Under the pieces are notes generated by a model, which saw only the letters and a list, made by a program, of their open reading frames with translations, was not told where the DNA came from and made no database searches. Positions 1-64,000 of a stretch of DNA of 64,000 nt are shown here, piece after piece. The stretch is taken from the NCBI RefSeq assembly GCF_003367235.1, contig NZ_QRGP01000001.1, positions 682,001 to 746,000 on the forward strand, given 5' to 3'. The first letter of the stretch is position 1. Each line of letters starts with the position of its first letter. This DNA comes from Sphingorhabdus pulchriflava (GTDB lineage Bacteria > Pseudomonadota > Alphaproteobacteria > Sphingomonadales > Sphingomonadaceae). The position numbers were made by a program, and so were the translations under genes.

Positions 1-334
1 CCTGCGTGATTGGCTGTCCTGCGGTAATTGGGGTGCGTACGACCGTACCTACCAAAGTCTCGCTTTGATCGCCTTCGCCATCTTTCTTCATGAAATAGGC
101 TTCTTCGATCAGCTCGGCGGGCCAGGGCTGATACCGGATGGAGTCAGCCGTGATGATTGTGCCGACAGGAAGGGCGCGCGTTGCTACCATAACCTGAGGT
201 CCCGTCGGGACCGGCTTCTGTGCGACAGCATTGGGCGAAGCCCCTCCGCCGGTAAACATGCTGCGTGCCATGAAGGCAGTGACGGCGGCTATCATTAGCG
301 CGCAGACCAGCAATATGACTTTTTTCCTGTCCAT
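1..334 (-). CDS. cpaB: CpaB/RcpC Flp pilus assembly protein (partial, 3' end outside window)
   Basis: The visible 111 residues begin MDRKKVILLVCALMIAAV, a short basic start followed by one hydrophobic anchor (about residues 4-22). A SAF-like segment follows, with the phrases MVATRALPVGTII and VGTVVRTPITAGQPI, which is the usual look of CpaB. CpaB is an inner-membrane/periplasmic factor needed to assemble Tad (Flp) pili, probably by contacting the CpaC secretin. The gene runs off the left edge, so the C-terminal part is unseen. It lies 42 bases downstream of cpaA on the same strand, so the two probably form the start of a cpa operon. The family call rests on motif recognition alone. Confidence 0.85.
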   Translation of the reverse strand, partial: MDRKKVILLVCALMIAAVTAFMARSMFTGGGASPNAVAQKPVPTGPQVMVATRALPVGTIITADSIRYQPWPAELIEEAYFMKKDGEGDQSETLVGTVVRTPITAGQPITQ

Positions 335-376
335 GACGAATAAGCTCCTGAACGGTCCCCTGAATGAGACAGCTAA

Positions 377-850
377 TCACCCAAAATGGTTAAAAAAATG
401 TTCACCTGCATTCCAAAGACCTGCCAGTGAAATTGCCACGCCATAGGGAATTCGCGGCTGCCCAGGGGCTTTGCGAATTTTGTGCGTGACGATGAAAGCT
501 ATGGTTACCAAGGCGCCCAAAAGGCTCGCATGGAAGATGAAGCGGAATGCGATCAGTGGCGGAAACCACAGCACGACCGCGGCGAACAATTTCACATCGC
601 CACCACCCATCATCCCAAAGCGGAAAAACACGGCAAACAGTGCGAAAGTGAGAAAACCGGCCGCCAGATAATAGCCAATCTGCGGCCAGCCAAAGGTGCC
701 ATTCGCGTACCAGAAAATCGGTGCGGCAAGCGCAATCGCAGCGGTCACTTTGTTGTAAATAAGCCGGTGCTTGATGTCTGAATAAATCGAGATCAGCAGG
801 CCAATTGCCAAGCCGCCGAGCAGCGCGTAAGCGAGGATAGGTTGGTCCAT
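377..850 (-). CDS. cpaA: Prepilin peptidase CpaA/TadV
   Basis: This is a small polytopic membrane protein of 157 residues with about five hydrophobic segments. It carries the two aspartates expected of type IV prepilin aspartic peptidases: D25 in SDIKHR near the end of the first helix and D85 in the GGGD motif. It lacks the N-terminal methylase domain of PilD, which fits the short CpaA/TadV class that cleaves Flp prepilins. An upstream TTG at 859 would add three residues; I prefer the ATG at 850. No pilin gene is visible next to it, because the upstream neighbour is a divergent hydrolase, so the flp pilin must lie elsewhere. Confidence 0.9.
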   Translation of the reverse strand: MDQPILAYALLGGLAIGLLISIYSDIKHRLIYNKVTAAIALAAPIFWYANGTFGWPQIGYYLAAGFLTFALFAVFFRFGMMGGGDVKLFAAVVLWFPPLIAFRFIFHASLLGALVTIAFIVTHKIRKAPGQPRIPYGVAISLAGLWNAGEHFFNHFG

Positions 851-860
851 AATGACCAAG

Positions 861-874
861 TCTTAACCTTAAGA
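861..874. promoter_or_regulatory. Short inverted repeat between cpaA and the divergent hydrolase
   Basis: The sequence TCTTAACCTTAAGA has two 6-base arms (TCTTAA and TTAAGA) around CC. It sits in the 42-base gap between two divergent genes. TTAACC resembles a half-site for the cell-cycle regulator CtrA, which controls pilus genes in Caulobacter, but the two TTAA blocks are 2 bases apart rather than the canonical 7. Treat it as a possible operator of unknown owner. Confidence 0.25.
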
Positions 875-892
875 GCTTTCCAAAAAGTAACC

Positions 893-1870
893 ATGTCCAA
901 AGCCAAAAGTGAATTTAACCGGCGTGCGATTCCGGAAGTCGCACGCGAAACGCACTGGATTGCACCGGACGGTTGGCGAATTCGCCGGATCGACTGGCCT
1001 TTAAGGGATGATTCTGGTGCGGGTGCCGCGGAACCACGCGGATCGCTGCTTTTCCTGCCGGGCCGGGGCGATCATTATGAGAAATATCTCGAAACGCTGC
1101 AGCATTTTGCCGATACCGGTTGGCGAGTAACCGCTATCGACTGGCGCGGGCAGGGTGGTTCCGGGAGGCTGCTTCCTGATGCCCATGTCGGGCATATTGA
1201 CGATTTTTCGACCTGGATTGCTGATTTGGGGGCTTTCTGGGCGGAATGGAAGTCGAATAATCCAGCTCCCCACGTTATCGTTGCGCATTCTATGGGGGGG
1301 CATTTGGTGATGCGCGCCCTGGTCGAAGGGGCCGTCGATCCGCAAGCTGTCGCACTTTCGGCGCCTATGCTGGGAATATCGACCCAGGGGCTACCCTATG
1401 CCGCACATCATGCGGTTGCACGCATATTGAGCGCTTTGGGTGATCCGACTCGTGCGGCCTGGAAAGAAGGCGAAAAGCCGATGTCCCCGCTCAACGTGCG
1501 CGGCAAGCTTTTGACCCATGATCCCGAACGCTATGCCGACGAAATCTATTGGTGGGGTGCTCGTCCGGAGGTGCGTCTTGGCCCACCGAGCTGGCACTGG
1601 GTAGAGCGGGCAATCGCCTCTACCCGCGCCCTGAACGAACCCGGCATTCTCGAAAAGGTCTCCACGCCGATATTGTTGATGGCCACCACAGCTGACAAGT
1701 TGGTCGATCCAAAGCGCATAGTTCGCGACGCAAAGCGGTTGCCGCATTCCGAATTACTGCTGTTCGGTGCAGAAGCCGCGCACGAACTGCTGCGCGAGAC
1801 TGATCCGGTTCGTGACCGCTGTGTTGCGGCAATAGACACTTTCTTTGCCACGCACGCGCCAACCGTATGA
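893..1870 (+). CDS. Alpha/beta hydrolase, lysophospholipase-like
   Basis: The 325-residue product has an alpha/beta hydrolase fold of the PldB/monoacylglycerol lipase type. The nucleophile elbow AHSMGG places the serine at about residue 133. The acid is probably the aspartate of LVDPKRI, and the histidine that of AAHELLRETD near the C-terminus. No signal peptide is seen, so it is probably cytoplasmic. I chose ATG 893 because an in-frame start at 842 would run into the divergent cpaA. The last four bases overlap the start of the FAD oxidoreductase gene, so the two are translationally coupled. The substrate cannot be told from sequence. Confidence 0.8.
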   Translation: MSKAKSEFNRRAIPEVARETHWIAPDGWRIRRIDWPLRDDSGAGAAEPRGSLLFLPGRGDHYEKYLETLQHFADTGWRVTAIDWRGQGGSGRLLPDAHVGHIDDFSTWIADLGAFWAEWKSNNPAPHVIVAHSMGGHLVMRALVEGAVDPQAVALSAPMLGISTQGLPYAAHHAVARILSALGDPTRAAWKEGEKPMSPLNVRGKLLTHDPERYADEIYWWGARPEVRLGPPSWHWVERAIASTRALNEPGILEKVSTPILLMATTADKLVDPKRIVRDAKRLPHSELLLFGAEAAHELLRETDPVRDRCVAAIDTFFATHAPTV

Positions 1871-2976
1871 GTGTTTATGATGTCGCGATCATTGGAGCAG
1901 GAATAGCGGGCGCAAGCCTGGCCGCGATGCTGCCCGCTGAAATGCGGGTCATCCTGCTCGAAGCAGAGAATCATCCCGGTGTGCATTCGACAGGTCGATC
2001 CGCGGCATTTTGGAGCGAAACCTATGGCGGCCCGTCCATCCAGCCGCTGACGTCGGCATCCAAGGCATTTCTCGAAGCGCCCCCGTCCGGCTTTTCCGAA
2101 ACCGGATTCCTGTCACCACGCGGTGCGCTGCATCTTGGCACATCTTCTGATGCGGCTTCCGCCAATGCCATGTTGTCAGAATTTTCGGGGTCGCCGGTGC
2201 GACTGGATCAACTGATCGATGCTGACATCGACAAATTTGTAACTGGCCGGAAACCCGGATGGAATGTCGCTTTGTGGGAACCGGACTGCTGCGACATCGA
2301 TGTCGGCAGCCTTCATGGCAAATATCTGGCGCAGGCGGGCCGACATGGTGTTGATCTGGCTTGCCGTTCGCGGGTGCACTTGTTGCAATGGCGACAGGGG
2401 CGATGGCTGGTCGAAACGCACACCGGATCATTCGAAGCCCGATTGTTGGTCAATGCCGCCGGTGCGTGGGCAGACGAAATTGCCTTGCTGGCAGGTGTAA
2501 GCGCGGCGGGTATCCAGCCCTATCGAAGGACAATCGTGCAATTGGCCGTCAATCCGCCTGCGGTTGTAACGCTTCCGCTGGTGGTTGGCCTTGATGGCAG
2601 CTTCTACTTCAAACCCGAAGCGGGCGGAAAATTATGGCTCAGCCCGCATGATGAAATTGCGACGCCGCCATGCGATGCAGCCCCGGAAGAGATCGACGTT
2701 GCGACGGCCATCGCCCGATTTGAGGAAGTGGTTGATTGGCAAATAGTCAAGCTGGAACGTAAATGGGCGGGCTTGCGAAGTTTTGCACCAGACCGGCTGC
2801 CGGTTATCGGCAGGGATCCTGCAAATGAAAATTTCTTCTGGCTGGCCGGGCAGGGGGGATTTGGGATCCAGACCGCTCCCGCTGTGGCAGAGCTTTCTGT
2901 GGCCTTGATTAGCGGAAGAAAAACCAAGATTTCAGCAGCTAATCCAAAAGCTTACGCGCCTGACCGTTTCAGCTGA
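1867..2976 (+). CDS. FAD-dependent oxidoreductase (D-amino acid oxidase / GlpD-like fold)
   Basis: The 369-residue protein opens with the dinucleotide-binding motif IIGAGIAGAS (glycines at about 10, 12 and 15), followed by an acidic end of strand 2 (LLEAENH). The C-terminal part has the AGLRSFAPDRLPVIG and AGQGGFGIQTAP blocks of the DAO family, which bind the FAD and the active site. Members oxidise amino acids, sarcosine, hydroxyglutarate or similar substrates, and the sequence does not say which. It overlaps the upstream hydrolase gene by 4 bases (ATGA), implying one operon. No partner electron carrier is adjacent. Confidence 0.8.
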   Translation: MSVYDVAIIGAGIAGASLAAMLPAEMRVILLEAENHPGVHSTGRSAAFWSETYGGPSIQPLTSASKAFLEAPPSGFSETGFLSPRGALHLGTSSDAASANAMLSEFSGSPVRLDQLIDADIDKFVTGRKPGWNVALWEPDCCDIDVGSLHGKYLAQAGRHGVDLACRSRVHLLQWRQGRWLVETHTGSFEARLLVNAAGAWADEIALLAGVSAAGIQPYRRTIVQLAVNPPAVVTLPLVVGLDGSFYFKPEAGGKLWLSPHDEIATPPCDAAPEEIDVATAIARFEEVVDWQIVKLERKWAGLRSFAPDRLPVIGRDPANENFFWLAGQGGFGIQTAPAVAELSVALISGRKTKISAANPKAYAPDRFS

Positions 2977-3061
2977 ATTTTACTTCTGGTGGCTGGAAGT
3001 CGGGCATTTACTCTGTTAGAACTTCCCATGCTTAGTCTGTCCAATCGGGAAAGGGTTTAGA

Positions 3062-3235
3062 ATGGCGCACTATTTTGAAATCAAACAAAACAAGGCTGGC
3101 GAATATGTCGCCTATTTCAAGTATAACAGTGAAACGATTTTCTGGACCGAGGGCTACAAAAGCAAAGCGTCGGCAAAAAATGCTATCGAGTCAGTTCAGA
3201 AAAATGGTCCAGGCGCCGAGACGCGCGAAGCTTAG
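3062..3235 (+). CDS. Small YegP/DUF1508-like protein
   Basis: A 57-residue reading frame begins MAHYFEIKQNKAGEYVAYF and ends ETREA. It contains the pattern typical of a single DUF1508 (YegP) repeat: an F-x-I/L-x-x-x-x-G-x-Y start, a mid-block resembling SETIFWTEGYKSKASAKNAI, and a terminal V-x-x-N. A purine-rich ribosome site (GGGAAAGGG) lies just upstream. The family is widespread and its biochemical function is unknown. It converges on rnhA with only 13 bases between them. It is too short for many gene finders, but codon use and motif support make it likely real. Confidence 0.8.
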   Translation: MAHYFEIKQNKAGEYVAYFKYNSETIFWTEGYKSKASAKNAIESVQKNGPGAETREA

Positions 3236-3248
3236 TTTCGAAAATTGC

Positions 3249-3686
3249 TCAAGCGCTGGCTGCTTCGGCAGCGGCGCTTGCCAAACGATCAGCCCGTTCA
3301 TTTTCGACATGGCCATTATGGCCCTTGACCCATTGCCAATCTATTTGATGCCGAGCACTGGCCTCAATTAATTCATGCCACAAATCCGCATTGCGAACGG
3401 GTTGCTTCGACGCGTTTTTCCAGCCGTTGCGCTGCCATCCGCCTACCCATTTGGTGATCCCGTCGCACACATATTTACTGTCGGTGTGGAGGGTGACGCG
3501 GCAAGGCTCGATCAATAAATTCAGCGCGCGAATTGCTGCCGTCATTTCCATCCGGTTGTTGGTGGTGTCGGGATCGCTACCCGATATTTCCTTTTCATGC
3601 GGGCCGTATCGCACAATTGCCCCCCAACCGCCGGGGCCGGGATTACCTTTGCACGCGCCATCTGTGAAAATCTCGACATGCTTCAT
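3249..3686 (-). CDS. rnhA: Ribonuclease HI
   Basis: The 145-residue product is a full-length RNase HI that removes RNA from RNA:DNA hybrids, including Okazaki primers. The acidic metal-binding residues sit where expected: D9 in [15 protein letters not shown], the glutamate of NNRMEM, the aspartate of LHTDSKYV and the terminal aspartate of NERADRLA. The catalytic-loop histidine is in VKGHNGH. The gene lies 18 bases downstream of thrB on the same strand and completes an ispH-thrB-rnhA operon. Nothing unusual is seen in it. Confidence 0.97.
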
Positions 3687-3704
3687 GTCAACGGCCCAAT
3701 ATGA

Positions 3705-4667
3705 TCACAGGAAAAGTCCCAGACCTTCAACACCACTATAATATTCCAGGCGCTTCAGGAAAGCCAAAGGGTCCTTTCGCGTTACCATTGCATCGGCGGG
3801 CGTATTGATCCAGTCGTAAAGCCGGGTCAGCAAGAAGCGCAACGAGGCACCACGCGCTAGCACTGGCAGGGCATGCCGTTCTTCCGCTAGCAGTTCACCA
3901 CAGGATGCATAACCGTCCAACAGCGCTTTTCCGACTTCAGTGTTACAGCTCCCGCCATCGTTCGAAAAACTCCATGCCGCATGTGTTACGGCTAGATCAT
4001 AGGCCCGCAATTCAGTGCACGCGAAGTAGAAGTCGATAAGTCCCCCAACGCGGTCCCCATTGAACAGGACATTATCGGGAAAAAGGTCGGTATGCGATGC
4101 AACTGCGGGAAGATCTGTGGGCCAATTGGCATCAAGCCAGTCCAGTTCCCGTTCAATCCGCGACGAAAGTCCGGGCTGGAATTGTTCGGTCGCGACAGCG
4201 TCACACTTGCCGAACAAGGATCGCCAGCTAGCCTGACCCAATGGGTTGGGCTTGATCTCGGTAAAGCTTTTCAATGCATTATGCATTTGGCCCAAAGCCA
4301 TCCCAACTGCGGCAGCACGGGCTTCAGTCGGCTCGCTTACCGAAATACCTGGCAGGAATTCAATCAAACACGCCTTGCGACCGGCCACGTCCTGCAGCCA
4401 TTGCCCTTTCCGGTCCTCAATAAATCGTGGAACCGGGCAACGCGCTTCGTGCAGATGGGCAAGCAGGCGATGGAAATAGGGCAAATCATCCGGATCGACC
4501 CGGTTTTCATAGAGGGTCAGGATGAAACGGGCTTGGGTTGTTTCGAGCAGGAAGTTGCTGTTCTCAACACCCTCTGCGATGCCTTTCAGCGAAACAAGAC
4601 TGCCAACGTCATATAGCCGTAGCAAGGCTTGCGCTTTTTCGGCGCTGACTTGGGTATAGACTGCCAT
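3705..4667 (-). CDS. thrB: Homoserine kinase, ThrB2 (APH-fold) type
   Basis: This 320-residue protein belongs to the aminoglycoside phosphotransferase-like homoserine kinases, not the GHMP-type ThrB of enterics. It phosphorylates homoserine in threonine synthesis. Key blocks are the N-terminal VSLKGIAEGVENSNF, the catalytic HTDLFPDNVLFNG and the metal-binding IDFYFACTELRAYDLA. Its start overlaps the ispH stop by one base, so it is co-translated with ispH and followed by rnhA. The order is common in alphaproteobacteria even though the three functions are unrelated. Confidence 0.93.
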   Translation of the reverse strand: MAVYTQVSAEKAQALLRLYDVGSLVSLKGIAEGVENSNFLLETTQARFILTLYENRVDPDDLPYFHRLLAHLHEARCPVPRFIEDRKGQWLQDVAGRKACLIEFLPGISVSEPTEARAAAVGMALGQMHNALKSFTEIKPNPLGQASWRSLFGKCDAVATEQFQPGLSSRIERELDWLDANWPTDLPAVASHTDLFPDNVLFNGDRVGGLIDFYFACTELRAYDLAVTHAAWSFSNDGGSCNTEVGKALLDGYASCGELLAEERHALPVLARGASLRFLLTRLYDWINTPADAMVTRKDPLAFLKRLEYYSGVEGLGLFL

Positions 4668-5635
4668 CAGGCCGAAACGGTTTCCGACAGACCGCGCGGT
4701 AGTTTGAACGTAATCGATTCTTCAGCGGTAACGACCTGCTGTTCGTTGACTGCAAAATTTTCCGAAATGCGGGCAATAAACTGCCTGACCAAAACTTCGG
4801 GCGCCGATGCGCCAGCGGTAATGCCGAGCGTTTCGACGCCGTTGAACCAGTCAAAATCGATGTCTTCAGCGCGCTGAACCAGATAGGATTTCGTGCCGCA
4901 GCGCTCGGCGACCTCGACCAGACGAAGCGAGTTGGAGCTGTTGGGGGCGCCGATGACCAGCACCAGCTGACATTTGTCGGCGATCGCCTTGACCGCAGCC
5001 TGGCGGTTCGATGTGGCATAGCAAATGTCTTCCCCCTTGGGCGCTACTATATTTGGAAAGCGTTGCTCAAGAGTCGAGACAATATCATGCGTATCATCGA
5101 CCGACAGCGTGGTCTGCGTCAGATAGGCCAAGCGTTCCGTGTCGGCAGGTGCGACATTCTCTGCGTCGGCGACGGTTTCGATCAGGGTCATTGAGCCTTC
5201 GGGTACCTGACCGAATGTGCCGACAACTTCGGGATGGCCGCTATGCCCGATGAACAGGATGTGGCGACCCGTTTCCACCTGGCGTTCGGCCTGGCGATGA
5301 ACTTTGGACACCAGCGGGCAGGTAGCATCCAGATAGTCCAGACCGCGATCTTGTGCATCGAGCGGAACCGATTTCGGAACACCATGGGCTGAAAATATGA
5401 CATGTGCGCCGGATGGAACTTCGTTGAGTTCATCAACAAAAATCGCGCCCTTCGCACGCAGGCTGTCGACAACAAATTTATTGTGGACGATTTCGTGCCG
5501 CACATAAACTGGTGCGCCATGCTGTTCGAGTGCAAGTTCGACGATTTTAATCGCGCGATCAACGCCCGCGCAAAAGCCGCGAGGGGCTGCGAGCAATATT
5601 TGGAGGGGCGGGCGGGAATCCGTTTGTTCAGTCAT
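4667..5635 (-). CDS. ispH: 4-hydroxy-3-methylbut-2-enyl diphosphate reductase
   Basis: IspH catalyses the last step of the MEP isoprenoid pathway with a [4Fe-4S] cluster. The three cluster cysteines are visible: C22 in [10 protein letters not shown], one in LDATCPLV and one in [10 protein letters not shown]. The HGVPKS and [12 protein letters not shown] blocks are also present. An in-frame ATG at 5647 would add four residues; I prefer 5635, because [10 protein letters not shown] leads straight into the conserved domain. It is first in the ispH-thrB-rnhA operon and diverges from the lipoprotein gene at 5764, leaving about 130 bases for promoters. Confidence 0.96.
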
Positions 5636-5763
5636 GTGCAAGGTCATTTAGGTAATGTCGAAGCTAAGGCCAAGGCTTTTCCCTTGTTGCAGTTGGCAAG
5701 TCGGGCCGATAAAGACGCTGCGAATGGCAGTTCATGCCAATGCCTGATGAGGATTCAAGCCTG

Positions 5764-6408
5764 ATGAAAGTGACTGTAATATCCGTTTCCCTGTTGGCGC
5801 TGGCTCTTGCCGGTTGTGCTGGGGATGGCGAGCTGGATGTATCGTCAGGCGTTGGAATTACCGCAACACGAACTGGCTGCCCCACGGTTGCGGTTGCAGA
5901 AGGCACAGGCGACATCACCTTGTTTAACCAGGCTGGCAATCAGACGTCAGACGCGGTCGATGTGGTGGCAACCATCACCAAGGTTCGTCCTTCGTGCAAC
6001 AGCGGTGGAGAAAAAATATACTCGGTCGCTGATTTTGAAGTTCAGGCGCGTCGCGCAGTCGCTGGGCCTGCCCGCAGTGTTACCTTGCCTTATTTTTCCA
6101 CTATCGTCCAAGGCGGAAGTGCTGTCGTTGCCAAACGTATTGGTCAGGTGACCCTGAATTTTGCTGATGGCCAGACGCGTGCTTCCGCTCCCGCCAAGGC
6201 AGCGAGCTATATCGACGCGACATCAGCTGCATTGCCGCCTGAGATCGTCGCGAAGCTGACCAAAAAGCGCAAAGCCGGCGACGTCGACGCCGCGCTTGAC
6301 CCGCTTTCAGATCCGGAAGTGCGGGCGGCATTGCAGCGCGCCAGCTTTGAATTGCTGGTGGGCTTCCAACTGACCGAAGAGCAGCTCCGATATAATGTGA
6401 CCCGATAG
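5764..6408 (+). CDS. Putative lipoprotein of unknown function
   Basis: The 214-residue product starts MKVTVISVSLLALALAGC, a lipoprotein signal peptide with lipobox LAGC and the lipidated cysteine at residue 18. The mature part is soluble, with two further cysteines (about 39 and 77) that could form a disulfide, and a charged C-terminal region with LTKKRKAGD. I do not recognise a named domain. An in-frame ATG 30 bases upstream would put charged residues before the signal peptide and is unlikely. It is probably a single-gene unit, because a terminator follows at 6423. Confidence 0.75.
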   Translation: MKVTVISVSLLALALAGCAGDGELDVSSGVGITATRTGCPTVAVAEGTGDITLFNQAGNQTSDAVDVVATITKVRPSCNSGGEKIYSVADFEVQARRAVAGPARSVTLPYFSTIVQGGSAVVAKRIGQVTLNFADGQTRASAPAKAASYIDATSAALPPEIVAKLTKKRKAGDVDAALDPLSDPEVRAALQRASFELLVGFQLTEEQLRYNVTR

Positions 6409-6422
6409 ACGGGTGCCCATCC

Positions 6423-6448
6423 GGGGCGCCTGGCCCCCTTTTTCTTTT
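6423..6448 (+). terminator. Rho-independent terminator after the lipoprotein gene
   Basis: A short GC stem (GGGGC, loop GCCTG, GCCCC) is followed by a T-rich run CTTTTTCTTTT. It lies 15 bases after the lipoprotein stop and before argS, so it separates the two transcription units. Confidence 0.65.
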
Positions 6449-6511
6449 CCGTGGCATGGACTAGGGGGCAGCACATAGTGCCGCATCAGATCCATTCCGG
6501 GAAATTACAAA

Positions 6512-8239
6512 GTGACCCTATTCGTTCAATTCGCCGCCGCCATCGACGGAGCGCTCTCCACGCTTGAGCAAAATGGAGTGTTGCCAGTCGGCCTGGACCG
6601 CAGCAACGTAACCGTTGAACCGCCGCGCGACCCGTCGCATGGCGATCTGGCGACCAATGCGGCCATGGTTTTGGCCAAACCGGCCGGAACCAATCCGCGC
6701 GCTTTGGCTGAAGCGCTATCGACCGAATTGGCAAAAGTGGAAGGCGTGTCAGCCGTAGAGGTTGCAGGGCCCGGCTTCCTGAATTTGCGGCTCGATCCAT
6801 CCATGTGGATTGATGAACTACGCGCTATTGCGACGAGCGGTGACGATTATGGCCGTTCTTCAATCGGTGCAGGCAAGATCGTCAATGTCGAATATGTTTC
6901 CGCCAACCCGACCGGACCAATGCACATGGGGCATTGCCGAGGCGCAGTCGTCGGCGACGCGCTGGCCAGTTTGCTGGAATTTGCCGGTCACAAAGTCATA
7001 CGCGAATATTATGTGAACGATGCCGGCGGCCAGGTCGACGTTCTCGCCCGTTCGGTGCATCTGCGCTACCGGGAGGCGCTCGGCGAAGCCGTCGGTGAAG
7101 TTCCGGAGGGCCTGTATCCGGGCGACTATCTGGTACCGGTTGGTAAAAAGCTGGCAGCCGAACATGGCGATGCCTTTGTCGGCACGGATGAAAGCGCCTG
7201 GTTGGCGCTCTTCCGCGAGACAGCAGTTGCCATGATGATGGACATGATCCGTTCGGACCTTGCGTTGCTCGGTATCCATCACGACGTGTTTTCTTCCGAA
7301 GCCGCCGTGCAACGCGACAAGAAGCCGGAAGCAGCAGAAGCATTTTTGCGCGAAAAAGGGCTGGTTTATGACGGCCAGTTGGAACCACCTAAGGGTGAAC
7401 CCGATCCGGATTGGGAACCGGTGACACTGCCGCTGTTCAAATCGACGCAATTTGGGGATGACCAGGATCGACCAATCAAGAAATCGGATGGCAGCTGGAC
7501 TTATTTTGGTGCCGATATGGCCTATCACTTCCAGAAGTCCCAGATGGCCGACATGCTGATCGACATTTGGGGTGCCGACCATGCCGGAACTGTCAAGCGT
7601 ATCAAAGCAGCTGTCGCGGCCTTGACCGAAGGCACCAAGCCTTTTGATGTCAAATTGGTCCAGATGGTCCGCTTGCTACGCGGCGGCGAGCCCGTCAAAA
7701 TGTCAAAGCGGGCGGGCAATTTTGTAACGCTAGCCGATGTGGTGCGCGAAGTGGGCAAGGATGTGGTGCGTTTCACGATGCTGACGCGCAAAGCCGACGC
7801 GCAGATGGATTTCGACTTTGCCAAGGTGGTCGAGGCTTCAAAAGACAATCCGGTTTTCTATGTCCAATATGCCCATGCCCGGATTTGTTCGACGCTACGC
7901 AAGGCCGAGGCTGAAGAAGGGTTCGCACCTTCGGTTGAACATATAGCTCTGTTGGGAGCCGAAGAAATCGCACTCATCCGCGATGCGGCAAATTTCCCGC
8001 GCATTGTCGAAGCCGCAGCGAAAGCAGGGGAGCCGCATCGCATTGCCTTTTTCCTCGGTGATTTAGCTGCGGCATTTCATGCCTATTGGAATTTGGGTAA
8101 TGACCAGCCGGACAAGCGCTTCATATTGGCACAATCGCCGGAATTGAGCGCGGCAAGGCTTTTCTTGGCTGCCAATATCGGGCAAGTTATCCGCAACGGG
8201 CTGCGTCTGATGGGGGTCGAAGCTGCCACCCAGATGTAA
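6512..8239 (+). CDS. argS: Arginyl-tRNA synthetase
   Basis: A full-length 575-residue class I synthetase that charges tRNA-Arg. The HIGH-type signature is HMGH at residues 138-141 within ANPTGPMHMGHCRG, and the KMSKR loop is VKMSKRAGN near residue 395. The N-terminal additional domain for D-loop recognition and the C-terminal anticodon-binding helical domain ending RLMGVEA are both present. The start is a GTG at 6512, chosen because it gives the usual N-terminus. It is followed closely by a SPOR-domain gene, an arrangement common in alphaproteobacteria. Confidence 0.97.
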   Translation: MTLFVQFAAAIDGALSTLEQNGVLPVGLDRSNVTVEPPRDPSHGDLATNAAMVLAKPAGTNPRALAEALSTELAKVEGVSAVEVAGPGFLNLRLDPSMWIDELRAIATSGDDYGRSSIGAGKIVNVEYVSANPTGPMHMGHCRGAVVGDALASLLEFAGHKVIREYYVNDAGGQVDVLARSVHLRYREALGEAVGEVPEGLYPGDYLVPVGKKLAAEHGDAFVGTDESAWLALFRETAVAMMMDMIRSDLALLGIHHDVFSSEAAVQRDKKPEAAEAFLREKGLVYDGQLEPPKGEPDPDWEPVTLPLFKSTQFGDDQDRPIKKSDGSWTYFGADMAYHFQKSQMADMLIDIWGADHAGTVKRIKAAVAALTEGTKPFDVKLVQMVRLLRGGEPVKMSKRAGNFVTLADVVREVGKDVVRFTMLTRKADAQMDFDFAKVVEASKDNPVFYVQYAHARICSTLRKAEAEEGFAPSVEHIALLGAEEIALIRDAANFPRIVEAAAKAGEPHRIAFFLGDLAAAFHAYWNLGNDQPDKRFILAQSPELSAARLFLAANIGQVIRNGLRLMGVEAATQM

Positions 8240-8261
8240 GCCGGACCAGGAAGGAATGGGT

Positions 8262-8921
8262 ATGACCGACGACAACCGAGACGAGGACCTTGGCCTGGAC
8301 GATCCGGATCGTTTGCCTTGGCTCGAAACTGCCGATGGTTATGAATATGAGGAAAGTGCGTCCCCGCTCAAGGTAGCCGGACTGGTGCTTGGCGGACTTG
8401 CCCTGCTCGCTGCGATAGTTGGCGGTATTTACTGGTTGCAACGCAGTCAATCTGACGGCGCGTCGGGCAATGGCGAACTGATCGCGGCGCAGGAAGGCGA
8501 CTATAAAGTCGCGCCTGCGGATCGTGAGGGCAAAAGCTTCGAAGGCGAAGGCGACTCCGCTTTCGCCGCGAGTGAGGGCAAGAAGGTAGGCGCGACGATC
8601 GATCCCGCCAAGGCCAAAGCTGTAGAGGCTGCGCCTGCTTCTCCTGGCGCGGCACCTGCCAAAACCGGACCCGCCCCTGCGGGGTCAGGCTTTGTCCAAT
8701 TGGGTGCGTTCAGTGATGCAGCTGCGGCCGATCAAGCATGGGCTGCGATGGGCAAGCGCTTTGGTTTTTTGTCAGGCCTCAATCGCCGCATCGCAGAGGG
8801 CGCTTCCGAAGGTGGACGTAAGGTTTATCGACTGCAAGCAGTCACCGCCAATCCAGCGGCTGCTCAGCAATTATGTGCCAAACTCAAGGCAGCTGGCGAG
8901 AATTGCATGGTGGTCAAGTAA
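8262..8921 (+). CDS. SPOR domain membrane protein
   Basis: The 219-residue protein has an acidic cytoplasmic N-terminus, one membrane segment at about residues 43-61 (VLGGLALLAAIVGGIYWL), an Ala/Pro/Gly-rich linker and a C-terminal SPOR domain (FVQLGAFSDAAAADQAWAAM to CMVVK). SPOR domains bind denuded glycan strands at division septa. I prefer ATG 8262, which has AGGAAGGA at a good distance, over the ATG two codons earlier. It sits between argS and nagZ and ends at a strong terminator, so it closes the argS unit. The exact role, FtsN-like or otherwise, is not shown by sequence. Confidence 0.88.
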   Translation: MTDDNRDEDLGLDDPDRLPWLETADGYEYEESASPLKVAGLVLGGLALLAAIVGGIYWLQRSQSDGASGNGELIAAQEGDYKVAPADREGKSFEGEGDSAFAASEGKKVGATIDPAKAKAVEAAPASPGAAPAKTGPAPAGSGFVQLGAFSDAAAADQAWAAMGKRFGFLSGLNRRIAEGASEGGRKVYRLQAVTANPAAAQQLCAKLKAAGENCMVVK

Positions 8922-8967
8922 TCGCCGAAAGGCGGATCTGCCTTCAATGGGGGATGAAGGCATTTTC

Positions 8968-9008
8968 GGCCGTGGAGCGGGGCATCGCTCCACGGCCTAT
9001 TTTTTTTG
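8968..9008 (+). terminator. Strong Rho-independent terminator
   Basis: A perfect 12-base-pair stem (GGCCGTGGAGCG pairing with CGCTCCACGGCC, loop GGGCAT) is followed by a run of about eight T. It lies 46 bases after the SPOR gene stop and isolates argS-SPOR from the nagZ-scpAB-tatABC operon. Confidence 0.93.
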
Positions 9009-9109
9009 CGGTTTTGCACAGGATTCGCGGCCATTCGCAGGTACCGCGCTTGTCAGTAAAGCCAAGCTGACCTAGCTTGATAAATGAATTTTCGGAGTTC
9101 GGTCCAGTA

Positions 9110-10174
9110 ATGAAACCTGTCATCTTCGGGCTGTCCGGCGAAGAACTGACCAGCGATGAACGCGCCTTGTTCGCTGAAGTTAATCCGGTCGGCTACACAT
9201 TTTTTAGACGCAACATTCGCGATCGGGAGCAATTGCATGGGCTGACGGACTCATTGCGTACGCTCCACGGACGTGAGGATGTGCTGATTTTCATCGACCA
9301 GGAAGGTGGCCGGGTGATGCGGATGCAGCCGCCGACCTGGCCGGACTTTCCGCCTGGTTCGGCCTTTGACGCATTGTACGACATTTCAGCCATGACCGCG
9401 ATCGAAGCGGCACGGGTAAACGCCGAAGCGCTGGGGTTGATGCTGAATCAAGTTGGCATAACAGTGAACTATTTGCCGGTGCTGGACGTTCGCGTACCCG
9501 ATACGACGCCCGCCATTGGTGATCGATCTATGGGATCTGACGCGATGCGCGTTGCAGCGCTTGGCCGCGCCGTGCTCGATGGCCTGCACAAGGGTGGCGT
9601 GGCGGGCGTAATCAAGCATATGCCGGGGCATGGGCGCGCAGTGGTCGACAGCCATTTCGAGTTGCCCCACGTTCATGCGACACGAGAGGAGCTCGAACAG
9701 GACATTGCGCCGTTTCGTGCGCTCAATACAGCGACTATGGGGATGACGGCGCATCTGGTCTATGATGCCTGGGACGCGGAGCGCTGTGCGACAATGTCGC
9801 CGACCGTTATTCACGACATCATTCGAGGCGAAATCGGCTTTGACGGTTTGCTGATGAGCGACGATCTGGAGATGAAGGCTCTGAAAGGCGATGTACCTAC
9901 CCATGCGGTCGATTGCATCGCGGCAGGCTGCGACGTCGCGCTCAATTGCTGGGGGCGGTTCGACGAGATGGTAGCGATTGTGGAAAGGCTGCCGGATATC
10001 TCGGATGAGGCTCGTCGACGGTTCGATGCGGCGACTGCGGCTTTGCCTACCGTCAAGTTCGACCAGCAGCGGCTCGACCATCTATTGGCCAAGCGGGACG
10101 AACTATTGGCCCTTGCTGCGCATCTGGCGGATGAAAAGGCCACCAAAGCTTCCACAGGTGCGTCATGGGCCTAG
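9110..10174 (+). CDS. nagZ: Beta-N-acetylhexosaminidase (GH3)
   Basis: The 354-residue protein is a cytoplasmic GH3 N-acetylglucosaminidase that removes GlcNAc from anhydro-muropeptides in peptidoglycan recycling. The NagZ signature KHMPGHGRAVVDSH lies at about residues 169-182 and supplies the catalytic His/Asp dyad. The nucleophile aspartate is in LLMSDDLEM. I chose ATG 9110, preceded by GGAG, over an in-frame TTG at 9077. Its 3' end overlaps scpA by 10 bases, so wall recycling, chromosome segregation and Tat genes are likely on one transcript. Confidence 0.94.
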   Translation: MKPVIFGLSGEELTSDERALFAEVNPVGYTFFRRNIRDREQLHGLTDSLRTLHGREDVLIFIDQEGGRVMRMQPPTWPDFPPGSAFDALYDISAMTAIEAARVNAEALGLMLNQVGITVNYLPVLDVRVPDTTPAIGDRSMGSDAMRVAALGRAVLDGLHKGGVAGVIKHMPGHGRAVVDSHFELPHVHATREELEQDIAPFRALNTATMGMTAHLVYDAWDAERCATMSPTVIHDIIRGEIGFDGLLMSDDLEMKALKGDVPTHAVDCIAAGCDVALNCWGRFDEMVAIVERLPDISDEARRRFDAATAALPTVKFDQQRLDHLLAKRDELLALAAHLADEKATKASTGASWA

Positions 10175-10962
10175 ACGACGACCTGGAATTTGACGCTCCG
10201 GATGCGGTTCTGGCCGTTACCGACGACGGTGACGAGCGGCTAACCATCGAGATTGACGGATGGGAAGGTCCGCTCGATTTGCTGCTCACGCTCGCACGCA
10301 CACAAAAGGTTGACCTCCGCCAGATTTCGATCCTTCAGTTGGTCGAACAATATCTCGGGTTTATTGAGAATGCCCGGGCGCTGAAGCTGGAGCTTGCTGC
10401 GGATTATCTGGTGATGGCGGCTTGGCTTGCCTACCTCAAATCGGCGTTGTTGCTGCCTAAGGATCCGGAAATCGATCCGTCGCCAGAAGAATTGGCGCTG
10501 CGCCTGCAGTTGCGCCTCGAGCGATTGAATGCGATGCGGGAGAGCGGGGCACGGTTGATGGCGCGTGACCGGATCGGGCGCGATATCTTTTTGCGCGGCG
10601 CACCAGAAGGGCTGCGCGTCGTTCGCACCACCGCTTGGGAAATCAATTATTTCGAGCTGATTGCCGCTTATGGCCAGATTCAGGCACGCAACGCTCCTGT
10701 CATGCACGTCGTCAAACGCCGTGCGGTCATGACATTGGAAGAGGCACTGGATCGGGTTTCGGCGATGCTGGGTCAGGCTCTCAACTGGACGCAGTTGGAG
10801 GCATTTTTGCCAATTGGGGCTGAGCCCGCGTTGCGCCGCTCGGCCCTGGCCTCCAGCTTTCTGGCAATGCTTGAATTGGCAAAGCAGGGTAGGGTGGAAT
10901 TGCAGCAGGAAACGAGTTTCGCGCCTTTAATGGTGAAGGCGCGCCAAGTGGCAGGAGCATGA
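10165..10962 (+). CDS. scpA: Segregation and condensation protein A
   Basis: ScpA is the kleisin subunit that bridges SMC dimers in chromosome condensation. The 265-residue sequence has the N-terminal block WEGPLDLLLTLARTQKVDLRQIS, the LAADYLVMAAWLAYLKSALLLP helix and the C-terminal winged-helix segment LEAFLPIG to MLELAKQGRVELQQ. It overlaps nagZ upstream and shares an ATGA junction with scpB downstream. Length and motifs are typical. Confidence 0.95.
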   Translation: MGLDDDLEFDAPDAVLAVTDDGDERLTIEIDGWEGPLDLLLTLARTQKVDLRQISILQLVEQYLGFIENARALKLELAADYLVMAAWLAYLKSALLLPKDPEIDPSPEELALRLQLRLERLNAMRESGARLMARDRIGRDIFLRGAPEGLRVVRTTAWEINYFELIAAYGQIQARNAPVMHVVKRRAVMTLEEALDRVSAMLGQALNWTQLEAFLPIGAEPALRRSALASSFLAMLELAKQGRVELQQETSFAPLMVKARQVAGA

Positions 10963-11591
10963 TGATCGAGCATGATCCATCTGTCCGCGCTGTTGAAGCG
11001 ACACTGTTCGCATCCGATGCGCCCATGACGGTCGAACAGATTCGCGCTTATGTCGGCGAAGAAGTTGATGTCCCGGATGCGCTTTCTAAGTTGGAAGAGC
11101 ATTATCAGGGGCGCGGCATCGAACTCGTCAAGCGTGGAAAGACCTGGCATTTCCAGACTGCCGCCGATCTGGCACATCTGTTGCGCCGCGAACGTGAGGA
11201 GAGTAGAAAGCTTAGCCGCGCGGCGGTCGAGACGCTGGCAATCATTGCTTATCACGAACCCGTCAGCCGCGCGGAGATCGAGGCAATACGAGGCGTACAG
11301 ATTTCCAAAGGCACGCTTGATGTATTGATGGAGGCAGGCTGGGTTCGCCCCGCTGGACGTCGTGAAGTGCCGGGGCGGCCGCTCATCTACGCGACGACGC
11401 AAGAATTTTTGGCGCATTTCGGACTGACAAGCCGTCGCGATTTGCCGGGTCTTGCAGATCTCAAAGCGGCCGGCTTGCTGGATCCGGTCGACCTTGCATT
11501 GGAAGGGCTGCAAGGCCTTTCGGCGGTTGAAAGTGGTGATTTGCCAGAAGATGGCGACGTCGAACTGGAAATTGGTGACGAAAGCGCCTAA
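10959..11591 (+). CDS. scpB: Segregation and condensation protein B
   Basis: ScpB is the tandem winged-helix partner of ScpA. The 210-residue protein shows RAVEATLFASDAPM at the start and the conserved blocks ALETLAIIAY-like (VETLAIIAYHEPVSRAEIE) and GVQISKGTLDVLMEAGWV. The C-terminus is acidic and probably disordered. Two adjacent ATG codons lie at the overlap with scpA; the first is used here. It is followed after 69 bases by tatA. Confidence 0.95.
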   Translation: MMIEHDPSVRAVEATLFASDAPMTVEQIRAYVGEEVDVPDALSKLEEHYQGRGIELVKRGKTWHFQTAADLAHLLRREREESRKLSRAAVETLAIIAYHEPVSRAEIEAIRGVQISKGTLDVLMEAGWVRPAGRREVPGRPLIYATTQEFLAHFGLTSRRDLPGLADLKAAGLLDPVDLALEGLQGLSAVESGDLPEDGDVELEIGDESA

Positions 11592-11660
11592 ATCACTTCT
11601 ATAACATCGCTGCCGCTCGTGCAGCCAGCCGGGGCTGTCCCCCGCGTGAGGAGTTTGGTC

Positions 11661-11882
11661 ATGGGTAGTTTCAGCATCTGGCATTGGCTCGTCGTCGGCA
11701 TCATCATCCTGCTGTTGTTCGGCAAGGGTCGTTTTTCCGACATGATGGGCGATGTTGCCAAGGGTATCAAAAGCTTCAAAAAAGGCATGGCGGAGGATGA
11801 TGAAGCCAAGCCTGCACCGCGTATCGACGCTGCACCGGGAACCGTGGCCGATGCTGAAAAGCAGGCGGAAAAGATCAACTGA
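11661..11882 (+). CDS. tatA: Sec-independent translocase subunit TatA
   Basis: A 73-residue protein with the TatA plan: a short N-terminal membrane helix (about residues 6-20), a glycine/phenylalanine hinge at FGKGRF, an amphipathic helix ([16 protein letters not shown]) and a short charged tail. TatA polymerises to form the pore for folded proteins. The start at 11661 follows a GAGG ribosome site and gives the canonical MGSFSIWHW beginning. It is first in a tatABC set. Confidence 0.96.
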
Positions 11883-11907
11883 TCTTTCGGTTTCAGGCTG
11901 AACCCGA

Positions 11908-12231
11908 ATGTTTGACATCGCATCAGGCGAATTGCTGTTGGTTGCGCTGGTTGCCTTATTGGTGATCGGACCCAAGGATTTGCCACGCGTGCTGCGTTAC
12001 GTCGGACAATGGGTTGGCAAGGCGCGTCGGATGGCTTCGCATTTCCGCAGTGGCATCGACGAGATGGTCCGCCAGTCAGAGCTTGAAGAGCTTGAAAAGA
12101 AATGGGCAGAGGACAATGCTCGCATCATGCGCGAGCATCCTCCGGTGCGTGAATACGACTCGCTTCCTCCGCCTGATGCAGCCTCCAAGCCGACCGATCC
12201 AATCGATCCCAAAGCAGAGCCGCTGCCATGA
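11908..12231 (+). CDS. tatB: Sec-independent translocase subunit TatB
   Basis: The 107-residue product begins MFDIASGELLLVALVALLVIGPKDLPRV in style, that is, a membrane helix followed by the GPKDLP turn diagnostic of TatB. A long amphipathic helix and a Pro/Asp-rich tail come next. TatB works with TatC in twin-arginine signal recognition. It overlaps tatC by 4 bases (ATGA). Confidence 0.96.
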   Translation: MFDIASGELLLVALVALLVIGPKDLPRVLRYVGQWVGKARRMASHFRSGIDEMVRQSELEELEKKWAEDNARIMREHPPVREYDSLPPPDAASKPTDPIDPKAEPLP

Positions 12232-13013
12232 AGGATATTGACGAAAGCAAGATGCCTTTGCTCGACCATCTGGTCGAACTGCGCAACCGCTTGCTCTGGT
12301 GCGTGCTGGCGCTCGCGATATCCTTTGGTGTTTGCTTCTATTTTGCCGAACTCATTTATGGCTGGCTGGTCCAGCCGCTCAAAAATGTCGGGCAGGATAA
12401 GCTGATTTACACCGACATTTTCGAAGCCTTCTTCGTGCAAGTGAAGGTTGGACTGTTTGCTGCTATGATGGTCAGCTTTCCGGTGCTGGCAACGCAGATC
12501 TGGCGATTTGTTGCCCCTGGGCTCTATAAAAACGAGAAAAAGGCGTTTCTGCCATTCCTGATGATGACGCCGATCCTGTTCGGGCTGGGCGCCAGCCTCG
12601 CCTATTTCGGTGCGATGCCGGTGGCGCTCAAATTTCTGCTTGGATTTGAGGGTGATGTCGGCGGTGTGACGCAGGAGGCGCTGCCTGGCGTCGGCAATTA
12701 TCTGAGCTTTGCTACCACCTTCATCTTTGGTTTTGGCGTCGCATTCCAGTTACCGGTTTTGCTCATGCTGCTCGAAAGGGCCGGCATTGTGACGCGCGAC
12801 CAGCTTAAGGCTGGTCGGCGCTATGCGATTGTCGGTGCGTTTGCGATTGCGGCCGTTTTGACGCCGCCCGACGTCGTGTCGCAACTGCTGTTGGCGGTAC
12901 CGCTATGCTTGCTCTACGAACTGGCGCTGGTTGCAATCTGGTTCACCCAGCGCCGTCGTGAAAAGGCTATCGAGACTGAAAGTCCAGCGACCGAAGAGCC
13001 TGAAACGGTCTAA
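12228..13013 (+). CDS. tatC: Sec-independent translocase subunit TatC
   Basis: A 261-residue polytopic membrane protein with six hydrophobic segments. Its N-terminal PLLDHLVELRNRLLW block is the twin-arginine recognition site. The later FATTFIFGFGVAFQLPV and VLTPPDVVSQLLLAVPL blocks are typical of TatC. Its last codons overlap the 3' end of a convergent entericidin-like gene by 4 bases. Confidence 0.97.
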   Translation: MKDIDESKMPLLDHLVELRNRLLWCVLALAISFGVCFYFAELIYGWLVQPLKNVGQDKLIYTDIFEAFFVQVKVGLFAAMMVSFPVLATQIWRFVAPGLYKNEKKAFLPFLMMTPILFGLGASLAYFGAMPVALKFLLGFEGDVGGVTQEALPGVGNYLSFATTFIFGFGVAFQLPVLLMLLERAGIVTRDQLKAGRRYAIVGAFAIAAVLTPPDVVSQLLLAVPLCLLYELALVAIWFTQRRREKAIETESPATEEPETV

Positions 13014-13132
13014 ATCGCCCGGTCGCCAGCTTCTCCCACCGACTCAATATCTTCACCAAGGCCCTTGACCGTGTTGCAGGCAGACAACAGCAATGTTGCT
13101 GCAATCAACGATGTAGCAATCAGTTTCCGCAT
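13010..13132 (-). CDS. Entericidin A/B-like small lipoprotein
   Basis: A 40-residue frame reads MRKLIATSLIAATLLLSACN and then TVKGLGEDIESVGEAGDRAI. The signal peptide, lipobox LSAC and the N-TVKG-x-G-x-D-I-x-x-x-G-x-x motif are those of the entericidin EcnA/EcnB family, tiny outer-membrane lipoproteins linked in some bacteria to stationary-phase lysis. A good ribosome site (GAGGAAA) lies upstream. Its stop overlaps the tatC stop region. Many alphaproteobacterial homologues are under the general stress sigma factor EcfG, but I do not see a clear GGAAC promoter here. Confidence 0.85.
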   Translation of the reverse strand: MRKLIATSLIAATLLLSACNTVKGLGEDIESVGEAGDRAI

Positions 13133-13150
13133 AGATATTTCCTCAAAAGT

Positions 13151-13188
13151 GACGTTCAGCTACCTTTGGGAAGTGTAAGCTGAACGTC
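13151..13188. repeat. 11-bp inverted repeat upstream of the entericidin-like gene
   Basis: GACGTTCAGCT at 13151-13161 pairs perfectly with AGCTGAACGTC at 13178-13188 across a 16-base spacer. It lies after the TonB receptor stop and 19 bases before the entericidin-like start, both on the minus strand. No T-run follows on the minus strand, so it may be an operator or an RNA hairpin rather than a classic terminator. Confidence 0.6.
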
Positions 13189-13206
13189 CGATGAGTCAAA
13201 CCGCAA

Positions 13207-15348
13207 TCAGAAGCTAAAGCGAGCCGTAAGTCGGAAATCCCGACCGGAAAGTGACACATAATCCTTGGTGAACGAAGCAGCGCGCCGCGCGGTCACGTCG
13301 AACAGGTTGTTTGCGGACGCGATCAGCGAAATATTGCGGTTGCGCCCAAATGGCCGCCAGCTTGCAGAGGCATTGACCATCGTGAAGCCGCTGGTTTCGG
13401 TTTCGAACGCAGCGTTACGTCGTTGGTCGTCGGACCATTCAACTTCACCGCGCAAATCAACGCTACCGCTTTGTAATTCCAACCCACCTAACAAGCGGAG
13501 CGGCGGGATACGGGGTACCGGTCCACCGCCATTCGAAATCGACGCGCGGGTATAGTCGGCGACGCCATCAAGCACGACATCGAATCCACCGACATGGCCC
13601 AGCCTTGCCGAAACATCGGCCTCAAAGCCCCAGAAACGAGCGTCACTCTGGAAATATTGGAAGACGGGAAGGTCGTCTTCCTCGGCTCCGGTCGCGTCTT
13701 CATAAATGAAGCCATCGAACCAGTTGGAATAGACGGTCAGCGTGGCGTCGACATTAGTGCTGTCATACCGCGCATAGATCTCGGCATTCCACGCTTTTTC
13801 ACTGCGCAAGGAAGGGGCGCCAATCTCATAAGCCTGCGTCGCGATATGCGGGCCATCGGAGAACAGCTCTTCGACCGAAGGGGCGCGGCCAGTGCGCGAG
13901 GCGTTGATGCCGATCTTGAGGTCGCCGATCAGATAGGCTGCGCCCAATGCCGCTGAAACATTGTTGAAGCTGCGATCGATGCCGAGCGTCTGTGCTTCCT
14001 GACTGACCCGGTCATAACGCAGCGCGGCTTCAAGATGCACGCCGCCCAGATCAAATTCCTGGAGTGTAAACACGCCCAATTGGCGGGTGCGATTGGGTGG
14101 GACAAAGGCCTCTGCACCAATCGCCTCAAAATCGCGTGACATATATTGGATGCCGCTTGCGCCGCGCCAGCCATTGCGATTGGCCTGCACCGCTTCGGCA
14201 CGGCCTTCAAAGCCCTGGCTTTTGAAGACGGTTCCGATTTCGTCGCCTTCGAATTCGGTATGCTGATAATCGGCAAAGCCTGCGCGGAAGGTGAGTTTTT
14301 CGAGGAAACCGCTACCGGTTTCAACTTCGCCGCGCAGGTCGGCGCGATATTGGCGCAGGCCGATTGTGACGGCTTCCTCGCCGCCTTCGGCCATCGCAAC
14401 CTTTTCGCCAGTGCTGACCGCTTCTTCATGGTGGCCAACGCCCGGGCGACCCGGGATTCCATATTTGGTATCGTAGATGCTGAACGAAACGCCCAGATTA
14501 CCGCCATCGTCAATGAAGGCGGTGCCAAGTCCTGCGGTCCAGGTTTCAACTGCGCTATTGGGCACCCGGCCCCGGTTTTCGGCCGCTTCGCGCAATTCAT
14601 CTGCTTCGTCGAGATTGCCTTCGCCTTCTTCCTCGTCTGCCAGGTCAAGGATTTCATCGCGTAGGACCGGCGATAATTGGTAACCGCCAATGCGCAAATC
14701 GTCGCTCTTGCGATAGCTGCCGTCGGCGTGGATCACGAAACGGCTGGCCAAAGGCACATCGATCGACGCACCGCCTGACCATTCATCCGTTGCGCTGCCA
14801 TAGCCTGCCAGCGCATCGATGTGGACGGCCTCTGTCGGCACGGCACGCGGGATGCGCTTGTCAATGGCGTTGACCGCGCCGCCTACAGCCTGTCCGCCGA
14901 ACAACAACACGGCCGGGCCGCGTAGCACTTCGATCCGCTCAGTGGTGAGCGATTCAATAGTGACGGCATGGTCGGCAGAGGTATTCGAGGCATCGATATT
15001 GCCGATGCCATCGGTGAGGACCGCCACGCGATTGCCCTGAAAGCCGCGCAATACGGGGCGTGACGAGCCGGGTGTAAAGCTGGTGGCCGAAACCCCGGGC
15101 AGCGAGAGCAGGGTATCGCCGATCTGACCACGCGATTGCTGCGCCAAATCTTCGCCCGACAGGGCAGAAGTGCCTGCCAGCAGATCTAGCCGTTCGAAAT
15201 ATGGGGCAGTGACAACGATTTCGCCGGTGCGGTGAAAATCATCGTCATTGGCATCTGTATCTGATTGTTCTTGGGCGAAAGAAGGTGAGGCAAGCAGTGC
15301 GCATGCAAGTATCGAAGCAGCCGCGCTTTGGCGGAGAAGCGTTTTCAT
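13207..15348 (-). CDS. TonB-dependent outer-membrane receptor, ZnuD-like
   Basis: The 713-residue product has a signal peptide (cleavage likely after SFA, residue 25), a TonB box in GEIVVTAP, a plug domain (LPGVSATSF to IEVLRGPAVLLFGGQAVGGAVN) and a beta-barrel ending in phenylalanine (RLTARFSF). A loop IPGRPGVGHHEE resembles the histidine-bearing zinc loop of ZnuD receptors, and an acidic stretch DLADEEEGEGNLDEADE lies nearby. Zinc uptake is inferred from this and from a Zur-like palindrome 38 bases upstream of the start. I chose ATG 15348 because it gives a clean signal peptide; 50 extra codons upstream would not. Another metal or a siderophore remains possible. Confidence 0.85.
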   Translation of the reverse strand: MKTLLRQSAAASILACALLASPSFAQEQSDTDANDDDFHRTGEIVVTAPYFERLDLLAGTSALSGEDLAQQSRGQIGDTLLSLPGVSATSFTPGSSRPVLRGFQGNRVAVLTDGIGNIDASNTSADHAVTIESLTTERIEVLRGPAVLLFGGQAVGGAVNAIDKRIPRAVPTEAVHIDALAGYGSATDEWSGGASIDVPLASRFVIHADGSYRKSDDLRIGGYQLSPVLRDEILDLADEEEGEGNLDEADELREAAENRGRVPNSAVETWTAGLGTAFIDDGGNLGVSFSIYDTKYGIPGRPGVGHHEEAVSTGEKVAMAEGGEEAVTIGLRQYRADLRGEVETGSGFLEKLTFRAGFADYQHTEFEGDEIGTVFKSQGFEGRAEAVQANRNGWRGASGIQYMSRDFEAIGAEAFVPPNRTRQLGVFTLQEFDLGGVHLEAALRYDRVSQEAQTLGIDRSFNNVSAALGAAYLIGDLKIGINASRTGRAPSVEELFSDGPHIATQAYEIGAPSLRSEKAWNAEIYARYDSTNVDATLTVYSNWFDGFIYEDATGAEEDDLPVFQYFQSDARFWGFEADVSARLGHVGGFDVVLDGVADYTRASISNGGGPVPRIPPLRLLGGLELQSGSVDLRGEVEWSDDQRRNAAFETETSGFTMVNASASWRPFGRNRNISLIASANNLFDVTARRAASFTKDYVSLSGRDFRLTARFSF

Positions 15349-15385
15349 ATTATTCCCTATGGCCTTGTTTTGGCGTCTGTTAGAT

Positions 15386-15408
15386 GAAATGATATAGTAT
15401 AACAATAC
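15386..15408. promoter_or_regulatory. Zur-type operator between the TonB receptor and the cysteine synthase-like gene
   Basis: A 23-base site has left half GAAATGATATA, a central G and right half TATAACAATAC. The known proteobacterial Zur box consists of two GAAATGTTATA half-sites around one base. The left half matches 10 of 11 positions and the right half, read on the other strand, 9 of 11. It is placed to repress the receptor gene under zinc-replete conditions and could also act on the divergent gene at 15538. Zur control is inferred from sequence only. Confidence 0.75.
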
Positions 15409-15537
15409 CCGATCGAACGGTTTCGGCAAATGGCGTTTGAGCTGCGACGAATTGTCGCCAATTGGCAAAGCCCTGCTTTCATCACCGCAAGTCGCCATCG
15501 CTTGCGTCTTGTTGCATCCGAAACTACCTGTGGTGTC

Positions 15538-16536
15538 ATGAAAACTATGCCATCGACATTGGACCTTATCGGCAACACCCCGCTCGTCCTGCTTAAGGGG
15601 CCCAGCGAGGAAACTGGCTGTGAGATTTACGGCAAGTGCGAATTCGCCAATCCGGGCGCCTCGGTGAAGGATCGCGCGGCGCTGTTCATCGTGCGCGATG
15701 CGGAGGAGCAGGGGATATTGCAGCCGGGCGGCACTATAGTTGAGGGCACGGCAGGCAATACCGGCATTGGCCTCGCGCTGGTCGGTAACGCTCTGGGATA
15801 CAAGACGATCATCGTCATGCCCGAGACGCAGAGTCAGGAAAAAAAGGACACCCTCCGCGCGCTAGGCGCCCAGTTGGTGCTTGTGCCTGCAGCGCCTTTT
15901 TCCAATCCGGGCCATTTCGTGCACACGTCGCGGCGGATTGCCGAAGAAACCGATAACGCCATTTGGGCAAACCAGTTCGATAATATCGCCAATCGCCGCG
16001 CACATATCGAAACGACGGCGGAGGAAATCTGGGAGCAGATGGACGGACGGGTTGACGGCTTCACCTGTGCAGCCGGAACCGGCGGGACGATTGCCGGGGT
16101 CGGCCTTGGTCTGAAGGCGCGGAACGAAAATGTCACCATCGCGCTCAGTGATCCGCACGGCGCAGCGCTTTATAATTATTATGCTCATGGCGAATTGCGG
16201 GCTGAAGGCAATTCGGTCGCGGAAGGCATTGGGCAGGGGCGCATCACCGCCAATCTTGATGGTGCGCCAATCGATACCCAATTCCGCATTTCGGACGAGG
16301 AGGGCCTGGTCTGGGTGCGCCGTCTTCTGGCGGAAGAAGGGCTGTGTCTCGGGCTCTCTTCTGGCATCAATGTTGCCGGTGCAGTTGAACTCGCCAAGCA
16401 TATCGGGCCAGGCCATCGGATAGCGACTATTCTGTGCGACACCGGCTTCCGTTACCTTTCGACTTTGTACAATCCCGAATGGATGCAGGCCAAAGGATTG
16501 CCGCCCATGCCATGGCAACTGGACAAAGCCGACTGA
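15538..16536 (+). CDS. Cysteine synthase-like PLP enzyme (CysK/Cds1 family)
   Basis: A 332-residue fold-type II PLP enzyme. The cofactor lysine is K44 in NPGASVKDRAA. The phosphate/substrate loop is EGTAGNTGIGLA rather than the TSGNTG of classical CysK, and the glycine loop GTGGTIAG is present. The EGTAGNTG variant is seen in proteins called cysteine synthase A and also in cysteine desulfhydrases of the Cds1 type, so either synthesis or breakdown of cysteine is possible. ATG 15547 is an alternative start. It is divergent from the ZnuD-like receptor across a shared 189-base region carrying a Zur-like site. Confidence 0.8.
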   Translation: MKTMPSTLDLIGNTPLVLLKGPSEETGCEIYGKCEFANPGASVKDRAALFIVRDAEEQGILQPGGTIVEGTAGNTGIGLALVGNALGYKTIIVMPETQSQEKKDTLRALGAQLVLVPAAPFSNPGHFVHTSRRIAEETDNAIWANQFDNIANRRAHIETTAEEIWEQMDGRVDGFTCAAGTGGTIAGVGLGLKARNENVTIALSDPHGAALYNYYAHGELRAEGNSVAEGIGQGRITANLDGAPIDTQFRISDEEGLVWVRRLLAEEGLCLGLSSGINVAGAVELAKHIGPGHRIATILCDTGFRYLSTLYNPEWMQAKGLPPMPWQLDKAD

Positions 16537-16554
16537 TTGGGCTTAGATTGCGGC

Positions 16555-16830
16555 ATGGCACGTCCCGCGGAATCCGCTATGCAGCGCATACAGGTAGGCC
16601 TTGTAGGTCTTCTTGCGGTGGTGTTGTTCGCATGGATTGCGAGTATGGTCATCGACCGGGCCGAACAGAAAGCCGCGCAGACAGGACCAGCGGGATCGGC
16701 GTCGGTTTCACCATCGGAGCCCATGGTCAAAGACGAGCCGCTTGCCGAACTTGGGGTGACGCCCGCTGCCCCCGAACAGGCCGGTCCGCAAACGGCGCCA
16801 ACGCAGCCCACGCAGGCACCAACACAATAA
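16555..16830 (+). CDS. Small membrane-anchored protein, unassigned
   Basis: A 91-residue frame has one membrane helix (about residues 13-33, VGLVGLLAVVLFAWIASMVI), a charged juxtamembrane segment and a long tail rich in Pro, Ala, Gln and Thr ending TQPTQAPTQ. I do not recognise a domain. It starts 18 bases after the upstream gene and stops 3 bases before the next, so it is likely co-expressed with the GldG-like gene at 16834. ATG 16579 is an alternative start that would leave only the helix and tail. Confidence 0.6.
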   Translation: MARPAESAMQRIQVGLVGLLAVVLFAWIASMVIDRAEQKAAQTGPAGSASVSPSEPMVKDEPLAELGVTPAAPEQAGPQTAPTQPTQAPTQ

Positions 16831-16833
16831 TCC

Positions 16834-17661
16834 ATGTGGAGTAAGTCAACTCGCACCGCGGCCATCGGGTCGGCATTTGCGATTCTGCTGGTCAGTTTGG
16901 GCGCCATTTTATGGTCGATGAATGACTCAGGTGAAGAGTCGCGAAGGACGAAAGTCGCGCTTCTTTCCAGCATTCCATTACAATGGGGCGAGGGCGATTT
17001 GAAATCGGTCGTCGAGGGCGAAGGGCATCCTGATCCGTTATTCGAGCGCCTTTTCGAAAAGCGCGATGTGGTTGCAGTCGACAATTTTGAGCAAGTCCAG
17101 GCTTCCAGCGTAAAAGTGGCTGTTCTGATCCAGCCAAAGGCCTTTTCGCCCGAAGATCTGGTGCGACTGGACAACTGGGTTCGCGCCGGAGGTAGGCTGG
17201 TCTTCTTTGCGGATCCAGCGCTTGACTGGCCCACGTCGTTGTCGCTGGGTGACGCGCAACGACCGCTGTTCACCTCGCTGCACTCCCCATTATTTGCGCA
17301 TTGGGGTCTAGAGCTTGTTTTGCCCGTTGATGCTGAACACGCGCATAGTCAAATTGATGCAAAGCTAGGCAAATTCAACCTAGCGCTGAAATCGCCTGGT
17401 TCATGGATACCGACTGCGACAGGGAAAACAGACTCGCAACCTTGCAGAATCGAGCGCAGTGCATTGATCGCCGAATGCCGTCTCGGAAAGGGGCAAGCGA
17501 TTCTGGTGGCCGATGTTGACATGTTGAACAGCGATTTTTGGGAATCCGCAGTTCCGGGTGTCACCAAATCATCGAATATCGAATTGGCCGAGTATCTAAT
17601 TGCATCCGCTGAAGATGGGCAACGTGTAGTTGGGTCAGCCTGGGATTTTCTGGGCAACTAG
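16834..17661 (+). CDS. Membrane-anchored periplasmic protein with GldG-like domain
   Basis: The 275-residue product has an N-terminal membrane anchor (about residues 9-27) followed by a soluble domain. The block VLIQPKAFSPEDLVRLDNWVRAGGRLVFFADPAL is typical of GldG/DUF4350-like domains found beside ABC transporters, which are thought to sense or present small ligands. No ABC transporter gene is adjacent here. It forms a probable operon with the small membrane protein upstream and ends about 320 bases before mraZ. Function is unknown. Confidence 0.7.
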   Translation: MWSKSTRTAAIGSAFAILLVSLGAILWSMNDSGEESRRTKVALLSSIPLQWGEGDLKSVVEGEGHPDPLFERLFEKRDVVAVDNFEQVQASSVKVAVLIQPKAFSPEDLVRLDNWVRAGGRLVFFADPALDWPTSLSLGDAQRPLFTSLHSPLFAHWGLELVLPVDAEHAHSQIDAKLGKFNLALKSPGSWIPTATGKTDSQPCRIERSALIAECRLGKGQAILVADVDMLNSDFWESAVPGVTKSSNIELAEYLIASAEDGQRVVGSAWDFLGN

Positions 17662-17978
17662 GGGTGCGACGACCGGCCGCATAATAAAAATACATATAAT
17701 ACAATTAATTAGTATGTATTCGAATGATGTTCGCCATCATGTTGATTGGGGGCATTGGCGTGCGGATTAACTTTTGAACTGACGGAATTGCGCCCATTCG
17801 CCGTAAAATAATTTACGATTCCCATAGAATCCCTCTTTTCATCCATAAATTCCCTTGATATGGAGTTGTCCAATCGGGGTGGAATCCAATTTGTTGCGTT
17901 CTTCAGAACGTCGACGTCGAAGCAAGGCGCTTCTGCGGCCAGTGGATTTTACCCGAAAGAAAGGGGGAATGGGGTTCA
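17662..17978 (+). promoter_or_regulatory. AT-rich upstream region of the dcw cluster
   Basis: These 317 bases hold no convincing gene. They are markedly AT-rich compared with the surroundings and contain two palindromes. One is AATACATA at 17689-17696 with TATGTATT at 17713-17720; the other is CGTAAA-ATAA-TTTACG at 17802-17817. The purine tract AAAGGGGG at 17960-17967 is the likely ribosome site for mraZ. The main promoter of the cell division cluster is expected here. I could not identify clear MraZ-type TGGG repeats or a certain -35/-10 pair. Confidence 0.5.
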
Positions 17979-18470
17979 GTGTCCGCACTCGTTGTCTATG
18001 CCGGTTCCGGTTTATCGACGATCGATGCCAAAGGGCGCGTGACCATTCCTGCCGAGCTGCGCGACACGGTTTCTGAATCAAGCGGCGAGAACATCGTATG
18101 CATATCGCGCCACCCGACATTGCCCTGCCTTATCGGCTATGGCCGTGCTGAACGTCAAAAGCTTCGCGCAGACATTGAAGCCCAATGGCAGGCCGCAGTG
18201 CAGCGCGGCGGCGAATTCGACCGCGAAAGCGCTGGCGTCGTGGCATCTTCGATTTTCGAAACTGCATTTGAGGTGAGCGGGCGTTTCGTTCTTCAGCCTA
18301 TGCTTCGCCATTTCGGCAAGCTCGGCGATCGGGCCTTTTTCTTCGGCGCGACGACGCATTTCATGCTCTGGAACCCTGATGTGTTCCAGGAGTCGGCGCC
18401 GCCGGCCTTCGCGCACGTCCGCGAAGAGCTCGACTATTGGCTCAACGATCATATGAGGCGCGGCAAATGA
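17979..18470 (+). CDS. mraZ: Transcriptional regulator MraZ
   Basis: MraZ is the first gene of dcw clusters and a DNA-binding AbrB-like regulator of its own operon. The 163-residue sequence holds two swapped-hairpin repeats: [17 protein letters not shown] near the start and [34 protein letters not shown] in the second half. The start is GTG at 17979, giving [11 protein letters not shown] after a purine-rich ribosome site. It overlaps rsmH by an ATGA junction. Confidence 0.93.
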
Positions 18471-19420
18471 CCGGCGCTTCGCCCCATATTCCAGTTTTGC
18501 TGGATGAAGTAATTCACGCACTGGCCATCACCCCTGGTTCAGTCGTTGTGGATGGTACCTTTGGTGCAGGCGGATATAGCCGGGCTATCCTGGCTGCCGG
18601 TGCGCGCGTTCATGCATTTGATCGCGATCCCGATGCGCTTGCCATGGGTGCTGAACTTGCAGGTCGGAGTGGCGGTGCCTTGCGCCTCCACTCCGCCTGC
18701 TTTTCTGAAATGGACCGGCGCCTTGCTGAAGAAGGTGTCGGGCAGGTCGATGCTGTGGTTTTCGATATTGGCGTTTCGTCAATGCAGCTCGACCGTGCGG
18801 ATCGCGGTTTTTCGTTCCAGAAGGATGGCCCCCTCGACATGCGGATGAGCCAGTCGGGCGAAAGTGCTGCCGATTTTGTCAACACGGCCGATGAAGGCGA
18901 CATTGCCAATGTCATCTATCTCTATGGCGAAGAGCCAAAGTCGCGGCGCATCGCGCGTGCAATTGTTGCGGCGCGCCCAATCGACAGTACATCGAGCCTG
19001 GCGGCGATAGTTCGAAAGGCGCTCGGTCACCGCCCCGGGGCCCCCAAGGATCCCGCGACGCGGACATTTCAAGCGCTACGGATCCACATCAATCGCGAGC
19101 TTGACGAGCTCATGCTTGGTTTGGAGGCCGCTGAACGCATTTTGAAGCCCGGTGGCAGATTGGTTGTGGTCAGTTTTCACAGCCTTGAAGATCGCATCGT
19201 TAAACAATTCTTGCGCGATCGTAGTGGCTCAGGCGGCTCAATGTCGCGGCATATGCCGGAAATGGCTCCGGTGAAGCATCCGACCTTTCTGAAACCCGCA
19301 AAGGCGGTTCGTCCGTCGGCCCGCGAGCTGGCTGCCAACCCGCGGGCGCGGTCCGCGACGTTGAGGGCTGCAATACGTTCCGATGCTACGCCCTGGAACC
19401 AGCAGGAGAAGGCCGCATGA
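18467..19420 (+). CDS. rsmH: 16S rRNA (cytosine(1402)-N4)-methyltransferase
   Basis: RsmH (MraW) methylates C1402 of 16S rRNA in the ribosomal P site. The 317-residue product shows [10 protein letters not shown], the SAM-binding [26 protein letters not shown] and [13 protein letters not shown], all standard blocks. I set the start at ATG 18467, overlapping the mraZ stop, rather than an earlier in-frame ATG inside mraZ, because HIPVLL normally lies close to the N-terminus. Confidence 0.96.
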
Positions 19421-20016
19421 CGCTTGCCATGAAACGCCTCAAAAATATCGGCTGGCTGGCGCTTGTTTTTGCAACGGCTGTGTTGCTCTATCCTCTGTCG
19501 CTCAATGTGGCAGCACTCCATAGTGATTTGGCGAAGGTCAACAGCGACATTTTGGAAACCGAGCGCGAAATCCGTTTCCTGCAGGCCGAAATCCGAACCC
19601 GGGCGAGCGTGGCGCAATTGGAAGAGTGGAACAGCCTGCTCTATGGCTATGCCCCGCCAAGCGCGGAACAGTTTATCGATGGCGAACGTGGTCTTGCAAG
19701 TCTGGGTGGTCAAGAGCAGGTGGTGAAACCTGTAATGGTTGCCGTGAACGATATCGACGGCGTTGCCCCTGCAGGGGAGATCGGTACGCCCGGTGGAGCG
19801 CCTTCTCTGATAGTTGACGAAAAGCCAGCCAATCGGGAACAGGTGCGCGAAGTGAAGGTTGCGCTGGCAACGACGGTCAAGGCGTCGCCCGAGCCAGTTC
19901 GTTCTGCGCCAAAGGGACGAACCGAACGTTTGGCAAGCATTGACGACAAGCTGCTTTCCGATAGCGTGCTTCGCGAAATCCAGTCCGCTGCCGAAAAGGA
20001 AAATCGCCGCAAATGA
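19417..20016 (+). CDS. ftsL: FtsL-like cell division protein
   Basis: The 199-residue product has the FtsL plan: a short cytoplasmic start, one membrane helix (about residues 11-29) and a periplasmic coiled coil ([21 protein letters not shown]...). Its position between rsmH and ftsI supports the call. It is longer than typical FtsL (about 90-120 residues), because a C-terminal extension of about 100 residues rich in Val, Lys, Glu and Pro follows a conserved-looking [16 protein letters not shown] block. FtsL links FtsQ/FtsB to FtsW/FtsI activation. Both ends overlap neighbours by 4 bases. Confidence 0.75.
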
Positions 20017-21749
20017 CCACCTTTGTCGTCCGCCCGCACAGCCGCCACGCGATCAACGCGGTGCGCGTCCATGCGGCGATGGCATTTTGGCGGCTGCTCA
20101 TATTGGCCGGCTTCTTCGGGCTTTTTCTGATCCTGATTCTTGGGCGGCTCACGACGCTGGCCATCTTCGAGGGTAGCAGGGCCTTCGGAGCGACCGGCGG
20201 CGCCTATGTACCTGAGCGCGGGGATATTGTTGACCGCAATGGCGCCCCGCTCGCCCGCACTATCCAGGGCTATGCGATTTGGGTGAACCCTGACCGTCTG
20301 GTAAATGATCCAAAGGAACTGGCGGCGGGTCTTGCAAAAATCTTCCCTGACACGCCGGAAGCTGAATTTTATGCCAAGCTGACGGCTAAGGAAGCTGGCT
20401 ATCTGCGCAAAAGAGCGATTCCTGAAGAGGTGCGTGCCGTGCACGATCTCGGAGAAATCGGTATCGAATTTCCCCGCGAAAGCGAGCGGTTGTATCCCCA
20501 ACACGATATGGCGGCTCATGTGCTTGGTTTTGTCAGCCGTGACGGCAAAGGCGCGCTCGGAATGGAGCGTGTAATGGACAAGCATCTGCGTGCTCCCGAA
20601 ACGCGCGGTAAGCCAGTGGAGCTATCTCTGGACGTTCGTGTTCAGGCTGCTCTTGAAATCGAACTCGCAAATGGAATGAAATCGACCAATGCCAAAGGCG
20701 CCGCAGGAGTCATCCTGGATGCGCGCACCGGCGAGGTGCTGGCCATGGCATCGCTGCCGTCGTTCAACCCGAACCGCCCGGTATTTGCCAATATTCCGGA
20801 TAATGGCGAGGTAATTGTCGACGGCCGCTATCCCATTAGTCGCCAAACCAATTTTGTAACCAACCGCGTGTTCGAGCTTGGCTCTACATTCAAGCCATTA
20901 ACAGTGGCTGCTGCGCTTGATGCTGGAACCGTCCGCAATCTTGCTATCCGCTATGATGCGACCGCACCTCTGCAAATTGCCGGTTTCAAAATTCGGGATA
21001 CACATCCGGCAGGGCGCTGGCTCAATGTGCCCGAAACACTGGTGCAAAGCTCCAATATCGTCACGGCGCGCATTGCCGACAATCTCGGTCGGGAACGTAT
21101 GGAGCAGATGGCGCGCAATCTGGAGTTTGACGGACGACCGTCAATTGAACTTGCCGAGCGTTCGCACTCGATCTGGCCGCGAAATTGGGCGCGAATTACG
21201 ACCATGACCGTCGGCTATGGTCACGGCATGGCTGTGACGCCGTTGCACCTAGCGTCAGCTTATGCTGCCATGGTGAATGGCGGAATTTGGCACCCTGCAA
21301 CGTTGAAAAAGATGAAGCCCGGTCAGAAGCCGGTGGGTCGGAGGGTGTTTAGTGCCGCTACAAGTGCCCGGATGCGCCAGTTGCTCCGAATGATTGTTGT
21401 GGATGGCACCGGAAAGAAGGCCGACGCCCTTGGCTATCGCGTCGGCGGCAAAACGGGCTCTGCAGAAAAGCCAAATGCCGGGGGTTATGCACGGAATCTT
21501 GTCGTCTCGACCTTCGCAGCGGCTTTCCCGATGGATAATCCGCGCTATATCATAGTCGCAATGGTAGACGAACCTAAAGGATCCGCAGAAACCGGTTTTC
21601 AGCGTACAGCTGGCTGGACGGCTGCCCCCATCGTACGGCGTACGGTTGAGCGGATTGGCCCGCAATTGGGAATCATCCCCGACACACATCGCGATGTCGA
21701 TGTATCTGAACTCATGCCGTTGTTGTGGTCGCCCAAAGGGGGGCATTGA
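20013..21749 (+). CDS. ftsI: Peptidoglycan D,D-transpeptidase FtsI (PBP3)
   Basis: A 578-residue class B penicillin-binding protein that crosslinks septal peptidoglycan. It has one membrane helix (about 28-48), a dimerisation domain starting at VPERGDIVDRNGAPLA, and the transpeptidase motifs STFK (serine about 291), SSN (about 345) and KTGS (about 478). It lies directly after ftsL and overlaps murE by one base. The length and motif spacing are those of an active enzyme. Confidence 0.97.
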   Translation: MTTFVVRPHSRHAINAVRVHAAMAFWRLLILAGFFGLFLILILGRLTTLAIFEGSRAFGATGGAYVPERGDIVDRNGAPLARTIQGYAIWVNPDRLVNDPKELAAGLAKIFPDTPEAEFYAKLTAKEAGYLRKRAIPEEVRAVHDLGEIGIEFPRESERLYPQHDMAAHVLGFVSRDGKGALGMERVMDKHLRAPETRGKPVELSLDVRVQAALEIELANGMKSTNAKGAAGVILDARTGEVLAMASLPSFNPNRPVFANIPDNGEVIVDGRYPISRQTNFVTNRVFELGSTFKPLTVAAALDAGTVRNLAIRYDATAPLQIAGFKIRDTHPAGRWLNVPETLVQSSNIVTARIADNLGRERMEQMARNLEFDGRPSIELAERSHSIWPRNWARITTMTVGYGHGMAVTPLHLASAYAAMVNGGIWHPATLKKMKPGQKPVGRRVFSAATSARMRQLLRMIVVDGTGKKADALGYRVGGKTGSAEKPNAGGYARNLVVSTFAAAFPMDNPRYIIVAMVDEPKGSAETGFQRTAGWTAAPIVRRTVERIGPQLGIIPDTHRDVDVSELMPLLWSPKGGH

Positions 21750-23176
21750 TGCGGCTCGATAGTTTGATAGGCGAAGCAGCTGGTGTTTCCGGCGGCGAGC
21801 ACGTTACCGGTTTTGCGATCGACCATCGAAAAATAGCGCCAGGTACAATATTTGGTGCATTTCAGGGCGCTGCATTCAATGGCGAGGATTTCATTTCCGC
21901 TGCGATTGAGGCAGGTGCAGTTGCGATTGTTGCCCGACCTGAAGCACAGGTTGATGGAGCGGTACACATTGCAGATGCCAATCCACGCAAGGCCTTCGCT
22001 ATGTTGGCCTCGCGCTTTTATGCACCATTTCCGGCGCATGTTGCCGCAGTAACCGGCACAAATGGCAAGACTTCGACCGCCGAAATGACGCGCCAGTTAT
22101 GGCGGATGGATGGGCATAGTGCAGCGTCGATAGGCACGCTCGGCATCACGACAGCTGATGAGCAGGTCAGGACCGGTTTAACTACGCCCGACATCGTAAC
22201 CTATCTTTCCAATATGGCCGGCCTCGAACGCGAAGGCGTGACCCACGCGATCTTTGAAGCATCGAGCCATGGTCTGGACCAGTATCGTATTGCCGGGGTT
22301 CCAGTATCGGTTGTGGCGTTCACCAATCTCAGTCGCGACCATCTCGACTATCATGGCTCGATGGATGCCTATTTTGAAGCCAAGATGCGGTTGTTTGATG
22401 AAATCGCGACGGACAATGCAACCGCGGTAATCTGGGCCGATGATGATTGGTCGGAAAAGGCAATTGCCCGCGCAAAAGAACGTCCGCTTCGGCTGATAAC
22501 GGTGGGAGCAAAAGGGCACGGCATCCAACTGCTTTCGCGTGAACCAACCCAGTTGGGACAGACTCTCGAAATTTCGATGCAGGGAGAGGTTAGCAAGGTT
22601 AAACTCCCACTCATTGGTGGCTATCAGGTCGCCAATGCTTTGCTGTCTGCGGGCATCGCGATAGCAAGCGGTTGTGATGCCGAGGCGGTTATTGCCAATC
22701 TTGCCCGGTTACAGCCCGTGCGTGGACGGTTGGAACGCGCGGCGATCAGCCGGAGCGGAGCGCCCGTTTATGTTGATTACGCGCATACGCCAGACGGGCT
22801 CGAGGCTGCGATTGCCGCGCTGCGTCCGCATACCAAAGGCAAGCTGATCCTGGTATTTGGCGCGGGTGGAGATCGTGATGCGGGCAAACGTCCCTTGATG
22901 GGTGAAATCGCCGCGCGCGATGCTGATGTGGTTATAGTAACCGATGACAATCCAAGGACAGAAGACCCGGCCTCCATTCGCCAACAGGTGATCGCAGGTG
23001 CATCTGGTGCGCACGATATTGGAGATCGTCGTTTGGCGATTGCCGCCGCCATTCGTCAGGCGGAGGCCGAAGATATCGTGATGATCGCCGGCAAAGGGCA
23101 TGAGCTGGGCCAAATAATTGGCGATAAAAGCTATCCTTTTGACGATGTCGAAGTGGCACGCGAGTGCGCGGCATGA
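21749..23176 (+). CDS. murE: UDP-MurNAc-tripeptide synthetase (meso-DAP adding)
   Basis: MurE adds the third residue to the muropeptide stem. The 475-residue protein has the Mur ligase P-loop TGTNGKTSTAE and the NLSRDHLDYHG block. The motif DNPR within VTDDNPRTEDP, near residue 400, marks specificity for meso-diaminopimelate rather than lysine. The ATG at 21749 overlaps the ftsI stop (TGATG). It is followed by murF with an ATGA overlap. Confidence 0.97.
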   Translation: MRLDSLIGEAAGVSGGEHVTGFAIDHRKIAPGTIFGAFQGAAFNGEDFISAAIEAGAVAIVARPEAQVDGAVHIADANPRKAFAMLASRFYAPFPAHVAAVTGTNGKTSTAEMTRQLWRMDGHSAASIGTLGITTADEQVRTGLTTPDIVTYLSNMAGLEREGVTHAIFEASSHGLDQYRIAGVPVSVVAFTNLSRDHLDYHGSMDAYFEAKMRLFDEIATDNATAVIWADDDWSEKAIARAKERPLRLITVGAKGHGIQLLSREPTQLGQTLEISMQGEVSKVKLPLIGGYQVANALLSAGIAIASGCDAEAVIANLARLQPVRGRLERAAISRSGAPVYVDYAHTPDGLEAAIAALRPHTKGKLILVFGAGGDRDAGKRPLMGEIAARDADVVIVTDDNPRTEDPASIRQQVIAGASGAHDIGDRRLAIAAAIRQAEAEDIVMIAGKGHELGQIIGDKSYPFDDVEVARECAA

Positions 23177-24561
23177 CCGATCTTTGGACTTCGGACGAAA
23201 TCGCCCAGGCAACGGGTGGCCAATTGAGCGCGCCCTTTGTCTGCAGCGGCGTTGCATTCGATTCCCGTGAGATTGGGCGCGGCGACCTGTTCTTCGCGAT
23301 GAAGGGTGAGCAGGCAGACGGGCACCGTTTCGTTGAAAATGCCTTCGCTAGTGGCGCAGCGGGGGCCGTTGTCAGTAAACCGGTTGCGCACCCCCATATC
23401 CTTGTGCCTGATAGCTTCCGCGCATTGGAACAACTTGGGATCGCTTCTCGCCAAAGAGTCGATGCGAAAATCATTGGCGTAACCGGATCGGCGGGAAAAA
23501 CGGGGACTAAAGAGGCGTTGTTTGCTACACTCGAACGCTTTGCTCCCGGCAAGGCGCACCGTTCCGTCAAAAGCTACAACAATCATGTCGGTGTGCCGCT
23601 AAGCCTGTCGCGCATGCCCCGGGCAACGCGTTTTGGTGTATTCGAAATGGGTATGAACCACCCGGGCGAATTGCGAACGCTGACTGGCTTTGTACGACCG
23701 CATGTCGCCATCGTCACAACCATTGCTCCGGCGCATATCGAATTTTTCAAGGACGAAGCCGCCATTGCCGATGCGAAGGGCGAAATTTTTGAAGGCCTCG
23801 AACCGGGCGGCACGGCTATCATACCTGCGGACAGCCCGCATTTTGAACGCCTTCACGCCAAGGCTATGCAACATACCGACACGGTCTTGAGTTTCGGCTT
23901 TTCAGCGACAGCGGACGTTCGGTGCGAAGATTTTATCGAAAGTGCGAATGGCGGTTCGATTGTAACTGCCCGCTTGAAAACGGGGATGTTGCAATATGAG
24001 TTGTCGCAGCCCGGGCGTCACTGGATAGCCAATTCGCTCGCGGTTTTGGCTGCTGTCGAGGTGGTTGGAGGCGACCTGGCGGTCGCCGGGCTGGCGCTTG
24101 CTGATTTGGCTGGCCTGAAAGGCCGGGGCGCGCGCCACATGTTAAAGCTGGCGGAGGGATCGGCGCTACTGATTGACGAAAGCTACAACGCCAATCCGGC
24201 ATCAATGGCCGCCACTTTGGCCAGCTTGGGACAAACGTCAGCTGATCGACGCATTGCCGTTCTGGGGGCCATGAAGGAATTGGGTGAACAGTCCGCCACC
24301 TTTCACGCTGGTTTGCGTATGCCACTGGAAGCGGCAACAATAGATTATGCAATGCTTGTCGGTGAAGAGATGTTTCCTCTCGCTGAAACGTTGGCGGCAG
24401 ATGTTGCTTGGGCGGGCAAATTCGCCCATTGCGCGAGCGTTGGGGATGCTATCGAACGATTGTCTGGAATGATCCGGGCTGGTGACGCGATCCTGGTCAA
24501 AGGATCCAATTCGGTGGGACTTTCCCGGCTTGTCGAGGCCATGCTCGGCGGAGGGTATTGA
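23173..24561 (+). CDS. murF: UDP-MurNAc-tripeptide:D-Ala-D-Ala ligase
   Basis: MurF adds the D-Ala-D-Ala dipeptide made by Ddl. The 462-residue sequence has a MurF-type N-terminal domain, the ATP loop [12 protein letters not shown], the [11 protein letters not shown] and [10 protein letters not shown] blocks, and the C-terminal [11 protein letters not shown] segment typical of MurF. The start is taken at the ATGA overlap with murE. Downstream mraY begins at the last base of murF. Confidence 0.97.
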
Positions 24562-25631
24562 TGCTTTACTGGTTGGCCGAATATCTGGATTTCCCGGGAT
24601 TTCTAAATCTCGTTCGTTATCTGACCTTTCGCTCTGGCGCTGCCATTGGAACCGCGTTTTCGCTCGGTCTGATTATCGGGCCGCGCTTTATAAACATGCT
24701 TCGGGTTCGGCAGGGCAAGGGACAGCCGATACGGGATGATGGCCCGAAAACTCATCTAGCCAAGGTCGGTACGCCGACAATGGGTGGATTGATGATACTG
24801 ACGTCGATTATCGTATCGATGTTGCTGTGGATGGACCTCAGCAACAGCTATGTCTGGGCGTGTCTTGTCGTCATGGCAGGCTTTGGCATTGTCGGCTTCC
24901 TTGACGATTATGACAAGGTGACCAAGCGCAGCACCAAAGGCGTTTCGGGCAAAGTACGCTTGCTTGCGGAATTTGCGATTGCAGGCATTGCCGTCGCATT
25001 GATCGTCCACCAATCGGGGGGCAAGCTTTATATCCCATTCTACAACGGGCCTGTAGCTGATCTCGGCTATTGGTACATCCTGTTCGGCGCATTTGTAATC
25101 GTTGCTTTTGGCAATGCCGTGAACCTGACAGATGGCCTTGATGGATTGGCGACGATGCCGGTCATCATCGCGTCACTGGCTTTCATGCTGATCGCGTATC
25201 TGGTCGGTAACGCCAAATACGCGGCATATCTCGGTGTGCCATTCATTTTGGGTGCTGGCGATCTGGCGATATTGTGCGGAGCGATCATCGGGGCCGGTTT
25301 GGCGTTTCTATGGTTCAACGCGCCCCCTGCTGCCGTGTTCATGGGGGATACCGGCAGTCTTGCACTCGGCGGGACGTTGGGGGCCATCGCGGTTGTTGCA
25401 CATCATGAATTTGTTCTGGCGATTATCGGTGGGCTTTTTGTCGTCGAGGCGATGTCTGTCATCATTCAAGTCTTCTGGTTCAAACGAACTGGTAAGCGCG
25501 TTTTCCGGATGGCACCAATCCACCACCATTTCGAACAACTGGGCTGGCCAGAATCGACCGTTGTCGTCCGATTCTGGATTGTTGCATTCGTTCTGGCCTT
25601 AGCCGGGCTTTCGACGCTCAAGCTGCGGTGA
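24561..25631 (+). CDS. mraY: Phospho-N-acetylmuramoyl-pentapeptide transferase
   Basis: MraY transfers phospho-MurNAc-pentapeptide to undecaprenyl phosphate, producing lipid I. The 356-residue protein has about ten membrane helices and the family signatures [19 protein letters not shown] and [13 protein letters not shown], which carry the catalytic aspartates and the histidine cluster. The start ATG overlaps the murF stop (TGATG). Nothing unusual. Confidence 0.97.
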
Positions 25632-26905
25632 TTGTTTCTGAAGCCTTTCGCGGAAAACGCTTTGCGGTTTTGGGGCTGGCCCGATCGGGTTTGGCTGCTG
25701 TTCGGACGCTAGTGGCATCTGGGGCCGACGTGACGGCATGGGACAATAAAGCTGATGCCAGACTGAAGGCCTGTGAAAGCGTCACACTTGCCGATCCGAT
25801 GGTTATAGACCTGTCCGGTTTTGATGGGGTGGTCGTGTCACCTGGCGTGCCGCTGAACAACCATCCCATTGTTGACAAGGCCCACGATGCGAATGTGCCA
25901 GTTATTGGCGATATTGAACTGTTCGCGCTAGCCCGGCCAACGCTGCCGATGCACAAGGTTGTCGGTATTACCGGCACTAACGGGAAGTCGACAACCACCG
26001 CACTAATGCTCCATATTTTGCAGCAGGCAGGTGTGCCCAGCTTGATGGGCGGCAATATAGGGTTGCCAATCCTCTCGCAGGATCCGTTGTCCGAAGGCGG
26101 AGTCTACGTGCTTGAGCTATCGAGCTTCCAGATAGACCTGACCTACAGTCTGGATTGTGATGTTGCGGTCTTGACCAACATCACACCGGACCATCTCGAT
26201 CGTTACGACAGTTTTCTCGATTATGCCGCGTCGAAGGAACGGTTGTTCCATATGCAGCATGCTGACAAGGTATCGGTGATCGCGACCGACGATGACCCTT
26301 GCCGGATGATAGCCAGCCGGGTGCATCATCGCCTGATGCGGGTTTCCGTCAAAGATATCAAAGATCAGTCGCGCTGGCCGTCGCTGCAAGGTGCGCATAA
26401 TGCGCAGAATGTCGCCTGTGCCATTGCCACTTGCCAGGCACTAGGATTGTCTGACGACGTAATAGATCAGGGCTTACAGAGCTATCCCGGACTTGCGCAT
26501 CGTATGGAACGAGTCCGTGAGCTGCACGGCGTTTTATATGTGAATGATAGCAAGGCGACCAATCCGACCTCAACCGCACCCGCACTGGGTGCTTATCCCG
26601 CGATACACTGGATATTGGGCGGTCAGGCAAAAACGGACGATCTGGACGCATGCCTACCTTTTATCGGGAATGTGAAGGCCGCCTACACTTTTGGGGAGGA
26701 CGGCGCGATGCTGGAGGATATTTTGCATCCGCATGTGGTTGTCCATCAGCTCGATACGCTGGAAGAGGCAGTGGCTAGAGCGCGTGCCGCTGCTAAAGCA
26801 GGTGAGGTTGTGCTGCTTTCGCCTGCCTGTGCATCATTTGATCAGTTCCGCGATTTCGAACATCGTGGAGAAACGTTTCGCGACGCTGTAATGGCTTTGG
26901 GCTGA
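25628..26905 (+). CDS. murD: UDP-MurNAc-L-alanine:D-glutamate ligase
   Basis: MurD adds D-glutamate to UDP-MurNAc-L-Ala. The 425-residue sequence shows [15 protein letters not shown] at the N-terminus, the P-loop [15 protein letters not shown] and [13 protein letters not shown], then a C-terminal domain with [13 protein letters not shown] and [15 protein letters not shown]. It begins with a GTG that overlaps the mraY stop. The order mraY-murD-ftsW is the standard dcw order. Confidence 0.97.
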
Positions 26906-26915
26906 CGGGGGCGAT

Positions 26916-28136
26916 ATGTTCGGAGGACTGCAAAATTCGATCGGACCCAATCCGCCGGGCTTTGGCGGAAAGCGCGACCTATCCAATCGACTTGGTCGTG
27001 GTGATCGGTCGCCGCTGGGCATCTGGTTTTGGGAATTGGACCGCGTTTTGCTCTCCCTCATTCTCGTGCTCATTGCGATTGGATTGATTGCGGTGGCCGC
27101 AGGTTCACCTGCGACCGCACGGCGTCTTTCGACTGATACTGCGACGCTGAGTCCACTATATTTCTTCTATCGCCAGGTGGCGTGGGTGGCGCTTGGTTTA
27201 CCCTTGATGTTCGTCATCTCGATGTACCCGCGCGAGCAAGCCAAGCGGATAGCTATTGGCGGCTTTGTGGTTTTTCTGGTGCTGCTTTTGCTGGTGCCGC
27301 TGCTGGGTAAGGAAGTGAATGGTGCGCAGCGCTGGTTCGGATTGGGCCCAGCCAGCTTTCAGCCTTCAGAGTTTCTGAAGCCTTGCTATGCGGTGACAAT
27401 GGCTTGGATTATTTCGTGGCGTCAGCGCGATGCAACAATCCCGGTGCGCTCGATAACCATTGTTTTCACTGCAATTATTTGCGCAGCTCTAATGTTGCAA
27501 CCTGACCTTGGACAAACCATCCTTTTCTGCGGAATTTGGTTTGCGTTGATGATGGTATCTGGCGTTTCGTCGAAGTTGCTCTGGTCCAGCGCAGCCGGCG
27601 GCATTGTCGGCATAGTTGCAGCGTATAATTTCTATTCGGTGGCGCAACAGCGTATCGACGCCTGGATTTTCGGAACCGATGGCATCACGCATGACAAGCT
27701 GGCAATGGCGACGCTGACTGCAGGAGGGTTGGTTGGCACCGGCCCGGGCCTCGGCACGCGCAAATTCGCGCTGCCGGAGGCGCATACCGACTATATTTTC
27801 TCTGTGGTGGGTGAAGAATTTGGCCTGCTTGCCTGCATGGTAATTGCCGTGCTGTTCTTCGCAATCCTCGTCCGCGTCGTTATCCGCATGCTCGATGAGC
27901 AGGACCAATTCATCCTTCTCGCCGTCACCGGTCTTGCCGCTCAATTCTGCGGGCAGGCGATGATCAACATCGCGGTCAATCTCGGCATTTTCCCTTCAAA
28001 GGGTATGACCTTGCCGTTCATCAGCTATGGCGGGTCGTCGACGCTGGCTTTGTGTCTATGCTGCGGATTGATGCTCGCGCTGACACGACGCAACCCTTTC
28101 CTTGACCAGTCACCCTATATCGGGAATGGGCGGTAG
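26916..28136 (+). CDS. ftsW: Septal peptidoglycan glycosyltransferase FtsW
   Basis: FtsW is the SEDS-family polymerase that works with FtsI. The 406-residue product has a charged cytoplasmic N-terminus of about 45 residues and about ten membrane helices. SEDS signatures include GAQRWFGLGPASFQPSEFLK, PEAHTDYIFSVVGEEFG and LPFISYGGSSTLALC. It lies 10 bases after murD and 2 bases before murG. Confidence 0.97.
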   Translation: MFGGLQNSIGPNPPGFGGKRDLSNRLGRGDRSPLGIWFWELDRVLLSLILVLIAIGLIAVAAGSPATARRLSTDTATLSPLYFFYRQVAWVALGLPLMFVISMYPREQAKRIAIGGFVVFLVLLLLVPLLGKEVNGAQRWFGLGPASFQPSEFLKPCYAVTMAWIISWRQRDATIPVRSITIVFTAIICAALMLQPDLGQTILFCGIWFALMMVSGVSSKLLWSSAAGGIVGIVAAYNFYSVAQQRIDAWIFGTDGITHDKLAMATLTAGGLVGTGPGLGTRKFALPEAHTDYIFSVVGEEFGLLACMVIAVLFFAILVRVVIRMLDEQDQFILLAVTGLAAQFCGQAMINIAVNLGIFPSKGMTLPFISYGGSSTLALCLCCGLMLALTRRNPFLDQSPYIGNGR

Positions 28137-28138
28137 CC

Positions 28139-29323
28139 ATGAGCGTATCGCGCAATTTCGTCCTCGCCGCAGGCGGCACTGGCGGCCACATAATCCCGGC
28201 CTATGCCTTGGGTGCCGAATTGATGCGCCGTGGGCACCAGGTTGCGCTGATCACTGATAATCGCGGGTCGACCATTCCGGGATGCCCCGATGGCATGGAA
28301 ATGCACATCATGCCTGCAGGCCGCGTAGCAGGCGGCCCGCGCGGTTGGCTGGCGGCGGCGCGTAACATCTGGCGCGGGCGGGCGATGGCACGCGCGTTGT
28401 TCAACGAATTCGAGCCGACCGCGGTGGTCGGTTTTGGCGGTTATCCGGCGCTGCCAGCCTTGCTCGCGGCCTTTGCCAATAAAGTGCCGACAATCATTCA
28501 CGAGCAGAACGCTGTTCTCGGCCGTGTGAACCGGCTGGTGGCTGGCAAGGTGAACGCGATTGCCACGGCCTATCCCGATGTGCAACGGGTGAAGCCCGGT
28601 CATCAGGCCAAGGTGCATTTGGTTGGCAATCCGGTCCGCGCCGAAGTCATCATGCTGCGCGATGAGCCTTTCCCGCCCTTCATCGAGGATGGTGTATTCC
28701 GCGTGCTGGTGACCGGGGGCAGCCAGGGTGCTTCGATCCTGTCCGAAATTGTGCCCGATGCTTTGGCGCGCCTGCCGCTCAATCTGCGCCGCCGCCTGCA
28801 AGTGACCCAGCAGTGCCGCGCCGAGGATCTGGAAACGGTGCGAAAAATGTATGCCGATCATCAGATTCCTGCGCAGCTCGCCACTTATCTGGAAGACTTC
28901 CCAGAAAGGCTGGGCTGGTCGCATCTGGTAATCGGGCGGGCAGGGGCTTCGACCATTGCCGAGCTAACCTGCGCGGGCCGTCCTGCAATCCTCGTTCCGC
29001 TGCCCTCTGCCATGGACAATCATCAGGCGTTCAACGTCAGCGAGATGATTAAGGCCGGTGGTGCGCGCGCCATCAAGCAGTCCGCCTTCACCCCGGTGGA
29101 ACTGGCCAAGCAAATCCAAAAAATGGCGCTGATTCCTGAAACGCTGCAGAATGCAGCGCGCGCAGCGAAAAGCTGCGGCCGACCGGATGCGGTGCACGAT
29201 CTGGCTGATCTGGTCGAATCCTTCGGTCGGGCGCCGTTGATGCACACCATTACCAACACAGAACATTCAAGCCTTGGTTTCGGCAGTGCCGAACCGGCCC
29301 TTGCACGGAAAGCAGTTTCATGA
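28139..29323 (+). CDS. murG: UDP-GlcNAc:MurNAc-pentapeptide transferase
   Basis: MurG converts lipid I to lipid II at the inner membrane face. The 394-residue GT28 enzyme has [13 protein letters not shown] at the start, [26 protein letters not shown] and the C-terminal donor-site blocks VTGGSQGAS and [11 protein letters not shown]. The C-terminus carries about 20 residues beyond the usual end. Third-position G/C use seems to rise from this gene onwards compared with murE-ftsW. It overlaps murC by an ATGA junction. Confidence 0.96.
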
Positions 29324-30726
29324 AGGGTGTTGGCACCGACATCGGCACCATCCATTTCGTAGGCATCGGCGGCATCGGCATGTCCGGCATTGCCGAGGTG
29401 ATGCACAATCTTGGCTATTCGGTGCAGGGCAGCGACATTGCCGAGGGCTATGTGATCGAAGGGTTGCGCAGCCGCGGCATCAAGGTGATGATCGGCCATA
29501 CTGCCGAAAATCTGGGCGACGCGGCGGTCGTGGTCACTTCGACGGCGGTGAAGCGAGGCAACCCTGAGGTTGAAGCTGCATTGGAACGCCGTATCCCGCT
29601 GGTCCGCCGGGCTGAAATGCTCGCCGAACTGATGCGCCTCAAATATACCGTCGCAGTGGCGGGCACGCATGGCAAGACAACGACGACGTCGCTGATTGCC
29701 GCGATGCTCGACGCCGGCGGCCTAGACCCGACCGTAATCAATGGCGGCATCATCAACAATTACGGCTCGAATGCGCGTCTGGGCGACAGCGACTGGATGG
29801 TGGTCGAGGCTGACGAAAGCGACGGCAGCTTCTTGCGCCTTGATGGCACCATCGCGGTGGTCACCAATATCGATCCTGAACATCTCGACCATTATGGCGA
29901 TTTCGATACGGCCAAGGCCGCCTATATCGAGTTCATCGAAAATGTGCCCTTTTATGGCGTCGCGATCCTTTGCCTGGATCATCCCGAAGTGCAGGCGATC
30001 ATCCCGCGCATCCGCGACCGCCGCATTCTGACCTATGGTTTCTCCGCACAAGCCGACGTGCGTGCCGACAATGTACGTCCCGAATTGGGGGGCAACACCT
30101 TTGATGTGGTGATCCGTGCACGCGATGGCAGCAAGCGCGAGATCAAGGATGTGTTCCTGCCGATGTCGGGCCGCCACAATGTGCAGAATGCGCTTGCGGC
30201 TATCGCTGTCGGCCTGGAACGCGGGATGACCGACGAGCAGGTGCAGGCGGGCTTTGCCAAATTTGGCGGGGTCAAACGGCGCTTTACCAAGGTCGGCGAA
30301 GTCGATGGCGTCACGATCATCGACGATTATGGCCATCATCCAGTCGAAATCCGCGCAGTGCTCTCGGCCGCGCGTGAGGGCGTCAAAGGCCGCGTGATCG
30401 CGGTGTGCCAGCCACACCGTTATTCGCGCCTCGGCAATCTGATGGAAGATTTCGCCACTGCCTTCAACGATGCCGATACGGTCTATATCACGCCGGTTTA
30501 CGCAGCGGGCGAAGCTCCGATCGAAGGCGTCAGCAGCGCCGAGCTGGTCGGCAAGATCAAGCGACGCGGGCACCATAATGCGCAGGAAATTGAGAGTGCA
30601 GAGGCGCTGGCGAAAGAACTCGCCGCTACCACGCGCGAAGGCGACCTTGTTGTCTGCCTTGGCGCGGGTGACATCACCAAATGGGCCGCAGGGCTGGCCG
30701 AGGCAATCAAAAAGGCACGTGGATGA
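29320..30726 (+). CDS. murC: UDP-N-acetylmuramate:L-alanine ligase
   Basis: MurC adds the first stem amino acid. The 468-residue sequence has [17 protein letters not shown], the P-loop [18 protein letters not shown], the DESDGSFL block and [14 protein letters not shown], all diagnostic of MurC. It overlaps both murG and murB by 4 bases. The order murG-murC-murB-ddl-ftsQ is canonical for alphaproteobacteria. Confidence 0.97.
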
Positions 30727-31622
30727 GCGTTTGCTACGCCTTGCCCCCGGTGCGTGGAAAGCTGACGCATGACGCGCCTCTTGCGCCGCTCGTGTGGTTC
30801 AAAAGCGGCGGTTCAGCGGAATGGCTGTTTGAGCCTGCCGATGCCAAGGATCTCGCCGATTTCCTATATGCGCTCGATCCGTCGGTGCCGGTGATGACAC
30901 TGGGTCTCGGTTCCAATCTTATCGTCCGCGATGGCGGTGTGCCGGGCGTGGTTGTGCGGCTGGGTAAAGCCTTTGCCAAGGTTGCCAAGGTTGATGATGT
31001 AACGCTGGATTGCGGGGCGGGGGCTAGCGGGATCCTCGTTTCGTCCACCGCGCGCGATAATGGCATCGCCGGGATGGAATTCCTGCGCTCGATCCCCGGA
31101 ACTGTTGGCGGTTTTGTCCGCATGAATGGCGGCGCATATGGCGGAGAGGTGAAGGACATCCTCGTCGATTGCGACGTGGTTTTGCGCAATGGCGATCTGG
31201 TGACATTGCCGGTAGAGCAACTGCACTACAGCTATCGCCACAGCGAATTGCCCGAAGGTGCGATCGTCGTCGGCGCGCGCTTCCGTGGGAAGCCCGGCGA
31301 ACCCGAAGCCATACAGGCCGAAATGGACCGCATTTCGGCCAGCCGCGAAGCATCGCAGCCGCTGCGGTCAAAAACCGGCGGCTCGACCTTCAAGAACCCC
31401 GATGGCGGTAAGGCATGGCAATTGGTTGACGAAGCCGGCTGCCGCGGTTTGCAAATCGGCGGCGCGCAGGTTTCGGAAAAGCACACCAACTTCCTGATCA
31501 ACACCGGCGATGCCACCAGTGCCGATATTGAGGAACTGGGTGAAGAAGTCCGCCGCCGCGTGAAGGCGAAGTCGGGCGTCGACCTGCATTGGGAAATTCA
31601 GCGCGTGGGAGTGAAGAAGTGA
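30723..31622 (+). CDS. murB: UDP-N-acetylenolpyruvoylglucosamine reductase
   Basis: MurB reduces the enolpyruvyl group to make UDP-MurNAc, using FAD and NADPH. The 299-residue protein has [17 protein letters not shown] for FAD binding, [21 protein letters not shown], and [16 protein letters not shown], where the serine acts as the proton donor. I set the start at ATG 30723, overlapping murC. Its stop overlaps the GTG start of ddl. Confidence 0.96.
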
Positions 31623-32542
31623 GCGAGCCGATCCATGTTGCGGTATTGATGGGTGGCTGGTCCAACGAACGACCCGTGTCATTGATGAGCGGTAATGGTG
31701 TTGCCGATGCGCTCGAAAAGGTGGGATATAAGGTCAGCCGCGTCGATATGGACCGCAACGTCGCGCAGGTGCTCGCCGGAATACGCCCCGATGTTGTATT
31801 CAACGCGCTGCATGGCGTTCCGGGAGAGGATGGCAGCGTGCAGGGCATGCTCGACCTCATGCAAATTCCATATACGCATAGCGGGATGGTGACCTCTGTG
31901 ATCGCCATCGACAAGGAATTGACCAAGCAGCGGCTCGTGCCTGCGGGTATCCCGATGCCCAAGGGGACAATTGTTGAAAGCGAGAGCCTGTATGTGGCTG
32001 ACCCACTGCCGCGCCCCTATGTGCTCAAACCCGTCAACGAAGGCAGCTCTGTCGGCGTTGCCATCGTCAAAGCCGACGGCAATTATGGCAATCCGATTGC
32101 ACGCGATGCCGTGGGGCCGTGGCAGGAATTTGACACGCTGCTCGCTGAACCCTTTATCAAGGGGCGCGAACTGACGGTTGCGGTGCTCGGCGGCAAACCG
32201 CTGTGCGTGACCGAGCTCAAGCCCAAAAGCGGCTTTTACGATTTCGACGCCAAATATACCGATGGCCTTACCGAGCATGTCTGTCCGGCCGAAATCCCCA
32301 AGGATATCGAAGACTATATGATGGAACTGGCGCAGCGGGCGCATGAACTGCTCGGCTGCAAAGGCGCATCGCGCACCGATTTCCGATGGGACGATGAACT
32401 GGGTCGTGATGGCGTATTCGTATTGGAAACCAATACCCAGCCGGGCATGACTCCCTTGAGTCTCGTGCCCGAACAGGCGAAGCAGATGGGTATCAGTTAT
32501 GAACAACTGGTCGACCTCTTGGTGAAGGAGGCGCTGGCATGA
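31619..32542 (+). CDS. ddl: D-alanine:D-alanine ligase
   Basis: Ddl makes the D-Ala-D-Ala dipeptide consumed by MurF. The 307-residue ATP-grasp protein begins, from the GTG at 31619, with [17 protein letters not shown]. It shows NALHGVPGEDGSVQG, PYVLKPVNEGSSVGV, EPFIKGRELTVAVL and ETNTQPGMTPLS, which hold the ATP and metal ligands. It is embedded between murB and ftsQ with 4-base overlaps on both sides. Confidence 0.96.
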   Translation: MSEPIHVAVLMGGWSNERPVSLMSGNGVADALEKVGYKVSRVDMDRNVAQVLAGIRPDVVFNALHGVPGEDGSVQGMLDLMQIPYTHSGMVTSVIAIDKELTKQRLVPAGIPMPKGTIVESESLYVADPLPRPYVLKPVNEGSSVGVAIVKADGNYGNPIARDAVGPWQEFDTLLAEPFIKGRELTVAVLGGKPLCVTELKPKSGFYDFDAKYTDGLTEHVCPAEIPKDIEDYMMELAQRAHELLGCKGASRTDFRWDDELGRDGVFVLETNTQPGMTPLSLVPEQAKQMGISYEQLVDLLVKEALA

Positions 32543-33465
32543 AAACCGCCACCGCACGCAAGGCACCAGCCAAAGCCCGCAAGGCGGCACCGCGCAAAAA
32601 GGTCCGGCAAATCGGCATCATGGATCGCCTGTTGCGCATCCTTCCCGTCACCGAACAGGATATCCAGCGCGTCCTTACCTGGGGCGTGCTTGCGGTGTTG
32701 CTGCTCGTCGCACTGATTGTCGCTAACTGGTTCGGTGTGCCGCAGGCGGCTTACCAGCAATATGCACAAGTCGCCGCCAAGGCCGGATTCGAGGTCAAGC
32801 GTGTTGAAATCACCGGCATGGACCGTGTTGACCAGCTTAAGGTCTATGACATAGTGCTCGCAGAAAAAGACCGGGCAATGCCGCTGGTTGATATCGACAA
32901 AATCCGCACTGACCTGATTGAATATGGCTGGATCAAGGATGTGCGGGTAACTCGCCGTCTACCGGATACGCTGGTGGTCGACATATTGGAGCGCAAGCCG
33001 ACTGCTGTCTGGCAGCGCGGTGGGGTTTACTCCTTGATCGATGACCAAGGCACCGAACTTGAGAAAATCAGTGCAGCCGAAATTGGCAGCTATCCGGTGA
33101 TCAATGGCGATGGCGCCAATCAGCGGGTCGTCGCTCTCAACAAACTGCTCGACAGGGCACAGTCGTTGAAGGATCAGATAGTCGGCGCCAGCTGGATCGG
33201 AAATCGCCGCTGGGACCTTCGTTTCAAAACCGGTGAAACCCTGGCCCTGCCAGAAGGGGATCAGTTGGCGGCGGAGGCGTTGGTTAACTTCACGCGTATG
33301 GACGGTGTTCACCGCCTGTTGGGCCGCGACATCATTCATTTTGATCTTCGCGATCCGGAGCGTGCCTATATGCGGCGGGCGGCCAAACAAAAACCGCAAC
33401 CGGTGACGCAACCGGTGTCAAATTCAGATTCCGAGGAACAGAAAGAGGCTGGAGAAGCCGCCTGA
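32539..33465 (+). CDS. ftsQ: Cell division protein FtsQ
   Basis: FtsQ is a bitopic scaffold of the divisome. The 308-residue product has an Ala/Lys/Arg-rich cytoplasmic start of about 50 residues, a membrane helix at about 52-70 (VLTWGVLAVLLLVALIVAN) and a POTRA domain (FEVKRVEITGMDRVDQLKVYDI) followed by the beta domain. The C-terminal 30 residues are polar and probably disordered. Its stop overlaps the ftsA start by one base. Confidence 0.95.
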   Translation: MKTATARKAPAKARKAAPRKKVRQIGIMDRLLRILPVTEQDIQRVLTWGVLAVLLLVALIVANWFGVPQAAYQQYAQVAAKAGFEVKRVEITGMDRVDQLKVYDIVLAEKDRAMPLVDIDKIRTDLIEYGWIKDVRVTRRLPDTLVVDILERKPTAVWQRGGVYSLIDDQGTELEKISAAEIGSYPVINGDGANQRVVALNKLLDRAQSLKDQIVGASWIGNRRWDLRFKTGETLALPEGDQLAAEALVNFTRMDGVHRLLGRDIIHFDLRDPERAYMRRAAKQKPQPVTQPVSNSDSEEQKEAGEAA

Positions 33466-34721
33466 TGTCTGTCCGTTACGACAAAATCATTTCCACTCTC
33501 GACATCGGCTCATCCAAAGTATGCGCGATGATAACCGGTGTAGATGAGGCAGGGGGGCTGCATGTGCTCGGGACTGGTCAGCGCGAGAGCAAGGGGGTTG
33601 TTCGGGGGTGCATATCGGACATGCAATTGGCCGAGTTGTCGGTGCGCCATGCCGTCGAACAGGCCGAACGGATCGCCGGAATCAACATCGACAGGGTGTG
33701 GATCGGTATGTCGGCAGGCGGTCTTGATAGCCTGCTTTCTCCTGTCGAAATCGATTTGGGCGGTGACCGTATCGAACAGGCAGATGTTGATGATTTGCTG
33801 ACTGCCGGTCGTGACAATATCGATACGCGCGGTAAAGTTGTGCTGCACGTCAGCCCGACCCTATACGCGCTTGACGGCAATGGTGGCGTTTCCAATCCGC
33901 TAGGGCTGCATGCCGACCGGCTTGGCGTTGAAATTCATGCCGTGCTGGCTGATCCGTCACCGGTTCGAAACCTCGACATGACCGCACGCGCATCGCATCT
34001 GGGCGTCGATGCGATCGTCGCATCGCCTGTTGCTTCCGGATTGGCCTGCCTAACAGCAGAGGAGCGTGAACTCGGCGTGGCGCTGGTCGAAATGGGGGCT
34101 GCGATCACCAATGTTTCTGTGTTCATTGGCGGAATGCTGGCTGGTCTGGTCACACTCAACCATGGCGCCGCCGACATAACAGACGAGATTGCATCTGTGT
34201 TCGGGATTCGGCGTGCCGAGGCAGAACGACTGAAATGTTTTCACGGTTCTGCGCTGACTTCTCCCCGCGACCATCAGGAAAGCCTTGATACCGGAGCCCC
34301 CGGAGAGGCTGGCGCGAGCGAGCGCCCCAAGATAACCCGGGCACAGCTGAATGCCATCATCCGCCAGCGGATCGACATCATGATTACGGAAATCGGCAAG
34401 GCTCTACGTGATATGGGCTTTTCATCACCCGGCAAACACCATGTCGTGCTGACCGGTGGCGGCGCTGAATTGCGTGGACTCGCCGATCATATGCAAGCAT
34501 CGCTTGGACGCATTGTCAGGGTCGGGCGACCAACCGAGTTGCAGGGTTTGCCCGAAGCGCATTCGGGTCCCGCTTTTGCGACCATGGCGGGACTAGCACT
34601 CTACGCACACAGCAACCCTTCCGATCTGCGGTTGGGACTACAAGGCACTGATTCAGCTAATAAAAATGCGAATAAGGGCGTTGTCGCTCGGATCATGCAG
34701 GCTATCCGCGAGAACTTCTGA
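33465..34721 (+). CDS. ftsA: Cell division protein FtsA
   Basis: FtsA is the actin-like ATPase that anchors FtsZ to the membrane. The 418-residue protein has the phosphate 1 motif STLDIGSSKVCAMI, the 1C-subdomain block, GAAITNVSVFIGG and the ATP-site HHVVLTGGGAELRGL. Its last residues (GVVARIMQAIRENF) form the expected amphipathic membrane-targeting helix. It is followed by a 136-base gap before ftsZ, the only sizeable gap in the cluster. Confidence 0.97.
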   Translation: MSVRYDKIISTLDIGSSKVCAMITGVDEAGGLHVLGTGQRESKGVVRGCISDMQLAELSVRHAVEQAERIAGINIDRVWIGMSAGGLDSLLSPVEIDLGGDRIEQADVDDLLTAGRDNIDTRGKVVLHVSPTLYALDGNGGVSNPLGLHADRLGVEIHAVLADPSPVRNLDMTARASHLGVDAIVASPVASGLACLTAEERELGVALVEMGAAITNVSVFIGGMLAGLVTLNHGAADITDEIASVFGIRRAEAERLKCFHGSALTSPRDHQESLDTGAPGEAGASERPKITRAQLNAIIRQRIDIMITEIGKALRDMGFSSPGKHHVVLTGGGAELRGLADHMQASLGRIVRVGRPTELQGLPEAHSGPAFATMAGLALYAHSNPSDLRLGLQGTDSANKNANKGVVARIMQAIRENF

Positions 34722-34857
34722 ACTGCACCGGTCAAACCCCTTTGGCCTGTGGGTAACTTTTGGGTGTCTTGAGGGTTAATTTGTGCCACAAGACCGCGAT
34801 AACGGGGGTTTGAAACCACATTTTGTGATGCCTGACTGGCCAAGGGAGTGAATAGGA

Positions 34858-36312
34858 ATGAGCATCAACATCGGTCCGCCAATCGTCGATGAACTGAAAC
34901 CCAAAATTGCGGTGATCGGTGTCGGTGGGGCAGGGGGCAACGCCATAGCGAACATGATCAATGCGCGCGTAGAGGGCGTCGATTTCATTGTCGCAAATAC
35001 CGACGCGCAGGCGCTAAATGCTTCTCCTGCTGAGTATCGCATCCAGCTTGGTCCTGACATCACGCAAGGCCTTGGAGCCGGTTCACGGCCTGAAGTTGGC
35101 CGCGCCGCTGCCGAAGAAACAATGGAGCAGGTGAAGGAAGCGCTGCGCGGGGCACATATGTGCTTTATCGCAGCGGGAATGGGTGGAGGCACCGGCACCG
35201 GCGCTGCACCTGTGATTGCTCGCGCTGCCCGCGAAATGAATATCCTGACCGTTGGCGTCGTTACCAAACCGTTTCTTTTCGAAGGCTCGCGTCGCATGCG
35301 TTCGGCGGATGCAGGTATTGACGAGTTGCAGGCGCATGTTGACACGCTGATCGTCATCCCGAACCAAAATCTGTTTCTTGTCGCCAACCCGAATACGACT
35401 TTCAAGGAAGCCTTCCTGCTTGCAGATGAAGTATTGCAACAGGGTGTTCGCGGTATCACCGATCTTATGGTCATGCCCGGCCTCATCAACCTCGACTTTG
35501 CCGACGTGCGTTCGGTGATGCACGAAATGGGCAAGGCGATGATGGGTACTGGCGAAGCTGACGGCGACGGTCGCGCGCTCGAGGCTGCCGAAAAAGCAAT
35601 CGCGAACCCGTTGCTCGATGGCGTTTCAATGAAAGGTGCCAAGGGCGTAATCATCTCGATCACCGGCGGTGAAGACATGCGTCTGATGGAAGTTGATGAA
35701 GCGGCTAATCACATCCGTGAACTGGTCGATCCCGACGCAAATATCATTTGGGGTTCGGCCTTCAATGAAGGCCTCAACGGCAAGATCCGTGTGTCGGTGG
35801 TGGCAACGGGCATTGACCAAGACGGCCAGGCAGCCGTGGCACCGGCGCGCGCTTATTCGTTTGAAAGCAGGCCTGCTCCGGTAGTGCCCAGCTATGAGCC
35901 GGTTGCCGAACCTGTCGCGGAACCGCTTGAACTCGACACCGCAGACTACGCCTCGGAAGAATTTACACCTGCTGAAGAATCTGCGCCTGAATATGGCGAA
36001 CCTCATACCTACGCTTCGGGTGAGGCATATGCCGAACCGGTGGCGACAGGTAGTGATGATCTGCTTGAGCTTGGCGAAGCGCATGTTGCCGACGAACAGC
36101 CACAGCCAGTTGTTTATGGTTCAAATAGCGATAGCGACCAGGATTCGGAATCACTTCCGCCTGCGCCGCGCGTCAACAGTGGCGGCGGTACCCTTTTCGA
36201 ACGCATGTCGAGTCTCTCGCGCGGCTTGACTCGTGGAGACGAAAAGGAAGAGGAAGAGGGCGATACCGGAATCAACATTCCACGCTTCCTCGATCGTCAA
36301 AGCAACAATTGA
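34858..36312 (+). CDS. ftsZ: Cell division GTPase FtsZ
   Basis: The 484-residue tubulin homologue forms the Z ring. It has the GTP-binding signature [11 protein letters not shown], the T7 synergy loop [11 protein letters not shown] and a standard two-domain core to about residue 330. A long acidic, Pro/Glu-rich linker follows, ending in the conserved C-terminal peptide [10 protein letters not shown], which binds FtsA and other partners. The 136 bases upstream probably hold a separate promoter. A single TTAA half-site is visible there, but no full CtrA box. Confidence 0.98.
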
Positions 36313-36322
36313 CGCAATTTTG

Positions 36323-36363
36323 ACAGTGCCGCCTGCCGCTCGTCGAGCATGCGGCACTGTTTG
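36323..36363 (+). terminator. Probable terminator hairpin after ftsZ
   Basis: ACAGTGCCGC at 36323-36332 pairs perfectly with GCGGCACTGT at 36351-36360, and the loop itself contains GCTCG-T-CGAGC. Only TTT follows, so termination may be weak. Position right after the ftsZ stop supports an end-of-cluster terminator. Confidence 0.55.
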
Positions 36364-36420
36364 CCGACCAAAACACCTGCGCGTTTGCAATTTATCGGGT
36401 CAACCCCCAGTTGCGTCGGC

Positions 36421-38418
36421 ATGAATGTAATGTTGTTACGTCTTTCTATGCTGGCGACTGTTGCACTGGCAATGCCACTTGCGGCGCAGGACGCCGACGA
36501 AAGCGCACTTGAGGCGCTGGACAAGCAGCCTGCGCCAGCGTTCAAGCCACCTGAAGCGCCTGGTTCGGCCGAACTGCGCGATGCCGTGCGCCGGATGGCG
36601 CAGCGGCCGACCGATCCATTGGCGCTCACTGACGCAGGCTATGCCTCGTTAAAGCTGGGCGACGCGCAGGCGGCGCTCAATTTCTTCACGCGCGCAAACG
36701 GTATTCAGCCGGGCAATGCACGCATCATTGCAGGTCTCGGTGCGGCACATGTTCGCACAGAAAATCCGTTTGAGGCTTTGCGCTATTTCGACGATGCGCT
36801 GAAGTTGGGTGCGAACGAACGCTCAATAGCGTTGGACCGCGCGTTGGCGTTCGACCTTTTGGGTAATTTTGAACGGGCGCAGCAGGACTATAAACTCGCC
36901 CGCAGTTTTTGGGACAATGATGAAGCCGTGCGGCGGCAGGCAATGTCATTGTCAATGGCTGGAAAAGCCAACGAAGCGGATGCGATGCTTGTTCCGCTAT
37001 TACAGAAAAACGATCCCGAGGCTTGGCGGGCACGAGCGCTGATGCTGGCATCACGGGGTGAAACGCGCGAAGCAATGCAGATAACGCAAGGGTTTCTAAG
37101 TGCGGATTCGGCTCGCCGTTTCGAACCCTATCTGCGCCAAATGGTCCGGCTAACCGATGCACAGAAAGCTGCAGCGTTCCATTTTGGGCACTTTCCGGTG
37201 GGCCGTATTGGCGAAGACAGTGCCGAAATCCGCCAAATAGCGGCGAATGGTCCGGCGCCAAAACCGGCTGGCGCTGCTAGCGGACAGGATCGCTTGATCC
37301 CGTCGGGAGAACCGTTGGGAGCAAAGGGGCGAAAAACAACCGCCGTAAAGCGCGATACGGAAAAGGTAGTGAAGCCAGGCAAGAAGGGTGGGCGGGAAAC
37401 GGCTGCGCCTGGGTTCTCAACTGAAACCGCGCAAGCTAAAGTCGCGGAAGCTAGCAAATCCAAGCCTGTTGTTCTTGCGACCGGGTCATTGCCTCCCCCC
37501 GATAGTGCCCGCGCTCCGGTGAAACTGGTGTTGCCGCCGATTGAACGGCCAAAAGCGGCAGTGACAGCCTCGCCTGTTGCAACTCCGGCCGCAACTCTGC
37601 CTCCTGCGGCACCCAAGGTTGTCGCATCCTCGGCTTATGACCAGACGATAGCGCGGCAAGCACAGGCAGCATCGCCGCCCGCCATGGAATCTGCGGGTAA
37701 ACCGCCTCGAACGCCTGCTGAAGTAGCGGCTAAGGTTCAGTCGACCAAGATTGCGGTGGCTGAACCTGTGCAGGTCGCCGCACCTACGCAATCGCCGCCG
37801 AAGGCAGTAATATCGCCTGAGCCACAGGGCCCATTACCGGACGGGCGGATTGTCGGCGAACAGGTCGTTATCGTAACAACGGCGGAAAATGTCGGCACGC
37901 CGTCGCCGGTTCAAACCGCGCAGCCCGCTCCTCCTGTCGAACAACCACCGATCGCCACGGTACAAAGCCCTGCCAGATCTTTCGATCTGGCCGCAGTGGT
38001 TGAATCGATCGAAATTCCGAAAAGCGAACAGGAACGTGCAGTCGCCCCGGTTGATCTGACCAAAATCAAACCGGCCCAGCCGAAGCCGGAAAATGCGGTC
38101 GATCCGAAAACTGCCAAAGCAAAGGCAGAACCCAAAGCGCCGCCTCAGCCAGCGCGAATCTGGGTGCAGGTGGCCACTGGTGCTGAAGCAGCCTTGGGTG
38201 GAGACTATCGCCGCTTTGCCAAGAAATCGCCAGAACTGTTCAAGGGCAAGGAAGGCTGGACATCGGTCTGGGGCAAATCGAGCCGCTTGCTGGTTGGCCC
38301 CTTTGCGAACGCCCAGGCGGCGAAGAAATGGGACACCGATTATCGCAAGGCCGGGGGTAGCAGCTTCGTCTGGAACAGCGAGAATGGCACCGTCGTAAAG
38401 AAGCTCGGCGCCAAATAG
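36421..38418 (+). CDS. TPR and SPOR domain protein, probably periplasmic
   Basis: The 665-residue product starts with a signal peptide (MLLRLSMLATVALAMPLAAQ). TPR-like helical repeats span about residues 45-240 (for example ALNFFTRANGIQPGNARIIAGLGAAHV). A very long Pro/Ala/Val/Lys-rich linker follows, then a C-terminal SPOR domain from about 580 (RIWVQVATGAEAALGGDYRRFA). SPOR domains bind septal glycan. Its position just after ftsZ suggests a divisome or septal wall role, but this is inference. The start is ATG 36421, which gives the signal peptide. The linker would tolerate length variation. Confidence 0.8.
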   Translation: MNVMLLRLSMLATVALAMPLAAQDADESALEALDKQPAPAFKPPEAPGSAELRDAVRRMAQRPTDPLALTDAGYASLKLGDAQAALNFFTRANGIQPGNARIIAGLGAAHVRTENPFEALRYFDDALKLGANERSIALDRALAFDLLGNFERAQQDYKLARSFWDNDEAVRRQAMSLSMAGKANEADAMLVPLLQKNDPEAWRARALMLASRGETREAMQITQGFLSADSARRFEPYLRQMVRLTDAQKAAAFHFGHFPVGRIGEDSAEIRQIAANGPAPKPAGAASGQDRLIPSGEPLGAKGRKTTAVKRDTEKVVKPGKKGGRETAAPGFSTETAQAKVAEASKSKPVVLATGSLPPPDSARAPVKLVLPPIERPKAAVTASPVATPAATLPPAAPKVVASSAYDQTIARQAQAASPPAMESAGKPPRTPAEVAAKVQSTKIAVAEPVQVAAPTQSPPKAVISPEPQGPLPDGRIVGEQVVIVTTAENVGTPSPVQTAQPAPPVEQPPIATVQSPARSFDLAAVVESIEIPKSEQERAVAPVDLTKIKPAQPKPENAVDPKTAKAKAEPKAPPQPARIWVQVATGAEAALGGDYRRFAKKSPELFKGKEGWTSVWGKSSRLLVGPFANAQAAKKWDTDYRKAGGSSFVWNSENGTVVKKLGAK

Positions 38419-38453
38419 CGGCTGGTTTTGTTAACGCCTCTGGTGCAAAGCGC

Positions 38454-39626
38454 ATGCCCATGCTCAGCCGCGCAACTTTTGCCTGCAATCCTGAAACCAG
38501 TCGCGGAAGGCTCTATCCCGAACCGGGTGGGGAGGCGCGCGGCCCGCGCAATATTTTCCAGCGTGATCGCGACCGGATCATCCACTCGATTGCCTTTCGC
38601 CGCCTGCGTTACAAGACGCAGGTATTCATCGCGCCCGATGGCGATCACTATCGCGTCCGCCTGACCCACAGCCTGGAAGTCGCGCAGATTGGCCGCACTA
38701 TCGCTCGTGCGCTGGGTCTCGATGAAGATTTGACGGAGGCATTGTGTCTTGCGCATGATATCGGCCATCCGCCCTTCGGCCATGCAGGGGAGGATGCGCT
38801 GGAGGAAGCAATGGCGCCTTTTGGTGGCTTTGATCACAACGCGCAGACGCTGCGTACTCTGTCCAAGCTGGAATCGCCTTATCCGCTCTGGCCCGGCTTG
38901 AACCTCAGTTGGGAACTGATGGAAGGACTCGCCAAGCATAATGGGCCGGTCCGCGATCCCAATTGGGCGCTGCGCGAAATCGATGCCGAGTTTCCGCTCG
39001 GACTTACCAGCTTTGCTTCACTAGAGGCGCAGATTGCCTCGATTTCGGACGACATTGCCTATGATAATCACGACATTGACGATGGTATCCGCGCAGGCTT
39101 GTTGACGATCGACCAACTGCTCGAGCTGCCCTTTGTCGAACGACGCTGGAGGGCGATTTGCGATCGCTATCCGGGTGCTCGGCATGAAACGCTGCTGCGC
39201 GAGCTGATCCGCGAACAGATTGGCGTCATGGTCAATGATGTGATTGAAAACACCAAGCTTCGCATCACCGAAGCTGGCATACAAACGGTGGATGATGTGC
39301 GCGCCGCGGGCCACACAATTGGCGGTTTTTCCGACGAGCTGGCCGGGCGCGAACGCACGCTCAAGTCGTTCATGTACGCCAATCTCTATCACCACCCGAC
39401 CCAGATCAGCGCTGCCGAACGTGCGGCCAAGGTGATTGCAGACTTGTTCGAAGCCTATAGCGGAGATGCCGGATTGCTGCCGCAGGAATGGCACGATAGC
39501 CTGCCTGACGAACAGCCTGCACGTGCACGCCATATCGGCGATTTTCTTGCCGGAATGACCGACCGGTTCGCGGTCAATTGCCATCGTGAGATATTCGGCG
39601 GCGAGCATGAGGGGTTTGGCAAATGA
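38454..39626 (+). CDS. dgt: Deoxyguanosinetriphosphate triphosphohydrolase-like protein
   Basis: A 390-residue HD-domain dNTPase of the Dgt-like family, which hydrolyses dNTPs to nucleosides and triphosphate. The metal ligands are visible in RLTHSLEVAQIGR (histidine about 72) and AHDIGHPPFGHAGE (HD pair about 100), with a later aspartate in ISDDIAYDNHDIDDG. The N-terminal SRGRLYPEPGG and FQRDRDRIIHSIAFRRLRYKTQVF blocks are typical. Its stop overlaps the next gene by an ATGA junction. Confidence 0.93.
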   Translation: MPMLSRATFACNPETSRGRLYPEPGGEARGPRNIFQRDRDRIIHSIAFRRLRYKTQVFIAPDGDHYRVRLTHSLEVAQIGRTIARALGLDEDLTEALCLAHDIGHPPFGHAGEDALEEAMAPFGGFDHNAQTLRTLSKLESPYPLWPGLNLSWELMEGLAKHNGPVRDPNWALREIDAEFPLGLTSFASLEAQIASISDDIAYDNHDIDDGIRAGLLTIDQLLELPFVERRWRAICDRYPGARHETLLRELIREQIGVMVNDVIENTKLRITEAGIQTVDDVRAAGHTIGGFSDELAGRERTLKSFMYANLYHHPTQISAAERAAKVIADLFEAYSGDAGLLPQEWHDSLPDEQPARARHIGDFLAGMTDRFAVNCHREIFGGEHEGFGK

Positions 39627-40279
39627 AACGGATCGTCATTGCAGGCGCGACGGGACTTATCGGCAAGCAGTTGGTGGTAGCGCTAGCAGGGCAGGAGGGC
39701 GTCGAACCTCATATCCTTGTCCGCCGAAAGCCAGAGTGTGTGCCAACGGGCGTGATTGTGCACGAAGCGGCTGCCTCAGACTGGCCGATTGAGGTTGCGG
39801 CGATCAAGCCAGTTGTTGCCATCTCCTGTTTAGGCACGACCATGCGCACTGCAGGATCAAAAGCCGCTTTCCGCGCCGTCGATTTCGATCTGGTGGCTGA
39901 ATTTGCCTCGGCCGCGAAAGCCGCCGGTGCTCGGCACATGATTGCCGTGTCCTCGGTTGGTGCATCGGACAAAGCCTCCAATTTCTATCTCAAGACCAAA
40001 GGCGAAGCTGAGGCTGCGATGGCGCATATGGGTTTCGACCGGGTCGACTTCCTGCGTCCGGGTTTGCTGACGGGTGGGGAACGCTCCGAAAGCCGTCCAG
40101 GGGAGAGTGTCGCAATCATGCTGGCACCGCTCACCGACCTGCTGATGGTCGGTGGGCTCAGCCGTTACCGCTCGATTCCGGCGCTGGCCGTCGCTCAGGC
40201 TATCGCCCATCTTGCGCTCGCAGGCGGGCACGGAAAACATATCCACGAAAATGATGCGATCCGCGCGCTCGCCGGTTGA
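39623..40279 (+). CDS. NAD(P)-binding oxidoreductase, HTATIP2/TIP30-like
   Basis: The 218-residue Rossmann protein begins MKRIVIAGATGLIGKQLV, an atypical SDR nucleotide-binding motif (GxTGxxG). The SCLGTTMRTAGSKAAFRAVDFD and SSVGASDKASNFYLKTKGEAE blocks match the TIP30/CC3-like atypical SDRs; the serine and YxxxK of the latter could be catalytic. The substrate is unknown. It is coupled to the dgt-like gene and stops just before the glycine riboswitch. Confidence 0.8.
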   Translation: MKRIVIAGATGLIGKQLVVALAGQEGVEPHILVRRKPECVPTGVIVHEAAASDWPIEVAAIKPVVAISCLGTTMRTAGSKAAFRAVDFDLVAEFASAAKAAGARHMIAVSSVGASDKASNFYLKTKGEAEAAMAHMGFDRVDFLRPGLLTGGERSESRPGESVAIMLAPLTDLLMVGGLSRYRSIPALAVAQAIAHLALAGGHGKHIHENDAIRALAG

Positions 40280-40290
40280 CTCTAGGGCAG

Positions 40291-40492
40291 GCAAAAGCCA
40301 AGGCCGACTCAGTCGCTGACGAAACGGGAGAGCGCGGGGGAAGCCCCGCCGCCGAAGGAGCAACCGCCCCGGAATCTCTCAGGCAAAAGGACCGTTTTGG
40401 CTTTTGCGACACTCTGGAAAGCGTCCCGTGCAAGGCGGGGCCACCGAAGGGGTAAAGCTCTCAGGTATCCGTGACAGAGGGGGCAGGCAGCG
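40291..40492 (+). ncRNA. Tandem glycine riboswitch (gcvT motif)
   Basis: Two glycine aptamers lie in series before gcvT. The first contains GGGAGAG, GCCGAAGGAGCAA and AATCTCTCAGGCAAAAGGACC. An 11-bp helix, GCAAAAGCCAA (40291-40301) with TTGGCTTTTGC (40397-40407), encloses it. The second contains CTCTGGAAAGCG, CACCGAAGGGGTAAA and CTCTCAGGTATCCG, closed by CTCTG (40412-40416) with CAGAG (40475-40479). A hairpin CAGCGA-CGCGA-TCGCTG follows before the ribosome site. Known members turn on glycine cleavage genes when glycine is abundant. No T-run is seen, so control may be translational. Confidence 0.96.
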
Positions 40493-40528
40493 ACGCGATC
40501 GCTGGCTGAACCTTTGTGCGGAGAATTT

Positions 40529-41665
40529 ATGAGCGACGATACCGACATGCTCGAACTGCCGCTGGGCGATTGGCATCGTACCAAAGGTGCCCGCATGGTG
40601 TCGTTTGCCGGCTATGCGATGCCAATTCAATATGAAGGCATCATGGCCGAACATCTGTGGACGCGCGAAAATGCGGGTTTGTTTGATGTCAGCCATATGG
40701 GGCAGTTACTCCTGTCTGGCGAAGGTCTGGACGCTGCGGTCGAGGCGCTGTTGCCAATCGATCTTAGCACGCTCAATCTCGGTGATCAGCGTTATTCACT
40801 ATTGCTGGACGAGAAAGGGGGTGTGCTCGATGACCTCATGGTCTCGCGCTGGCCGAATAAACTTTTTTTGGTGGTTAATGGCGCGACAAAGTGGGACGAC
40901 ATCGCCCATCTGCGCAAGAACCTGACTGAAGCGGTAACGATCAATCATCTGGAGGATCGGGCGCTGCTTGCTCTTCAGGGGCCAAAAGCCTTTGCTGCGC
41001 TGGAGCGCCACGTCGTCGGTGAGTGGCCGCTATCAGCGCTGACATTCATGCATTTCGGCCATTTCGAATTGGACGGCGTTCCTGCGGCGATCAGCCGATC
41101 TGGCTATACTGGAGAGGACGGGTTCGAGATATCAATACCAGCCGACCAGGCTGAGAAGGTAGCTGAGTTGCTTTGCAATGAGTCCGAAGTGAAACCAATC
41201 GGTCTTGGCGCTCGGGATTCGCTGCGGCTAGAGGCCGGGCTGCCTTTATATGGGCACGATCTTTCGCCCGATACCTCTCCGATCGAGGCGGGGCTCATGT
41301 TCGGGATCAACAAGCGCCGCCGCAGCGAAGGTGGATTTCCGGGTGCCCAAAGGATCCTCGCAGAGATCGCCGAAGGCCCGCCCCGCAAGCTGGTTGGCCT
41401 GTCGGTCGAGGGCAAGATGCCGGTGCGCGAAGGTGCGCCGATTTTTGCGGGTGACACGCAGGTCGGGATTGTCACTTCGGGCGGATTTGCTCCCAGCGTC
41501 GGTGCGCCGATTGCCATGGGTTATGTCGACGCCAGCCATAACAGTATCGGAACGCCGCTTGAGGCCGAGGTGCGCGGAAAACGCGTGCCTCTGGAGGTTG
41601 CGGCGATGCCCTTCATTCCACACAATTATCATCGCAGAGCGATTTCAAGTCAGGCGAAAGCCTGA
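40529..41665 (+). CDS. gcvT: Glycine cleavage system T protein (aminomethyltransferase)
   Basis: GcvT transfers the methylene group from the lipoyl arm of GcvH to tetrahydrofolate, releasing ammonia. The 378-residue product shows GWHRTKGARM-like entry (LGDWHRTKGARMVSFAGYAMP), FDVSHMGQL, SGYTGEDGFEI and GLGARDSLRLEAGLPLYGHD. The start is ATG 40529 with a GCGGAGAA ribosome site after the riboswitch. It leads the gcvT-H-PA-PB operon. Confidence 0.97.
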   Translation: MSDDTDMLELPLGDWHRTKGARMVSFAGYAMPIQYEGIMAEHLWTRENAGLFDVSHMGQLLLSGEGLDAAVEALLPIDLSTLNLGDQRYSLLLDEKGGVLDDLMVSRWPNKLFLVVNGATKWDDIAHLRKNLTEAVTINHLEDRALLALQGPKAFAALERHVVGEWPLSALTFMHFGHFELDGVPAAISRSGYTGEDGFEISIPADQAEKVAELLCNESEVKPIGLGARDSLRLEAGLPLYGHDLSPDTSPIEAGLMFGINKRRRSEGGFPGAQRILAEIAEGPPRKLVGLSVEGKMPVREGAPIFAGDTQVGIVTSGGFAPSVGAPIAMGYVDASHNSIGTPLEAEVRGKRVPLEVAAMPFIPHNYHRRAISSQAKA

Positions 41666-41707
41666 CAACTCGGAAATCGCGGCAACTAAAAAACGAGGAG
41701 CGAGCAA

Positions 41708-42079
41708 ATGACCCGTTATTTCACCGACGAGCATGAATGGATCGAAGTCGAAGGCAACACCGCAACCGTGGGCATAACCGACTATGCGCAGGGCCAATTG
41801 GGCGACATCGTTTTTGCCGAAGTTCCGGCGGTTGGCACGACGCTTTCCAAGGGTGGCGATGCAGCGGTTGTTGAATCGGTGAAGGCCGCCTCAGACGTTT
41901 ACGCGCCAGTTTCGGGCACGGTGACCGAAGGCAATGATGCGCTTGCCGACGATCCAGCGCTGGTCAACAGCGATCCCGAGGGTGCCGGCTGGTTCTTCAA
42001 GCTGGAACTCAGCGATCCGTCTGAACTCGACGGGCTGATGGATGCGGCAGCTTACAAGGCATTTGTGGATTCGCTTTGA
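41708..42079 (+). CDS. gcvH: Glycine cleavage system H protein
   Basis: GcvH is the lipoylated carrier of the system. The 123-residue sequence has [20 protein letters not shown] at the start and the lipoylation site [12 protein letters not shown] with the modified lysine at K59. A good ribosome site (ACGAGGAGCG) precedes the ATG. It is separated from gcvPA by 42 bases containing a strong hairpin. Confidence 0.97.
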
Positions 42080-42084
42080 TCAAT

Positions 42085-42108
42085 TTCCCTCCCGCAGGCG
42101 GGAGGGAA
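42085..42108. repeat. Palindromic hairpin between gcvH and gcvPA
   Basis: TTCCCTCCCGC and GCGGGAGGGAA are perfect 11-base arms separated by AG, so the RNA would form a very stable hairpin with a GCAGGC-like loop. It lies right after the gcvH stop and just before the ribosome site of gcvPA. Similar GC-rich palindromes are scattered between genes in many alphaproteobacteria, so it may be a repetitive element or an mRNA-stabilising hairpin within the operon. There is no T-run. Confidence 0.7.
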
Positions 42109-42121
42109 GAAGGAAGAGATT

Positions 42122-43477
42122 ATGCGCTACTTACCGCTGACTGATACCGATCGGCAGGCGATGCTTGCCACCATCGGTGCGGCGTCGATTGATGACCTGT
42201 TCGTCGACGTGCCCGAAGAGGCACGTCTGAAAGGACCGATTCCGGGCCTGCCGATGCATGCGAGCGAAATGGCTGTCGAACGGCATTTTTCGGCGATGGC
42301 GCGCAAGAATATGGCGGCGGCGCATCATCCCTTTTTCCTCGGGGCAGGGGCGTATAAGCACCATGTTCCGGCAAGCGTCGACCATCTGATCCAGCGCGGC
42401 GAATTTCTGACGGCTTACACGCCGTATCAGCCGGAAATCGCGCAGGGCACGCTACAGATGCTGTTCGAATTCCAGACACAGGTTGCGCGCCTTTTCGGCT
42501 GCGATGTTGCTAACGCCTCCATGTATGACGGCTCAACCGCCTGCTGGGAAGCGATCGGGATGGCTGGGCGCGTGACCAAGCGGAGCAAGGCGGTTATCTC
42601 CTCGGGCTTGCACCCGCATTATGTCAGCGTCGCAAAGACGATGGCACGCTTTACCGGCGATACGCTCGAACTTGCGGCGCTCGATATGGCGCAAAGCGAT
42701 ACCGGAAGGTTGCTGGCTTCGATCGATGGCGAAACCAGCTGTGTGGTGGTGCAATATCCCGATATTCTCGGCCGTATTGAAGACTTAAGCGCGATAGCTC
42801 AGAAGGCTCATGAACATGGCGCGCTGCTGATCGCGGTGGTGACAGAGCCTGTGGCGCTTGGCGCGATCAAGTCTCCCGGAGAAATGGGCGCTGATATTGT
42901 GGTTGGCGAAGGGCAGTCGCTCGGCGTCGGCCTGCAATTTGGTGGGCCCTATGTCGGCCTGTTTGCCTGCAAAGAGAAGTTCGTGCGGCAAATGCCGGGT
43001 CGACTGTGCGGTCAAACGGTCGATGCCGAGGGCAAGCGCGGCTTTGTGCTGACGCTTTCGACGCGCGAGCAGCATATTCGGCGCGAGAAAGCGACGAGTA
43101 ATATCTGTACAAATTCAGGACTTTGTGCGCTGGCTTTCAGCATTCATATGAGCTTGCTGGGTGAACGCGGTCTGCGCGAACTCGCAGCGCTGAACCATGC
43201 GCGTGCTGTGCAGGCAGCCGACCGGCTGACGCAGATCGAGGGCGTCAGCCTCGTCAATGACAGCTTCTTCAACGAATTCACTTTGAAACTTCCCGTCAAT
43301 GCCCGTGATGTGGTGCACAAGCTGGCGGCGAAGAAGGTGCTTGGCGGTGTATCGCTGGGTCGCCTCTATCCAGGCGAAACGACCCTCGAAAATGGCTTGC
43401 TCGTCGCGGTGACCGAAGTGGTTAGCGAGGAGGATGTCGAAACCTTTGCGGCGACTTTGCAGGAGGTGTTGTCATGA
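42122..43477 (+). CDS. gcvPA: Glycine dehydrogenase (decarboxylating) subunit 1
   Basis: The 451-residue protein is the N-terminal half of the two-subunit P protein. It shows [47 protein letters not shown] and [18 protein letters not shown], all standard for GcvPA. It lacks the PLP lysine, which is on GcvPB. GcvPA/GcvPB decarboxylate glycine and load the aminomethyl group onto GcvH. It overlaps gcvPB by 4 bases. Confidence 0.97.
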
Positions 43478-45045
43478 GCACGGTAAACGCAAGCGGCTGG
43501 CGGCCGGAAATGGGTGAAAGTGACGTCATGGCGGCAGAAACCTTCACCGGAAATCGCGCGCTGATGCTCGAAGAAGCGCTGATTTTCGAGATTGGCGACA
43601 GTCACACCACCGGCGTCGATTTTGATCCCGCGCCCAAGGTGCAATCGCGTCTCGGCGGGCTGGAGCGTAACCGCGAGATCGGTCTGCCCGGCCTTTCGGA
43701 ACCCGAAACCGTCCGCCATTATACCCGCCTGTCGCGTCAAAATTACGCGATCGATCTCGGCCTGTTCCCGCTCGGCAGCTGCACAATGAAGCACAACCCG
43801 CGCCTCAACGAAAAGGTCGCGCGGATGAAGGGCTTTATTGACGTTCACCCGCTGCAACCGCAGGAAACGGTGCAGGGTGCGTTGCAGGTAATCAACGAAC
43901 TTGCCTTCTGGCTTGTTGACCTGACCGGAATGCACGGCGTTGCCATGTCACCCAAGGCCGGCGCGCATGGTGAATTGTGCGGTATCCTTGCAATCAAGGC
44001 CGCGCTAGATGCGCGCGGTGAAGACCGCCCGGTTATCCTCGTTCCCGAGAGCGCGCATGGAACCAACCCGGCGACGGCTGCCTTTGCAGGTTTCAGCGTG
44101 GAAAATATCCCGGCGACGCCTGAAGGCCGCGTCGATGTGGCTGCGCTCAAGGCACGCCTTGGTCCCGATGTGGCAGGTGTGATGATCACCAATCCGAACA
44201 CCTGCGGCCTGTTCGAACGCGATCTGAAGATCATTTCAGACGCGGTGCATGCAGCGGGCGGCTATGTCTATTGCGACGGTGCCAATTTCAACGCCATCGT
44301 CGGTCGTGTTCGCCCGGGCGATCTGGGCGTCGATGCGATGCATATCAACCTGCACAAGACCTTCTCCACCCCGCATGGCGGCGGTGGCCCGGGTTCTGGT
44401 CCCGTTGTGCTGTCCGAGGCACTTTCGCCTTATGGGCCGATCCCCTTTGTGGCCAAGATGCCCGATGGCAGCTTCAAGCTGGTCGAAGAGGAAGCCGCCG
44501 GGGAGATGCATCCCGAAACTTTCGGCCGCATGACTGCCTTTCACGGCCAGATGGGCATGTTCACTCGTGCGCTGGCGTACATCATGAGCCACGGCGCGGA
44601 TGGCCTGCGCCAGGTGGCCGAGGATGCGGTGCTCAACGCCAACTATGTGTTGCGCAGCCTGGAAGGTACGCTCGAAGCGCCCTTTGGCGCGTCGGGCCCG
44701 TGCATGCATGAGGCTTTGTTCACCGACAATGGCCTCGCAGAGGGCTTCTCGACGCTCGATGTCGCGAAGGGGATGATCGACGAGGGCTATCACCCGATGA
44801 CAGTCTATTTCCCGCTGGTGGTCCATGGCGCGATGCTTGTCGAGCCGACCGAGACTGAAAGCAAGGCTGCGCTCGACCAGTTCATCGGCGCGCTGCGTTC
44901 GGTTGCCAATCGGGCGAAGCAGGGCGATCCGGCGCTTAAAAGCGCCCCGCACTTTGCCCCCCGCCGTCGCCTCGACGAAACATTGGCGGCGCGCAAACCT
45001 GTGCTGGTGTGGAAGGAAGCCGAATTGCCTATCGCGGCTGAGTGA
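43474..45045 (+). CDS. gcvPB: Glycine dehydrogenase (decarboxylating) subunit 2
   Basis: The 523-residue C-terminal-type half of the P protein carries the PLP lysine K295 in [18 protein letters not shown]. Other family blocks are [22 protein letters not shown] and [24 protein letters not shown]. It is the last gene of the riboswitch-controlled operon and converges with the TonB-C-like gene, with 33 bases between them and no clear terminator. Confidence 0.97.
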
Positions 45046-45078
45046 TAGGTCTATTCGGCTTCAATATTACGTTGCAGT

Positions 45079-46287
45079 TCAACCTTTCGGCTGAACGGGC
45101 TTGTCGTAATTTTCTGGTGTAATATCGATGCGTTCGATACGGGGTTGCGGGCTTCGACGCGCGATGCGCGTCCCCGTCGTTTCGTCCATATAGCGTGCGG
45201 TATATGTGTAGCGCTCCACCATATAGAAGGCAGGGCTGGCGTCTTTGTCGGTCTTTTTGAGCGGCGCGTAGATGCGGCTTCTGATAGACTCTGATACCAG
45301 CTTCGCCCAATCCAGATTGCCTTCGGAGCGCAGTATTTCGACATCGCTGACAAGGCCATTGCTGTTCACCCAGAAGCCCACGTCGAGCCAGCGATCCTCG
45401 AAATTACCAGCAGTTAGTGCCAATACATTGCCGCCGACCGATTTGTCGGCATTCATCCGCGGATTGTCAGGCAATTTGATGGGCTCAGCCGATAAGAGGA
45501 TTGGCCGGTCTGCCCCTCCACTTTCCGCAAAGCGGCGGATGATCGCTTCGGTGCTTTGGCCTTTGCCTTCCTTACGTTCGATGCGGGCAAGCGCCACTTC
45601 AGCGACCAACGCCATATCTTCGGCACCCACTATGGGTTTTTGCGCCATATCGCTCAGTCCATCGCGTGCTTTTTGCTTGATCGCGGCATATTGGCCCTCG
45701 TCACCGCGGCCATAGTTTAACAGCAGTCCGCGCAAACGGGCGAAGGCAGTCACACGGGGAAGATTCGCTTTCGCGGCTTTGACTTCGACGTCTTTGTAAA
45801 TCCGGAGCGCTTCATCGGGATAGCCGAGTTTGGCACGGCTATCGCCGACTTCAATTTGTGCGACCAGAACACGGGCATCTTCAGCGGGCAGAGCCTCTTT
45901 CAGCGTGTCCCGCATATCGAGAACCGAAAGCTGAAACTGTTTTCCTTCGCCCAGATGCTCCGCAATCCGGCTTGATGCACGAAACAGGTCCGACACCTCG
46001 ATAGGATATTGTCCGCCATGTTTGCGGTTGCGCGCCGCCGTCTTGTTCAACGTCGTCTTGGCGTCACGATAGTCGCCGGTGATAAACTGGTTCTCAGCAT
46101 GGGCGAGGGCGGCTCGAATTTCCTCATCGGGCGGGCATCCTCGCGCGATGCAATCGGCGAGCGCCTTTTGAGTATCTTTGAGCGACTGGCCAATGACCAC
46201 GATTTCGCGATTTGCCGGCTCCGTCGCCGCAATTGCTGAACCGGCGAGCATTATTGAACAAAAAGCAGCTAAAGTACGGGAGAGCAT
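45079..46287 (-). CDS. Secreted protein with helical repeats and a TonB-C-like domain
   Basis: The 402-residue product has a signal peptide (cleavage likely after AIA, residue 20). A helical, TPR-like middle follows (AHAENQFITGDYRDAKTTL, YPDEALRIYKDVEVKAAKA). The C-terminal segment has the fold pattern of TonB/energy transducer C-terminal domains (WLDVGFWVNSNGLVSDVEILRSEGN, then LVSESIRSRIYAPLK). It has no membrane anchor, so it is not a standard TonB. I do not know its function. It appears to be a single-gene unit. The start is set at ATG 46287, because upstream codons would precede the signal peptide. Confidence 0.7.
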   Translation of the reverse strand: MLSRTLAAFCSIMLAGSAIAATEPANREIVVIGQSLKDTQKALADCIARGCPPDEEIRAALAHAENQFITGDYRDAKTTLNKTAARNRKHGGQYPIEVSDLFRASSRIAEHLGEGKQFQLSVLDMRDTLKEALPAEDARVLVAQIEVGDSRAKLGYPDEALRIYKDVEVKAAKANLPRVTAFARLRGLLLNYGRGDEGQYAAIKQKARDGLSDMAQKPIVGAEDMALVAEVALARIERKEGKGQSTEAIIRRFAESGGADRPILLSAEPIKLPDNPRMNADKSVGGNVLALTAGNFEDRWLDVGFWVNSNGLVSDVEILRSEGNLDWAKLVSESIRSRIYAPLKKTDKDASPAFYMVERYTYTARYMDETTGTRIARRSPQPRIERIDITPENYDKPVQPKG

Positions 46288-46470
46288 TGATTTCCTTTCG
46301 GCCGGAACTGGTCGCTTGGGATCGGTTGGATCACCGATGTTCACATATACCGAACAGCGCAAGTCACTGATCGACAAAGATAGGCGGCTGGTCTGCCAAC
46401 GACAATGCAGATAAAAGCACTAGTCGGATCTGTGGCTCGGCAGCATTGTACACTCCGCCGACGCTTAAAA

Positions 46471-46488
46471 TTTAATCGTTCGATTAAA
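46471..46488. promoter_or_regulatory. Operator-like palindrome upstream of the acyl-CoA ligase gene
   Basis: TTTAATCG-TT-CGATTAAA is a perfect 8-2-8 inverted repeat, 88 bases before the ligase start. Its size and symmetry match binding sites of TetR-family repressors that control acyl-CoA metabolism. No regulator gene is adjacent, so the owner is unknown. It may overlap the promoter of the 46576-49316 operon. Confidence 0.6.
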
Positions 46489-46575
46489 CTTCGCATTGAC
46501 AGCCGCATTCGCCTCGCCAATTAAGGAGTGGAGCGGCTGTGTTCGACCAGCCGATCTTCTTGGGAGAGGAAGATA

Positions 46576-48132
46576 ATGGCCGATACTTCGGAATTGATGA
46601 GTTTCGACGAATTCATTCGTCATTGGGCCGATGAACGCGGGGATCGCCTTGCCATGCGTGAAGAAGACCGTTTCTTCACCTACGCAGAACTCGAAGAACG
46701 CACAGCGCGGGTGGCGACAGCGCTTCTCGCCAAAGGCTTGAAAAAAGGCGACCGGATCGCCTGGATCGGCAAGAACAGCGATATCTATTTCACGCTGTTC
46801 TACGGCGCGGCGCGTGCGGGTATTGTCATGGTTCCGGTAGGCTGGCGCTTAGCTCCGCCCGAATGGGCCTACATTATCAACGACACTAAGGCGAAGATTC
46901 TGTTCCTCGGTAAGGGCTTTGAAGCGGCCCCGTCCTCGATGGAGGGCTTGCTGCCCCATGTTGAACAGGTGATCACCGACCCTGAAGCGCGGGCGATGGT
47001 TGACGCAACAACCCGCGCGCCATTTGAGGCTGCGGTCCCCGATGATGCAGTATTGCAGCTCTACACTTCGGGCACCACGGGCAATCCCAAGGGTGCGGTG
47101 CTTTCAAATCGGAATCTTTTCGCGCTGCGCAAACATTCGAGCCAGACAGATTTGGCCTATACCAAATGGGATGATGACGAGGTTGTCCTCGTTGCCATGC
47201 CCTGCGCGCATATTGGTGGAACGGGGCTCGGTGTCATGTCGGTAGCTGCCGGTCTGCCTGCTTATATCCTTGCTGAATTCACACCCGACGGCTTCTTTGA
47301 TTCGGTTGAAACCGGCGGTGTAACCCGCCTGTTCATCGTACCGGCGGCACTCCATATCCTGCTGCAGCACCCGCGCTGCGCCACCGTTGATTTCACCCGA
47401 CTCAAATATATCCTCTACGGCGCGGCGCCAATCCCGCTCGAACTTCTGCGCCAGTGCATCCAGATGTTCAAATGCGGCTTCATCCAGAATTACGGGATGA
47501 CCGAGACGACGGGCACTATCTGCATGCTTCCGCCCGAGGATCACGACCCCAATGGCAATCCCCGCATGCGCAGCGCAGGCAAGCCGCTGCCCGGCGTGGA
47601 AATCAAGGTTGTCGATGCTGAGGGTAATGAAGCGTCGACTGGCGAAGTGGGTGAAATCTGGACCCGGTCTTCGAACAACATGATCGGCTATTGGAATCTG
47701 GAGGAAGCGACCGAAAAGACCATGACCCGCGATGGCTGGGTCAAGACCGGTGACGCCGGTTATATGGATGAGGATGGCTATCTCTACATCCACGACCGGG
47801 TGAAGGATTTGATCATTTCAGGCGGCGAGAATGTCTATCCCGCCGAGGTCGAAAGCGCGATCTATGGTCATCCCGACGTGTTGGAAGTGGCCGTAATTGG
47901 CGTGCCCGATCCCAAATGGGGAGAGGCAGTGAAGGCTGTCTGCGCGCCAAAGCCTGGTGCAACCATCGATCCCGAAAGCGTCATATCCTGGGCCCGCGAA
48001 CGGATTGCGCCGTTCAAGGTGCCCAAATCGATCGACATCATCGACGCTTTGCCACGCAACCCATCAGGCAAGATTCTGCGCAAGGATCTGCGAGCGCCGT
48101 ATTGGGAAGGCTATGAGCGGCAGGTGAATTGA
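46576..48132 (+). CDS. AMP-binding acyl-CoA synthetase
   Basis: The 518-residue ANL-family ligase activates a carboxylic acid to its CoA thioester through an acyl-AMP. The P-loop-like motif is LYTSGTTGNPKGAV (about 160-173), and GYWNLEEATEKTM, DGWVKTGDAGYMDEDGYLYIHDRVKDLIISGGENVYP and the terminal catalytic lysine in PSGKILRKDLR are all present. It starts at ATG 46576 after GGGAGAGGAAG. It is coupled to an acyl-CoA dehydrogenase. Substrate could be a fatty, aromatic or terpenoid acid and cannot be told here. Confidence 0.9.
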   Translation: MADTSELMSFDEFIRHWADERGDRLAMREEDRFFTYAELEERTARVATALLAKGLKKGDRIAWIGKNSDIYFTLFYGAARAGIVMVPVGWRLAPPEWAYIINDTKAKILFLGKGFEAAPSSMEGLLPHVEQVITDPEARAMVDATTRAPFEAAVPDDAVLQLYTSGTTGNPKGAVLSNRNLFALRKHSSQTDLAYTKWDDDEVVLVAMPCAHIGGTGLGVMSVAAGLPAYILAEFTPDGFFDSVETGGVTRLFIVPAALHILLQHPRCATVDFTRLKYILYGAAPIPLELLRQCIQMFKCGFIQNYGMTETTGTICMLPPEDHDPNGNPRMRSAGKPLPGVEIKVVDAEGNEASTGEVGEIWTRSSNNMIGYWNLEEATEKTMTRDGWVKTGDAGYMDEDGYLYIHDRVKDLIISGGENVYPAEVESAIYGHPDVLEVAVIGVPDPKWGEAVKAVCAPKPGATIDPESVISWARERIAPFKVPKSIDIIDALPRNPSGKILRKDLRAPYWEGYERQVN

Positions 48133-48134
48133 CG

Positions 48135-49316
48135 ATGAGTGACACCCGGATAGACCAAAATGCCTTCCGTGCCGAGGTGCGCAGTTGGCTCGCCGAAAAC
48201 CTTCCACCTGAATTGCGTCAGGCGCACAATCGAGCGACCAGCGTGTTTGTTGAAAAGGAATTCAATCTGGCCTGGCAGGCAATTCTGCTGCGCAAGGGCT
48301 GGGTCGCGCCGCACTGGCCGGTCGAGCGGGGTGGAACCGGCTGGAACGAGGCACAACGCTATATCTTCGCTTCCGAATACGCGCGGGCAGGGGCGCCCAG
48401 CCTTGCGCCGATGGGCTTGAAAATGGTTGCGCCGGTCATCATGAAATATGGCAGTGAGGCCCAGAAAGACTATTATCTGCCCAAGCTGCTCGCAGGCGAG
48501 CATTATTGGTGTCAGGGTTATAGCGAGCCACAGGCGGGGTCAGACCTTGCTGCCTTGCAGTTGCGCGCTGATAGTGATGGCGACAATTATGTGCTCAATG
48601 GTTCGAAAATCTGGACCACGCATGCGCATGTAGCCAACCACATGTTCTGTCTCGTGCGCACCAATCGTGATGGTAGACCCCAAGAAGGTATCACCTTCCT
48701 GCTGCTGGAAATGTCGACACCGGGGATCACGGTAAAGCCGATCATCTCGATCGCAGGCGATCATGATTTCAATCAGGTGTTCTTTGACAATGTCCGCGTG
48801 CCCAAGTCGAACCGGCTGGGCGATGAAGGCAAGGGCTGGACGGTGGCCAAGACATTGCTGGAATATGAGCGCGCGGCTGCCTATGCAGCTGGGCTAATCG
48901 AGGCGCTCGCCGAGGTGCGTGCAGCAGCTAAAGAAGCTGAAATGCTGGACGACCCCGCCATCCGTCGCCGTTTTGCCGAACTCGATTCGCAGGTGCGCAC
49001 CATCCATGCGGTCGAGGATATGGTGCTGGCAGCAATCGGTGAGGGCCGCGATCCGGGGCCAGCATCATCAATGCTCAAGGTGCAGGGCACCGAGTGCCAG
49101 CAGAAGATTCAGGAACTGGCAGTCGATGTCGCGGGCATTTACGCTGCGCCCTATCAATATGAGGCGCGGCAAGCGGGCAGCAATGAAGGCTATGTTGGCC
49201 CCGAAAGCGCGCTGACCGCGACTGCACGCTACTTCAACGGTCGTGCAGCCTCGATCTATGGTGGATCAAATGAGATCCAGCGCAATATCATGGCCAAGCT
49301 GGTGCTAGGCCTTTAA
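48135..49316 (+). CDS. Acyl-CoA dehydrogenase
   Basis: A 393-residue FAD enzyme that introduces a 2,3-double bond into an acyl-CoA. It has the N-terminal helical domain, WCQGYSEPQAGSDLAALQ in the beta domain, WTTHAHVANHMF, and the C-terminal YGGSNEIQRNIMAKLVLGL. The insertion-bearing form and the LAENLPPELRQA start resemble the FadE-type enzymes linked to steroid or long-chain degradation. It follows the ligase by 2 bases and shares the upstream palindrome. It converges on ugd with a 9-base gap. Confidence 0.9.
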   Translation: MSDTRIDQNAFRAEVRSWLAENLPPELRQAHNRATSVFVEKEFNLAWQAILLRKGWVAPHWPVERGGTGWNEAQRYIFASEYARAGAPSLAPMGLKMVAPVIMKYGSEAQKDYYLPKLLAGEHYWCQGYSEPQAGSDLAALQLRADSDGDNYVLNGSKIWTTHAHVANHMFCLVRTNRDGRPQEGITFLLLEMSTPGITVKPIISIAGDHDFNQVFFDNVRVPKSNRLGDEGKGWTVAKTLLEYERAAAYAAGLIEALAEVRAAAKEAEMLDDPAIRRRFAELDSQVRTIHAVEDMVLAAIGEGRDPGPASSMLKVQGTECQQKIQELAVDVAGIYAAPYQYEARQAGSNEGYVGPESALTATARYFNGRAASIYGGSNEIQRNIMAKLVLGL

Positions 49317-49325
49317 CGGCCGAGA

Positions 49326-50627
49326 TTACCGCCCGACGCTATAATAATCGAACCCTGCCTTGGCGCCTTCTTCGGGGCGGTAGATGTTGCGCAGGTCGAC
49401 AAGGACGTCGCCCGCCATCACAGCTTTGAGCTTGGCGAGGTCGAGCGCGCGATAGGCATCCCATTCAGTTACAATGGCAACTGCGTCGGCACCTTCGGCA
49501 GCGGTATAGGCGCTATCGGTCATCTTGACTTGAGGAAGTATCTTGGCGGCTTCTTCCATGCCTTCAGGGTCGTGCGCATAGACCTCGGCCCCGGCGTCGA
49601 TCAGCGTCTGGACGATCGCGATTGACGGCGCATCGCGCATGTCGTCGGTGTTGGGCTTGAAGGTCAGACCAAACAGCGCAACCTTCTTACCGCGCGCATC
49701 GCCACCCAGCGCATTGACGATTTTGCGACCCATGGCCCGCTTGCGGAGATCATTGGCTTGCACCACAGCCTCGACGATACGCACCGGTGTGTCATTGTCC
49801 TGCGCGGTTTTGAGCAGTGCCAGCGTGTCCTTGGGAAAGCAGCTGCCGCCATAGCCGGGCCCTGCATGGAGGAACTTGCTGCCGATACGGTTGTCGAGCC
49901 CGATCCCGCGTGAGACATCCTGCACATTGGCACCAAGTTTCTCGCATAGGTCGGCCATTTCATTGATGAAGGTGATCTTGGTCGCGAGGAATGCATTGGC
50001 TGCATATTTGATCAGTTCCGACGATCGGCGGCTGGTGAACAGGATCGGCGATTCGTTGAGGAAGAGCGGGCGGTAGACAGCGCGCATCACCTCGCGTGCC
50101 CATTCGATATCGGTGCCGACGACTATGCGGTCAGGACGCTTGAAATCGCCAATGGCGGCGCCTTCACGAAGAAATTCGGGGTTGGAGACAACTTCAAACT
50201 CGAGGTCGGGTCTTACGTCACGGATTATCCGCTCGACTTCGTCCCCTGTGCCTACGGGTACGGTCGACTTGGTGACAACCACGGTTTTGGGTCCGATAGC
50301 TTCGCCAATCTCTTTCGCTGCCGCGTAGACATAGCTCAAATCCGCATGGCCATCACCGCGACGCGAAGGGGTGCCCACCGCGATAAATACCGCGTCACAA
50401 TCCTTGACCGAAGCCTCCAGATCAATCGAGAAGCTAAGCCTTCCCGCATCGACATTGGTTTTGACCAATGCAGCAAGGCCAGGCTCGTAAATCGGCATGA
50501 TATTGGCATTCAGCCGGTCGATCTTGCTCTGGTCTTTGTCGACACAGACCACATCATGCCCGAAATCAGCAAAACAGGCACCCGACACCAAGCCAACATA
50601 GCCCGAACCGATCATCGCGATTTTCAT
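49326..50627 (-). CDS. ugd: UDP-glucose 6-dehydrogenase
   Basis: Ugd makes UDP-glucuronate for polysaccharides. The 433-residue protein has the NAD-binding start MKIAMIGSGYVGLVSGACFA, the catalytic cysteine in GPGYGGSCFPKDT, and GLTFKPNTDDMRDAPS. It lies downstream of wecC and wecB on the same strand with a 73-base gap, so it may belong to the same sugar-nucleotide unit. Confidence 0.95.
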   Translation of the reverse strand: MKIAMIGSGYVGLVSGACFADFGHDVVCVDKDQSKIDRLNANIMPIYEPGLAALVKTNVDAGRLSFSIDLEASVKDCDAVFIAVGTPSRRGDGHADLSYVYAAAKEIGEAIGPKTVVVTKSTVPVGTGDEVERIIRDVRPDLEFEVVSNPEFLREGAAIGDFKRPDRIVVGTDIEWAREVMRAVYRPLFLNESPILFTSRRSSELIKYAANAFLATKITFINEMADLCEKLGANVQDVSRGIGLDNRIGSKFLHAGPGYGGSCFPKDTLALLKTAQDNDTPVRIVEAVVQANDLRKRAMGRKIVNALGGDARGKKVALFGLTFKPNTDDMRDAPSIAIVQTLIDAGAEVYAHDPEGMEEAAKILPQVKMTDSAYTAAEGADAVAIVTEWDAYRALDLAKLKAVMAGDVLVDLRNIYRPEEGAKAGFDYYSVGR

Positions 50628-50700
50628 TATATACTTCCTGCGTAACTTGGGATCGGCAGTGCTTTAGTCTGTGCTTGGTCAGGCAGCAAGGTCGCCAAGA

Positions 50701-51999
50701 TCAGCTAACCAACCGTAGTGGGGCAATATTGTCTTCGATAGCAGGCTGGTCTGGCCAAATGCCGCGGGTATCATAAACGAGCTTGGTGCTTCGTTCGGCA
50801 AGTGGAATTGCCTTGAATGCATCATGATCCACCAGCGGAATCAATATTTGGCAATCGAGCAGCGCGCTGTCGATGTCGGTCAGCTTGGCACCGCTGCCGT
50901 CAAATTCCCGAGGTAGCGCAGCGGCATAGGGCTCCACCACGCGTACGCGGCTGCCATACTTATGCCCAAGCGCAGCTGCTACCTTCTTTGCAGGGCTTTC
51001 CCGAAAATCATCAATATTTGCCTTGAACGCCAGGCCCAGTACGCCCACGACCTTGTCCGGATTCGCTTCGATCAATGCGGTTGCTTGCGCAATGACATGA
51101 TCCACCTTGCCATCATTCACCTCGCGCGCTGTCCGGATGAGCGGCGTATGCTCCGGTGCGCCATGGACGATGAACCAAGGGTCAACCGCGATACAATGTC
51201 CGCCAACGCCAGGGCCAGGTTGCAAAATGTTGACGCGCGGGTGACGGTTGGCAAGGCGGATCACCTCCCAAACGTCGAGACCCATCTGGTCGGCGACGAT
51301 GGAAAGCTCGTTGGCAAAGGCGATATTCACATCGCGAAAGGCGTTCTCGACCAGCTTGGTCATTTCCGCCGAACGGGCATCGGTGGTAACACATTCTCCG
51401 CGAACGAAACGCTTGTAGAAGGACAATGCCTTGCGCGCACAGCGCGGCGTAATGCCGCCGATCGAACGGTCGTTCGAAATCAACTCTTCGAGGATTTTCC
51501 CGGGCAGCACGCGTTCGGGACAATAAGCGATCGCGATTTCCGGCGTTTCGACCGTAACGCCGGGCACTTTCAGGTCAGGCCGCAGCTGCGCAATCAGGTC
51601 TTTCACACGTTCGGTAGTGCCAACTGGCGAAGTCGATTCCACAATCACCGTATCACCAGCCTTGAGAACCGCTGCAATACTGGTGGCAGCTGACAGGACA
51701 TAGCTGATGTCAGGTGAATGGTTTTCGCCAAAAGGGGTCGGAACCGCAATCACAAAGACGTCAGCCGGTTCGACCTTGGTTGACGCGCGCAGCAATTTGC
51801 GCTGCACCACACCTTGCACGAGCCCGTCAAGATCGACTTCCTCGATATGGATTTCGCCGCGGTTGATCGTGTCAACCACATGCTGGTGCACGTCGACACC
51901 CAGCACGCGGCAGCCCGAACGGGCAATCACGGCTGCAGTAGGGAGGCCGATATAGCCAAGCCCCATCACACACACATCGGGTTTTTTATCGACAAGCAT
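50701..51999 (-). CDS. wecC: UDP-N-acetyl-D-mannosamine dehydrogenase
   Basis: WecC oxidises UDP-ManNAc to UDP-ManNAcA. The 432-residue protein has VMGLGYIGLPTAAVIARSG for NAD, the catalytic cysteine in GPGVGGHCIAVDPWF, and LGLAFKANIDDFRESPA. The VDPWF motif distinguishes UDP-ManNAc dehydrogenases from glucose dehydrogenases. It overlaps the upstream epimerase gene by 14 bases, so the two steps are coupled. Confidence 0.93.
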   Translation of the reverse strand: MLVDKKPDVCVMGLGYIGLPTAAVIARSGCRVLGVDVHQHVVDTINRGEIHIEEVDLDGLVQGVVQRKLLRASTKVEPADVFVIAVPTPFGENHSPDISYVLSAATSIAAVLKAGDTVIVESTSPVGTTERVKDLIAQLRPDLKVPGVTVETPEIAIAYCPERVLPGKILEELISNDRSIGGITPRCARKALSFYKRFVRGECVTTDARSAEMTKLVENAFRDVNIAFANELSIVADQMGLDVWEVIRLANRHPRVNILQPGPGVGGHCIAVDPWFIVHGAPEHTPLIRTAREVNDGKVDHVIAQATALIEANPDKVVGVLGLAFKANIDDFRESPAKKVAAALGHKYGSRVRVVEPYAAALPREFDGSGAKLTDIDSALLDCQILIPLVDHDAFKAIPLAERSTKLVYDTRGIWPDQPAIEDNIAPLRLVS

Positions 52000-53116
52000 C
52001 CGCTACCAGTCCTGCTATGCGAATGGCCGCCTTGCCGTCCCCAAAAGGATTGTGCGCGCGCGCCATGGTTGAATAGGCTGCTTCATCGTCGAGAAGCGTG
52101 AATATTTCTGATATGATGCGGTCCTTGTCGGTGCCTACCAGCTTGGCAGTGCCCGCCGTGACGCCTTCTGGGCGTTCGGTCCTATCGCGCATAACCAGCA
52201 CGGGTTTTCCCAGTGCGGGTGCCTCTTCCTGAACGCCACCGCTGTCGGTCAGCATGATATGACTGATAGCCAGCAGACGGGCGAAATGCGGGTAGTCGAG
52301 CGGTTCGATCATCGCGATATTGCTATTGGCACCCAGACGCGCGTCCATGACTTTGCGGACATTGGGGTTCAAATGTACCGGAAAGATGATCGCTACATCT
52401 TCACGCACGGCAATCTGCTCCAGCGCGGACGCGATATTCTCCATACCTTCGCCGAAATTTTCGCGGCGATGGGTGGTGACGCCAATAATCCGTTTTCCCG
52501 CAAATCGAGCTTCATATTCGGAAAGGCCGGATGCCAATTCTGGATGCGTTTCGATCTTGGCTGTCACCCAATGCAGCGCATCGATGACGGTATTGCCGGT
52601 CACGTAAATGCCAATCCCAGGCACCGCTTCGGCGCGCAGGGCGGCTGCCGAAACATCGGTTGGTGCAAAATGCTGATCAGCAATTGTCCCGATAATCTTG
52701 CGGTTCACCTCTTCGGGCCACGGCTGGTAGATATTGTAACTGCGCAGGCCTGCCTCGACATGGCTGACCGGAATTTTTCGGTAATAGGCGGCCAAAGCGC
52801 CCACCATTGCGGTTGCCGTATCGCCCTGCACTATGACGCGCGCAGGCTTCTCAGCATCCATGACTGCGCCGATACCGGTCAGCAATTTAGCAGTCAGGCT
52901 ATCGAGTGTTTGGTCGGGTGCCATGACATTCAAATCATGGTCGGGGGCGATTTCGCCTATTTCCAAAACTTGGTCCAGCATTTGCCGGTGTTGACCGGTG
53001 ACGAGCACGCGGACTTTTACGTCCTGACGCGCGCGTAAGGCGTGTACTACCGGGAACAGCTTGATCGCTTCCGGTCGTGTGCCAAAAATAATCAGGACAA
53101 CGGGTTTGTCATTCAT
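51986..53116 (-). CDS. wecB: UDP-N-acetylglucosamine 2-epimerase (non-hydrolysing)
   Basis: WecB interconverts UDP-GlcNAc and UDP-ManNAc, feeding WecC. The 376-residue GT-B-like protein shows IFGTRPEAIKLFPVVHAL, VQGDTATAMVGALAA, HVEAGLRSYNIYQPWPEEVNR, VTTHRRENFGEGM and LTDSGGVQEEAPALGKPVLVMRDRTERPEG, covering the substrate site. It is the first gene of the minus-strand sugar nucleotide unit and diverges from a Wza-like gene. Confidence 0.95.
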   Translation of the reverse strand: MNDKPVVLIIFGTRPEAIKLFPVVHALRARQDVKVRVLVTGQHRQMLDQVLEIGEIAPDHDLNVMAPDQTLDSLTAKLLTGIGAVMDAEKPARVIVQGDTATAMVGALAAYYRKIPVSHVEAGLRSYNIYQPWPEEVNRKIIGTIADQHFAPTDVSAAALRAEAVPGIGIYVTGNTVIDALHWVTAKIETHPELASGLSEYEARFAGKRIIGVTTHRRENFGEGMENIASALEQIAVREDVAIIFPVHLNPNVRKVMDARLGANSNIAMIEPLDYPHFARLLAISHIMLTDSGGVQEEAPALGKPVLVMRDRTERPEGVTAGTAKLVGTDKDRIISEIFTLLDDEAAYSTMARAHNPFGDGKAAIRIAGLVADACR

Positions 53117-53270
53117 GTCTGCGCTTTAGCCGGTCAGGCATTAAATTCATACTAAAGCGCATGTTAAGGGTTGTGAAATTTGCTAACGGCCAAATGCTGA
53201 CCAAAATCGGGCTGGAACACTTCAGTTGCATCGTCTAGCAGGCGGTCAATCAATTTTGGAAACCGGATTC

Positions 53271-53990
53271 ATGATAAAGCTTACTTCGTCCCTCATTGCA
53301 TTGGTTTTCTTGTCTGCCTGCGCAGGACCGAGTGCTTTGGGTGGTTCTGAAAATATCACAGTGATGGAATCCAGTGAACTGCCGGCTCCTGACCGCAGCG
53401 ACCTGTTGTCCGAATCGCGTCCTTATCTGATTGGCGCTTTCGACAAACTGATAATCGACGTTTTTGGCATTGAAGAGCTGAGCGAAAAAGAAGTGCAAAC
53501 AGATGCCAGCGGCCGCATCTCCTTCCCGCTTGCCGGGGTAATCGAAGCTGCTGGTAAAACCCCCGGCGAAATTGAAGAGGAAATCGAAAGTCGTTTGCGC
53601 TCACGCTATGTGCGTGATCCGCAGGTCACAGTGAACCTCAAGGAAACAGTCAGTCAGGTCATTACCGTCGATGGTCAGGTAAAGAAGCCTGGCCTCTATC
53701 CGGTGGTTGGCAAAATGACATTGATGCGCGCCGTGGCAACTGCCGAGGGGACTGCCGAGTTCGCGAAACTGGATGACGTTGTGATTTTCCGTACCGTTAA
53801 GGGGCAGCAGCTTGCGGCGCTCTATAATTTGAAGGCGATCCGTCGAGGCAATTATCAAGATCCTGAAGTGTTTGCGAATGATGTTGTTGTTGTCGGTGAC
53901 TCGCAGGCACGCCGTTTGTTCAAGGATGCGCTGCAAATCGTTCCATTGCTGACGACGCCACTGATCATCGCCCTGCAGAACAACAATTAA
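53271..53990 (+). CDS. Polysaccharide export lipoprotein (Wza/GumB-like)
   Basis: The 239-residue product is an outer-membrane polysaccharide export protein. It has a lipoprotein signal (LSAC, lipidated cysteine at residue 17), then a poly-export domain (IGAFDKLIIDVFGIEELSEKEVQTDASGRISFPLAG) and a SLBB domain (VTVDGQVKKPGLYPV-like: ITVDGQVKKPGLYPVVGKMTLMRAVATAEG). It is shorter than Wza of E. coli (about 380 residues) and closer to GumB-class proteins. No polymerase, flippase or tyrosine kinase gene lies nearby in the window. It diverges from wecB. Confidence 0.88.
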   Translation: MIKLTSSLIALVFLSACAGPSALGGSENITVMESSELPAPDRSDLLSESRPYLIGAFDKLIIDVFGIEELSEKEVQTDASGRISFPLAGVIEAAGKTPGEIEEEIESRLRSRYVRDPQVTVNLKETVSQVITVDGQVKKPGLYPVVGKMTLMRAVATAEGTAEFAKLDDVVIFRTVKGQQLAALYNLKAIRRGNYQDPEVFANDVVVVGDSQARRLFKDALQIVPLLTTPLIIALQNNN

Positions 53991-54072
53991 ACCTGCGAAT
54001 GGCGGGCACAGCTTTAGCGCCCCCCAATTTTCCTTGGTTGCCTGAACCGGCAATTGCAGCAAAAGCGCATCC

Positions 54073-54978
54073 ATGACGCGCAAATTGACTCATTTGGAAC
54101 GGCTTGAAGCTGAGGCAATCCACATCATGCGGGAGGTGGTTGCCGAAGCTGAGAAGCCGGTTATGCTCTATTCTGTTGGCAAGGACAGTGCCGTGATGCT
54201 GCATCTCGCCCGGAAAGCATTCTATCCTTCACCGCCGCCTTTTCCGTTGCTGCATGTCGACACCACCTGGAAGTTTCAGGAGATGTACAAGCTTCGCGAC
54301 CGGATGGCGCAGGAGAGTGGCATGGAGCTGCTGGTTTATCAGAACCCCGAGGCGAAAGCGCGAGGGATCAACCCGTTCGACCACGGCCCGCTCCACACAG
54401 ATATGTGGAAGACAGAGGGACTAAAGCAGGCTCTCGACAAATATGGCTTTGATGCCGCATTTGGCGGTGCACGTCGGGACGAAGAAAAAAGCCGTGCCAA
54501 GGAACGCATATTCTCTTTCCGTACAGCGAGCCATGGCTGGGACCCGAAGAATCAGCGGCCTGAATTGTGGAACCTCTACAACGCCCGCAAATCGAAGGGT
54601 GAGAGTATCAGGGTTTTTCCGATCTCGAATTGGACCGAACTGGATATCTGGCAATATATCCATCTGAACGACATCCCGATCGTACCGCTTTATTTCAGCG
54701 CCAAACGTCCGACTGTGGAGCGTGACGGATTGTTACTGATGGTCGACGATGACCGTTTCCCGTTGCGCGAAGGCGAAGTGCCGGTTGAACGCTCAATCCG
54801 GTTTCGGACGTTGGGCTGCTATCCACTGACCGGGGCTGTCGAGAGTGAGGCGACGACACTTTCGGAAGTGATACAGGAAATGCTCCTGACCACTACCAGT
54901 GAGCGCCAAGGCCGCATCATCGACAAGGATGGTGGCGATGCGTCAATGGAAAAGAAGAAGCAGGAGGGGTATTTCTGA
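54073..54978 (+). CDS. cysD: Sulfate adenylyltransferase subunit 2
   Basis: CysD is the catalytic ATP sulfurylase subunit forming adenosine phosphosulfate. The 301-residue protein has the PP-loop [46 protein letters not shown] and the [14 protein letters not shown] and [16 protein letters not shown] blocks. It overlaps cysNC by one base. No sulfate reductase or transporter genes follow, so the operon is limited to activation and PAP(S) turnover. Confidence 0.97.
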
Positions 54979-56903
54979 TGTCCGCTCCGAACACAACTAT
55001 CGACGCGATCTATAAGACCGATGCTTTGATTGCAGAGGATATCGACGCTTATCTGGAAACGCACCAGCATAAGAGTTTGTTGCGATTCATTACCTGCGGA
55101 TCGGTTGATGACGGCAAATCAACGCTGATCGGGCGGTTGCTTTATGACAGCAAGATGATTTTCGAGGATCAACTTGAAGCGCTGCAGTCGGACAGCAAGC
55201 GTGTCGGCACACAGGGGCAGGATATCGACTTCGCATTGTTGGTAGATGGCCTTGCAGCTGAGCGAGAGCAGGGCATCACAATTGATGTTGCCTATCGCTT
55301 CTTTGCTACTGAAAAACGCAAGTTCATTGTCGCCGATTGCCCAGGGCATGAGCAATATACCCGCAATATGGTGACCGGGGCTTCAACCGCCGACTTGGCC
55401 GTCATTTTGATCGATGCGCGCAAAGGCGTGTTGGTTCAAACGCGGCGGCACAGCTATCTTGCGAAGTTAATTGGCATCAAGAATATCGTCCTGGCAGTTA
55501 ATAAGATGGACCTGATCGGCTACAGCCAGGCCACCTATGAAGCCATCGTTGCGGACTATATGTCCTTTGCAGCCTCAATCGGCATTGACCATTTCACGGC
55601 AATTCCGATTTCAGGTTTCAAGGGCGACAATATCACGGCGAATTCGCCAAACACGCCCTGGTATCACGGCGCACCTTTGATCGAGCATCTGGAAACAGTC
55701 GAAATCGATCTTGTGAGCGATCAAGCCAAGCCGCTGCGTATGCCGGTGCAATGGGTCAATCGACCAAATCTGGATTTTCGAGGATTTTCGGGCCTGATCG
55801 CAACCGGTTCAGTTAAACCGGGGGATGCGATCCGTGTGTTACCGTCCGGAAAGACCTCGACGGTATCAAAGATTGTAACTCTTGACAAAGAACTCGACGA
55901 AGCGGTTGCTGGTCAATCGGTCACTATCTGCTTTGCAGACGAGATCGACTGCTCGCGTGGCGATGTGATTGCTGCCGCTGACGCCCCGCCTGAAGTATCG
56001 AACCAGTTTGAAAGCACAATTGTCTGGCTCGATGATGATCCGTTGCATGTCGGACGGGCCTATTGGCTGAAGCTGGGGACGCAATTGGTTTCGGCTACCG
56101 TTCAAGAGCCGAAATATACCGTCAACGTCAATACCATGGAGCATTTGGCGGCCAAGACGCTGGAATTGAACGCCATTGGTGTGGTGGAACTGGCGACCGA
56201 TAAACCTATCGTGTTTGAAGCCTATGCTGACAATCGTGCGCTGGGTGGCTTCATTCTGATCGACAAGATCACCAATCGAACCGTCGGCGCCGGTATGTTG
56301 CACTTCTCCTTGCGCCGCGCACAAAATGTGCACTGGCAACCAACCGACATCACCCGGGAAGCGCATGCAGGTTTGAAGAACCAGAAACCCTGTGTCTTAT
56401 GGTTCACAGGTCTGTCTGGTTCCGGCAAGTCGACTATCGCCAACGAAGTTGAAAAGCAGCTCAACCTGATGAACCGGCACACATTCCTGCTCGACGGCGA
56501 TAATGTGCGGCACGGCTTGAACAAGGATCTGGGCTTTACCGAAGCCGACCGTATCGAAAACATCCGCCGCGTGGGCGAGGTCGCCAAGCTGATGGCTGAT
56601 GCAGGCCTGATCGTCCTGACAGCCTTTATCTCGCCATTCCGCGCAGAACGTGAGATGGTAAGGAAGATGCTGCCCGAAGGCGAGTTTATCGAGATATTTG
56701 TCGATACGCCCTTGGAGGTGGCCGAGGCACGCGACGTGAAGGGTCTCTATAAAAAGGCGCGAAGCGGCGCTCTAAAGAACTTCACCGGCATTGATAGCCC
56801 GTACGAGGCACCTGAAAATCCGGAAATTCGAGTCAACACAGTTGAAATGACCGTGCAAGAAGCGGCAGAACATATCATCAAACAGATATTGCCTTTGAAA
56901 TGA
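54978..56903 (+). CDS. cysNC: Bifunctional sulfate adenylyltransferase subunit 1 / APS kinase
   Basis: A 641-residue fusion of CysN (GTPase regulatory subunit) and CysC (APS kinase). The GTPase motifs are [27 protein letters not shown] and NKMDLI. The CysC half starts near residue 470 with [17 protein letters not shown] and includes [15 protein letters not shown]. The enzyme couples GTP hydrolysis to APS synthesis and then phosphorylates APS to PAPS. Such fusions occur in many alphaproteobacteria for assimilation and, in rhizobia (NodQ), for sulfating a secreted molecule. Confidence 0.97.
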
Positions 56904-57652
56904 GTGACGCGATGAATGCATCCCGTACCGATGCCGAACTGGCAGCGCATCTGGCAGATGTTGCAGGCAAACTGCTGCTGCAGGTCCGCGCATCCGGGGC
57001 ACTGTCGGCGAAGGCATTGGGCAATGCCGGAGATGCAACGGCCAACCAGTTTCTGTGCCATGCGATCCGCGAGCAGCGGCCCGATGACGGGCTGTTGTCT
57101 GAAGAAGAGCGGGACAATGCAGCGCGCCTTTCGAAGTCACGCGTCTGGATCATCGATCCGGTCGATGGCACGCGCGAATATGGGGAGCAGCGCAGCGATT
57201 GGGCCGTGCATGTCGGTTTGAGCATCGACGGTGTCCCTACCACGGGAGCTGTTGCATTGCCGGATCTCGATCTGGTCTTGCGCACCGATTCACTTATCGA
57301 AATTACTACAGCTCCCCCAAGGCTGCGCATGGTCGTGAGCCGCACCCGCCCTGCTAAAGAGGCTGTTTTTGTTGCCGAGGAATTAGGTGCCGAACTAATC
57401 CCGATGGGTTCGGCCGGTGCGAAGGCCATGGCTATTGTTCGAGGCGAGGCTGACATTTATTTGCACACCGGCGGACAATATGAATGGGACAGTTGCGCGC
57501 CAGCGGCTGTGGCTGCGGCCCACGGTTTGCATGTTTCGCGCGTTGATGGCAGCCCGCTTTTGTACAACCAGCAGGATGTATACATGCCTGATTTGCTCAT
57601 TTGCCGCAAAGACCATGCACAAACCGTTCTGGATATCCTGCGCCAAGGTTGA
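56900..57652 (+). CDS. cysQ: 3'(2'),5'-bisphosphate nucleotidase CysQ
   Basis: CysQ recycles PAP left after sulfonation or PAPS reduction. The 250-residue inositol-monophosphatase-fold protein has the metal motif [12 protein letters not shown] and the C-terminal [19 protein letters not shown]. It overlaps cysNC by 4 bases and completes a cysD-cysNC-cysQ operon. A related role in dephosphorylating inositol phosphates is less likely given the context. Confidence 0.93.
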
Positions 57653-57666
57653 AATTGTGTGCACAT

Positions 57667-57695
57667 TTGGGCTTGGACATCGACTTTGCTATAGG
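57667..57695 (+). promoter_or_regulatory. Candidate sigma-70 promoter for the MaoC/CitE operon
   Basis: TTGGGC (57667-57672) and TATAGG (57690-57695) are spaced by exactly 17 bases and lie 76 bases before the MaoC gene. The intergenic location after the cysQ stop fits a new transcription unit. The match is moderate. Confidence 0.45.
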
Positions 57696-57770
57696 CAGAT
57701 GACGCTTCAACGATGACTGGCGTGATGCGCCAAGACATGGTCTAGCAAAAGTCGCAATTGGGAGTGAACG

Positions 57771-58226
57771 ATGCCAGGTGTGTGGTTTGACGAAATGTAT
57801 GTGGGACAGGAGTTCGATCATCCGATCCGCAGGACGGTGACCGAAACCGACAATGTCCTTTTTACGGCGATGACCCATAATCCAGCGCTGCTTCATTTGG
57901 ACGAAGAATATATGAAAGGCACCGAATTTGGTGCGCGTATCGTCAACAGCGCTTTTACGCTGGGGTTGATGGTCGGTATTTCGGTTGGCGATACGACGCT
58001 GGGTACAGCTGTCGCTAATCTGGGATGGGACGAAGTCCGCTTTCCGAAACCGCTCTTTCACGGAGACACTGTCAATGTAAGGAGCGAAGTGATTGAGCTG
58101 CGCGAATCCAAGTCACGGCCCGATGCTGGCATCGTGACCTTCCTGCATCAGGCATTCAACCAGCATGGCGATCTGGTCGCATCGTGCAAACGTTCGGGGC
58201 TGCAGCGGAAGAAACCTGTATCATGA
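57771..58226 (+). CDS. MaoC-like hot-dog dehydratase
   Basis: The 151-residue single hot-dog protein belongs to the MaoC/(R)-hydratase family, which hydrates enoyl-CoA esters. The block RTVTETDNVLFTAMTHNPALLHLDEEYM carries the Asp/His-type hydratase motif (D about 27 in TETDN, H in LLHLDEEY), and IVNSAFTLGLMVGISV follows. Its stop overlaps the start of the CitE-type lyase gene. The pair recalls mesaconyl- or malyl-CoA metabolism, but the substrate is not shown. Confidence 0.85.
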   Translation: MPGVWFDEMYVGQEFDHPIRRTVTETDNVLFTAMTHNPALLHLDEEYMKGTEFGARIVNSAFTLGLMVGISVGDTTLGTAVANLGWDEVRFPKPLFHGDTVNVRSEVIELRESKSRPDAGIVTFLHQAFNQHGDLVASCKRSGLQRKKPVS

Positions 58227-59122
58227 CGGCACTTCCACTGCGTTCAATGTTGTTCATCCCGGGGGACAGCGAAAAGAAAATCGCCAAAGTTGCTGATTGC
58301 GGTGCCGATGCGGTGATATTCGATCTTGAAGATTCCGTAGCGATAGAAAACAAGGCTTTGGCGCGCGAACTAATCGCTGCTTATCTAAAGCAAACACCGC
58401 GCGGTGCTCGGCCCCTACAATATTGGGTGCGGGTCAATCCGTTCGACACGGGGCTAACGCTGGATGATCTTGCGGCCATCACTGGCGGAGCGCCCGATGG
58501 CATCGTGCAGCCCAAGACCAATGACCCTGAAGATGTCCGGCAACTCTCGCACTATCTCGACGCGTTCGAAGTTGCGCATGGAATAGAGCCCGGTTCGATC
58601 AAGATACTGCCCGTTGCCACTGAAACGGCAGCGGCGCCATTTTCGCTCGGCGAGTTTGCATATGCGGGGCTGGAGCGGCTGGTAGGGCTGACATGGGGGG
58701 CTGAAGACCTTGCTGCGGCTGTAGGTGCCAGCACCAACAAGGATGCCAATGGCGAATGGACATTCACCTATAAAATGGCGCGCTCGCTCTGCTTGCTCGC
58801 AGCGCATGCCGCCGGGGTCGAGGCCATCGACACCCTCTATGTTGATTTCCGAGATGATGATGGGCTGCGCGCCTCGTCACGTGAGGCAAGGGCAGAGGGC
58901 TTTACTGGTCGCCTGTGCATTCACCCTGCTCAAGTGGCCGGGGTGAATGAGAGCTTTATGCCATCTGCAGACGAAATCGGCCATGCACAACGCGTGATCG
59001 ATGCGTTCGCAGCCAATCCTGGCGCAGGTACAGTGGGTTTGGACGGCAAGATGGTTGATATTCCGCACAAAAAGCAGGCGGAACGAATTTTGGCGCAGGC
59101 CACAGCCTTTGGCGCAATTTGA
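58223..59122 (+). CDS. HpcH/HpaI-family CoA ester lyase (CitE-like)
   Basis: The 299-residue TIM-barrel protein resembles CitE and L-malyl-CoA/beta-methylmalyl-CoA lyase. Diagnostic blocks are LRSMLFIPGDSEKKIAK, AVIFDLEDSVA (metal glutamate/aspartate), YWVRVNPFDTG, VGLTWGAEDLAAAVGA and CIHPAQV. It lies in an ATGA overlap with the MaoC hydratase. No citrate lyase alpha or gamma subunits are near, so a stand-alone malyl-CoA-type lyase is the better guess. Confidence 0.85.
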   Translation: MTALPLRSMLFIPGDSEKKIAKVADCGADAVIFDLEDSVAIENKALARELIAAYLKQTPRGARPLQYWVRVNPFDTGLTLDDLAAITGGAPDGIVQPKTNDPEDVRQLSHYLDAFEVAHGIEPGSIKILPVATETAAAPFSLGEFAYAGLERLVGLTWGAEDLAAAVGASTNKDANGEWTFTYKMARSLCLLAAHAAGVEAIDTLYVDFRDDDGLRASSREARAEGFTGRLCIHPAQVAGVNESFMPSADEIGHAQRVIDAFAANPGAGTVGLDGKMVDIPHKKQAERILAQATAFGAI

Positions 59123-59142
59123 AATAGAGGCGGGGCAGGGTC

Positions 59143-60372
59143 GTGGAAAAATTTGATGTCGTGATTGTGGGTGCGGGACATGGCGGTGCTTCCGCTGCCA
59201 TTGCGCTGCGCCAGTCTGGCTTTGCAGGCAGCATTGCCCTTGTCGGACGCGAAGCTGAAATCCCTTATGAGCGGCCGCCTCTGTCCAAGGAGTATATGGC
59301 GGGAGAAAAGGAGTTCGAACGCATCTGCATTCGTCCGCGGGCGTTCTGGGAGGAAAAACAGGTTGCGCTGAAGCTTGGGATCGCGGTGATTTCTATCGAT
59401 TCGGCTGCGCAACAACTGACCTTGGATAATGGTAAAAAACTAATCTACGGCGATCTTATTTGGGCGACCGGCGGAGACCCAAGGACACTTAGTTGTCCCG
59501 GTGCCGAACTTGCCGGAGTGCATAGCGTGCGCAATCGGGCCGATGCCGATGCGATAATGGGGCAGCTTCCAGACGTCGAGCAGGTGGTGGTCATTGGCGG
59601 CGGCTATATCGGGCTGGAGGCTGCGGCAGTTCTGACCAAGTTGGGCAAGAAGGTGGTCTTGCTTGAAGCATTGCCGCGCGTACTTGCCCGCGTCGCAGGT
59701 GAAGATCTGTCTTCCTTTTACGAGGCAGAACACCGGGCACATGGGGTAGATCTGCGCACAAACGTTGGCGTCTCCGCGATCGATGGCCTGGAAGGCAAAG
59801 TCACGGCTGTTCGGTTAGAGGACGGCAGCTCGATTCCCGCGCAAATGGTGATTGTCGGCATAGGTATCGTTCCTGCCGTCGAACCGCTGATCGCCGCTGG
59901 TGCTGAAGGGGGGAACGGCGTCAATGTCGACGCGCATTGCCGAACCAGCCTGCCGCATGTCTATGCGATTGGGGATTGCGCGGCACACGCAAACGGCTTT
60001 GCCGAAGGCGCAACGATTCGCCTCGAATCCGTCCAGAATGCCAATGATCAGGCCAGCATCGCGGCCAAAGCGATTTGCGGTGATCTACATGCATATGCGG
60101 CAACGCCCTGGTTCTGGTCTAACCAATATGATCTGAAACTACAGACGGTAGGCCTGTCGACCGGCCATGACCAAAGCGTGTTGCGAGGTGATCCTGCCAC
60201 GCGCAGTTTTTCAATAGTGTATTTGAAGGCTGGTAAAGTTGTCGCTCTCGACTGCGTAAACATGGTCAAAGACTATGTGCAAGGGCGCAAACTGGTTGAG
60301 GCTGGCGCAAAGATCGATCCGGCGTTGCTCTCCGATGCAGCTACTCCTCTCAAGGAGTTGCTTCCGGCTTGA
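59143..60372 (+). CDS. Ferredoxin--NAD(P)+ reductase, rubredoxin/P450-reductase type
   Basis: A 409-residue FAD/NAD(P) oxidoreductase of the rhodocoxin/putidaredoxin reductase class. The FAD motif [17 protein letters not shown] is at the N-terminus, the NAD motif [17 protein letters not shown] at about 145, and [18 protein letters not shown] and YAIGDCAAH follow. It starts with GTG at 59143. Such enzymes feed electrons to a [2Fe-2S] ferredoxin and then a P450 or dioxygenase, but none is encoded nearby. It follows the CitE-like gene by 20 bases and may be in its operon. Confidence 0.88.
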
Positions 60373-60389
60373 TTGTCCACATCGGGAAG

Positions 60390-60432
60390 TGGTGAGCCCT
60401 GCTGGATTCGAACCAGCGACCTACTGATTAAA
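60390..60432 (-). other. 3' half of a tRNA-Lys gene (probable attachment-site remnant)
   Basis: Read on the minus strand, the 43 bases run from an anticodon-like TTT through AATCAGTAGGTCGCTGG and TTCGAATCCAGC to GGGCTCACCA. This matches the anticodon-to-CCA half of a lysine tRNA, including the complete T arm and encoded CCA. The 5' half is absent: upstream bases cannot form an acceptor stem with GGGCTCA, and base 33 is C instead of T. A 3' tRNA fragment like this is what remains after integration of a mobile element into a tRNA gene. Confidence 0.75.
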
Positions 60433-60570
60433 GGGTGTCAGTAAGTCCATCAACTTCCGTAGTTGTCTTTGTTTCTCTATCGAGAAGGGTAGGCTGCTAT
60501 CATGATCGCTGTTTGATCGTGACAGAGCGCATTTGATGAATAAGAAGAGGGAAACCGCGTTTGGCGGTAA

Positions 60571-60780
60571 TTCGGAAGCGTTAATGCTATCGAACTGGAC
60601 CGAAGCGGCGAGTGTTGGACGAATTTGCGCAAGCTACGACAAGCCAAAGGCTGGTCGCAGTCGCAGTTTGCGTTCGAGGCTGAGTTCCAACAAGCCTATA
60701 TCAGTGACCTTGAACGTGGAGATCGCAATCCCACTATATCATTGGTGCAGAGGCTGGCGGATTGTTTAGGGGTCAGGGCG
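60571..60780 (+). pseudogene. Damaged XRE-family helix-turn-helix regulator
   Basis: One frame reads TNLRKLRQAKGWSQSQFAFE, then AEFQQAYISDLERGDRNPTISLVQRLADCLGV. This is a clear XRE HTH domain of the kind common in mobile elements. There is no in-frame ATG or GTG before it after the stop at 60568, and the frame then continues without a normal end into antisense of the next gene. It therefore looks like a truncated gene, or one with an unusual start (TTG at 60625). Base composition is lower in G+C than nearby. It lies about 140 bases from the tRNA-Lys fragment. Confidence 0.55.
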
Positions 60781-60915
60781 GGGGGAGCTGATTGGCTGAG
60801 CTGGGTGTTGAGTTGTTTTAGATCTAATCAGATGCCTGCAATTCAGTCTGGAATATCGAAAGTTTATTCAAATTTGTTCGTCTCATGTGCTCAATTTCGA
60901 TTGAGAGCAGATCGA

Positions 60916-62070
60916 TCAGTAACTCCTCGGCAGGCCGAGGACATGCTCGGCAACGAAGGAGAGGATCATGTTCGTGCTGATTGGTGCGACTTGATAGAGC
61001 CGCGTTTCGCGGAACTTGCGTTCGACATCATATTCGGCGGCAAATCCGAACCCGCCATGCGTCTGCACACAGGCTTCGCCCGCCGCCCAACTGGCTTCAG
61101 CGGCGAGCATCTTCGCCATATTGGCTTCCTCGCCGCAATTCTCGCCTGCCTCATATTTGCGGATGCCTTCCTGCACGAGCAGGTCGGCGGCGCGCATCTG
61201 CGCATAAGCGCGGGCGATGGGGAACTGGACGCCCTGGTTCTGGCCGATGGGCCGACCGAACAACACCCGCTCCTTGGCGTAAGCGGTCGCCTTTTCGATG
61301 AACCATTTGGCATCGCCGATACATTCAGCCGCGATCAGCAGACGCTCGGCATTCATGCCTGATAGGATGTAGCGGAAGCCCTTGCCCTCCTCGCCAATCA
61401 GATTGGCGGCGGGCACCTCCATATTGTCGAAGAATACGGCGGTGGTCGCGTGGTTCATCATCGTGTCGATGGGATTGATGGTGAGCGTGCCTGCCGCCAG
61501 CGCTTCCTTCATGTCCACCAGAAAGACCGAAAGCCCCTCGGTGCGGCTCGCTGCCTCTTCGCGCGGCGTGGTGCGGGCGAGGAGGAGCATTAGGTCCGAA
61601 TGCTCGGCGCGGCTCGTCCAGATTTTCTGGCCGTTGACGATGTAACGGTCGCCATCCTTTTTGGCGACGGTCTTGAGGCTCAGCGTATCGGTGCCGCTGG
61701 TCGGTTCGGTCACGCCAAAGGCCTGCAGGCGCAGTTCGCCGGTTGCGATCTTGGGCAGGTAACGCTGCTTCTGCTCCTCGCTGCCATGACGTAGCACCGT
61801 GCCCATGATATACATTTGCGCATGCACCGCGCCGCCGTTGCAGCCCTGCTTCTGGACTTCTTCAAGGATCGCTGCTGCCGCCGATAGCGGCAGGCCAGCA
61901 CCGCCATATTCTTCCGGGATCAGGGCGGCGAGATAGCCTGCTGCGCCCAAGGCTGTCACAAACTCGGATGGATAGGCGCGATCCTTATCCTTCGCACGCC
62001 AATATTCGCCGGGATACCCCGCGCACAGCTTGGCAACTTCTTCGCGGATGGCGGTGTAATCGTGGGTCAC
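60916..62070 (-). CDS. Acyl-CoA dehydrogenase
   Basis: The 384-residue FAD enzyme has the standard three-domain plan: IPEEYGGAGLPLSAAAAILEEV, LQAFGVTEPTSGTDTLSLKT and KIWTSRAEHSDLM, with the C-terminal QTHGGFGFAAEYDVERKFRE and LGLPRSY. I place the start at GTG 62070, giving MTHDYTAIREEV and a 4-base overlap with the upstream gene; an ATG at 62085 is an alternative. It is the last gene of a thiolase-dehydrogenase-dehydrogenase operon. The acyl substrate is unknown. Confidence 0.88.
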   Translation of the reverse strand: MTHDYTAIREEVAKLCAGYPGEYWRAKDKDRAYPSEFVTALGAAGYLAALIPEEYGGAGLPLSAAAAILEEVQKQGCNGGAVHAQMYIMGTVLRHGSEEQKQRYLPKIATGELRLQAFGVTEPTSGTDTLSLKTVAKKDGDRYIVNGQKIWTSRAEHSDLMLLLARTTPREEAASRTEGLSVFLVDMKEALAAGTLTINPIDTMMNHATTAVFFDNMEVPAANLIGEEGKGFRYILSGMNAERLLIAAECIGDAKWFIEKATAYAKERVLFGRPIGQNQGVQFPIARAYAQMRAADLLVQEGIRKYEAGENCGEEANMAKMLAAEASWAAGEACVQTHGGFGFAAEYDVERKFRETRLYQVAPISTNMILSFVAEHVLGLPRSY

Positions 62071-63230
62071 GCACTGGCACTCCATTCGCGCAGCATATGT
62101 TTTGCAATCTGCAATTGGAGGATCTGCGTTGTGCCTTCGTAGATGCGGTAGATGCGACTATCGCGAAAAAAGCGTTCGGCATCATATTCAGCGAGGTAAC
62201 CGGCACCGCCATAAATCTGCACGACCCGATCGACCACGCGGCCGCACATTTCAGATGCGAAGACCTTGGCGGCGGCAGCCTTGCGCAGGATGTTCTCACC
62301 GGCATCGGCACGGCGGGCTGCGTCTTCGAGCATGCATTCCGCTGCGTAGATTTCAATCTCGCTATCTGCCAGCATCTGCTGGATCAGCTGGAAATTGGCA
62401 ATTGGCTCGCCAAAGGCCTTGCGTTCATTGGCATAGCGCATCGCACTGTCTAGCGCGCGGCGTGCATAGCCGGCAGCTGCAGACCCCACGGACAACCGAC
62501 CATTGTCGAGGCTTTGCATAGCGGTCACAAATCCCTTGCCTTCCTCACCACCCAGCAGCGCGTCGCCAGGGACATGGACGTCTTCCATGATGATGTCGGC
62601 AATGTGTGATCCGGCCTGTCCCATCTTCTTGTCCGACTTGCCGACGCTTATGCCCGGTGTATCCATTGGTACGAGGAAGGCAGAAACATGCGCATTTTTG
62701 GGAAGCGCTTCCTTCGAAGTCCGCGCCATGATGAGTGCGACATTCGCGAAGGGGGCATTGGTGATGTAACGCTTGGTGCCATTCAGCACATAGCCATTGC
62801 CGGAACGCGTCGCCATCGTCTGCATCGCAGCGGAGTCAGATCCTGACCCCGGCTCGGTCAACCCAAAGCTTGCAATCTCGCCACCGGCCAGACGCGGCAA
62901 CCACTCGGCTTTCTGTTCCGCCGTCCCGCCCTTCATCAGCGCAGAGCAGACCATGCCGATATTGATCGACGTGATCGAGCGATAGCAAGGCATGGCGTAG
63001 CTCAGCTCGCGGATGGTGCGGGTGTATTGGCTGATGTTCATGCCTGCCCCGCCAAATTCTTCTGGCATGGTTAGGCCGAACAACCCCATGTCGCGCATCT
63101 CTTTCATGATTTCATCAGGGATGACGTCGGTTTCGAGAATTTGCTTTTCAGCCGGGACTAGCCTTTCGCGCACATAGCGCTTCAACTGTTCCAGAAAGGC
63201 GTCAAATACGTCTTGGTCCATACCACTCAT
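62067..63230 (-). CDS. Acyl-CoA dehydrogenase
   Basis: A second 387-residue acyl-CoA dehydrogenase, with FGLTMPEEFGGAGMN, IASFGLTEPGSGSDSAAMQT, NGTKRYITNAPFA and the C-terminal VQIYGGAGYLAEYDAERFFRD and YEGTTQILQLQIAKHML, where the glutamate of YEGT is the catalytic base. It starts at ATG 63230 after GGAAGAAAAG. Two unlike dehydrogenases in tandem suggest a pathway with two oxidation steps or a heteromeric enzyme, as seen in steroid side-chain degradation. Confidence 0.9.
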   Translation of the reverse strand: MSGMDQDVFDAFLEQLKRYVRERLVPAEKQILETDVIPDEIMKEMRDMGLFGLTMPEEFGGAGMNISQYTRTIRELSYAMPCYRSITSINIGMVCSALMKGGTAEQKAEWLPRLAGGEIASFGLTEPGSGSDSAAMQTMATRSGNGYVLNGTKRYITNAPFANVALIMARTSKEALPKNAHVSAFLVPMDTPGISVGKSDKKMGQAGSHIADIIMEDVHVPGDALLGGEEGKGFVTAMQSLDNGRLSVGSAAAGYARRALDSAMRYANERKAFGEPIANFQLIQQMLADSEIEIYAAECMLEDAARRADAGENILRKAAAAKVFASEMCGRVVDRVVQIYGGAGYLAEYDAERFFRDSRIYRIYEGTTQILQLQIAKHMLREWSASA

Positions 63231-63240
63231 CTTTTCTTCC

Positions 63241-64000
63241 TTATGCGCCGTGCAGGCCGACAATGGCTACGGCTGAAACATTCTGTACGGGTTGCCCTCC
63301 CAGATTATGAGAGAGCGCAAATACGGGATTGTCCTGCCGTTGCCGGTCACCGGCGCGGCCGAGCAGTTGCAGGTAGTTTTCGTAGATCATCCGCAGGCCC
63401 GACGCCCCGATTGGGTGGCCGAAGCATTTGAGGCCACCGTCAATCTGGCAGGGGATGCTGCCATCCGCATCGAAAAAGCCGTCGCGGACGTCTTTCCAGC
63501 CTTCGCCTTCTTTGGAAATATAAAGGTCTTCCATTGTCACCAGTTCGGTAATCGAGAAGCAGTCATGCACCTCCATCAGGCTAACCTGTTCGCGCGGCTT
63601 GGTAATGCCCGCTTCCTCATACGCTTTGGCTGCAGCAATGCGGGTTGTGTGGAAATAGCTGCCATCCCAACCACCGCCTTGCTGCATTTCCCATCCGTTG
63701 GAGGCGGAGATTTGCAGGGCCTTGATCGTTACGAGCTCCTGCTTGCCTAATGCTTTGGCGATTTCGGGCGTTGTGACGATGGCACAGGCCGCGCCGTCCG
63801 ATACCCCGCAGCAGTCATATAGGCCGAGCGGATCAGCGATCATCGGAGCGTTGAGTACCGTGTCGATATCGACCGCCTTTTGCAGATGCGCTTTGGGGTT
63901 CTTTGCTCCATTGGCGTGACTCTTGACTGAGACATGGGCGATGGCACGTTTTAGGTCATCGCGTGATACGCCGTGCTTGGCGCGATAGGCGGAGGCAATC
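63241..64000 (-). CDS. Thiolase / acetyl-CoA acetyltransferase (partial, 5' end outside window)
   Basis: About 252 C-terminal residues are visible. They include MIADPLGLYDCCGVSDGAA, a SLMEVHDCFSITEL block and the terminal CFGHPIGASGLRMIYE and SHNLGGQPV, which carry the catalytic His and Asn-like residues of SCP2-type thiolases. The N-terminal active-site cysteine lies outside the window. The gene ends 10 bases before the next dehydrogenase start, so it is the upstream member of the same operon. It probably cleaves a 3-ketoacyl-CoA. Confidence 0.88.
   Translation of the reverse strand, partial: IASAYRAKHGVSRDDLKRAIAHVSVKSHANGAKNPKAHLQKAVDIDTVLNAPMIADPLGLYDCCGVSDGAACAIVTTPEIAKALGKQELVTIKALQISASNGWEMQQGGGWDGSYFHTTRIAAAKAYEEAGITKPREQVSLMEVHDCFSITELVTMEDLYISKEGEGWKDVRDGFFDADGSIPCQIDGGLKCFGHPIGASGLRMIYENYLQLLGRAGDRQRQDNPVFALSHNLGGQPVQNVSAVAIVGLHGA

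Follow-up and report, generated by a model that had tools for sequence, protein, structure and literature searches.

An 85-kb stretch of the Sphingorhabdus pulchriflava genome, bounded by an intact tRNA-Lys gene and a displaced copy of its 3' half, is probably an integrase-less genomic island at tRNA-Lys, one whose integrase has been lost and which holds a catabolic cluster of likely foreign origin. The displaced copy and the first genes of the interval lie in the window that was analysed (64,000 bp, C1:682001-746000, in a genome of 3.22 Mb and 6 contigs), and the interval continues beyond its right edge. We infer that a single integration brought in the whole interval, that an integrase was formerly present, and the direction of transfer.

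The two tRNA-Lys copies and their surroundings

The displaced copy of tRNA-Lys(UUU) occupies positions 60390-60432 of the window on the minus strand and would form the left end of the island. All 43 of its 43 bases are identical to tRNA-Lys (genome-wide search, E 6.8e-16), and they run from anticodon base 34 to the CCA end of a gene whose intact form has 76 nt and its anticodon at position 34. A first-pass annotation of the sequence had described this minus-strand 43-base 3' half without a full tRNA and had suggested running a tRNA finder over it. The description holds: ARAGORN made zero tRNA calls across the 64-kb window, and Rfam found no tRNA at the fragment, the intact gene being the sole tRNA in the two loci searched. 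The fragment sits 17 bp past the stop codon of a ferredoxin reductase-type gene (59143-60372, plus strand) and overlaps no protein domain.

From the orientation of the fragment, the same annotation had predicted an intact minus-strand tRNA-Lys at higher coordinates, and one is found 85.35 kb away, at C1:827783-827858, on the same 2.16-Mb contig. This gene (anticodon ttt) adjoins folK, which carries an HPPK domain, and the further genes past folK were read by eye as housekeeping genes. Both copies are on the minus strand and the 3' end of the intact gene faces the fragment, the arrangement expected when an island occupies a tRNA gene's 3' half. No second fragment and no second intact tRNA-Lys was found inside the interval. 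The combination that had been named as speaking against an island (neither intact tRNA-Lys nor integrase to the right, and identical gene order in all relatives) does not apply here.

In the proposed mechanism, a tyrosine-recombinase element would have integrated into the 3' half of tRNA-Lys(UUU), with the crossover in the anticodon loop. The incoming DNA would have rebuilt the 3' half, giving the gene that now works at C1:827783-827858, and the original 3' half would have been displaced by 85.35 kb, to window position 60390. The 85-kb DNA between the copies would then be the genomic island, and its integrase module would have decayed until a broken XRE regulator alone remained.

Beside the intact tRNA-Lys, a 10-bp direct repeat is present in two copies (C1:827696-827717, 12 bp from start to start), possibly representing putative arm-type integrase sites. 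A wider look for arm repeats of an attachment site gave this 10-bp pair and a 12-bp pair (92%) near the intact tRNA and an 11-bp pair (91%) near the fragment, which were too weak to be retained. A phage search with the intact tRNA region was also set aside, the matches among the best 8 of 1481 records being limited to the tRNA part and a few adjacent bases.

To the left of the fragment, outside the putative island, the ferredoxin reductase-type gene is preceded on the plus strand by MaoC-like hydratase and HpcH/HpaI (citrate lyase-like) genes (57771-59122) and by cysD, cysN/C and cysQ-like genes (54073-57652; names by eye, with PAPS_reduct found in cysD by Pfam). A homologue of the ferredoxin reductase lies 2.3 kb from tRNA-Lys in the congener G002, with thiolase-like and SDR-like genes between them, and it is two genes removed from cysD in G033 and G030. 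Moreover, cysD is found on the same contig and no more than 20 kb from tRNA-Lys in 12 of 44 congeners (G004, G008, G010, G013, G014, G020, G024, G025, G034, G036, G062 and G065), although the gene is directed away from tRNA-Lys in those 12 but towards it in the present genome. These gene neighbourhoods support the view that the left side is the former neighbourhood of tRNA-Lys, though order and orientation differ. As this difference goes together with a 70-bp flank of the fragment that resembles none of 16 other flanks above background (best 64%), the empty site of the lineage was not recovered. The cysD neighbours (54073-57652) are also rearranged in comparison with G026.

Gene content of the interval and the missing integrase

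A simple script called 79 ORFs in the interval, for the most part catabolic genes of acyl-CoA type. Acyl-CoA dehydrogenases are prominent in the Pfam scans, with 9 among 36 proteins of a first batch and 2 among 39 of a second, and the same two batches contain SDRs (6 and 6), CoA ligases (3 and 2) and enoyl-CoA hydratases (2 and 4), together with thiolases, class III CoA transferases (3, in the second batch), amidohydrolases and two P450s. The remaining four ORFs comprise a thioesterase, two aldehyde dehydrogenases and a TonB receptor. Names from NCBIfam, among the best 25 of 560 and the best 25 of 625 families, are likewise broad (acyl-CoA dehydrogenase and SDR). Altogether, the right ~78 kb is predicted to be a catabolic gene cluster for a CoA-activated substrate.

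The first-pass annotation had noted the remnant of an XRE helix-turn-helix gene near the fragment in an AT-richer gap, and both features stand. The gap between the fragment and the first interval gene (60433-60915) has a G+C content of 48.2%; 483-bp windows across 160 kb average 56.9% (SD 2.9), and the gap falls in their lowest 0.4%. No integrase remnant was found in it. The XRE-type regulator lies in this gap at 60584-60798 on the plus strand (HTH_3, E 3.5e-14). Its frame has no ATG start codon and extends beyond the point at which its homologues stop; those with readable ends terminate a few residues past the same motif. Probable start and end pieces of the gene sit in the next frame. The gene is therefore read as broken by two frame breaks, the one near the end backed by homologues and the one near the start a probable one. 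It begins ~150 bp from the fragment, and the integrases of congeners start 132-198 bp from theirs. Homologues of the piece were found within 3 kb of a PF00589 integrase at 4 of 8 other sites in the genus, a count that has no chance control. The XRE piece may thus be the remainder of an integrase module.

A tyrosine recombinase, which the first-pass annotation had expected on the right side, did not materialize. PF00589 has no match in the interval (7 are found elsewhere in the genome), and a tblastn search of the interval with 7 integrase sequences from congeners (two being identical) had a best E of 0.48. For want of an integrase, the locus is not classed as an active integrative element. Across the 79 ORFs, PHROG scans named no family as integrase, transposase or phage structural protein, and their matches at E 1e-5 (36 and 4 ORFs) and at E 1e-10 (39 ORFs) were to metabolic enzymes and several nameless families; lacking a recognizable phage structural gene, the interval does not appear to be a prophage. 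Genes for a relaxase or type IV secretion were found neither among the Pfam families listed (25 of 48 and 25 of 47) nor in the 4 further ORFs scanned.

tRNA-Lys as an integration site in the genus

A full-length tRNA-Lys of the same type is present in 42 of the 45 genomes of the genus (own included), and 9 of the 45 contain displaced partial copies, 10 in all, each of which begins at the tRNA 3' end and stops at base 43-52. A tyrosine recombinase lies beside seven of the ten (G007, G011, G032, G006, G029, G063:C15 and G001, the last as a short ORF of 237 aa), and PF00589 and an arm-binding domain were found in all five integrases tested. Two copies, that of this genome and G063:C4, have no integrase, and the copy of G035 ends its contig. 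Identity to the G007 integrase is 95% for the G063 enzyme and 24-34% for the rest, with G006 and G032 sharing one sequence; this divergence indicates that several integrase types use the site.

Among congeners, occupied sites can be matched with empty ones. The 70 bp left of a fragment show 83% (G032 and G019), 86% (G006 and G008) and 91% (G063:C4 and G008) identity to the flank of a tRNA-Lys that has no displaced copy. Type II secretion genes, so identified by eye, form a cluster that extends up to tRNA-Lys in G022 and G019 and up to the fragment in G032; a type IV leader peptidase gene closes the cluster in G019 and in G032. Judged by sequence comparison, tRNA-Lys is an integration hotspot in the genus.

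Several features of the individual copies can be added. The integrase lies beside the displaced fragment, and not beside the intact tRNA, in all seven cases (G007:C8, G011:C1, G032:C1, G006:C3, G029:C1, G063:C15 and G001:C1); in G006 and G029 the intact tRNA-Lys is on a different contig from the fragment. The usual arrangement has the integrase beside the intact tRNA gene rather than the fragment. Two displaced copies are carried by G063, and the one without an integrase (G063:C4:321399-321443) borders acyl-CoA dehydrogenase-type, flavin monooxygenase-type and amidohydrolase genes. In G035, contigs C1 and C32 both end in tRNA-Lys sequence, with 46 bp in common, suggesting that assembly stopped where the tRNA-Lys site was occupied or mixed. 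In G001, the fragment and its shortened integrase (C1:1050565) are 706 kb from the intact tRNA-Lys (1757003) on the same strand, a distance that suggests a large rearrangement.

Both integrase-less copies, here and in G063:C4, border acyl-CoA catabolic genes. Acyl-CoA genes also lie between cysD and a tRNA-Lys without a displaced copy in G020, G014, G010 and G034. It can be tentatively proposed that the region from cysD to tRNA-Lys-folK is a standing acquisition site, in which varied integrases would import large clusters, integrase loss would fix the catabolic ones, and resident and imported clusters would then exchange sequence. Such exchange is suggested by a 97% identical acyl-CoA dehydrogenase at the island edge.

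Origin of the cluster and comparison with known systems

Relatives of the cluster are found outside the genus. Using at least 50% identity and at least 60% coverage as the threshold for homologues, a 100-kb stretch of G422 has, within ~75 kb of it, homologues of 61 of the 79 ORFs, and 49 of the 61 keep a single order, where 1000 shuffles reached 19 at best. In G238, homologues were found for 50 of the 79, 40 of them in order (best shuffle, 16). Both genomes belong to another genus of the same family. Counting only from C1:749 kb rightwards, the proportions are 61 of 73 and 50 of 73, respectively. Across the order, a middle slice of the interval (C1:782001-802000) was matched by 8 of 396 genomes (own included) at E 1e-120, with one or two candidates scored per genome. 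A plasmid origin was considered and dropped, blastn of an 8-kb island piece having covered no plasmid by more than 12%. An 850-kb replicon of Sphingomonas paeninsulae is a partial relative only, with 14 of 79 ORFs at 50% identity or more in the two stretches compared.

A comparison with relatives, proposed in the first-pass annotation, gave mixed results on whether the interval is lineage-specific. In 44 congeners, the 20-kb middle slice has no collinear block and no match above 1.8 kb (6 candidates scored per genome, of up to 147 found); the longest is 1.8 kb at 70% in G063, with a second, 0.5-kb piece adjacent. The first 20 kb of the interval, on the other hand, has relatives in three of the 10 congeners searched: G001, with ~4.4 kb in two matches at 73-75%, and G032 and G022, each with 3.6 kb at 68-69%.

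It is in this left part that the strongest alternative arises. The first gene of the interval, an acyl-CoA dehydrogenase (60916-62085, minus strand), is a copy of C1:1897552-1898701 with 97% identity in DNA and 100% over 382 aligned residues. The pair shares a long near-identical central tract, with differences mostly towards the ends, and looks like the outcome of a recent gene conversion or duplication. The next gene, named by similarity as a second acyl-CoA dehydrogenase (62067-63263, minus strand), is 71% identical in DNA to the resident C1:1893975-1895095, and a thiolase-type gene follows on the same strand and runs off the window (63241-64000; C1:745241-746452). Overall, the ~6.5 kb at the left end is similar to a resident cluster (C1:1.893-1.899 Mb) in the 97% gene and in two further stretches, of 71% and 74%, and at the above threshold the G422 and G238 stretches hold no homologue of any of its 6 ORFs. 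The earlier suggestion that the thiolase and acyl-CoA dehydrogenase genes from 60.9 kb onwards are cargo is accordingly supported for the genes further right, which behave like lineage-specific cargo, but less so for the dehydrogenases adjoining the fragment, which resemble the resident cluster. Possibly, the island is itself composite.

The locus as a whole could also be composite in a stronger sense: the fragment and the XRE piece would be what is left of an unrelated, small tRNA-Lys element, the cluster would have arrived by another integration or by homologous recombination, and the fragment would not be the end of the cargo unit. Besides the resident-like left part, this would agree with the acyl-CoA genes found near tRNA-Lys in four congeners without a displaced copy, with the two copies in G063 as a sign of repeated events, and with the congener relatives of parts of the first 20 kb. 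However, no additional tRNA-Lys copy, whole or partial, was found between the two ends, and similarity to the G422 cluster extends as far as the TetR gene, whose end is 301 bp from the intact tRNA, though in shuffled order there. A composite locus of this kind is on balance unlikely, while being the alternative that survives best.

Vertical descent, in which the catabolic cluster would be ancestral at the locus and lost in the other sampled congeners, with the tRNA fragment incidental, is considerably less credible. The G+C content of the interval (57.1%) is close to that of its left (56.9%) and right (56.1%) flanks, as is its third-position G+C (62.4%, against 61.6% and 63.6%); neither codon use nor composition separates it from them, and it does not stand out as deviant. 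The recurrence of acyl-CoA genes at the locus in congeners, and of cluster pieces elsewhere in some, would also suit this explanation. Against it, no collinear block for the middle slice was seen in 44 congeners among the 6 candidates scored per genome, while another genus has the cluster in order, and the G238 cluster lies elsewhere, among genes read by eye as housekeeping, with no tRNA found by ARAGORN in the 60 kb scanned (450-510 kb). Chance similarity or an assembly artefact is hardly conceivable given an exact 43-bp match on one contig with the intact gene and nine more such partial copies in congeners.

The favoured reading, that of an island at tRNA-Lys whose integrase was lost, can be compared with described systems. 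Among the literature matches listed (titles and abstract openings), no island at tRNA-Lys of Sphingomonadales was seen, and no priority is claimed. As set out in the Islander description, islands consist of an intact tRNA gene followed downstream by a displaced 3' fragment of the same orientation, within length limits of 2-200 kb; the anticodon loop is listed among the attachment subsites, and an integrase filter is applied (PMC4383910). The present interval is like these islands in its tRNA, fragment, orientation, configuration, length (85 kb) and lack of overlap with coding sequence (PMC4383910), in an identity block that ends in the anticodon loop, and in having integrase-bearing examples at the same tRNA in congeners. 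It differs in that no integrase was found between the copies, for which the Islander filter would reject it, and in its host-like base composition. An 85-kb catabolic block whose only mark is a 43-bp tRNA scar would probably be missed both by composition-based searches and by those requiring an integrase, and looking for displaced tRNA fragments without an integrase is suggested as a way to find further cases.

Further counterparts are the tRNA-Lys elements of G007, G011, G032 and G063:C15, which use the same target gene on the same side and have displaced copies of 45-52 bp, and which place the block at a hotspot with integrase-bearing relatives. Unlike the present locus, these four carry an integrase beside the displaced fragment. 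The intervals of G007, G011 and G063:C15 measure 15-19 kb, and their called cargo ORFs have no match to the proteins of this region; that of G032, which was partly looked at, measures 77 kb. Catabolic islands and ICEs at tRNA genes have also been described in Pseudomonas bharatica CSV86 (PMC9298801). Whereas conjugation and integration genes were not found here (Pfam families listed; PF00589, tblastn and PHROG), unlike in the elements of that strain, the block resembles the CSV86 islands, as they are described, in being large, in belonging to a degrader, and in its position at or near a tRNA gene (PMC9298801).
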